A stretch of 36,649 bases of DNA. Origin: Gammaproteobacteria bacterium. Its GTDB lineage: Bacteria > Pseudomonadota > Gammaproteobacteria > SZUA-152. Location of the stretch: the NCBI GenBank assembly GCA_021647505.1, contig JAKIUN010000037.1, positions 1 to 36,649 on the forward strand. Reading direction: 5' to 3'. Below, one piece after another: positions 1-36,649 of this stretch (within the stretch, counting starts at the first letter, position 1; every line of letters begins with the position of its first letter). The notes below the pieces were generated by a model. It worked only from the letters and a program-made list of their open reading frames with translations. It was not told where the DNA came from and made no database searches. The position numbers and the translations under genes were made by a program.

Positions 1-171
1 AGATTCAGACCGTCAAGTCGAATGCCAGGGGTTATCGTTCATTCGATGGATTCAGAAATAGCATATTGTTTTATTGTGGTGGCCTGAAAATGGCCCCATA
101 GGCCTTCACACAATTCTTCGAAGAACCTTCCTTTTTATCTTGTCGTTAAGACAGAATCAGGAAAAGAAGGC

Positions 172-432
172 TTGATTCCATACTCATCAAAGTATTTTTA
201 TAAATCAAATCCAATTAACTCTAGTTGGAAAAGAACAGTTGTTGATCTAATAAAAAGTCAAAAAATACAAAGAGGAATGACAAGCAAACAAGCATTACTA
301 TCATGGGGAAAACCACAAAAAAATAACAAATCTGTTGGTTCCTATGGTGTGCATGAACAATGGGTTTATGGAAATGGTCAATACCTGTATTTTGAAAATA
401 ATGTATTAACAAGTTTTCAAACTTCAAAGTAA
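172..432 (+). CDS. Small SH3/DUF2845-like protein, probably 5'-truncated
   Basis: This 86-residue frame begins at a TTG with no convincing ribosome binding site. The C-terminal half (after the internal Met near residue 36) has the pattern 'GMTSKQALLSWGKPQK...EQWVYGN.QYLYFEN', typical of small envelope proteins in which a Trp-Gly-x-Pro turn precedes a Y-x-F strand (DUF2845/OmlA-like fold). The same frame is open upstream to base 88. The codons just before the TTG read VVKTESGKEG, like the end of a bacterial SH3 domain. The true gene therefore probably started further upstream and lost its 5' end and signal peptide. Family placement is by motif resemblance only. Base composition is AT-rich, like the rest of this patch. 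It may be a non-functional remnant. Confidence 0.45.
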   Translation: MIPYSSKYFYKSNPINSSWKRTVVDLIKSQKIQRGMTSKQALLSWGKPQKNNKSVGSYGVHEQWVYGNGQYLYFENNVLTSFQTSK

Positions 433-723
433 AAAAAGTTTAACGAATTAGGTTAGATTGTGTGAGGAACAGTTATGAGGAACAGTTAAAGGGGTCAAAA
501 CCCTTTAGGGGCGGGAATCCGCAGTTGACCGCTCCAGACTGAGCCGCCTCCGCCCAAATCTTATTGCAGTATTACCCGCCTTTGATCTATTTTTATTCAT
601 ATGATAGCGTCCTTGTTATATTAGTGAGTTTCATTTTTTTGAGGAACTGTTTTCTTATGCAGTAGTATGGAGTTCGTAATTATGAAATAGACAGATTTTG
701 TCTAACGGTAAAAAGCGGTAAAA

Positions 724-798
724 AGGGTCAGTTCTCGCACTGTAACATCCAGCGATACTGTTATGAATTGAAAATGTTATAAAGTGAGAACTGACCCT
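724..798. repeat. Imperfect palindrome with GGGTCAGTTCTC arms
   Basis: The left arm (724-741) and right arm (781-798) are near-perfect reverse complements sharing AGGGTCAGTTCTC. The inner part also pairs partly (TAACAT with ATGTTA). The ends resemble the GGGGTCAGGTCTTG motif at 1943-1956, just before the transposase gene. It is probably a REPIN/MITE-type element mobilised by a REP-associated transposase. The rest of the gene-free stretch 433-868 contains a small AAAGGG/CCCTTT hairpin near 488-506 and a tandem TGAGGAACAGTTA pair near 462-486, but no recognisable gene. Confidence 0.65.
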
Positions 799-868
799 GA
801 TCACTCTGCTACGGCCTGCCGGTGATGTTTGGCGTTAAGTGAAATATACAATCAATGGAGGAATATTT

Positions 869-1252
869 ATGGCCGATTTAATATTTGATAGAAAACTGAA
901 AACACTATCATGGCCGTTTAAAAAACTTAGCTGGGGTGCTATAAGTGGGCCATTTGGTGCTGGTGCTTTACCGCCAGGAATGTATGATATTTCCAGGCGA
1001 GAAATAACCGAATATACCAACAAAGTTGATAGGCCGTACCGTGATAAGTTTGGGATGGGATTTTTTGTACCAATTTATCCAAAATTCGCAACATCAAGAG
1101 GAAAGTCAGGAGGACGATTGGGTATACATCCTGACGGCAATATACCTGGGACTTTGGGCTGCATTGGAATAACTGACATTAATGCAAAGAGTTTTCATAA
1201 TGCTATCAAGCAAACTGCTCCTGGCATAAAGCTCATGCTTCAAGTTAAATAG
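869..1252 (+). CDS. L,D-transpeptidase-like (Tlde1/DUF2778-type) protein
   Basis: The 127-residue product starts at the ATG at 869, preceded by a clear GGAGGA at 856-862; an in-frame GTG at 839 is less likely. There is no signal peptide. The sequence has a 'SGPFGAGALPPGMYDI' stretch (residues 26-41), matching the G-P-x-P-x-G-x-Y motif before the catalytic core of DUF2778/YkuD-like enzymes. It then has 'GRLGIHPDG' with His87 and 'GTLGCIGI' with Cys98, the usual His/Cys pair of L,D-transpeptidase folds. Tlde1 proteins of this kind are known as peptidoglycan-targeting type VI effectors, although no secretion genes are present here. A lipoprotein gene follows 12 bases downstream, as an immunity gene would. 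The fold call is fairly secure; the toxin role is inference. Confidence 0.7.
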   Translation: MADLIFDRKLKTLSWPFKKLSWGAISGPFGAGALPPGMYDISRREITEYTNKVDRPYRDKFGMGFFVPIYPKFATSRGKSGGRLGIHPDGNIPGTLGCIGITDINAKSFHNAIKQTAPGIKLMLQVK

Positions 1253-1264
1253 CGAGGTTAGGTT

Positions 1265-1723
1265 ATGCGCACTATTGTAATAATTCTATTTTTTATTTCG
1301 CTATTTGCATGTGCTCACAATGGAGATTCTAAAGAAATCACATTTTCCGACTCACATGGAAAACATTACAGTTCCTCCACTGTGGGATCTACGATTAAAA
1401 AAGAATATGATCTAAATGAAAAACCTAAATTAATATTACTAGCCACATCAAATTCTGATTTGGAGGAATTCAAATCACAGCTAAGGATTATTAAAGAAAT
1501 TGATGCGGAAAAGTTTCAATATTTATATGTAATAGCTAACATAGAAACTGTAAATAATTCTGGTTATCATACATCAAAAATGGATGCAAAAAAAATTCTC
1601 GGAAATGCCGCATTTAAAATTATGATTTATGATCAAAATGGAACTTTAGTTCAGAGCAGTAAAGCGGTTATTGATAAAAAAGCCATCCTTAATCACTTAA
1701 CAAAAAACTCAATCGGACGCTGA
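1265..1723 (+). CDS. DUF4174-like lipoprotein, candidate immunity protein
   Basis: A 152-residue protein beginning with a short hydrophobic signal and a lipobox LFAC (Cys16), so probably lipid-anchored in the envelope. The remainder resembles DUF4174: a thioredoxin-like alternation with 'KLILLATSNSDLEEF' near residues 55-69, a strand 'FQYLYVIANIE', and a late 'FKIMIYDQNGTLVQSS' strand-turn before a C-terminal helix. The CxxC redox motif is absent, so a thioredoxin-like reductase role is unlikely. The gene starts 12 bases after the L,D-transpeptidase-like gene, with GAGG before its ATG, so the two are almost certainly cotranscribed. A periplasmic location would suit an immunity protein against a peptidoglycan-acting toxin, but that is inferred only from the pairing. 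Confidence 0.6.
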   Translation: MRTIVIILFFISLFACAHNGDSKEITFSDSHGKHYSSSTVGSTIKKEYDLNEKPKLILLATSNSDLEEFKSQLRIIKEIDAEKFQYLYVIANIETVNNSGYHTSKMDAKKILGNAAFKIMIYDQNGTLVQSSKAVIDKKAILNHLTKNSIGR

Positions 1724-1811
1724 AAAACGCGGCGCTTAACTTGGCCTTAGCTCCTCAAGATAGCGTGAGAAATTTTCTAGTTACTGGTGATAGAAAATTG
1801 TAATAAAATTT

Positions 1812-1985
1812 ATGAGCATTGAAAAAATAAATATTAATTTACCATCTGAAACAGCCACACTTAAAACAGTGGTAATGTGCTTCGCAAACCTAATCAGTGC
1901 CACGTCAATTTTTAGACATGAGGGAATTGATTCTGAGCACACGGGGTCAGGTCTTGCTTTTTGCCATATCTGGACTAAGCTCTGA
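1812..1985 (+). pseudogene. Short AT-rich ORF running into the transposase leader
   Basis: A 57-codon frame begins with MSIEKININLPSETATLKTV and ends 2 bases before the transposase start. Its last 17 or so codons lie in the REP-like sequence (ACACGGGGTCAGGTCTTGC, from 1939) that usually precedes REP-associated transposases. This suggests the 5' end of a real gene whose remainder was replaced when the transposase element inserted. There is no good ribosome binding site and I recognise no family, so it may equally be chance. Nothing else is visible in 1724-1987. Confidence 0.25.
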
Positions 1986-1987
1986 GC

Positions 1988-2260
1988 ATGTCAAGACCGC
2001 TGAGAATTGAATATCACGGAGCGCTTTACCATGTGACCTCCAGAGGTGATGGGCGTGATGATATCTATCTTGACGATGAGGATAGGAAAGAATTTCTGAC
2101 GGTTCTTACTGATGTTTGTCGACGATTCAATTGGGTACTGCATGCTTACTGTCTGATGACAAACCACTACCACCTGCTGGTGGAGACACCGGATGCAAAT
2201 CTATCGTTGGGAATGCGCCAGCTCAATGGCGTTTACACCCAACGCTTCAATCGAAGGTAA
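1988..2260 (+). pseudogene. REP-associated tyrosine transposase (RAYT), truncated
   Basis: The 90 residues match the N-terminus of Y1/HUH transposases of the RAYT group: the start 'SRPLRIEYHGALYHVTSRG', then 'YCLMTNHYHLLVETP' with the metal-binding HUH pair His60/His62, and 'GVYTQRFNRR'. Full-length members run well past 200 residues and carry the nucleophilic tyrosine in the missing C-terminal part. Here the frame stops directly after FNRR, exactly where a palindromic element (2259-2340) begins. The protein should be catalytically dead. The upstream GGGGTCAGGTCTTG at 1943-1956 is a typical REP-like flank. It marks past activity of the enzyme class that spreads REPINs, consistent with the many palindromes in this window. 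Confidence 0.8.
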
Positions 2261-2340
2261 TAGGGGACAGACCACAATTAAGATGTTATTCCTCGATTTC
2301 TAGAAATAGGGAGCTTTTAATCGTGGTCTGTCCCCTATTT
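2259..2340. repeat. Palindromic MITE/REPIN interrupting the transposase gene
   Basis: The arm AATAGGGGACAGACCAC (2259-2275) is matched by GTGGTCTGTCCCCTATT (2323-2339). Pairing continues inward through ATTAA/TTAAT with single mismatches, giving stems of about 24 bp and a loop of about 32 bases. The left end supplies the premature TAA and TAG of the transposase. The following 2341-2541 stretch has TATTTTCG repeated, then no recognisable gene; I did not find the missing transposase C-terminus there. Confidence 0.75.
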
Positions 2341-2541
2341 TCGCTATTTTCGTGCCTATTTTCGTTCAAACTTAAAGAAGGTGTATCAGAGTCTGAGAAA
2401 TATCTTGAATTTATTGACCCTGAGTCCGTAAATATGTCTTTTTGGACAAGGATCAAATAAAGGCCAAAAAAAAGCTTCTCGTGTAATAGCCGGGGAGGTT
2501 TTGGAAAATTTGTTGCTTGTGCCAGCCTGCGGACTGCGTTG

Positions 2542-3375
2542 TCACGAACCTGTATTTGCCTGGCAGGGCATGACGGCCTCTGTGTGTGGCAGGCGCAGGC
2601 AGATGTCGCCGACCTCGTCGGTGCGCAGTAGTTGCCCGCCTGTGGCGCGCAGGCGTTGCAGGGTGTCGGCGTGCGGATAGCCGCGCAGGTTGTTGCGGTT
2701 GACAGAAATAATACTGTAGGCCGGTTGCACGGCGGTGAGAAAGGCCGCGTCGCCGGCGTCACTGGCGCCGTGATGACCGACCACGAGCACATCTGCGGTG
2801 AGCCCTTTTTTCTGCTGCAACAGCGCGCGTTCCACCTCCTTGCCGGCATCCCCCATGAGCAGCGCACTGCGTTCGCCGTGGCGGACGTGGAGCACCAGTG
2901 AATGTTGGTTGAGGTTGTTGTTGGTGAAATCGGCAGGCCATAGCACCTCGATGCGGGCGTCGCCCCAGGGCAGGGTGTCGCCCGCGGTGAGCCGGCGGCG
3001 CAGGGGATCGGCGGACAGGGCCTCGTTGACCCAGCGCACCATGTCCGGCGAGACATCGGGCGGCAGGGGGTGCTGGGCGTCCAGCACCGGGGTGTCCGGC
3101 CAGGCCTCGCGCAGACGGAAGTAGCCGCTGGCATGGTCGGGATGCAGGTGGCTGAGGATGAGCAAGTCCAGATGGCGGATGCCGCTTTCGGCGATGGCGC
3201 GCAACACCTTCGGTGCCTGCCCGGCGTGGCCGGTGTCGATGAGGATGCCGCGATCACCGTGCTGCAACAGCACCGCCTGTCCTTCGCCCACGTCCAGTAC
3301 CCGCAGGCGTAGTTCTTCCGCCCCAGTGCTGGTGACGAGGCCGACGAGGGCGAGCGCAGCCAGCCAGCGACGCAT
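2542..3375 (-). CDS. Secreted ComEC-like metallo-beta-lactamase-fold hydrolase
   Basis: The 277-residue protein has an N-terminal signal peptide (about residues 1-19, cleavage near TGA-EEL), so it works outside the cytoplasm. After it comes the ComEC/Rec2-type metallo-hydrolase domain: 'LDVGEGQAVLL' (27-37), metal motif HLHPDH (76-81), 'NQHSLVLHV' (156-164), GDAG (175-178), GHHGAS (200-205) and the late 'YPHADTLQRL' (233-242). This is the soluble MBL domain of the DNA-uptake channel ComEC, but without the transmembrane competence domain. Related stand-alone proteins are usually annotated as competence-like hydrolases; nuclease or phosphodiesterase activity is plausible but unproven. The ATG shares its A with the TGA of the upstream VanZ-like gene, so translation is probably coupled. 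Confidence 0.85.
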   Translation of the reverse strand: MRRWLAALALVGLVTSTGAEELRLRVLDVGEGQAVLLQHGDRGILIDTGHAGQAPKVLRAIAESGIRHLDLLILSHLHPDHASGYFRLREAWPDTPVLDAQHPLPPDVSPDMVRWVNEALSADPLRRRLTAGDTLPWGDARIEVLWPADFTNNNLNQHSLVLHVRHGERSALLMGDAGKEVERALLQQKKGLTADVLVVGHHGASDAGDAAFLTAVQPAYSIISVNRNNLRGYPHADTLQRLRATGGQLLRTDEVGDICLRLPHTEAVMPCQANTGS

Positions 3376-3878
3376 CAGCGGTGGCCCAGTCGGGCCAGCA
3401 GCAGGCCGCCGCCCACCGCCAGCAGATTGAAGCCCACGTCGCGCCAGTCACCGACCCGATCCGGCAAGGCCCACTGCAACAGTTCGTCGAGGCCGGCGGC
3501 GGCCGTGCCCAGTAACACGGCCAGCCAGATGGGAAAGGCGCGGCCCGCGGCTAGGCCGAAGGCGCCGAAGACGAGGAAGTGCAGACGTTCTTCTACTGCC
3601 GGCAGGGTGAGTGGCAGCAGGCCGAACAGGGCCAGCGCCCAGCTCAGATGCCAGAGGCGACGGTAGCCGCCGAGCCGCACCTGCTGGATCAGGACGAGGA
3701 TCACCAGCAGCAGGGTTGGGATGGCGATGAGCCAGGCGAGGATGCCCATGTCGAGGTGTTCATGGGCCAGGGTTTGCAGGCGCCGGCCATAGATGGACAG
3801 GGCCGGGATTATGGCCAGTGTCAGCAGCCAGGCAAGCAGCCAGCGTTGTTTCAGAGAAAAGGCTTTGTTGGTAGACAT
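3375..3878 (-). CDS. VanZ-like family membrane protein
   Basis: The 167-residue protein is strongly hydrophobic, with about five membrane segments (residues 13-30, 43-63, 75-93, 100-122 and 147-163). The C-terminal third contains 'LDELLQWALPDRVGDWRDVGFNLLAVGGG', the conserved VanZ-like pattern of an acidic/Gln stretch, P-x-R, and D-x-x-x-N before the last helix. The namesake VanZ gives low-level teicoplanin resistance, but most family members have no established function. It is cotranscribed with the ComEC-like hydrolase, whose start overlaps this stop by one base. Nothing in the context argues for an antibiotic-resistance role. Confidence 0.8.
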   Translation of the reverse strand: MSTNKAFSLKQRWLLAWLLTLAIIPALSIYGRRLQTLAHEHLDMGILAWLIAIPTLLLVILVLIQQVRLGGYRRLWHLSWALALFGLLPLTLPAVEERLHFLVFGAFGLAAGRAFPIWLAVLLGTAAAGLDELLQWALPDRVGDWRDVGFNLLAVGGGLLLARLGHR

Positions 3879-3989
3879 GTCGCGATTGTGCCAGATTTTT
3901 TGGGGCGATCCTAACCCAGATGTACTGGATCAAAGGAATGTGCACGAAATGGTTTTCCACCGAATATACAGGAAATCATTTCTAAGGCA

Positions 3990-6836
3990 TTAAAACGAGC
4001 CACCGAGGTTCAGGTAGATCTGTTCCGTGCCATCGTCGTCGAGGCCCAAAGCGTAGCCCAGGCGCAGGTTTACGGGCAACCAGTAGCCCAGTACCAGGGT
4101 GGCGTTGAATTCCGTGCCGATGCTGGATTTCAGATCATCCATGGCAAAGCGGTCATTCCAGGCATCGCCGGTATTGAAAAACAGCGTGCCATGCAGGCGG
4201 TGTACGCCGATGGGGGGCGCCATCAGGCCGCGTTCGATGAGCGTGATGGGGAAGCGCCATTCTATCTCGAACAGTCCCATGCGCCGGCCGGTGAGGTCAC
4301 GTAGGCCTTCAGCATAGCCGCGCAGGGCGTAGCGGCGGTGGTTGAAGAGGGCGTCGGTGGGGCCAAGGACGGCGGCATACGGGTTGCTGGGGATGGTGTT
4401 CGAGAGGCTGCCACCAAGGCGGAAGGAGCGAGGTTTATCGCTGCCCCAGCCGGCCACAATGCGTGTGGCAAGGACGTGTTCGCCTTTCAGGTCAATGAAT
4501 TCACGCCAGTCCAGGGTATAGACCTGGCCGCTGGAATCGCTGCGCAGTAGGTCGTTGTCTTCGGCAATCAACCGCAGTTGGCGGCCATTGCTGGGACTGA
4601 TGGAGCGGGCATAGCGGCGGCTGGAGTCATAGCTGACGGCAATGCCCAGCAACTGGTCGCGGATCGTTGCTTGGGGGGCGAAGCCGGGCAGGATGCGTTT
4701 GTCCGATTCGACCTCGGAGACCAGCCCGGCATGCAAAGTCCAGCGCTGGTCGTAGCGGAAGAAGGGCCACAGAGCCTCAAGGGTGAGGCTGTCGCTGTCA
4801 CGAAAATGTACCGGCTTGTCGTTGCTGTCACGCAGGCTGATGACCTGCCGTTCGGCACTGAGCTTGAGGGTGGGATTCCAGCGATCATAGAGGTAACCGA
4901 TGCGGCCGATAAACCAGTCATTTTTTACGTCACGGGCCAGGGCCAGGCTGTAGTTGTGCCGGTTCAATGGGTCGTTGCCGGCGGTGCTGAAGCCGAGTTC
5001 GCTACGGTCGTCGCTGAAGGCTAACCAGGGCAGCCACCAGGTGGGGGCGATGCGCGGTAGTGGGCTGTAGTCGGTAATTTCACCGCGGATGGTGTTGCCA
5101 GCAATCGGTGGAGCTGGCTTGCTGGCGGGCACTGTATACAGGGTTGGACGCGGCTGTGGGGTGGGCAGGAAATAGAGGTCGAAGCCGTGTGCGCCGATGC
5201 CGGTGAAATACAGGCCACTGTCGTCGGGTGCCTCTATGGGGGAGAAGGCGCCGCCAATGAGATTGCTCAGGGTGTCGATTCTGCCGCTGTGCAGATCCAG
5301 CTGGCGGATGTTGTAGACGCCATCGTAGTCGGCGCTGAATAGAAGCGACTGGCCGTCGCGTGAATAACGTGGTGTGGTCTCGATGCCGGCGGCGCGGGTG
5401 AGCATTCGCCACTGCCGATCTACCAGTGAAAAGCCTTCGAGGTTCCACTGGCTGTCCCGGCGCCATACCGGCAGGGCGAGTTGTTGCCCGTCCGGTGACC
5501 AGTCCAGTGCGCCGAGCACGGTGTGGTCGCTTCCCTGCCACAGGATTTCCAGTAGTTTGCCGTGCGTGTCGAGCAGATGCAGGGCACTTTGTCCGCCGCT
5601 ATTGTGTACTGCGGCGATTTGCCGGCCGTCCGGGCTCCAGGCGGCGAACAGGTAGCGGCCGCCGTGGGTGAGCCGGGTCTTTTTGCCGCTGTCGGGGTCG
5701 AGGTGGTAGAGGTCGGCGAACAGGTTGGTGCTGCGGGTGGTGTCGATCTCGGCGACCACGATACCGGCCTCGGGATGCAGGTCGAAGTGGCGACCGCGCA
5801 TGTCACCGATGGCCTGCGCCTGCTCACCACGGCGCAGGCGCATCAGGCGGGGTTCGCTCTGTTGGTCGTCACGCAGAAAATAGACGTCGCCATTGTCGGC
5901 TACCTGCGCCATACCGGTGAAATAGCCATGGCGTGTGAGCTGCTGTGCCGGTGTTTCGCCGCGCTGGCGAATGTCTGTGATTTCGGTGCGGAAGTCATCG
6001 TGCAGATAGCTTTTGAATTCCACCCACAACCGCTTGAGGTTGGCATCGAGCACCTTGCGGGTGTTGCTGTTGATCATGAAGGGGATGAGGTTGTTGCTGT
6101 ACTGCTCGACTAATTCCTGCACTTTCTCTTTGCCGTAACGTTCAGCTACAAACTGATAGAAATAGACGCCGTAGAGGTAGCGGACCGTGTTCATGGGCCA
6201 GCTTTCCAGCGGCTGGTTTACCTGCCGCACCGGCTTGATGCCATATTCGCTCTCCATGCGCATCAGCATGCGGAATTGTGTGTTCTGGCCGCGGCCGATG
6301 TGACTGTCGTTATCGGTTTCGTGATAGGTGGCCAGGCCCTCGATGAACCAGGGTGGTTGCAGCATGTTGGGAAACAGCAGAAGCATCCGGCCAAAGGCCT
6401 TTTGCAGGCCGGCCGGTAGACCCGCGCGCTTGTCGAGATGCAGGATGTGGATGTATTCGTGGGTGATCAGGGTATCCAGCCAGTCGTTATAGTCGTTGAC
6501 GACACTGTCACTCCTTGGCGGCGTGACGATGATGGTCATGGTATTGCGCGGAAGAGGGGTCGTGGATCCATTAAAAAAATCGAAGCGATCCGTGAGGATG
6601 AGTTGGGTGCGCTGCGCCGGACGCCAGTTCAGGCGGCGGGTGAGGCGGTCGTGTGTCCGCTCGGCGATGGTGGCGACTTCATGGGCGAGGGCCTCTTCGT
6701 CGCCATGGAAGTGAATCTCGAAGTGTGCGCTGGTGAGAGTTTTCCACTGTAGGTCGGGGTCGTGCGTCAGCGCGGCCTGCAGGGGGTCGGCAAGAAAAGC
6801 GCTGAGCAATAATAGGCAGAGGCTAAGGTGTTTCAT
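3990..6836 (-). CDS. Outer-membrane metallopeptidase-propeller-barrel protein (paralog 1)
   Basis: The 948-residue product starts at the ATG at 6836, which gives a clean signal peptide (MKHLSLCLLLLSAFLADPLQA); an in-frame GTG lies 30 bases upstream. Domain order: a gluzincin-like peptidase domain (about 20-290) with HEYIH at 126-130 and a downstream EGLATY whose Glu166 is the likely third zinc ligand; a TolB/PD40-type propeller (about 300-600) with repeats such as AWSPDGRQIA, DWSPDGQQLA and YSRDGQSLLFSADY; and a C-terminal beta-barrel (about 630-948). The barrel contains 'FRLGGS', 'YALRGYAEG' and 'EIEWRFPI', resembling the RGY/RGF region of Omp85 proteins, and ends in Phe as outer-membrane proteins do. 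It is a paralog of the gene at 11369. The substrate is unknown. Confidence 0.8.
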   Translation of the reverse strand: MKHLSLCLLLLSAFLADPLQAALTHDPDLQWKTLTSAHFEIHFHGDEEALAHEVATIAERTHDRLTRRLNWRPAQRTQLILTDRFDFFNGSTTPLPRNTMTIIVTPPRSDSVVNDYNDWLDTLITHEYIHILHLDKRAGLPAGLQKAFGRMLLLFPNMLQPPWFIEGLATYHETDNDSHIGRGQNTQFRMLMRMESEYGIKPVRQVNQPLESWPMNTVRYLYGVYFYQFVAERYGKEKVQELVEQYSNNLIPFMINSNTRKVLDANLKRLWVEFKSYLHDDFRTEITDIRQRGETPAQQLTRHGYFTGMAQVADNGDVYFLRDDQQSEPRLMRLRRGEQAQAIGDMRGRHFDLHPEAGIVVAEIDTTRSTNLFADLYHLDPDSGKKTRLTHGGRYLFAAWSPDGRQIAAVHNSGGQSALHLLDTHGKLLEILWQGSDHTVLGALDWSPDGQQLALPVWRRDSQWNLEGFSLVDRQWRMLTRAAGIETTPRYSRDGQSLLFSADYDGVYNIRQLDLHSGRIDTLSNLIGGAFSPIEAPDDSGLYFTGIGAHGFDLYFLPTPQPRPTLYTVPASKPAPPIAGNTIRGEITDYSPLPRIAPTWWLPWLAFSDDRSELGFSTAGNDPLNRHNYSLALARDVKNDWFIGRIGYLYDRWNPTLKLSAERQVISLRDSNDKPVHFRDSDSLTLEALWPFFRYDQRWTLHAGLVSEVESDKRILPGFAPQATIRDQLLGIAVSYDSSRRYARSISPSNGRQLRLIAEDNDLLRSDSSGQVYTLDWREFIDLKGEHVLATRIVAGWGSDKPRSFRLGGSLSNTIPSNPYAAVLGPTDALFNHRRYALRGYAEGLRDLTGRRMGLFEIEWRFPITLIERGLMAPPIGVHRLHGTLFFNTGDAWNDRFAMDDLKSSIGTEFNATLVLGYWLPVNLRLGYALGLDDDGTEQIYLNLGGSF

Positions 6837-6904
6837 GGCGGCCCAAGATCCGCGATTGATTGACACAACGCAAGAAAAACCCTCAAGAGGTGGGTAACAC
6901 AGGG

Positions 6905-6933
6905 ATTGTAAAGGCCTTGTCGCTCATCACCAA
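6905..6933 (-). promoter_or_regulatory. Probable sigma70 promoter for the peptidase-barrel gene
   Basis: Reading the minus strand, TTGGTG (6933-6928) is followed by a 17-base spacer and TACAAT (6910-6905). The -10 matches consensus at five of six positions; the -35 keeps only the TTG. Transcription would start near 6898, about 60 bases before the ATG at 6836. Confidence 0.5.
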
Positions 6934-7066
6934 TAAATCTCATTACTCCTGCCGGGTATGCTCAACACGTTTGGTATTGGCTCACCTGTGAATAGCCGCC
7001 AAAACCAAGTGAAATACTCTGATATGGCAAGGCCATCTGGATGAAGTCTTGTGTTGACAGCCATAA

Positions 7067-7090
7067 AAAACGGGATTATTATCCCGTTTT
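7067..7090. terminator. Perfect AT-flanked hairpin abutting the DUF6502 start codon
   Basis: AAAACGGGAT (7067-7076) and ATCCCGTTTT (7081-7090) form a perfect 10-bp stem with a TATT loop. This has the shape of a bidirectional intrinsic terminator. It lies between two divergent genes, where no terminator is expected, and its right arm touches the ATG at 7091. It could end stray transcription from either side or act as a leader hairpin that limits expression of the downstream lipoprotein operon. Confidence 0.55.
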
Positions 7091-7945
7091 ATGGGGATAT
7101 CGATCAAAACTGTACTGGCTCAAGCAAGCATAAAGATATTAAAACCACTAATAAGGGTACTGATGCGTAACGAAATATCACAGGGTGAGTTTGCCGAGTT
7201 TGCAAAGCGAGCTTACATGGAGGTTGCGTATGAACACTTTTCTATACCCGGTCGAAAAACGACCTATTCCAGAGTGGCCATCCTGACCGGGCTGAACCGC
7301 AAAGAAATTGTTCGTCTGACGCAACAGAGCAGCAGCGAAATTCAACCCAGAAAAGGTACAACTAACCGTGCCTTGAGAGTGGTCACCGGGTGGCTAAATG
7401 ACCCGGAATTTCTGAACAAGGAAAAGCAACCTGAAACCCTGCCCATCAAAGGCGACTGCGCCAGCTTTGAGGCATTGGCTATCCGCTACAGCGGAGATAT
7501 TACTGCCAGGGCGATACTTGAAGAACTCAAACGTATCGGAGTTGCAAGAGTTACGGCGGAAAAGGATTTTGTACAGCTGCTCAGTTGTGGCTATATACCG
7601 AAAAATGACAAGCCGGAACAGATTGAAATTATGTCAATCAGTGCCGCTGATCTGTTGGAAACGGCGGTGCATAATCTCGAGCATGAAAAAGAGGAACTGC
7701 GCTTTCAGCGGCAGCTGATCCACAGGGATGTACCGGAAAATATCGTCAAGGAATTCAAGGCCTACAGTCATCAAAAATCATCTGCTCTGCTATCGGATCT
7801 TAATCAGTGGTTGATCCAGAGAATGTCTCAGAATCCCTGTGCTTCAGAAGATTCTGTAAAACGGGTGGGTGTTGGCATCTATTATTTTGAAGAACATGGA
7901 AACGTTGAAGGAGAGAAAAGTGAGTCACTTAAAAGTAAAGAGTAA
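7091..7945 (+). CDS. DUF6502 family protein
   Basis: The 284-residue cytoplasmic protein matches DUF6502: an opening helix 'ILKPLIRVLMRNEISQGEFAEFAKRAYMEV' (residues 16-45), then an HTH-like 'TYSRVAILTGLNRKEIVRL' (56-74), and a charged middle and C-terminal region ('LETAVHNLEHEKEELRFQRQL'). The family has no experimentally known function that I can cite. The N-terminal part looks like a winged-helix DNA-binding region, so a regulator is possible. Its 3' end overlaps the next gene, a large surface lipoprotein, by 26 bases, so the two are translated from one message. The ATG is directly preceded by a hairpin instead of a ribosome binding site, so the start remains somewhat uncertain. Confidence 0.75.
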   Translation: MGISIKTVLAQASIKILKPLIRVLMRNEISQGEFAEFAKRAYMEVAYEHFSIPGRKTTYSRVAILTGLNRKEIVRLTQQSSSEIQPRKGTTNRALRVVTGWLNDPEFLNKEKQPETLPIKGDCASFEALAIRYSGDITARAILEELKRIGVARVTAEKDFVQLLSCGYIPKNDKPEQIEIMSISAADLLETAVHNLEHEKEELRFQRQLIHRDVPENIVKEFKAYSHQKSSALLSDLNQWLIQRMSQNPCASEDSVKRVGVGIYYFEEHGNVEGEKSESLKSKE

Positions 7946-10646
7946 ATCGTATTTTTTCAGGGCCTGTCTATTGGCTTTTGTCATTGCAACGCTGGTTGGG
8001 TGTGGCGGCGGCAGCAAGAATCCTGAAGATATTATTGGCACCGGAATCCAGGGCACCGCTGCTACGGGTGCCGCGATTGCCAATGCAACAATAACCGTTA
8101 AATCAAAAAGTGGCGCCACTCAATCAGATATTTCTGATGCGAATGGCAAATTCAAGGTCGGTGATCTGGCCGATGACGGCCCTTACCTGCTGCGGGTAGA
8201 TAAGGGTAACGAAGATTTTCTTTATAGTGTTGCGCACAGCAATAATACCTCCACTATTCGCCGAAATATTCATCCCTATACCGATTTGATAGTCAGAAAT
8301 TGGTTCAAAAAACAGGGCCTGGATCTTGACGCAGTATTTGCCGGCGCGGGTGCTATCACCGATATGCCGACTCAGGCGGAAGTGGATGACATCAAGGATG
8401 AAATCCATGCCATTGTCGCGCAAGTGCTGGATCGGAATGGTGTCGTTGCAGGAGATGTCGATTTATTGTCCACATCCTTTGATGCCGATAGTACTGGCTT
8501 TGATGGCTTTCTTGATAATAGCTCGGTTGTTATCAATAACGATCAAATCGCGATTATCATCACTGACCCGGTGACCAGCATTCAAAACCTGATTATCAAT
8601 GGCGTCAATCTCGATATTGACTTCAAGTCAGATGTGGATGCTGCACCAACGACACCGGGTAACTTACGTGCCTTATCTACCTTGCCTGCAAGTACTGGCG
8701 AAATTGTTGTTGTCTGGGATGCCTCAACAGATGATAAAGGCGTGGCGGGGTATAACGTCTATCGCAATAGCGATCTGATAGGTACGACACCGTATCCAGT
8801 GTACCGTGATACAGGTTTAAAGCCTGATACCAACTATAGTTATGAAGTGGAAGCCATTGATGGTCGAGGTCAAGTATCCGGCAAAACAACGGCGACAACG
8901 CCCATTGTGCTGGGTATACCGGATACCAAGGCGCCACCGATATCCACCGACCTGCAGGCCAGTGCCGATGACAGCAGTGCAACACTGAGTTGGTCGCAAG
9001 CACAAATCGATGATGTGGTTGGATTCCGTATTTTCCGTGGCGCGAGGGAGAATGCGAAAATGCTGGTTGCCACGGTGACTTCAACAGGCTATACCGATTT
9101 GTACCTGACCAGTGCAACAGAATACTGTTATCGCATTGAAACCTATGATGCGGCAGGTAATACATCCGATCCCAGCAAAGAAAAGTGCACAACAACTAGT
9201 GGTGTAACGCCAAACCCGTCCAGCGTTTCATTCTCTGCCGCGACTTATACCGTGGCAGAAGATATTGCCAGCATCACTATTACAGTGAATCGTGCAGGTG
9301 ATATTTCTGAAGCCATCAGTGTGGATTATGCCGCCAGTAATGGCACGGCGGTTGATGGTGAAGACTTCTCGGTGACTTCAGGGACGCTGAACTGGGCAGC
9401 GACTGATAGCAACGCAAAGACATTTGACGTACAAATTATCTCAGACAGCGCAACGGAAGGAGATGAGACCGTTAATCTGGCACTGTCCAGCCCGTCGGCA
9501 AATACAAGCTTGGGAACCAATACAACAGCCGTGCTGACAATTATTGATATTATTGTGGGTGTTTGTAATGGTGAAATTACGGCTCGTAATATCGATGTTG
9601 ATACAACACTAAGTGAGTCCTGTTATAAAGTGCCGAATGGTATTTCTGTAAATAGTCCTGCAAAGCTGACGATTGATCCAGGTGTTAGATTGGAGTTTGC
9701 TGCGGGCACAGATCTTGTGGTGAATCAAGGAGCATCGTTATATGCTGTTGGTACAGTTGCAGAGGAGATTATTTTTACTGCTCTAGATGCAATGCCCGGT
9801 TATTGGAGAGGTATTCGGTTTAATCGGAGCAACAGTCTCGACAATCAGCTGGATTATGTGACGGTTGAATACGGCGTGACTAATATCGGTATTGAGTCAG
9901 CGCAATACGACCCCTCGCGTCTCGGGATGAAAAATACCACTTTGCGCTACGCCAGTAATTTAGGGATGAATATCGATGACAGTCGTGTTTTACTGAATGC
10001 TTTTGAGAGCAATACTCTGAGGTCAAATGATCGCCCTGTTAGACTGCCTGCTGAGAAGATTGGGGCGCTGGGCAAGGATAGCCGTTATAGCGGTAATACA
10101 GATGACCGGATTTATGTCTTCAATGAAACAAGCATTGGTGTTGTTACAGCACAAACATGGCAAAAACTGGATGTGCCTTACTATATGTATAGCGGTGGAG
10201 ATATCATTCCATACACCGTTAATGAGGCATTAACTTTGGAGGCGGGTGTTTCTCTTATATTTAATTCAAATGCTCGCTTATCTGTAAATGAGTCTGGATC
10301 ATTGAAAGCAATTGGCACAGCCGCCGAGCCAATTCTGTTCACCGGGCTTGTAGAAATGCCGGGCTACTGGAGGGGTATTCGGTTTAATCGGAGCAACAGT
10401 CTCGACAATCAGCTGGATTATGTGACGGTTGAATATGCGGGTGGGGGAGGTAGTGAAGGAAATATCGTGTTAGCTTGTATCTCCTCTCCTTTTTATCCTA
10501 CACGTTTGAGCGTGATCAACAGCACCATAAAAGACAGCTTTAGCTGGGGGATATATACACAATATCCGGCAGATGGTTGCAACATTATTACGTTAACTGA
10601 TAATGCCTATAGTAACAATGCATCAGGCAATGTGAATATTCCCTAA
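7920..10646 (+). CDS. Large multidomain surface lipoprotein (FN3, Calx-beta, beta-helix)
   Basis: I choose the GTG at 7920, giving 908 residues, because AAGGAGAG (7907-7914) sits correctly before it and it places a lipoprotein signal with LVGC (Cys28) at the N-terminus. Domains in order: a carboxypeptidase-regulatory-like beta domain (about 35-100), a helical linker, two fibronectin type III domains (about 242-325 and 336-425), a Calx-beta domain (about 430-545), and two beta-helix-like repeat units (about 575-908). Both units share 'MPGYWRGIRFNRSNSLDN'. No catalytic site is visible, so an adhesive or structural surface role is likely. It is translationally coupled to DUF6502 and followed by a terminator at 10707. 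GC content is visibly lower than in the flanking peptidase-barrel genes. Confidence 0.8.
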   Translation: MSHLKVKSKSYFFRACLLAFVIATLVGCGGGSKNPEDIIGTGIQGTAATGAAIANATITVKSKSGATQSDISDANGKFKVGDLADDGPYLLRVDKGNEDFLYSVAHSNNTSTIRRNIHPYTDLIVRNWFKKQGLDLDAVFAGAGAITDMPTQAEVDDIKDEIHAIVAQVLDRNGVVAGDVDLLSTSFDADSTGFDGFLDNSSVVINNDQIAIIITDPVTSIQNLIINGVNLDIDFKSDVDAAPTTPGNLRALSTLPASTGEIVVVWDASTDDKGVAGYNVYRNSDLIGTTPYPVYRDTGLKPDTNYSYEVEAIDGRGQVSGKTTATTPIVLGIPDTKAPPISTDLQASADDSSATLSWSQAQIDDVVGFRIFRGARENAKMLVATVTSTGYTDLYLTSATEYCYRIETYDAAGNTSDPSKEKCTTTSGVTPNPSSVSFSAATYTVAEDIASITITVNRAGDISEAISVDYAASNGTAVDGEDFSVTSGTLNWAATDSNAKTFDVQIISDSATEGDETVNLALSSPSANTSLGTNTTAVLTIIDIIVGVCNGEITARNIDVDTTLSESCYKVPNGISVNSPAKLTIDPGVRLEFAAGTDLVVNQGASLYAVGTVAEEIIFTALDAMPGYWRGIRFNRSNSLDNQLDYVTVEYGVTNIGIESAQYDPSRLGMKNTTLRYASNLGMNIDDSRVLLNAFESNTLRSNDRPVRLPAEKIGALGKDSRYSGNTDDRIYVFNETSIGVVTAQTWQKLDVPYYMYSGGDIIPYTVNEALTLEAGVSLIFNSNARLSVNESGSLKAIGTAAEPILFTGLVEMPGYWRGIRFNRSNSLDNQLDYVTVEYAGGGGSEGNIVLACISSPFYPTRLSVINSTIKDSFSWGIYTQYPADGCNIITLTDNAYSNNASGNVNIP
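9810..9871 (+). repeat. 62-bp exact direct repeat, copy 1
   Basis: This stretch inside the surface lipoprotein gene is identical base for base to 10374-10435. It encodes the shared GIRFNRSNSLDNQLDYVTVE segment of the two beta-helix units. The surrounding parts of the units have diverged at both DNA and protein level. Confidence 0.9.
10374..10435 (+). repeat. 62-bp exact direct repeat, copy 2
   Basis: The second copy is identical to 9810-9871 and in the same reading frame. The copies are 564 bases apart (188 codons), so recombination between them would delete or duplicate one unit without a frameshift. Confidence 0.9.
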
Positions 10647-10706
10647 CCATGCCAGAAAAAGTAATGGAGTACGGAAACAAAGGTTGACATGGAATCTCAT
10701 AAACAC

Positions 10707-10734
10707 GCGGGGGACATTCCGCCCCCGCATTTTT
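10707..10734 (+). terminator. Intrinsic terminator after the surface lipoprotein gene
   Basis: GCGGGGG (10707-10713) pairs with CCCCCGC (10722-10728) across an 8-base loop and is followed by ATTTTTATT. It lies 60 bases after the lipoprotein stop and 30 bases before the next start, so the small lipoprotein is either separately transcribed or reached by read-through. Confidence 0.8.
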
Positions 10735-10763
10735 ATTCAGAAATAGTTCAAGAGGCTTATGAA

Positions 10764-11300
10764 ATGAAGTCACATAATCATTTTTACTCAAAAGAGTTTG
10801 TTTTCAAGTTAATCAGTACCACGCTGTTTACTATGGCGTTGGTCGCCTGTGGCGGGGGAGATGAGCCTGAGAATAACACGGGAGGGAACGGGCCAGTAAA
10901 TGGTGGCAGTAAAACCGAACTGGAAGGCACATGGAAAAACTGCTTTAGTGGTCGCGCATCCAGTGCTAGTACAGCATATACTTTTTCAGGATCAAGCTTC
11001 AGTCTCATAAAAGAGCGTTATACGGATTCAAACTGTTCAGACAAGGATATAACGATGCTCTCTGTCACCGGAATATTTGAGATCAAAAGCTCAATAACTA
11101 CCGATAGTGGCGCTTCCGCAAAAGAGATTGATTTTCATCACCTGACCGGGTACGAGTTTAATCAGCAACCTAAATTTTATAACATTTTCCTGATGGATAA
11201 TGATAATTTGTATTGGGGAGATGGCTTGACCGGAGATACAGCTTCCGTGGATCAGCGGCCAACTGATATTAGTTATACGCTACCCTATGTTTCCGAATAG
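10764..11300 (+). CDS. Small lipoprotein of unknown function
   Basis: Starting at the ATG at 10764 (AAGAGG about 10 bases upstream), the product has 178 residues with a signal and a lipobox LVAC (Cys29). A flexible Gly/Asn/Pro linker ('GGGDEPENNTGGNGPVNGG') follows. The mature part begins 'ELEGTWKNCF' and holds alternating polar strands with cysteines at 'WKNCF' and 'DSNCSDK', which could pair as a disulfide. This looks like a small lipocalin-like or other beta-barrel/sandwich domain ('EGTWK...' is a common opening), but I recognise no family. It lies between the large surface lipoprotein and the second peptidase-barrel gene, all in the same direction, so it may be a substrate or partner of that system. 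Confidence 0.7.
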   Translation: MKSHNHFYSKEFVFKLISTTLFTMALVACGGGDEPENNTGGNGPVNGGSKTELEGTWKNCFSGRASSASTAYTFSGSSFSLIKERYTDSNCSDKDITMLSVTGIFEIKSSITTDSGASAKEIDFHHLTGYEFNQQPKFYNIFLMDNDNLYWGDGLTGDTASVDQRPTDISYTLPYVSE

Positions 11301-11301
11301 C

Positions 11302-11340
11302 GGGGTTGATTATTCTGTCCTGCTTCGGTCAATCCCTTTT
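11302..11340 (+). terminator. Possible intrinsic terminator after the small lipoprotein gene
   Basis: GGGGTTGA (11302-11309) can pair with TCAATCCC (11329-11336), with one G-U pair and a 19-base loop, followed by TTTT. The loop is long, so this is a moderate call. Confidence 0.4.
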
Positions 11341-11368
11341 CCGGAAACAATAAAATGCACGAAACCTG

Positions 11369-14269
11369 ATGAAATACATTTCCGTATTTCATTTTTTAAG
11401 AACGATTTTACAGCCCCAATCCGCTTCTGGTGAATTGGGGTATTTTGCGTTACGAGCAATCATAATCCTCGGCGTGTCGTTGTTTGCAATGTCCTCCGCC
11501 ATGTCCGCAACCTTGCATGATCCCGCATTGAACTGGCAGACCTTGCATACAGAACATTTCGCCATTCACTTCCATGATGGTGAACAATCGATGGCTGAAG
11601 AGCTGGCGGTGATCGCCGAGCGTACCCACCAAATCCTGTCCAAACAGTTGCAATGGACTCCTGCGGGCAAGACCGATGTGGTACTCACCGACCGCATGGA
11701 TTTCAGCAATGGCTGGGCGACCCCGGTACCCCGAAATCACATCACGCTCATCACCACACCACCAGTATCGGTAGAAGACTATCATCACTGGATGGAGTTG
11801 CTGTTTATCCATGAATACACGCATATATTGCATCTGGATAAAAAAGAGGGCCTGCCAAAACGGCTTCAGGTGCTGTTTGGTCGTCTGCCGGTTTTGTTCC
11901 CCAATGTCTTGCAGCCCGGCTGGCTGAAGGAAGGCCTGGCCACGTACATGGAAACCGATAGGGATAACGGTATTGGCCGTGGTCAGAGTAGTTTGTACCG
12001 AACCATGATGCGCCTGGAATGGCAGAATGGCATCAAGCCTTTGTCCCAGGTCAGCGCCGGTACCACCGACTGGCCAGCCGGCACGACCGCCTACTTGTAT
12101 GGGGTGTATTTCTATCAGTTTCTCGCTGATCGCTATGGCAGGGAAAGTATCCAGCAACTGATTAACGGCTATAGCGACAACATCATTCCCTTCATGTTGA
12201 ACACCAATACCCGGCAGGTGCTGGGTAAAAATCTGGCCACCCTGTGGCAGGAGTTTGATCAATATCTGGCCGAAGAATTCAGTGGCCAACTGGAATTGCT
12301 GGAAAAAAGTGGCGCGGGTTCCGGCCGGCGCCTGACCACCGACGCCTACCGCAGTGGACGGCCTCAAGTATTGCCTAATGGTGATGTGCTGTATGTTCAG
12401 GATCGGATCTACAATTGGCCGCGATTGATGCGTCTGTCTGCCGCTGATGGACTGGCCCACGAAATCGCCGAGGTGCGGGGTCTTGTTTTCGACGTCCATC
12501 CTGCGGCGGGTATTCTGTTGATCCAAACCGAATTGTCAAACAATACCAATCGCTTCAACGACATCTACCTGATCAATCTGGAAGATGGCAGTGAGATACG
12601 TCTGACCGAAGGTGGGCGTTACCGTTATGCCATCTGGGGCCAGGATGCCCGATACATCCTCGCCGTACATTATGAACTGGGCAGGCACAGCCTACACCGC
12701 CTCGATCGACAGGGTCGGTATCTTGAAACCCTGTGGCAGGGGGAGGATGCCAGCGTCATCGCTGGGGTTGATCTTTCTCCGGATGGCGCAACCCTGGTCG
12801 CTGCCGTATGGCGCCCAGGCAGTCGCTGGAATCTTGAACTGTTTGATATGGGGTTGGGTGCATGGCAAAAGCTCACTCATACAGCGGCCATTGAGGCTCA
12901 ACCCCGGTTCAGTCCCGACGGCGGCGCTATCCTGTTCAGCGCCGACTATGAGGATGTCTACAATATCCACCGTATTGATTTGCAGGACAGGCAGCTCACT
13001 CGCTTGACCCACCTGACCGGTGGCGGTTTTTATCCGGCCCTCTCAATGGATGGCCGGACCCTGTACTACAATAATCTGGGGACAGGGGGCGTCGATCTGC
13101 ATAGTCAGCCAGTGGGGGATTATCCACTGGCGGCGACCATCAAGATATCCCGCGATGTCCCACAGCAGCACGAAGCACTGACCGAGTTTGATATCAGTGA
13201 TTACCGGCCCGGCAGGCACATAATGCCGGGCTGGTGGTTCCCTTATCTTCTGGTCGATAGTCAGGAAGTGGAGGCCGGGGTTTATACCTCCGCCAATGAT
13301 CCTCTGTGGCGTCATAACCTGCAATTATTGCTGGCCGCCAATCTTAAACACCAGCTGCCAGCGGGCTATATCGATTACCGTTACGACCGCTGGCAACCCA
13401 TTCTTCAGTTCTACATCAGCCGGGAGCACGGATATTACCGGAATAGCGCCGATGAATTGCTGCGTATTCGCAGTGAAGATACATTGTTGCTGGCCATCGA
13501 ACGCCCTTTCCTCAAGGTGTTACGGCGTTGGTCACTGCATGCCGGCCTGATTTTCGAACGAACACAGGATAGCGTCCGCGCCTCTGGCGTGGCGAGGTGG
13601 CGTGACACCAAGCAAGGCATGGTCGGGGTGGCGCTGAGTTATGATGATACGGTTCGTTATCCGCTGTCCATTAGCCGCAATGACGGACGCGTGATCAATC
13701 TGGTGGTGGAAGACAGTGATATTATGGACGGTGATTTCAGCGGCAGGGTGGCGCGCCTGGATTGGCGTGAATTTATCCATATCGGAGAGCAGCAATCCCT
13801 GGCGTTGCAGTTTTCCGCCGGACAAGGTGGCGTGGATACCTCGCCCTTCAGGCTGGGTGGTACTTTTGGTGACAGCATTACTCTGCCGGGTAATCCGGGG
13901 ACATCCTCACCCTTCAATAAACGTAAATTTCCACTGCGGGGATATCCTCAGGGCCTGAATATTCTTACGGGTGAAAACATGCTGCTGCTCAATGCAGAAT
14001 GGCGCTTTCCGTTGCACCGCACAGGGCGCACCCTGATGTCGCCGCCAGTGGGCATCCAGCAGTTATCCGGTAAAGTGTTCTATAACACCGGTACCGCCTG
14101 GAAAGGGGGTTATGGTCAGGAAAACAGGTTTAGCGGCGCAGGGATTGAACTGGAGGCCGATGTGATTCTTGGTTATCTGTTGCCGATGACCCTGCGTGTC
14201 GGGTTTGCCTCGGGATTTGATTTTGGCGGTGAAAACCAAGCCTATTTGAGTCTCGAACGCTCGTTTTAG
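11369..14269 (+). CDS. Outer-membrane metallopeptidase-propeller-barrel protein (paralog 2)
   Basis: This 966-residue protein is the paralog of the gene at 3990-6836, on the opposite strand and with the same domain order. The signal segment lies unusually deep (residues 25-47, ending in SAMSA), so the true start could be a TTG near 11438. The peptidase domain has HEYTH at 148-152 and 'KEGLATYMETD' with Glu188; the propeller has repeats ending 'FSPDGGAILFSADYEDVYNIH'; the barrel has 'FRLGGTFGD', 'FPLRGYPQG', 'NAEWRFPL' and ends in ERSF. All putative zinc ligands are kept in both copies, so both are probably active enzymes, not decayed duplicates. It follows the two lipoprotein genes in the same direction, suggesting it acts on, or exports, them. 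No substrate is known. Confidence 0.8.
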   Translation: MKYISVFHFLRTILQPQSASGELGYFALRAIIILGVSLFAMSSAMSATLHDPALNWQTLHTEHFAIHFHDGEQSMAEELAVIAERTHQILSKQLQWTPAGKTDVVLTDRMDFSNGWATPVPRNHITLITTPPVSVEDYHHWMELLFIHEYTHILHLDKKEGLPKRLQVLFGRLPVLFPNVLQPGWLKEGLATYMETDRDNGIGRGQSSLYRTMMRLEWQNGIKPLSQVSAGTTDWPAGTTAYLYGVYFYQFLADRYGRESIQQLINGYSDNIIPFMLNTNTRQVLGKNLATLWQEFDQYLAEEFSGQLELLEKSGAGSGRRLTTDAYRSGRPQVLPNGDVLYVQDRIYNWPRLMRLSAADGLAHEIAEVRGLVFDVHPAAGILLIQTELSNNTNRFNDIYLINLEDGSEIRLTEGGRYRYAIWGQDARYILAVHYELGRHSLHRLDRQGRYLETLWQGEDASVIAGVDLSPDGATLVAAVWRPGSRWNLELFDMGLGAWQKLTHTAAIEAQPRFSPDGGAILFSADYEDVYNIHRIDLQDRQLTRLTHLTGGGFYPALSMDGRTLYYNNLGTGGVDLHSQPVGDYPLAATIKISRDVPQQHEALTEFDISDYRPGRHIMPGWWFPYLLVDSQEVEAGVYTSANDPLWRHNLQLLLAANLKHQLPAGYIDYRYDRWQPILQFYISREHGYYRNSADELLRIRSEDTLLLAIERPFLKVLRRWSLHAGLIFERTQDSVRASGVARWRDTKQGMVGVALSYDDTVRYPLSISRNDGRVINLVVEDSDIMDGDFSGRVARLDWREFIHIGEQQSLALQFSAGQGGVDTSPFRLGGTFGDSITLPGNPGTSSPFNKRKFPLRGYPQGLNILTGENMLLLNAEWRFPLHRTGRTLMSPPVGIQQLSGKVFYNTGTAWKGGYGQENRFSGAGIELEADVILGYLLPMTLRVGFASGFDFGGENQAYLSLERSF

Positions 14270-14328
14270 CGCTGAGTTGTCCGCTGGCTCCTCGCCGTTT
14301 CAAGTGGATTGACGTTAGTTAAGTTGGT

Positions 14329-17300
14329 TCAAATTTTGTGTTGCCGGGTATCGGCTGCCCCCATGAAGGTGCGGTACAGCAGCGGAATGACAAACAGTGT
14401 CAGCACGGTAGAGAAGGCCAGCCCCCAGACGATGGCGGAGGCCACCGGCCCCCACACCAGTGATTTGCCGGCCAGTCCGGTGGCCAGTGAGAACAGCCCG
14501 GCGATGGTGGTCAGTGAGGTGATAATGATGGGGATCACGCGCCGCCGTGCGGCATAGATGATGGCATGTTGCACGCTCATGCCGCTGGCGAGGCGGGTGT
14601 TGGCGGCGTCGATCATGACGATGGCGGCATTTACTGCGATGCCGGCCAGGGCCACTACGCCGTACAAGGTGTACAGACTCAACGGGTTATGGGTGACGGC
14701 GAGGCCAAATACGACGCCGATGAAGGCCAGCGGTACGGTGGCAAGGATCATGAAGGGTTGCCAGTAACTGCGGAACTGACTACCGAGGATCAGGTAAATC
14801 AGGCCGACGCCGAACAGGAATAGTGAGGCCATGGCATCGAGGCTTTCCTGGATGTCATCCAGTTCGCCGGAGAATTCCAGATCCACGCCCGGGTACTGTG
14901 TGTGCAGGGTCTGCCATTTTTCCTGTATCTGCCGATTGACAGTGACCGTGTCCATCTGTGTCTGATCCAGCTCCGCTTGCAGGGTGATGGCGCGGCGGAA
15001 ATTGTAGTGGCGGATATAGGCCTTGCCGGCGCCACTGCTGACGTGCACCAGTTCGCCTAACGGGATTTCGCGGGCCTGTTGTGCCGTGCCCTCGGGCAGG
15101 GCGATGGGCTGGCGCAGCGCCTCGTCGATGCTGTCGACGGTGAGCGGCTGGGCGCGCACCCGCACTTCGACCTTTTCACCCTGATCCTGCATGCTGGCGA
15201 CCACCTCGCCATCGAACAGCAGGCGGATGTCGCGCATGACATCGCTGGTGCGCAGGCCGGTGCGTTGCAGGGCATCGGTGTTGAGGCGCAGACGTAGCTC
15301 GGGCTTGCCTTCGCTGTCGTCGTCGCGGATGTCATGTACGGCGGGCATGGCCTCCAGCTCGCGCCACAGGGCGTCGGTGGCGGCGCGCAGCTCGTTAAAA
15401 TTGTCGCCGCGTACCTTGACGTTGATGGGGCTGGAGGTGGGTGGGCCGGGTTTGATGACGAAGAAGTTGACACGGTTTGGCCCTGACACAGCCATCACAT
15501 CGGCGCGCATGGCGTCGATGATTTCGTCGATGGTGCGTGTCTGGTTGTGACCCGGGTTGAGGCTGAAGGCGATCTGGCCGTACTGATCGCCAAAATAGGG
15601 TGCCATCTCCGTGAACATCTGCCCAGCTACGGAAATGATGCCGCGCGTATCATTATCTTCGAGGTGTTCGCGTGCCTTGCCTTCGATTTCAAGCAGGGTG
15701 TCCATGGTTGTTTCAAGGGATGTGCCGGGCGGCATCTGCACATTGACGTAGAATAGCCGTGAGGGATCGAAGGCGAAGAACTGTACCCGCACCTGACCGC
15801 TGGCGAGCAGACCCAGCGCCGCCACCAGCAGCAGGCCGATGATACCCAGTGAGCGCTTGGGATAACGCAGCACGCGGATCAGCAGGCGGCAGTAGGTGAT
15901 GCGCACCCAGTGGGTGAAGCGCACGCGCAGGGCTTGCAGGCGGGAGGTTTTTTTGAAATTAACGCGGGCGGCGCTGATGTGTACCGGCAGCATCCAGAAG
16001 GCCTCGATGAGGCTGATGGCCAGCGCGACCGAGACGACGAAGGGGATGATGAACATGAAGTCACCTATCAGCCCCGGCATGAGCATCAGTGGCAGGAAGG
16101 CCGCCATGGTGGTTAATACCGAGGAGGTGACGGGCTTGAACACCTCGCGCAGGGCATCAATCGCGGCATCCAGCGCCTGGGCACCGCGCTGCAAGCGGTA
16201 ATAGATGGCCTCGACCACCACCACGGCGTCATCCACCAACATGCCCAGCACGATAACGATGCCCAGCAGTACGGACTGATTGAGTGTTTCACCGATACTG
16301 TTGAGCAGCAGAAAAGTCGCGGCGAGTGTGAAGGGGATGCCGATGCCGATGAAGACGGCGATGTGTCCACCGAGAAAAATCCATGTCACCAGCACCACCA
16401 GCAGCAGACCCAGCGCTGCGTTGTTCTGCATGATACGCAGGGCGTCGCGGGTAGCGACGGTCTGATCGTCGAGCAGTTTCAGCTCCAGTCCCAGGGGGGC
16501 GAGAGTCGGGTTTTTTGCGGTGATGTAGTCTTCGACGCGTTGTACCAGCTCCAGGGTGTTGGCGTTGGTTTTTTTGGTCACCGAGAGAAGCACGGCGGGT
16601 TTGCCTTCGTGCATGGCCAGCTTGGTGCTCTTTTCGCGCACGCGCTGGACGCTGGCCAGTTCGCCAATCGGTGTATTGCCGCTGCTGGTGCTGACCGGCA
16701 GGCGGGCGATCCGCCCGGGGTCGCTGCTGGTGCCGATCAGTCGTACCAGCCAGGATTGCTCACCGACCCGCAGCTCGCCGGCGGAGACATCGCGGAAGTG
16801 GGCGCGTACCGTGTCGGCTAGCTGGGTGGGGGTAACGCCGTAGCTGCGCAACAGCTCGGGGTCGAATTCGATCTGAATCTCTGGATCCTGCAGACCGGCG
16901 GGACCTGTGGTGTCGACGCCACGCAGACGGTCGATGTCGTCGCGGATATTGCGTGCCGCGCGGCGCAGGGTTTCGTCGTTGGCCATGCCGTGCAGCACCA
17001 CCATCGCCGTGGGGAATTGGCTGGCGGTGGTGAATTCCATCACGAAAGGTTCACTGGCCTCATCGGGCAGATCGGTGTTGGCCTTGTTCTGTACCTCGCG
17101 ACGCAGGTCGGAGAGGCGTTTGTCGAACAGGCGTTCGTCGATGTCGTCGAAGCGTACGCTGATGTCGGATATGCCTTCGCGGGTATTACTGATGACGAAC
17201 TTGACGTCGGACAACCCCTGCAGGGCGTCTTCCAGTGGCTGCGTGATCAGCTTTTCGACATCCTCCGTGGATGCCCCGGGCAGGGCCGTGACCACGGCTA

Positions 17301-17433
17301 CCCAGTTGAAATTGATTTCAGGATCCTGGGCGCGGGGTAACTGGAAATAGCTGAGCGTGCCGACCAGTAGAATGACCACGAAGGTGGCATTGGCGAGGAC
17401 GTGATTTTGCAGAAAGTTGCGCAAGAAGCTCAT
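14329..17433 (-). CDS. RND-family efflux transporter, HAE1-like inner-membrane subunit
   Basis: The 1034-residue length and topology fit AcrB/MexF-type pumps: an N-terminal membrane helix (about 14-33), a large periplasmic loop, helices from about residue 340, a second periplasmic loop, and a final helix cluster (about 850-1025). The proton-relay pair Asp401-Asp402 sits in 'LGMLVDDAVVVVEAIYYR', as in hydrophobe/amphiphile RND pumps. TM10 reads 'VVALAGIAVNAAIVMIDAANTR', the usual late motif. The partner adaptor gene is upstream on the same strand, but 334 bases away with an oppositely oriented small gene between them. No TolC-like channel gene is in the window. The substrate cannot be read from the sequence; drug or solvent export is the family default. 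Confidence 0.92.
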   Translation of the reverse strand: MSFLRNFLQNHVLANATFVVILLVGTLSYFQLPRAQDPEINFNWVAVVTALPGASTEDVEKLITQPLEDALQGLSDVKFVISNTREGISDISVRFDDIDERLFDKRLSDLRREVQNKANTDLPDEASEPFVMEFTTASQFPTAMVVLHGMANDETLRRAARNIRDDIDRLRGVDTTGPAGLQDPEIQIEFDPELLRSYGVTPTQLADTVRAHFRDVSAGELRVGEQSWLVRLIGTSSDPGRIARLPVSTSSGNTPIGELASVQRVREKSTKLAMHEGKPAVLLSVTKKTNANTLELVQRVEDYITAKNPTLAPLGLELKLLDDQTVATRDALRIMQNNAALGLLLVVLVTWIFLGGHIAVFIGIGIPFTLAATFLLLNSIGETLNQSVLLGIVIVLGMLVDDAVVVVEAIYYRLQRGAQALDAAIDALREVFKPVTSSVLTTMAAFLPLMLMPGLIGDFMFIIPFVVSVALAISLIEAFWMLPVHISAARVNFKKTSRLQALRVRFTHWVRITYCRLLIRVLRYPKRSLGIIGLLLVAALGLLASGQVRVQFFAFDPSRLFYVNVQMPPGTSLETTMDTLLEIEGKAREHLEDNDTRGIISVAGQMFTEMAPYFGDQYGQIAFSLNPGHNQTRTIDEIIDAMRADVMAVSGPNRVNFFVIKPGPPTSSPINVKVRGDNFNELRAATDALWRELEAMPAVHDIRDDDSEGKPELRLRLNTDALQRTGLRTSDVMRDIRLLFDGEVVASMQDQGEKVEVRVRAQPLTVDSIDEALRQPIALPEGTAQQAREIPLGELVHVSSGAGKAYIRHYNFRRAITLQAELDQTQMDTVTVNRQIQEKWQTLHTQYPGVDLEFSGELDDIQESLDAMASLFLFGVGLIYLILGSQFRSYWQPFMILATVPLAFIGVVFGLAVTHNPLSLYTLYGVVALAGIAVNAAIVMIDAANTRLASGMSVQHAIIYAARRRVIPIIITSLTTIAGLFSLATGLAGKSLVWGPVASAIVWGLAFSTVLTLFVIPLLYRTFMGAADTRQHKI

Positions 17434-17537
17434 GGTGTTGAGTGATTCGTCATCAAATCTTCACGCGACTGTAATCTGCAGGTCACACGCGTTGCAGATA
17501 CTGGCTTTGCCAACCGCAATCGACGAGGACAAAAATC

Positions 17538-17759
17538 ATGATCTTCTTTATCAAGGAATGGCCTAATCGCACCGCCACTCTGATGGCCGACAATGGCGCC
17601 GTGCTGTGGACGTTTCACAGCGTGGCCGAGGCACGCAAGGTGTGCGAGGAGTGGTACAAGGCGCGGGGTGAGCCGGCGGATTACCAGATCTATGCCTTGC
17701 AAGATCCCGGGCAGGGCGCCATGCAGGATCCCTCCTGTGCAACTTGCGCCATCGGCTAG
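17538..17759 (+). CDS. Small conserved-looking protein with C-terminal CxxC
   Basis: This 73-residue frame begins with ATG at 17538, with GAGGA about 8 bases upstream. It is soluble, with 'MIFFIKEWPNRTATLMADNG' forming two likely strands, a helix 'SVAEARKVCEEWYKARG', and a C-terminal 'DPSCATCAIG' that could bind metal or be redox-active. I recognise no family. It lies on the plus strand in the 334-base gap between the minus-strand adaptor and RND genes and does not overlap either. A good ribosome binding site and protein-like composition support it being real. Confidence 0.6.
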   Translation: MIFFIKEWPNRTATLMADNGAVLWTFHSVAEARKVCEEWYKARGEPADYQIYALQDPGQGAMQDPSCATCAIG

Positions 17760-17767
17760 GCGGGGGT

Positions 17768-18814
17768 TCATTGTGACAGGACGATGGGGCTGCCGTCCTG
17801 CAGACGGAAACGGCCGAGTGTGACAATGGCTGCCTGAGTGGCGAGTGACACCACGGCTGGCCGGCCTTCTTCCGCGTCGGGCAGGGGAATGAATTTTGCC
17901 TGTTCGCCATCGACGACAAAGACACCCAGCAGGCCATCGCGGCGGCTCAGCAGCTCCGCTGGCAGATGGGGCTGATCGCTGCGCCACACCAGTTCACCGG
18001 CACTGCCGGGTAGGGCGGCATCGGCGCGAAAGCGCAGGCGTGCCTCACGGGTTCGGGCGCGGGGATCGAAGACCGGGACGATGTGCCGCAGGCTGAGCGG
18101 GTAACGCTGCTGCGGGGTGACCAGTTCGGGCTGCACGGCCTGCGGCAGGGATTGCGCCAGCGATGCCTGTAGCTGGGCCGAGACTTCGAGGTGGCGGTTA
18201 TCGACAACCTGCACCAGTGCGCTGCCGGGGCTGGCCAGTTCACCGACCTGGGCCAGGCGCTCGCTGATGACGGCCTCGAAGGGGGCGCGTACGGTGCATT
18301 TTTCCAGCTGGCGTTTGGCCTGCGTCAGTGCGATGTCCTGTCCGGCCCGCTGGGCATGCAGATTGCTCAGCTCCGATTCGCGCTGTTTCAGTAGCTCCTC
18401 GGAAACCGCTTGTTTCTGCGACAGCGCCTGCGCCCGGCTGAGCTGGTAATCGGCCAGCTCGATGCGTGTCAGCAGGGCTTGCAATACCGTCTCCTCACGG
18501 GCCAATGCCAACTCAAAGTCGGTACGCTCCAGTTGTACCAGTACGGCACCCTTTTTTACCACGTCGCCGACCCGTACCGGGATCTCGACGATGCGTGCGC
18601 CGACCTCGGCGCTGATAAGGCTGTCGTTATCACTGACCACTGAGGCCGGGGCCCGGTATTGCGGGTAGATAGCCAGCTCGCTCAGCGGCCGGGCCTCTAC
18701 CGGGATGGCTTCGATGGCGTCCGTTGCGGCCAATGACGGCAATGCGGCGAGCACCAGCAAGCCGGCCAGCAGAGCGCGGACGGTGCCGGCGTGTGTGTGG
18801 GAGGGCCGTTGCAT
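17768..18814 (-). CDS. RND periplasmic adaptor (membrane fusion protein)
   Basis: The 348-residue protein has a Sec signal (about residues 8-29, ending SLA-ATDA) and no lipobox. It follows the HlyD/AcrA pattern: a first half-lipoyl segment 'SAEVGARIVEIPVRVGDVVKKGAVLVQLE' (68-96), a coiled-coil hairpin with repeated Ala/Leu/Gln (about 98-165), the second half-lipoyl 'CTVRAPFEAVISERLAQVGE' (172-191), then beta-barrel and membrane-proximal domains. It links the RND pump to an outer-membrane channel. AAGGA lies 6 bases before the ATG. The gene begins 49 bases after hemL ends on the same strand, so read-through from hemL is possible. Confidence 0.88.
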   Translation of the reverse strand: MQRPSHTHAGTVRALLAGLLVLAALPSLAATDAIEAIPVEARPLSELAIYPQYRAPASVVSDNDSLISAEVGARIVEIPVRVGDVVKKGAVLVQLERTDFELALAREETVLQALLTRIELADYQLSRAQALSQKQAVSEELLKQRESELSNLHAQRAGQDIALTQAKRQLEKCTVRAPFEAVISERLAQVGELASPGSALVQVVDNRHLEVSAQLQASLAQSLPQAVQPELVTPQQRYPLSLRHIVPVFDPRARTREARLRFRADAALPGSAGELVWRSDQPHLPAELLSRRDGLLGVFVVDGEQAKFIPLPDAEEGRPAVVSLATQAAIVTLGRFRLQDGSPIVLSQ

Positions 18815-18863
18815 CTGTATTCCTTTGCGGTGGCGGCTGGTAACGGTTGTAGTTCGCCGCCCG

Positions 18864-20144
18864 TTACAGGCTGGCGAAGACCCTTTCCGCCGCCGTCAGG
18901 GTAGCGTCGATCTCGGCATTGCCGTGGGCCGAAGAGACGAAGCCGGTCTCATAGGCCGAGGGCGCCAAGTACACACCCTGGCCCAGCATGCCGTGGAAAA
19001 ACAACTTGAAGCGGTCAGCGTTGCACTGGGTGGCCTGATAAAAGTCGTTGACCGTCTCTGCATCGGTAAAAAAGACACCGAACATGCCACCGACCTGGTT
19101 GGTGGTCAACGGGATGCCGGCGGCCTTGGCGCGTTCTTTCAGGCCGTTGCAGAGTTTGGCGGCGGTGGCGGACAGCGCATCGTGGAAGCCGGGTGCCGAG
19201 ATCAGTTCCAGGGTTTTCAGGCCGGCGGCCATGGAGACGGGGTTACCGGACAGGGTGCCGGCCTGATAGATCGGGCCCAGTGGTGCAATCTGTTCCATGA
19301 TTTCGCGCCTGCCGCCGAAGGCGCCCACCGGCAGACCACCACCGATGACCTTGCCGAGCGTGGTGAGATCCGGGGTGACGCCATAATGCTGTTGCGCACC
19401 GCCGAGGGCAACGCGGAAGCCGGTCATCACCTCGTCAAAAATCAGCACGCTGCCGTGCTTATCACAGATCTCACGCAGGCCTTCGAGAAAGCCCGGTACT
19501 GGCGGGATGCAGTTCATGTTGCCGGCCACCGGCTCGACGATGATACAGGCCACCTGGCTGCCGACCTGGGCAAAGGCTTCTTTCACCGAGTCAATGTTGT
19601 TGTAATCCAGGGTAATCGTGTGCTCGGCCAGCGCCGCCGGTACGCCCGGCGAGGTGGGCACGCCCAGAGTCAGGGCGCCGGAACCGGCCTTCACCAGCAG
19701 TGAATCGGAATGGCCGTGGTAGCAGCCTTCGAACTTGACGATTTTATCGCGCCCGGTGAAGCCGCGCGCCAGCCGGATGGCGCTCATGGTGGCCTCGGTG
19801 CCGGAATTGACCATGCGCACCAGCTTCAGCGAAGGCACCAGCTCGCAGACCTTGTCTGCCATCTCGGTTTCGATACGTGTCGGTGCGCCGAAGCCGAGGC
19901 CGTTCTTGATCACGTCCTGCACTGCCTGTAAGACGGCCGGGTGCGAATGGCCAACGATCATCGGCCCCCAGGAGCCCACGTAGTCCACATAACGCCGGTC
20001 GTCTTCATCAGTGATGTAGGCGCCCTCGCCGTTTTTGAAGAAAACCGGATCGCCACCCACGCCACGGAAGGCGCGTACCGGCGAATTGACGCCGCCGGGG
20101 ATGTGTTTTTGGGCTTCGATGAACAGGTCGTGGGAACGTGTCAT
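18864..20144 (-). CDS. hemL: Glutamate-1-semialdehyde 2,1-aminomutase
   Basis: Starting at the ATG at 20144 (AAAAAGG 7-8 bases upstream) gives 426 residues, the normal size. The enzyme converts glutamate-1-semialdehyde to 5-aminolevulinate, the C5-pathway entry to heme. It is a class III PLP aminotransferase: '[19 protein letters not shown]' near the start, '[17 protein letters not shown]' (112-128), '[10 protein letters not shown]' (235-244), and the PLP lysine in '[17 protein letters not shown]', Lys265, the same position as in E. coli. The frame is open upstream to 20345, but that extension is not part of the family. hemE, a later step in the same pathway, lies 3 kb away on the same strand in a separate unit. 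Confidence 0.97.
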
Positions 20145-20264
20145 GGGATACCTTTTTTGTTCAGTACTTCGTATCAATGGAATATCGTGTCGTGCACACC
20201 AGAGAATACAGTTTGCGTTGTTTTGAGTTTTGTCGCAACGCTGGCTGCTTTCGTAATGGAAAAA

Positions 20265-20286
20265 GACAGGCATTTCACTGCCTGTC
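20265..20286 (-). terminator. Intrinsic terminator-like hairpin 120 bases upstream of hemL
   Basis: GACAGGCA (20265-20272) and TGCCTGTC (20279-20286) form a perfect 8-bp stem. On the minus strand it is followed by TTTTT. It would end minus-strand transcripts before they reach hemL: either the end of an unannotated upstream transcript or an attenuator in the hemL leader. The rest of 20145-20551 contains one repeat half near 20417-20450 and no gene. Confidence 0.55.
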
Positions 20287-20410
20287 ATTGCCAGGGAAAA
20301 AGATGCGCCATGGATGGGTGGTTCCTCCCTTCTATTGTCGATCACAAGGTTAAACCTGAAGCCACGGATTCAGGTTAAAATCACCGCTTTTAGGCGGTTG
20401 GGTTTATCGG

Positions 20411-20451
20411 TGCTAGGGTGCTGGTGAGCGGGTAGCGAACCGCATCGTTCA
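20411..20451. repeat. Single arm of the dispersed GCGAACCGCATCG repeat
   Basis: The stretch GCTGGTGAGCGGGTAGCGAA followed by CCGCATCGTT matches, in reverse complement and with one extra G, the right arm of the palindrome at 22746-22866. The partner arm is missing here. Confidence 0.65.
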
Positions 20452-20551
20452 TGTGGATCGGCTGTGGAGTTGTGGGTTTTGACTTGTGGGGCAGGGTTTC
20501 TCACTATTTGGCAGATAATGAAGTTCCATCAGATACGGTTGTCGGCTTAGC

Positions 20552-21376
20552 ATGCCTGAAGGCCCGGAGATTCGTCGTGCCGCCGATGCGGTGGCGGATT
20601 GTATCGTCGGTCGGGTGGCCAGCGAGGTATGGTTCGCCTTCGAGCGGTTGAAGCCCTTTGAGGCGCAGCTGAGCGGGGTCGAGGTGTGTGCCGTGGAGAC
20701 GCGCGGCAAGGCCATGCTCACGCGCTTCGCCAATGGCCTGCTGATCTACAGTCACAACCAGCTCTACGGTCGTTGGTACTGCTGCCCGGCCGGTGAGTAC
20801 CCTGATATCCCGCGTCAGTTGCGTCTTGCCATTCATAGCGATATGTCGTCGGCCTTGCTCTACAGCGCATCTGATATCACGGTACTGCATGAGTCCGAGC
20901 TGGAGGCCCACCCCTTTCTCTCCCGCCTCGGGCCAGACGTGCTGGATTCCACCACGGATCAAGTCTTGTTGCGGGCCCGCCTTGCCGAGCGGCGTTTTCG
21001 TAACCGCCAGCTCGGTGGATTGCTTGTCGACCAGGGCTTTGTTGCCGGATTGGGCAATTATCTGCGCTGCGAGATCCTCTTTGTTGCTGGCCTATATCCG
21101 CGTCTGCGGCCCGCGCAATTGATAGATCCACAGCGATGCCGGTTGACAGAGGCCATGCTGTATTTGCCTCGTCAGTCCTACGAAACTGCGGGTATCACCA
21201 ATGAGCTGGCACGCGCGCATGAGCTGATGGCCGCTGGTGCGGATTTCGAGGCGGCCCGTTTCCAGGTGTTCCGTCGCGAGGGCCTGCCTTGTTACCGCTG
21301 TGGTGCGCCTATCGTGAAACAGGTGCTGGCTGGGCAGTCGATGTACCTATGCCGGAACTGTCAGATAATGATCTGA
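20552..21376 (+). CDS. nei: DNA glycosylase/AP lyase endonuclease VIII
   Basis: The 274-residue protein aligns along its length with E. coli Nei, which removes oxidised pyrimidines and cuts at abasic sites. It begins 'MPEGPEIRRAAD' with Pro2 (the Schiff-base nucleophile after Met removal) and Glu3. It has the catalytic-loop lysine in 'VETRGKAMLTRF' (Lys53) and 'IYSHNQLYGRW'. The helix-two-turn-helix reads 'LVDQGFVAGLGNYLRCEILF', and the C-terminal zinc finger is CYRC...LCRNC. 'WFAFERLKPF' and 'YSASDI' are typical of Nei and not MutM. Translation starts at the ATG at 20552, without an evident strong ribosome binding site. It is divergent from hemL and apparently monocistronic. Confidence 0.95.
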   Translation: MPEGPEIRRAADAVADCIVGRVASEVWFAFERLKPFEAQLSGVEVCAVETRGKAMLTRFANGLLIYSHNQLYGRWYCCPAGEYPDIPRQLRLAIHSDMSSALLYSASDITVLHESELEAHPFLSRLGPDVLDSTTDQVLLRARLAERRFRNRQLGGLLVDQGFVAGLGNYLRCEILFVAGLYPRLRPAQLIDPQRCRLTEAMLYLPRQSYETAGITNELARAHELMAAGADFEAARFQVFRREGLPCYRCGAPIVKQVLAGQSMYLCRNCQIMI

Positions 21377-21481
21377 TGGCTTGCAGGAAAAGGCTGTCCG
21401 CTATTTTTATGGCAGTTCAAGCGGGTGAATGGTGTAACTCGCTGACAAATTTATGCTTGATCTGGCAAGGAAATCGCAAAG

Positions 21482-21510
21482 TTGTTGCATTTTCTGGTTT
21501 CGTCTATGCT
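21482..21510 (+). promoter_or_regulatory. Possible sigma70 promoter for the multiheme cytochrome gene
   Basis: TTGTTG (21482-21487), a 17-base spacer and TATGCT (21505-21510) lie about 170 bases before the cytochrome start. The match is moderate, so this is tentative. The transcript would include the hexanucleotide repeat in its leader. Confidence 0.3.
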
Positions 21511-21611
21511 TGATGGAGCCGCTGCGGTTTGGTAAGGGTGACCTGTTTGCGGGGCGAGGGCATGCATGGATGGAGGCCAGCCAAAGTCAAAAAACGTATT
21601 CAGGATGAGAT

Positions 21612-21665
21612 GATGTAGATGTAGATGTAGATGTAGATGTAGATGTAGATGTAGATGTAGATGTA
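21612..21665 (+). repeat. (GATGTA)9 hexanucleotide tandem repeat
   Basis: Nine perfect GATGTA units end 6 bases before the GTG at 21672 and 12 bases before the ATG at 21678. The last unit abuts AGAGGT, the likely ribosome binding site of the cytochrome gene. An in-frame TGA at 21606 and the lack of any start codon in the repeat's GAT-GTA frame mean it is untranslated leader, not coding. Slippage would change leader length in 6-base steps. Confidence 0.92.
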
Positions 21666-21677
21666 GAGGTCGTGCTA

Positions 21678-22700
21678 ATGATAATAAAAAATACGTGTTT
21701 TTCTCTCGTTGGGTTATGGCGGATGGCGTTTTTTTTCGCGCTCCCAGGCGTATTGCTGTTACCCGCAAAGGTCAGTGCCGATGGCTGGGATCCAGATTCC
21801 AGCGCCAGTGCCAGCGGAAGTATCGTCAATACCCGCCACAATCTGACCATCAGCTACAATGCTAACTTTGGCGGCGTAATGGCTTACGCTCGCAATCAAT
21901 ACGATGATGTCTGTGTGTATTGCCATACCCCGCATGGTGCCAATAGTCGAATCGATGCGCCGTTGTGGAACCGTACGGTCAATGATGTGGCCAGCTACGC
22001 GATCTACGATAAACCCACGACCTTGATGCGTCCCACCAGCGTGCCCGGCCCCAGCTCGCTGACCTGTCTTTCCTGTCACGACGGTACGATCAGCATCGAC
22101 TCTGTGTTGAATATGCCGGGTTCTGGCTGGGATCCTATGAATAGTGGTCTGCGCAATGCCGAGGTGGGGACATCCAATATATCCTTTCTGGATCAGTGGC
22201 GGGCTGCGGGCAATTCGGGGCCATCATCACCCACAAGTCGGCACATGGCCCTGGGAGGTTCATCATTCACTTGTGCGTCATATTGCCACAACCCTGAGAG
22301 TGAGAAAAATGCCGGCTGGACGGATTTCACGGCCTTTGTTATTGGCGAGGATCTACGCAATGACCACCCTATTGGCATACTGTACCCGGACACCTTTGGA
22401 CCTGGCGTAGAGTTCAATCCGCCCGATACCGCGATCCCTGGAAAATGGGCCTTTTTTGATACCAATGGCAATAATCATGCCGATACCAATGAGGTTCGCC
22501 TTTATGACAGCGGTGATGGTTACGAGGTGGAGTGCGCATCCTGTCATGATCCACACGGTGTGGAGTCAGGAGGGGAGGGTTCAAGATTCAATCCCAGCTT
22601 TCTGCGTGTCAATAATGGCGTCTTTGGCAGCCATGCCGGTGTTGCGGGCATCGTCAGTCATGGTGGCAGTGCCTTGTGTTTGACCTGTCACACAAAATAA
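21678..22700 (+). CDS. Secreted pentaheme c-type cytochrome (doubled CXXCH type)
   Basis: The ATG at 21678 is chosen because AGAGGT lies 8 bases upstream; a GTG 6 bases earlier is the alternative. The 340-residue protein has a signal peptide (about residues 1-34, ending KVSA). Heme-binding motifs are CVYCH (79-83), CLSCH (130-134), CASYCH (199-204), CASCH (286-290) and CLTCH (334-338), so up to five c-type hemes. The third has three residues between the cysteines, a rare spacing. 'CHTPHGANS' and 'CHDPHGVES' are typical of doubled-CXXCH electron carriers. A 'DTNGNNHADTNE' loop (261-272) looks calcium-binding. It probably carries electrons in the periplasm or at the surface; no reductase partner is adjacent. 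Confidence 0.88.
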   Translation: MIIKNTCFSLVGLWRMAFFFALPGVLLLPAKVSADGWDPDSSASASGSIVNTRHNLTISYNANFGGVMAYARNQYDDVCVYCHTPHGANSRIDAPLWNRTVNDVASYAIYDKPTTLMRPTSVPGPSSLTCLSCHDGTISIDSVLNMPGSGWDPMNSGLRNAEVGTSNISFLDQWRAAGNSGPSSPTSRHMALGGSSFTCASYCHNPESEKNAGWTDFTAFVIGEDLRNDHPIGILYPDTFGPGVEFNPPDTAIPGKWAFFDTNGNNHADTNEVRLYDSGDGYEVECASCHDPHGVESGGEGSRFNPSFLRVNNGVFGSHAGVAGIVSHGGSALCLTCHTK

Positions 22701-22745
22701 CGCCGTCTCGTTTTTTAAACCCACTCCTGCCAGTATTCCCAGAAA

Positions 22746-22866
22746 TCCCTGTAGGATGTGGTGAGTTCCACGAACCGCATCGCTCAAACACCTGTCATCA
22801 CCCGCGCCCAGGACGTGACAACGTAAACGATGCGGTTCGCTACCGCTCACCAGCATCCTACAGGGA
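22746..22866. repeat. 121-bp imperfect palindrome (TCCCTGTAGGATG ... CATCCTACAGGGA)
   Basis: The ends TCCCTGTAGG and CCTACAGGGA are exact reverse complements. Internal arms carry GAACCGCATCG and CGATGCGGTTC. A single arm of the same family lies at 20411-20451. This is the structure of a REPIN: two REP-like arms around a spacer of about 45 bases. It sits in the gene-free stretch 22701-23349, which also holds the element at 23091 and the hairpin at 23307; I see no gene in that stretch. Confidence 0.8.
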
Positions 22867-23090
22867 CGACCGAAACAACTTGTCGTTACACACATCCTCA
22901 ACAGCCCCCCTACAACAAGCGGCACGGATAAATCCAGTTGCCTCATGGATACCCGGCAATGTTTCTACACTTTTCAGCACCAATGGCCCGATGTGCTCAT
23001 GCACGACTACCTTTCAATACTTCATGCTCTCCATGTTCTTCATGGCATAAGCAGCCAACTTTAATCGCTGAGGAGTCCCCACAAAACCCT

Positions 23091-23166
23091 GGTAGGGTGG
23101 GCAGGCTTTCCATGCCCACGCGGAATATGCACTAACGGCGTGGGCACAAAAAACGTGCCCACCCTA
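23091..23166. repeat. Palindromic GTAGGGTGGGCA element
   Basis: The left half GGTAGGGTGGGCA...TGCCCACG (23091-23120) mirrors the right half CGTGGGCAC...GTGCCCACCCTAC (23139-23166). Each half is itself a hairpin. It is unrelated in sequence to the 22746 palindrome 225 bases away. GTAGGGTGGGCA-type repeats are widespread in intergenic DNA of environmental proteobacteria. Confidence 0.8.
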
Positions 23167-23306
23167 CATGGTTTTTTACCTCCTGCCGACAGGAAAAGGC
23201 ATGCAAAAATAGGCTATTAAGATAATGGCTATGTTTAAAAACAATGCGTTAAATGTGACAAAGTAGAACTAAAGGTGGTTGTTTTAAAACGGGACGAATA
23301 GAAAGG

Positions 23307-23330
23307 GGCGCCGCGCACAAGCACGACGCC
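23307..23330 (-). terminator. Probable hemE terminator hairpin
   Basis: GGCGCCGCGC (23307-23316) and GCACGACGCC (23321-23330) pair over ten positions; in minus-strand RNA the two non-Watson-Crick positions become G-U pairs. It lies about 20 bases after the hemE stop. The U-tract on that side is weak (CCUUUCU), while seven Ts lie on the other side. Confidence 0.5.
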
Positions 23331-23349
23331 TTTTTTTAGGTCGTATCTT

Positions 23350-24423
23350 TCAGGCCTGGCTATTGTGATAGGGTGCGCTGAGTTCGTGTACCGCCTCGAT
23401 GAAAGCGGCGACATTTTCCGGGTCGATGGTGGGGTGGATGCCGTGGCCCAGATTGAATACATGGCCCTCGCCCTTGCCGTAGCTGGCCAGTACGCTGGCG
23501 ACTTCCTCGCGGATACGCTCGGGGTTGGAATAGAGGATGCAGGGATCCATGTTGCCCTGCAGGGCAACTTTGTCACCCGCGAGCTTGCGGGCATCGCTGA
23601 GGTCGATGGTCCAGTCCACGCCGAGACAGTCGGCGCCGGTGGAGGCCATCTTGTCCAGCCATCGCCCGCCGCCTTTGGTGAAAAGGATGATGGGGACTGT
23701 GTGGCCGTCAGCTTCACGGGTGAGGCCGTCGATGATTTGTTGCATGTAGCGCAGTGAAAATTCCTGATAGTCGCGTGGCGTGAGTACGCCGCCCCAGGTA
23801 TCAAAGATTTGCACGGCCTGTGCGCCAGCGGCAATTTGTCCGTTGAGATAGGTGGTGACGGACTGCGCCAGTTTATCCAGCAGTTGGTGCAGGGTTTCCG
23901 GCTGGTCGAACATCATGCCTTTGATGTGGCCGTATTCCTTGGTGCCACCGCCTTCTACCATGTAAGTTGCGAGCGTCCACGGGCTGCCGGAAAAACCGAT
24001 CAGCGGTACACGGCCGTCGAGTTCTTTACGGATGGTGCGCACGGCATTCATGACATATTGCAGCTCACCTTCGGGATCGGGGATGGGCAGGTTTTTTACG
24101 TCTGCGGCGCTGCGCACAGGGCGTTCGAACTGCGGCCCGTGGCCGGTGTTGAAGGTCAAGCCCAGGCCCATGGCGTCGGGGATGGTGAGAATATCGGAGA
24201 ACAGGATGGCGGCGTCGAGCGGGAAGCGTTCCAGCGGCTGGATGGTGACCTCGCAGGCCAGTTCTGCGTTGCGGCACAGATCCATGAAGCTACCGGCCTT
24301 GGCGCGGGTGGCGCGATACTCGGGCAGATAGCGGCCCGCCTGGCGCATCATCCATACCGGGGTGACGTCAACGGGCTGGCGCATCAGGGCGCGCAGGAAA
24401 CGGTCGTTTTGTAGTTTTGTCAT
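23350..24423 (-). CDS. hemE: Uroporphyrinogen decarboxylase
   Basis: The 357-residue protein is the usual size and carries the signature '[15 protein letters not shown]' (23-37), including the substrate-carboxylate-binding Arg27 and Arg31 region. It also has '[16 protein letters not shown]', 'QIFDTWGG' and 'FNLGHGIHP' with the late His. It decarboxylates the four acetate chains of uroporphyrinogen III to coproporphyrinogen III in the cytoplasm. The ATG at 24423 has no clear Shine-Dalgarno sequence. The space to gltD (107 bases) is almost filled by a palindromic repeat, so hemE is either read through from gltD or uses signals within the repeat. The gltB-gltD-hemE order is conserved in many gammaproteobacteria. 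Confidence 0.98.
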
Positions 24424-24437
24424 GTTGTCGTGTTGTT

Positions 24438-24525
24438 AACGCAGAGTTCACAGAGACGCAGAGGCGCAGAGTTTTATAAAAAAAGATTTCTCTGCGTTCT
24501 CTGTATCTCCGCGTTCTCTGCGTTT
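24438..24525. repeat. CGCAGAG-type palindromic repeat between gltD and hemE
   Basis: The left arm (24438-24473: AACGCAGAGTTCACAGAGAC then GCAGAGGCGCAGAG) is mirrored by the right arm (24490-24525: CTCTGCGTTCTCTGTATCTC then CGCGTTCTCTGCGTTT). A short AT-rich loop separates them. It begins 15 bases upstream of the hemE ATG and ends 5 bases from the gltD stop, so it forms nearly the whole intergenic region. Confidence 0.85.
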
Positions 24526-24529
24526 CTCC

Positions 24530-25942
<1,413 letters not shown>

Positions 25943-26000
25943 TTATACAGATAACTGAAAGTGTGTAGGTTGAAATGAGTGTTAAATTCCAACGATGTGC

Positions 26001-26045
26001 AATAAGTTATTGGGGTTCGCTACGCTTATCCCCAACCTGCAATAA
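26001..26045. repeat. TTGGGGTTCGC...CCCCAA repeat between gltB and gltD
   Basis: TTGGGG (26010-26015) and CCCCAA (26030-26035) form a short hairpin inside a sequence of the TTGGGGTTCGCTACGCTTAT type, a common dispersed intergenic repeat. It starts 4 bases after the gltB stop and might slow transcription or stabilise the gltB 3' end. Confidence 0.55.
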
Positions 26046-26048
26046 TCC

Positions 26049-29000
26049 TTAGGCGGCGGCGAGGCGCAGTTCGTCCATCAGGGCTTCGAGGCTGGCGGCC
26101 TTGGGTTTGACTAACCAGAATCTGCCGATCATGTCGGAGTAGTTGTCGAGAATTTGCTGGCCCCAGGCGCTGCCGGTCTCGTCGACGAATTCCTGGATGG
26201 TGTCTCGCAGATGGTTGGCGTAGGCTTCCATGTTTTCCGTGCTGACACGGTGGATATCGATCAATTCATGGTTATGCCGGTCGACGAAGTGGTTGTCTTC
26301 GTCCAGCACGTAGGCGAAGCCGCCGGTCATGCCGGCGCCGAAGTTGACCCCCGTGGCACCGAGCACGGTGATGGAGCCGCCGGTCATATATTCACAGCCA
26401 TGGTCGCCTACGCCCTCGATCACCGCATGGGCGCCGGAGTTACGCACGCCGAAGCGCTCGCCGGCGAGGCCGGCGGCGAATAGTTTACCGCCGGTGGCGC
26501 CGTACAGGCAGGTGTTGCCGATGATGGTGGTCTCGTTGGACTTGAAGTCGGAACCCACGGGTGGGCGGATCACTAGCTTGCCGCCGGCCATGCCCTTGCC
26601 GACATAGTCGTTGGCGTCGCCTTGCAGGTACAGGTGCAGGCCGCCGGCGTTCCATACGCCGAAGCTCTGCCCGGCGGTACCGGTGAGTTCGAGGCGGATG
26701 GGCGCACTTTCCATGCCGAGGTTACCATGGCGTACGGCGATCTCGCCGGACAGGCGTGCGCCGATGGAGCGGTCGGTATTGCGCACCGTGTAGTGGAAGC
26801 TGGCGCCGCTTTTTTTCTCAATGGCTGCGATAGCGTCGGCCACCATTTTCTCGGCCAATTCACCCTTGTCGAAGGGCTGGTTGCGCGGCTCGATGCAATG
26901 GTGTGGTTTGTCCGCTGCGACGCCGCCGTCGCTGAGAATAGGGCCAAGGTCGAGACGTTGCTGGCGCGGTGTGCTACCGGGCAGGGCTTGTAGCAGGTCG
27001 GTGCGGCCGATCAGCTCGGGCAGGCTGCGTACGCCGACGCCGGCCATCAGTTCACGTACTTCCTCGCAGATGAAACGGAAGTAGTTCATGACCATCTCCA
27101 CTTCACCGATGAAGTGTTTCATACGCAACACCTTGTTCTGCGTGGCGACGCCGGTGGCGCAGTTGTTGAGGTGGCAGATACGCAGAAATTTGCAGCCCAT
27201 GGCGATCATCGGCCCGGTACCGAAGCCGAAGCTTTCGGCGCCGAGGATGGCGGCCTTGACGACATCCAGGCCGGTCTTCAGGCCGCCATCGGTTTGCAGG
27301 CGGATCTTACCGCGCAAGTCATTCGCACGCAGGATCTGATGGGTCTCGGTGAGGCCCAGCTCCCAAGGGCTGCCGGCGTATTTTACCGAGGTCAGCGGGC
27401 TGGCTGCGGTGCCGCCGTCATAACCGGAAATGGTGATTAGGTCAGCGTAGGCCTTGGCGACGCCGGCGGCGATGGTGCCGACGCCGGCCTCGGCGACCAG
27501 CTTTACGGATACCAGTCCCTCGGGATTGACCTGCTTGAGGTCGTAGATCAGCTGTGCCAGATCCTCGATGGAATAGATGTCGTGATGCGGCGGTGGCGAG
27601 ATCAACGACACGCCGGGCTTGCAATAGCGCAGCTCGGCGATCAGTGCGTTGACCTTCTGTCCCGGCAACTGGCCGCCTTCGCCGGGCTTGGCACCCTGGG
27701 CGACCTTGATCTGCATCACCTCGGCGGAGCGCAGGTAGGCGGGGGTGACGCCAAAGCGGCCGGAGGCCACCTGTTTGATCTTGGAGCGTTTGATGGTGCC
27801 GTAGCGTTTTGGGTCTTCACCACCTTCGCCGGAATTGGAGCGTCCGCCGAGGCGGTTCATGGCCTCGGCCAGGGTCTCGTGGGCCTCGGGCGACAGTGCC
27901 CCCAGGGACATGGCGGCGGAATCGAAGCGCGGGATGATGTCTTCCATGGGTTCCACTTCGTCCAGCGGGATGGGGGTGACGTCGTCGCGCAGTTTGAGCA
28001 GGTCGCGCAGAGCCAGGGTGGGGCGCTCGTTGACCAAGCGCGCGTATTCCTTGTAGACCGCATAGTCACCGCTCTTCACCGCCTTTTGCAGGGTGATCAC
28101 CACGTCCGGGTTGTAGGCATGATCCTCGCCACCGTGGATATATTTCAGCAGGCCGCCCTGCTGGATGGCCTTGCGTGGATTCCAGGCCGTGCGGGCAAGG
28201 GCGTGTTGGTCACTTTCCAAATCCTCGAAATGACTGCCCTCGATGCGGTTGGTGGTGCCCCGGAAGCACAGCTCAACCACTGCGCTGTTCAGGCCTACGG
28301 CCTCGAATAGCTGGGCGCCGCGGTAGCTGGCGATGGTGGAGATACCCATCTTCGAGGTGACCTTGAACAGGCCCTTGTTGATGCCCTTACGGTAATTCTG
28401 CATCAGTTGGGTACAATCGCCTTCGCTGATTTCGCCGTGGTGCTGCATGTCGACGAGGCAGGCGTAGGCCAGATAGGGATAGATGGCGGTGGCGCCGTAG
28501 CCGAGCAGCACGGCGAAGTGGTGGGCATCGCGTGCGGTGGCGGTCTCCACCACGATATTGGTGTCGCAGCGCAGACCCTCTTTGATCAGGCGATGATGCA
28601 CTGCGCCGGTGGCCAGCAGGGCGTGTATGGGCAGGCGATCCTGGGCGATGTCGCGGTCGGACAGAACCAGGATTACCTTGCCGTTGCGTGCGGCGGCCAC
28701 GGCCTGGTCGCAGATGGCGATGATGGCCTGTTCCAGACGTATACTGCCATCGGCTGGATAGTGCAGGTCGATGCGCTGGTGGGCATAGTCCGAACCGTCC
28801 ATGTCGAGCAGCTGTCCGAATTTTGAAATGGACAGCACCGGTGAATCCACACGTAGGCGGCTGGCATGTGCCGGGGTCTCTTCGAACATATTATGTTCGC
28901 GTCCCAGGCAGGTCTCCAGTGACATCACGATCTGCTCGCGCAGGGGGTCGATAGGCGGGTTGGTGACCTGGGCGAACTGCTGGCGGAAGTAGTCGTACAG

Positions 29001-30509
29001 TGAACGCACGCGTCGTGACAGCACCGGCATGGGGGTGTCGTCGCCCATGGAGCCGATAGCTTCCTGGCCACCCTCAGCGAGCACGCGCAACACCTGGTCA
29101 CGCTCCTCGAAGGTGACCTGAAACTGTTTCTGATAGATGTCGATGGTGTGTTCGTCGATATCCACACCGCAGGCCTCGCCGCCGAGGGTTGATTTGAGGC
29201 GGCGGGCGTTTTCCGTCAGCCACTTCTTATAAGGGTGGGCGGACTTGAGATGATTGTCGATGTCCTCCGGTAGCAACAGTTTGCCGGTTTGGGTATCGGC
29301 GGCGATCATCTCACCGGGCTTGAGGCGGCCCTTGGCCACTACGTCTTCGGGGGCGTAATCGTAGACGCCGATCTCCGAGGCCAGAGTGATGTGGCGGTCT
29401 TTGGTGATCACCCAGCGTGCCGGACGCAGGCCATTGCGATCCATGGCGCAGGCGGCGTAGCGGCCATTGGTCAGCACGATGCCGGCGGGGCCGTCCCAGG
29501 GTTCCATGTGCATGGAATTGTATTCATAGAAAGCGCGCAGATCCGGATCCATGTTGGCGACGTTCTGCCAGGATGGCGGCACCAGCAGGCGCATGGCGCG
29601 GAACATATCCATGCCGCCGGCCAACAGTACCTCCAGCATGTTATCCATGCTGTTGGAGTCGGAACCGGTCATAGATACCAGCGGGCGTACGTCGGCCATG
29701 GGGATGTTGGGTGTTTCGAACTTGTGGCTGCGTGCCACCGACCAGTTGCGGTTGCCTTGCACGGTGTTGATCTCACCGTTGTGCGCCAGGTAGCGGAATG
29801 GTTGGGCCAGACGCCACTGCGGCCAGGTATTGGTGGAGAAGCGCTGGTGGAATACGGCGAGGGCCGATTGCAGACGCTTGTCACTGAGATCTTTGTAGAA
29901 CACCGGCAGGTATTCCGGCATCACCAGGCCCTTGTAGGAGATGACTTGAGAGGACAGGCTGGGGATATAGAAAACTTCGTCGTTGGGCTCGATGGCCTTT
30001 TCTGTGCGCCGGCGGGCGATATAAAGGTGGCGTTCGAAGTTTTCTTCGTCCATGCCTTCGGCGGCGTTGACGAAAATTTGTTCGATCTGTGGCAGGCTCT
30101 TCAGGGCCTCGTCGCCGCAGGCACTGTTGTCGGTGGGCACCACGCGCCAGCCGGCGATGACCAGGCCTTCGGCGGTCAGTTCGCGCACCAGGGTATTGTG
30201 GGCGCTGGCGGCGAGTTTATCTTCGCGGTTGAGAAACACCATACCGACGGCATACAACGCACCCAGCTCGATGTCTTGTTGGCTGGCGCACAGACGCAGG
30301 AAGCTATCGGGTTTCTTCAACAGCAGGCCGCAGCCGTCACCGGTCTTGCCGTCGGCGGCCACTGCGCCACGGTGGGTAAGGCGCGCCAGGGCGGCGATGG
30401 CGGTGTTTACCAGCCAATGGCTGGGCTGGTCGTCCATCTGCGCGATGAGACCGAAGCCGCAGTTGTCTTTTTCGAATTCGGGGCGGTAGAGGCCTTGGCT
30501 GTTGTTCAT
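26049..30509 (-). CDS. gltB: Glutamate synthase (NADPH) large subunit
   Basis: From the ATG at 30509 the protein has 1486 residues; an ATG 24 bases upstream (30533) is also possible. It makes two glutamates from glutamine and 2-oxoglutarate. Domains: class II glutamine amidotransferase with nucleophile Cys17 in 'KDNCGFGL' (a short propeptide is removed to free it); a central linker domain; the FMN/synthase domain with '[20 protein letters not shown]' and 'NSGEGGEDP'; the 3Fe-4S cysteines C-x5-C-x4-C in '[15 protein letters not shown]'; and a GXGXG-rich C-terminal helix domain ('[13 protein letters not shown]'). The frame is open to 30686, but that extension overlaps the promoter and is not family-like. 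Confidence 0.97.
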
Positions 30510-30657
30510 ATTTTTTACAGATTCTGATTGCATGGCTGTTTGTTTCGCCGTGGGCCCGTGGATTCCGAGGGCTGATATTTGTTCTTTAAAATCAATGTAA
30601 GTCGGCAGGAGTATCTGACCTGGCTGTAGAGGTTTCCTGCGGCCAAAATGGTCACAC

Positions 30658-30686
30658 ATTATACTGGTGCGGCGGTTTTGGTTCAA
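30658..30686 (-). promoter_or_regulatory. Near-consensus sigma70 promoter of gltB
   Basis: On the minus strand TTGAAC (30686-30681), a 17-base spacer and a perfect TATAAT (30663-30658) form a strong promoter. Transcription would begin near 30650, leaving a leader of about 140 bases before gltB. No leader gene or riboswitch is recognisable. The rest of 30510-30816 shows no gene. Confidence 0.75.
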
Positions 30687-30816
30687 TCGGGCACTGCGGG
30701 TGGTGGAGCGGGGCTTATTCTTTAGGTTTGAGCAAAAGGGCGTTTGACAGGAAGTAAGGATGATGCCATTGCCTGCTCCCTTGTTTCTGGCTGTTCTTGG
30801 TCGCCAGGGGAAGGGT

Positions 30817-31149
30817 TTATTTGCTGCGTGCCAGCTTGTCGGTGATATATCGGTTCAGGCTCATGTTCTTTTCGGCGGCTTGCATAGTGAGCGCCCGGTG
30901 GAGGTCGGGTGATGTGTGCACCTGAAAGCGGCCGGAATATCGGCGCGTGCTGATAGGCGCCGGTGGTTCTTCTCCCGATTTCTCCATGTCTTCGACGATA
31001 TTGCTTACCCGTGCGGTAATACCTGCCAAGGCGACTTCCATGGAATTTTCCAGGTGGCTCAGGCTGGGAAACTCTGCGCACAGGCCGACATACTCGCTGT
31101 CTTCCTCGATCCAATAGACACGATAGATGTAGTGTTTAGGGTTGATCAT
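30817..31149 (-). CDS. HicB-family antitoxin, no HicA partner seen
   Basis: The 110-residue protein has the HicB partial RNase-H-like fold at the N-terminus ('[36 protein letters not shown]', with Asp/Glu-rich strand then '[10 protein letters not shown]'). A ribbon-helix-helix DNA-binding C-terminus follows ('[35 protein letters not shown]', about 70-105). Such proteins repress their own operon and neutralise HicA, an mRNA-cleaving toxin of about 60-90 residues. No HicA-like frame exists on either side: only 62 bases separate it from the damX-like gene and the other flank is the gltB promoter region. AGAGGGG lies a few bases before the ATG. It may act as a free-standing regulator. Confidence 0.8.
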
Positions 31150-31211
31150 TTCTCTACCCCTCTCAGTTTTTCGATTGCTGACAATACTTGCTTGACTTGG
31201 TTTTGATTATT

Positions 31212-32864
31212 TTAATTAAGGGTCTGCTGGATGCCCTCAAAGCTGCGAATCCAGGGCTTTTGCTCGCGTAGGGCGCGGGGTAGTTGGTTGCGGGCGTTGA
31301 TAGCGCGTTGTTTGTCGGGGTAGTCACCGTGCACCAGTGAGTACCAAGGCTTACCGTTGCGCTGGGTTTGATAGAAGGCGAGATGCTGTTTGAGCTTGTG
31401 TTGGATGATGAATTTACGCAGGGTATCCAGGTGCTCACCAGCAATCAGTTGCAGGGTGAAGTGCTGCGGATCGCGTGACAATAGCCACTCGTTGCCATGG
31501 GCGGGGAGCCAGTCGGGCAGGGGTTGCCACTGTTTGGCGAGTGGGGTGTCGGTGGCGGGTTTTGATGCGACAGATGCTGTTTTGGTTGGCAGCGTCTTTG
31601 TTGTTTCAGCCTTGGCCGGAGGGAGGGTTTTGGTAGCCGGTGAGGCGGTTTTTTCAGAGGAGAGTTTCTCCAGCGGCTGTGGCTTGGCGCCAATGGGATG
31701 GGGGCGGTGTGGGTGCGGCGGTGGGTTCGGGGCTTGCCCGCGCGCGGTGTCTTCGGTGATGGTGGCAATGGCCTCGTTCATGCTGGCGGGACGGGGCGGT
31801 GTGATGGGGGCGGCGTCGCTTTTCTGCGCAGGAATGGCCAACGCCCGTTGGCTGCGTTCGTTTGTTGCTGGCGGGGTTAGTGGGGCTGTGGATTTGTCCG
31901 CCGGCATGTCCACTGTCGCTGTCTCTGCGTCGCTCGATGTGTCAAACAGGCCGTCGACGATATCCCAGACGATAAAGGTTAGCAGGACGATGATGACAAG
32001 GCTGATGCCGATCAGCCGCTTGGGTTTGTAGAGGTTGCGGTCGGAGATGCCGGGTAGTCTGGAGGGATTTTCGCTGCTGGGCAGCGAGTCCAACAGCAGT
32101 TGATGGGCCAGGTTGTTGAGATTCCTGGGCCAGCCTTCGGACTGCTTGTACAGCGTGTGCAGGGCACTTTCGGTGAAGGGTTCGCCGGCCACGAAACGAG
32201 CGGCGGACAGACGGTGCAGGAGGTAATGGGTGCTGTGTTCTTCGTCGAAGGGCGGCAGATCGATGATGCGGTGTGGGATGCCGGCAAACTGCGCCAGCAG
32301 AGGATCGTCCAGTTTCTCCACCAGGCTGGACTCACCGAACAGGATGACCCGTAACAGGGGTTTGTTGGTAAAACTTCGCAGGGAGGCCAGCTGCAGCACC
32401 CGTTGCAACGCGGTGGTGGTGAGCAGGTGTGCATCGTCGACCAGCAGTACGCCCTGACGAGTGCTGTGCAGCAGGCCGTCGAGGTGGTGTTCCAGCTGTT
32501 CCAGTAGCTCGGGATGGGTGGCGCCGCGAAAATTCAGTTCCAACTGGTGATAGATTTGCTGGATCAGGTTGCGCTCGTCAATACCTCCGCTGGCCTCGAC
32601 GCGCACCACTTCCCAGGTCTCTGAAGCTCTGGCGATATATTGTTGCAGCAGAGTGCTTTTGCCGCTGCCCTCGGGGCCGGTAACCAGCAGCAAGGCGTCG
32701 TTGTACTGGGTCAGGTGATGCAGGATGTCGAGATGTTGGGTGCGGGTGGGTTCGGCGTAAAACAGGTCGAATTCGATGCTGGCGGCGAAGGGCTCGCGCG
32801 CCAGTCCGTAGAAGGCCAGGTAGGGCGAGGCCTGTGCTGGCTGTTTTTGTGTGCTGGAATTCAC
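31212..32864 (-). CDS. DamX-like AAA ATPase with SPOR domain
   Basis: I choose the GTG at 32864: it follows the WGR gene's TAA by one base, has AGGGGA upstream, and gives 550 residues. Domains: an ExeA/GspA-type AAA ATPase with Walker A 'GPEGSGKST' (63-71) and Walker B 'VLLVDDAHLL' (139-148); one membrane helix (about 283-300, 'ISLVIIVLLTFIVW'); a long Pro/Ala/Lys/Thr-rich periplasmic linker; and a C-terminal SPOR domain (about 470-545, 'HFTLQLIAGEHLDTLRKFI...KPWYSLVHGDYPDKQRAINA'). SPOR domains bind denuded septal peptidoglycan. The position after aroKB is that of damX in other gammaproteobacteria, so a cell-division role is likely. I leave the symbol blank since the order here is modified. 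Confidence 0.85.
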   Translation of the reverse strand: MNSSTQKQPAQASPYLAFYGLAREPFAASIEFDLFYAEPTRTQHLDILHHLTQYNDALLLVTGPEGSGKSTLLQQYIARASETWEVVRVEASGGIDERNLIQQIYHQLELNFRGATHPELLEQLEHHLDGLLHSTRQGVLLVDDAHLLTTTALQRVLQLASLRSFTNKPLLRVILFGESSLVEKLDDPLLAQFAGIPHRIIDLPPFDEEHSTHYLLHRLSAARFVAGEPFTESALHTLYKQSEGWPRNLNNLAHQLLLDSLPSSENPSRLPGISDRNLYKPKRLIGISLVIIVLLTFIVWDIVDGLFDTSSDAETATVDMPADKSTAPLTPPATNERSQRALAIPAQKSDAAPITPPRPASMNEAIATITEDTARGQAPNPPPHPHRPHPIGAKPQPLEKLSSEKTASPATKTLPPAKAETTKTLPTKTASVASKPATDTPLAKQWQPLPDWLPAHGNEWLLSRDPQHFTLQLIAGEHLDTLRKFIIQHKLKQHLAFYQTQRNGKPWYSLVHGDYPDKQRAINARNQLPRALREQKPWIRSFEGIQQTLN

Positions 32865-32865
32865 C

Positions 32866-33108
32866 TTAGTCCCCTTTGACGAAAACGACGCGAAAGCCGC
32901 GCTTGAGTTGTGCGTCGCGGGCGTTAATGAGTGCTGCAACACCGGCTTCACGTTCGGCGAAGTGTTTTTTCGTGACCCGCCCGGGAGAGCCCTGCCGCCC
33001 GGCTTCATGAACCAGGTTCCAACCACTGATCAGATCTTTCTGCAGGAGCAGATGGTAGTAGCGGGGTGCGTTTCCACTGTCGGGGGGTGTTTGCAGATAG
33101 ATTCGCAT
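32866..33108 (-). CDS. Single-domain WGR protein
   Basis: The 80-residue product is almost entirely a WGR domain: 'MRIYLQTPPDSGNAPRYYHLLLQKDLISGWNLVHEAGR' folds as the opening strands, with the W-x-L/V-x-x-x-GR core at 'GWNLVHEAGRQG'. A helix with 'EREAGVAALINARDAQLKRGF' follows, then a final strand 'RVVFVKGD'. WGR domains occur in PARP enzymes and bacterial MolR-type proteins and are thought to bind nucleic acid. Stand-alone copies of about 80 residues are known, without a clear function. The gene lies 32 bases after dgt and 1 base before the damX-like gene, so it is fully embedded in the aroK-aroB-dgt operon. Confidence 0.8.
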   Translation of the reverse strand: MRIYLQTPPDSGNAPRYYHLLLQKDLISGWNLVHEAGRQGSPGRVTKKHFAEREAGVAALINARDAQLKRGFRVVFVKGD

Positions 33109-33140
33109 GGGGGGAAGGGTACTGGATACGCTGATCCCTG

Positions 33141-34301
33141 TCAGGTGAGTTTCGCCGGGGTAAAAATGCGTTCGTATTCCTGGATGGCGTAGCGGTCGGT
33201 CATACCGGCAATGTAGTCGGTAACGGCGCGTGCGCGGCCACTGACACCGGTTTCGGTTTCCAGTTTGGCGGCCTTGCGCTGGGCCTCTGGCGGCAACAAC
33301 AGGGCATCGTCGAGGAAACTGTCGAATAAGGCGCGGACGATTTTGTGTGCCTTGGAGGTCATGCGGTGTACACGGTAGTGGCGGTACAGGTGATTGCGCA
33401 GGAAACGCTTTAGTTCCCGGTTCATAGCTTGCATGGGTTCGCTGAAAACGGCCAGGGGGGCGGGTTGGTCGAGGATGTCGCCGCGCGATTGTGGCGCGGT
33501 GGTGGCCAAGTGTTCGTGGCTAGTCTCTATCAGGTCGGTGACCTGGCGGTTGATCATGCGGCGGATGATTTCGTGGATGGCGCGGCGCCGTTGCAGGCCG
33601 GGGTAGGTGGTTATGACGGTTTGGTGCTGTTCGCGGAACAGCTGGATCTCACACAGTTGTTCGATGTCGATGAGGCCGGCACGCAGGCCATCGTCGATGT
33701 CGTGGTTGTTGTAGGCGATCTCGTCGGCGATATTGGTGATCTGTGCTTCCAGTCCCGGCTGTTGTTTTTTCAGAAAGCGTTCGCCGAGTTCGCCCAGTTG
33801 TCTGGCGTTGTCTGGCGAGCAGTGCTTGAGGATGCCCTCGCGGGTCTCGAAGGTGAGGTTGAGGCCGTCGAATTCAGCATACTTTTCTTCCAACTGGTCG
33901 ACGATGCGCAGGGATTGCAGGTTGTGCTCGAAGCCACCGTGGTCGCGCATGCACTGGTTGAGGGCATCCTGGCCGGCATGGCCGAAGGGGGTGTGGCCGA
34001 GGTCGTGGGCGAGGGCGATGGTTTCGGCCAGTACTTCGTTGACACCGAGGATACGCGCCACAGAGCGGGCAATCTGCGCCACTTCGATGGAGTGGGTGAG
34101 GCGGGTGCGGAACATGTCGCCTTCGTGATTGACGAATACCTGGGTCTTGTATTCGAGGCGACGGAAGGCGGCGGAGTGGACGATGCGGTCGCGATCACGC
34201 TGGAATTCGCTGCGGTGTTCGGGGGGCGGCTCGTTAAAGCGCCGGCCGCGGGAGTTGCTGGCAGTGCTGGCGAAGACAGCGAGTTCGGTGAGTTGTGTCA
34301 C
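33141..34301 (-). CDS. dgt: dGTP triphosphohydrolase-like protein (HD superfamily)
   Basis: The 386-residue size fits the type 2 dGTPase-like subfamily, shorter than E. coli Dgt (about 505). The HD metal ligands are visible: His70 in '[10 protein letters not shown]', His99-Asp100 in '[15 protein letters not shown]', with His103/His108 nearby, and the later Asp in '[19 protein letters not shown]'. The start has '[22 protein letters not shown]', a family signature. It hydrolyses dNTPs to nucleosides and triphosphate, which affects dNTP pools. Its ATG overlaps the aroB stop by 4 bases (ATGA), so translation is coupled. Exact substrate preference is unknown. Confidence 0.93.
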
Positions 34302-35413
34302 CGAGCCTGTGCCTCGCGGTGGAAGGTGTCGAGGGTCTTGCGCAGCTTTTCTGCGTCGTAGTTGTCGCTAATGATGCTGCCGCCAATATCAGTGAGTAGT
34401 ACCAAGCGCAGCTGGCCGGCCTGTACTTTCTTGTCCACGGCCATCCATTTGAGGAATTCGTTAGCGTCCAGTTCCGGCGGGGTGTGCACCGGCAGTCGGG
34501 CGAGTCCGGTGATGGTGCGAATGCGTGTCAGGTCAATGTCGCCGATCCAGCCGAGGCGGTGCGATAGGTCAGCGGCCATCAGCATGCCGGTGCCCACCGC
34601 TTCGCCGTGCAGCCAGGCACCGTAGCCCATCGCAGCCTCGATGGCGTGGCCGAAGGTGTGGCCCAGGTTCAGCAAGGCGCGCTGGCCGGATTCGCGCTCG
34701 TCGGCGACCACCACTTCGGCCTTGTTGCGGCAGGAGCGCTCAATGGCGTAGGTGAGCTGTTGCGGATCACGGGCCAGCAACTCGGGGATATGCTGCTCCA
34801 GCCAGCCGAAGAATTCGGCGTCACGGATCAGGCCGTATTTGATGACCTCGGCGACGCCGGCGGAGAGCTGGCGGTCGTCCAGGGTACTGAGAGTTTCGGT
34901 GTCGGCCAGCACGCAGCGTGGCTGGTGGAAGGCGCCAATCATGTTCTTGCCCAGTGGGTGATTGACGCCGGTCTTGCCGCCCACCGAGGAGTCCACCTGC
35001 GCCAGCAGGGTGGTGGGTATCTGGATGAAGTGTACGCCGCGTTGATAGGTGGCGGCGGCGAAGCCGGTGATGTCACCCACCACGCCGCCGCCGAGGGCGA
35101 CGAGGGTGCAACTGCGGTCAAAGCGGTGCTCGAGCAGGGCGGTGTAGATAGTGTCGACGGTGGCCAGGGTCTTGTACTGTTCACCGTCGGGCAGGATCAC
35201 CGTTGCGACCTGAAAGCCTGCAAGGGATTTTAGGATACGTTCGAGGTATAGCGGGGCAACGGTCTCGTTGCTGACCACCAGTACTTGCCGGCCAGGGATA
35301 TGCGGCGTCAGCAACTGCGGCTGATCGAGCAGGCCGCTGCCGATATAGATGGGATAGCTGCGATCGCCGAGGTCTACTGTCAAGGTCTGCAGGGTGTCGA
35401 TAGCGTTGTTCAA
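34298..35413 (-). CDS. aroB: 3-dehydroquinate synthase
   Basis: The 371-residue enzyme converts DAHP to 3-dehydroquinate, step two of the shikimate pathway, using NAD and zinc. Motifs in order: '[10 protein letters not shown]' (74-83), '[20 protein letters not shown]' (107-126), '[20 protein letters not shown]' (132-151), '[10 protein letters not shown]', and the metal ligands in '[11 protein letters not shown]' and 'WLHGEAVG'. Translation begins at a TTG at 35413 with AAGGA 9 bases upstream; this TTG overlaps the aroK TGA (TTGA). The rare start and overlap suggest expression depends on aroK translation. Confidence 0.98.
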
Positions 35414-35928
35414 AGGTTGAGATCCTTGAATTGTTGCAACAGTGACTGGGTGACGTTGTGTACCGGCTTGTCGTCAGTAATGAGAACCAGGTCTGCGACT
35501 TCCCGGTAGAGGGGGTCGCGCGCGGCGAGGATTTCCTCCAGTTTCCGGCGTGGGTTTTCAGTCTGTAACAGGGGGCGCCGGGTATCGCGGGCGGTGCGCT
35601 GAAAGAGTTGTTCGACGGGGGCGCTGAGATAGATGACAAAGCCGCGCCCGACGAGATGCCTGCGGTTGTCCGGATCCAGAACCGCACCACCGCCGGTGGC
35701 GAGGACGATATTCGACTGGCGGGTCAGTTCATCGATCATGGCCTTTTCACGGCTGCGAAAACCGGCTTCGCCCTCCAGTTCGAAAATCAGCGGGATATCG
35801 GCGCCGGTACGGGCCTCGATCTCTTTGTCGCTGTCATAGAACGACCGCCCGAGGCTGCGTGCCAGCTGCCTGCCAATGGTGGTTTTTCCTGCCCCCATGG
35901 GGCCGACGAAAAAGATGTTTCCGGGCAT
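35410..35928 (-). CDS. aroK: Shikimate kinase
   Basis: At 172 residues this is standard size. The P-loop 'GPMGAGKTT' (9-17) binds ATP; Asp34 in 'YDSDKEIE', Arg58 in 'GFRSREK' and the 'TGGGAV' loop (78-83) bind shikimate; the lid region carries 'RDTRRPLLQ'. It phosphorylates shikimate to shikimate-3-phosphate. It is the first gene of a closely packed operon (aroK, aroB, dgt, WGR, damX-like). In related bacteria it follows pilMNOPQ; here only a fragment of pilQ remains upstream, and a terminator at 36108-36135 separates the two, so aroK must have its own promoter. Confidence 0.98.
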
Positions 35929-35962
35929 GTTGTGTTCGATACGTTGATTAGTGAGTGATTAT

Positions 35963-35970
35963 ATAGGGAT
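35963..35970 (-). promoter_or_regulatory. Possible -10 region of the aroK operon
   Basis: On the minus strand the sequence CCCTATATAATCACT contains a perfect TATAAT about 35-40 bases before the aroK ATG. No good -35 hexamer lies 17 bases upstream, where a C-rich run is found, so this is tentative. Position is approximate within 35963-35970. Confidence 0.3.
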
Positions 35971-36107
35971 TGGGGGGGGCACGCACGGCCAGACGTCTGC
36001 CAGGAACCATCAACCCGATAACTGCCCCTACTTTCGCTCGGCCAGGGGCTCATGCCTCCGGCAGCCATGCCGTCGTGCGCTGATGGGGTGAAGGTGATCA
36101 AGGGAAC

Positions 36108-36135
36108 AAAAAAGGCGACACATCGCTGTGCCGCC
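36108..36135 (-). terminator. Intrinsic terminator downstream of the pilQ remnant
   Basis: Left and right stems GGCGACACA (36114-36122) and TGTGCCGCC (36127-36135) pair over nine positions with a TCGC loop; in minus-strand RNA the one imperfect position is a G-U pair. Reading the minus strand, TTTTTT follows. It would stop transcription coming from the pil side before aroK. Confidence 0.8.
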
Positions 36136-36140
36136 TTTGC

Positions 36141-36319
36141 TGTTGGTTACTTGCCGCCGGTACAAGGGTGTGTACCGGGCTGAAAACTCCTCTTTGACGA
36201 TCTTTGGTGTGACAAAGATGAGCAATTCCTTCTTGGTGCTTTGCTCGAGTGTGGTGCGGAACAGTGAGCCGACGAAGGGCGGGTTGTCGAGATCGCTGTT
36301 TTTTCTGTAAACAATCTGA
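36141..36319 (-). pseudogene. pilQ: Remnant of the pilQ secretin C-terminus
   Basis: Reading the minus strand, a frame opens after a TAG near 36320 and gives 'NSDLDNPPFVGSLFRTT...STKKELLIFVTPKIVKEE'. This is the end of a type IV pilus secretin: intact PilQ proteins read roughly PFLGDLPVLG-LF(R/K)xxx....ELLIF(V/I)TP(R/K)I near the C-terminus. Here the stretch between PPFVG and SLFR is shortened, so the fragment has an internal deletion as well as losing everything upstream. Its location just before aroK is the normal position of pilQ. Upstream (36320-36649) the DNA is AT-rich and shows no secretin, only a REP-like TGTCCCCGGTGTCCCC near 36418-36433. Confidence 0.7.
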
Positions 36320-36649
36320 GCTAAAAACGGCTATCGACACGATATGGACATACTGCTTGATCCACCTATCTAATGAGCCATTTTACCATGATGAAAGCCT
36401 ATCACAATTAAGTATTGTGTCCCCGGTGTCCCCAGAACTCACGCTATTTGATATACGTTGTAAATGACCTTTTTCCTTTGAGTTTATATATATCAAAGTC
36501 TCGATCAATTGTTGCAACTTTACTTAGGAATGGAAATTAAATAATATTTACACCTAACCTTGAAAGCTATAGATAAAAAATGATACAAGAGGTCTACGAA
36601 AAAAATGGATTTTCTTAATGATACGCCCATACGATAACGTAGTAGAAGA

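Follow-up and report, generated by a model that had tools for sequence, protein, structure and literature searches.

The window analysed here is a stretch of 36,649 nucleotides of a gammaproteobacterial contig (JAKIUN010000037.1, assembly GCA_021647505.1). Two genes for large peptidase-propeller-barrel proteins, PPB1 on the minus and PPB2 on the plus strand, enclose a DUF6502 gene together with two genes for lipoproteins, and the open reading frames lie where an earlier note on this DNA had placed them. The features are as follows:

3990..6836, minus strand: PPB1, the resident protein with a predicted gluzincin-like peptidase, TolB-like propeller and Omp85-type barrel; it flanks the cassette and lies outside it
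6447..6461, minus strand: zinc-site motif HEYIH of PPB1, with EGLATY at 6324-6341
7050..14289, plus strand: mobile cassette, with approximate ends, as given by the block shared between three different chromosomal sites
7054..7082, plus strand: sigma-70-type promoter TTGACA-N17-TATTAT (11/12 matches, the best in the region)
7072..7085, plus strand: operator-like palindrome GGGATTATTATCCC, overlapping the -10 box
7091..7945, plus strand: DUF6502 gene, encoding a predicted autoregulator
7920..10646, plus strand: large lipoprotein gene (GTG start at 7920, 908 aa; lipobox LVGC followed by an IIGTG signature, two fn3 domains, Calx-beta and C-terminal repeats)
9734..9871 (copy 1) and 10298-10435 (copy 2), plus strand: 138-nt repeat within the large lipoprotein gene, the copies being 80% identical
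about 10764 to 11300, plus strand: small lipoprotein gene (lipobox LVAC)
11369..14269, plus strand: PPB2, the cassette-borne protein of predicted peptidase-propeller-Omp85 type
11516..12304, plus strand: predicted gluzincin-like peptidase domain of PPB2 (HEYTH at 11810-11824, EGLATY at 11930-11947)
13184..14266, plus strand: predicted Omp85-type barrel of PPB2 (RGY motif at 13937-13945, C-terminal Phe)
14329..17433, minus strand: acrB, encoding an RND efflux permease of the AcrB family and marking the right side of the insertion site

The coding sequence of PPB1 was taken from the ATG (3990-6836, minus strand); its open frame extends to 6866. The region between the two PPB genes had been described as AT-richer, and the DUF6502 and lipoprotein genes indeed have a GC content of 43-46% vs 60.4% for PPB1, with values of 53.9% for PPB2 and 60.9% for acrB.

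An identical order of the DUF6502 gene, the large lipoprotein gene and PPB2 was found in four genomes of two genera, a small sample, namely this genome (G000), G001, G002 and G013, the copy in G001 spanning two contigs. The GC content of the DUF6502 and large lipoprotein genes is 43-49% in all four. The small lipoprotein gene, which had been counted as part of the system, occurs in the window only, and the other three cassettes pass straight from the large lipoprotein gene to PPB2; it was therefore rejected as a cassette member and is a local addition. Overlapping match pieces suggest that the number of 138-nt repeats differs in the lipoprotein genes of G001 and G013. The cassette lipoprotein of G013 (L080, 6190-10307) is broken into more than one open frame, so this copy may be decaying or misassembled.

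A protein with a lipobox and GTG signature is encoded on the same strand at -77 to +20 nt after DUF6502 in the window and in most of 24 loci, and this partner commonly belongs to DUF5666 (PF18914). The large lipoprotein of the window shows fn3, Calx-beta and CarboxypepD_reg-like matches and no DUF5666; the DUF6502 partner at locus L097 is likewise of the fn3/Calx-beta type. Pairs of DUF6502 and lipoprotein genes without PPB are present in G007, G008 and G010.

Over 931 residues, PPB1 and PPB2 show 45% identity, and they are built alike: a peptidase-like domain at the N-terminus, then a TolB-like propeller, and a barrel at the C-terminus. The HExxH motif and the downstream glutamate in EGLATY, reported before as retained in both paralogs, correspond to H148, E149, H152 and E188 of PPB2 and are kept in 40 of 41 aligned homologues. 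The propeller is TolB-like, as had been proposed: PD40 repeats score above the cut-off in 38 of the 41 homologues, and the profile matches in the PDB are TolB chains (best E 2e-21). The proposed barrel gains support from Omp85 (PF01103), the only family matched by the barrel sub-alignments, which is found in 11 of 20 barrel segments (E up to 0.1, best 1e-6) and not in the window member alone, and from the RGF/RGY motif of loop 6, whose G858 and Y859 are invariant in the 41 homologues (RGY, with some HGY, among the homologues listed). Searches with the barrel alone gave no PDB profile match, and no POTRA domain was recognised in PPB1 or PPB2. Peptidase_MA_2 (PF13485) weakly matches 10 of 20 members (E up to 0.1, best 3.4e-4); the window peptidase reaches 18.6 bits, below the Pfam cut-off of 32.4, and the only PDB profile found with the PPB peptidase alone was a marginal M1-type aminopeptidase. 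The AlphaFold2 model of PPB2, built from few input sequences, was poor except for the propeller, with the barrel part below pLDDT 50, and the fold of barrel and peptidase is consequently judged from sequence. These data support the assignment of both proteins as a gluzincin-like peptidase followed by a TolB-like propeller and an Omp85-type barrel, the peptidase being the more tentative part. One PPB homologue (L159, 7674-10640, in G075) carries QKLTQ in place of HExxH and Ala in place of the Glu, while the rest is kept; it is likely a pseudo-peptidase.

Nearly every genome of the window's family has a PPB orthologue, usually a single one, and PPB was found in 37 of 369 sampled genomes of the class, mostly once and next to unrelated genes. 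Per genome, PPB and DUF6502 co-occur 18 times vs 9.9 expected (p 0.002, kinship ignored), and neither DUF6502 nor DUF5666 adjoins PPB at any of about 33 further loci of the class. PPB2, on the other hand, was present in four genomes and in each of them only beside DUF6502 and the large lipoprotein. The association of the architecture with DUF6502 and lipoproteins that the earlier note had put forward thus fails for the PPB family at large and holds for PPB2; likewise, the link of a peptidase-barrel gene to the large lipoprotein applies to PPB2, in four genomes of two genera, and not to PPB1. Since DUF6502-lipoprotein pairs occur without PPB, and PPB without DUF6502 or lipoprotein neighbours, PPB is dispensable to the pair, and PPB2 is an added part in this version of the operon.

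Linkage and architecture make it plausible that PPB2 exports, folds or trims the large lipoprotein, which we offer as a guess. The main alternative is that PPB2 acts as a general assembly or quality-control factor of the outer membrane, a BamA/BamB/BepA-like fusion serving many proteins, so that the lipoprotein neighbourhood would reflect shared transport and regulation and not cargo. The mostly single occurrence of PPB among unrelated genes in the class is consistent with such a role, as are the RND pump, Lnb_N or PtsP-type genes adjoining PPB1 in relatives and the WD40-Omp85 subfamily, whose members Heinz and Lithgow (2014, PMC4104836) likened to a fusion of BamA and BamB. Against it stands that PPB2 was found nowhere but next to DUF6502 and this lipoprotein in each of the four genomes, and we regard this alternative as a genuine possibility that falls short of being probable.

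The DUF6502 protein, 284 aa long, matches PF20112 with 205.6 bits (cut-off 27) over positions 4-264 of 268. The family is present in 99 of the 369 sampled genomes of the class, and none of the papers searched mentions it. A PDB search gave no convincing relative; the AlphaFold model, with a mean pLDDT of 39, is of low confidence, and together with the sequence it points to a helix-turn-helix-like segment at about residues 57-78. The promoter TTGACA-N17-TATTAT lies upstream of DUF6502 in this genome, G001 and G002, where the palindrome GGGATTATTATCCC is found over the -10 box, 4-5 nt before the ATG. A longer palindrome at 7067-7090 of the window abuts the ATG at 7091. The corresponding promoter of G013 reads TTGACT-N17-AATAAT, and the palindrome there is GGGATAATAATCCC.

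Beyond these genomes, GGGA-N6-TCCC was found near the start of 25 of 52 DUF6502 loci vs 7 of 660 other genes, with 0.1 expected from shuffles. The class-level set alone contains it at 12 of 28 DUF6502 loci (Fisher p 6e-14), and the spacer is specific, as N5 was found once and N7 and N8 not at all among the DUF6502 loci. TTGAC upstream and an ATG a few bases past the palindrome were also observed at several DUF6502 genes of other families (L102, L182, L184, L191, L196, L197, L202). A scan of 355 kb surrounding DUF6502 genes gave 25 strict sites, the majority of them located at the starts of DUF6502 or DUF5666 genes. In the neighbourhood of DUF6502, GGGA-N6-TCCC was also seen to precede DUF5666 and other genes or to coincide with their annotated start (L107 4706/4732, L100 6452/6521, L102 9499), some of these sites being paired. 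The 22-mer containing the palindrome is unique in this genome at up to 3 mismatches, which suggests that the DUF6502 regulator is likely local. Regulation of PPB1 or of distant genes by DUF6502 was considered and rejected, no second operator having been found in the window or, for the 22-mer at up to 3 mismatches, in the genome.

The frequency of the palindrome at DUF6502 loci lends weight to the earlier suggestion that DUF6502 is a regulator. We predict that it likely acts locally and is dedicated to regulating operons for envelope lipoproteins, with GGGA-N6-TCCC as its candidate operator, the two forming a putative new regulator-operator pair. Alternatively, GGGA-N6-TCCC could be a promoter element, or the site of another factor, that is merely located at DUF6502 genes; lying over the -10 box, the palindrome consists in part of promoter sequence, and about half of the DUF6502 loci are without a strict match. 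The exact spacing, the conservation of the arms beyond the -10 hexamer and the rarity of the pattern at other genes (7/660) argue against this, and the uniqueness of the 22-mer in this genome is more in keeping with local than with global regulation. Moreover, several DUF6502 loci without a strict match lie downstream of another gene or have an alternative palindrome. We therefore consider this alternative improbable and retain GGGA-N6-TCCC as the candidate operator of DUF6502.

The family-level tree places PPB2 of this genome, G001, G002 and G013 in a separate clade (support 100/100). When class-level rows were added, this clade joined the PPBs of another family (100/99), outside its own family's PPB1 clade, while the PPB1 phylogeny follows genera. 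In G003, G011 and G014, PPB1 follows acrB on the same strand after 14-91 nt; one Lnb_N-type gene lies between them in G006, and an Lnb_N-type gene, an abhydrolase and one further gene in G013 and G016. The acrB-PPB1 interval accordingly varies in the family, being empty or holding an Lnb_N/DUF7840-7843 gene, the same gene with an abhydrolase, or the cassette (window 6836-14329; L081-L088, L096). As judged from phylogeny and neighbourhood, PPB1 is the resident gene, PPB2 is of separate ancestry and the inverted pair is no unit: the cassette landed beside an older cousin, which makes PPB1 and PPB2 mimic a matched pair. That the two are a local inverted duplication that co-evolved around the lipoproteins, as their adjacency, inverted orientation and 45% identity might suggest, is extremely improbable, as separate clades, one following genera and the other joining another family, together with PPB2 orthologues at other sites without PPB1 beside them, rule it out unless the trees are badly wrong. 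The inverted pair that the earlier note had taken as the frame of a system is thus dissolved by the separate deep clades, by the position of PPB1 beside acrB or other genes in relatives, and by the three other cassettes without an adjacent PPB1.

The cassette occupies three different sites. In this genome it forms a block of about 7.2 kb between PPB1 and acrB, neighbours in relatives; in G001 and G002 it is located between FBPase and hemC, a site that is empty in this genome and G013; and in G013 it is flanked by genes for a short-chain dehydrogenase and a GST. Across the two genera, PPB2 shows 80-84% identity vs only 54-55% for PPB1, whereas both are 80-88% identical within the genus. Because the two genera also share 92% identity in FBPase and 78% in hemC, identity alone is no proof of transfer, and the case is carried instead by the contrast with PPB1, the tree and the insertion sites. 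No recombinase was found for the cassette, and no convincing terminal inverted repeats at its ends. Carriage by a phage was rejected, as DUF6502 and PPB have no viral relatives, and carriage by a plasmid as well, as PPB2 has no close plasmid relative and DUF6502 on Rhizobium and other plasmids is below 30% identity among the matches listed.

We observed directly in the genomes compared the gene order, its conservation at three sites, the separate ancestry of PPB2 and the palindrome at the promoter of many DUF6502 genes. On this basis, we favour, with some reserve, the explanation that DUF6502, the GTG-signature lipoprotein and PPB2 form a horizontally acquired three-gene operon in which DUF6502 would switch its own expression at the palindrome and PPB2 would aid the lipoprotein. 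DUF6502 would bind the palindrome over the -10 box and repress or otherwise switch its own leaderless operon in response to some signal. With the operon on, the large lipoprotein would be lipidated and carried to the outer membrane, where PPB2 would reside, its peptidase and propeller being located in the periplasm. PPB2 would then aid the delivery, folding or trimming of the large lipoprotein, which is the weakest step of the model. A more far-reaching version appears unlikely to us, namely that PPB2 combines an outer-membrane translocase and a maturation protease in a single protein dedicated to the adjacent lipoprotein, and DUF6502 a new family of local regulators that controls mobile envelope-lipoprotein operons via GGGA-N6-TCCC.

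Metalloproteases of the BepA/M48 type are known to work with BamA in outer-membrane quality control, BepA being a separate periplasmic protein with TPR repeats. PPB would resemble BepA in being an HExxH metallopeptidase at work in outer-membrane barrel assembly, but its peptidase, propeller and barrel are in one chain and the peptidase is closer to Peptidase_MA_2 and M1-like gluzincins. Like the WD40-Omp85 proteins (PMC4104836), PPB has a TolB-like propeller ahead of an Omp85-type barrel; the HExxH peptidase domain preceding the propeller is not mentioned in the description of that subfamily considered here. Compared by description, PPB may be a WD40-Omp85 member with an added peptidase domain. 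The Omp85 protein BBJ25 of Borrelia, which is plasmid-encoded and for which an export system has been proposed (PMC13078400), parallels PPB2 as an accessory protein that is carried by mobile DNA and may take part in export, but belongs to another phylum and is likened to PPB2 by description alone. The pairs of DUF6502 (PF20112) and DUF5666 (PF18914) share with the window the succession of DUF6502 and a lipobox/GTG lipoprotein as well as the operator-like palindrome; the window departs from them by a lipoprotein with fn3, Calx-beta and repeats in place of DUF5666 and by its additional PPB gene.

The lasting result is a mobile lipoprotein operon that probably regulates itself, together with a new candidate pair of regulator and operator. 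For DUF6502, an uncharacterised family, the specific operator candidate points to a likely function and a regulon of envelope lipoproteins. Furthermore, an accessory Omp85-type protein with a predicted built-in peptidase and propeller moves between genomes in company with a single lipoprotein, so that the delivery of lipoproteins by proteins of this kind can be tested directly.

The end of the contig (window 1-2300) is of low GC content, about 37%, and contains a fragment resembling a REP-associated tyrosine transposase at 1988-2260. A gene with a weak Tlde1 domain at 839-1252 is followed by a gene without an assigned family at 1265-1723, and the two are perhaps an effector-immunity pair.
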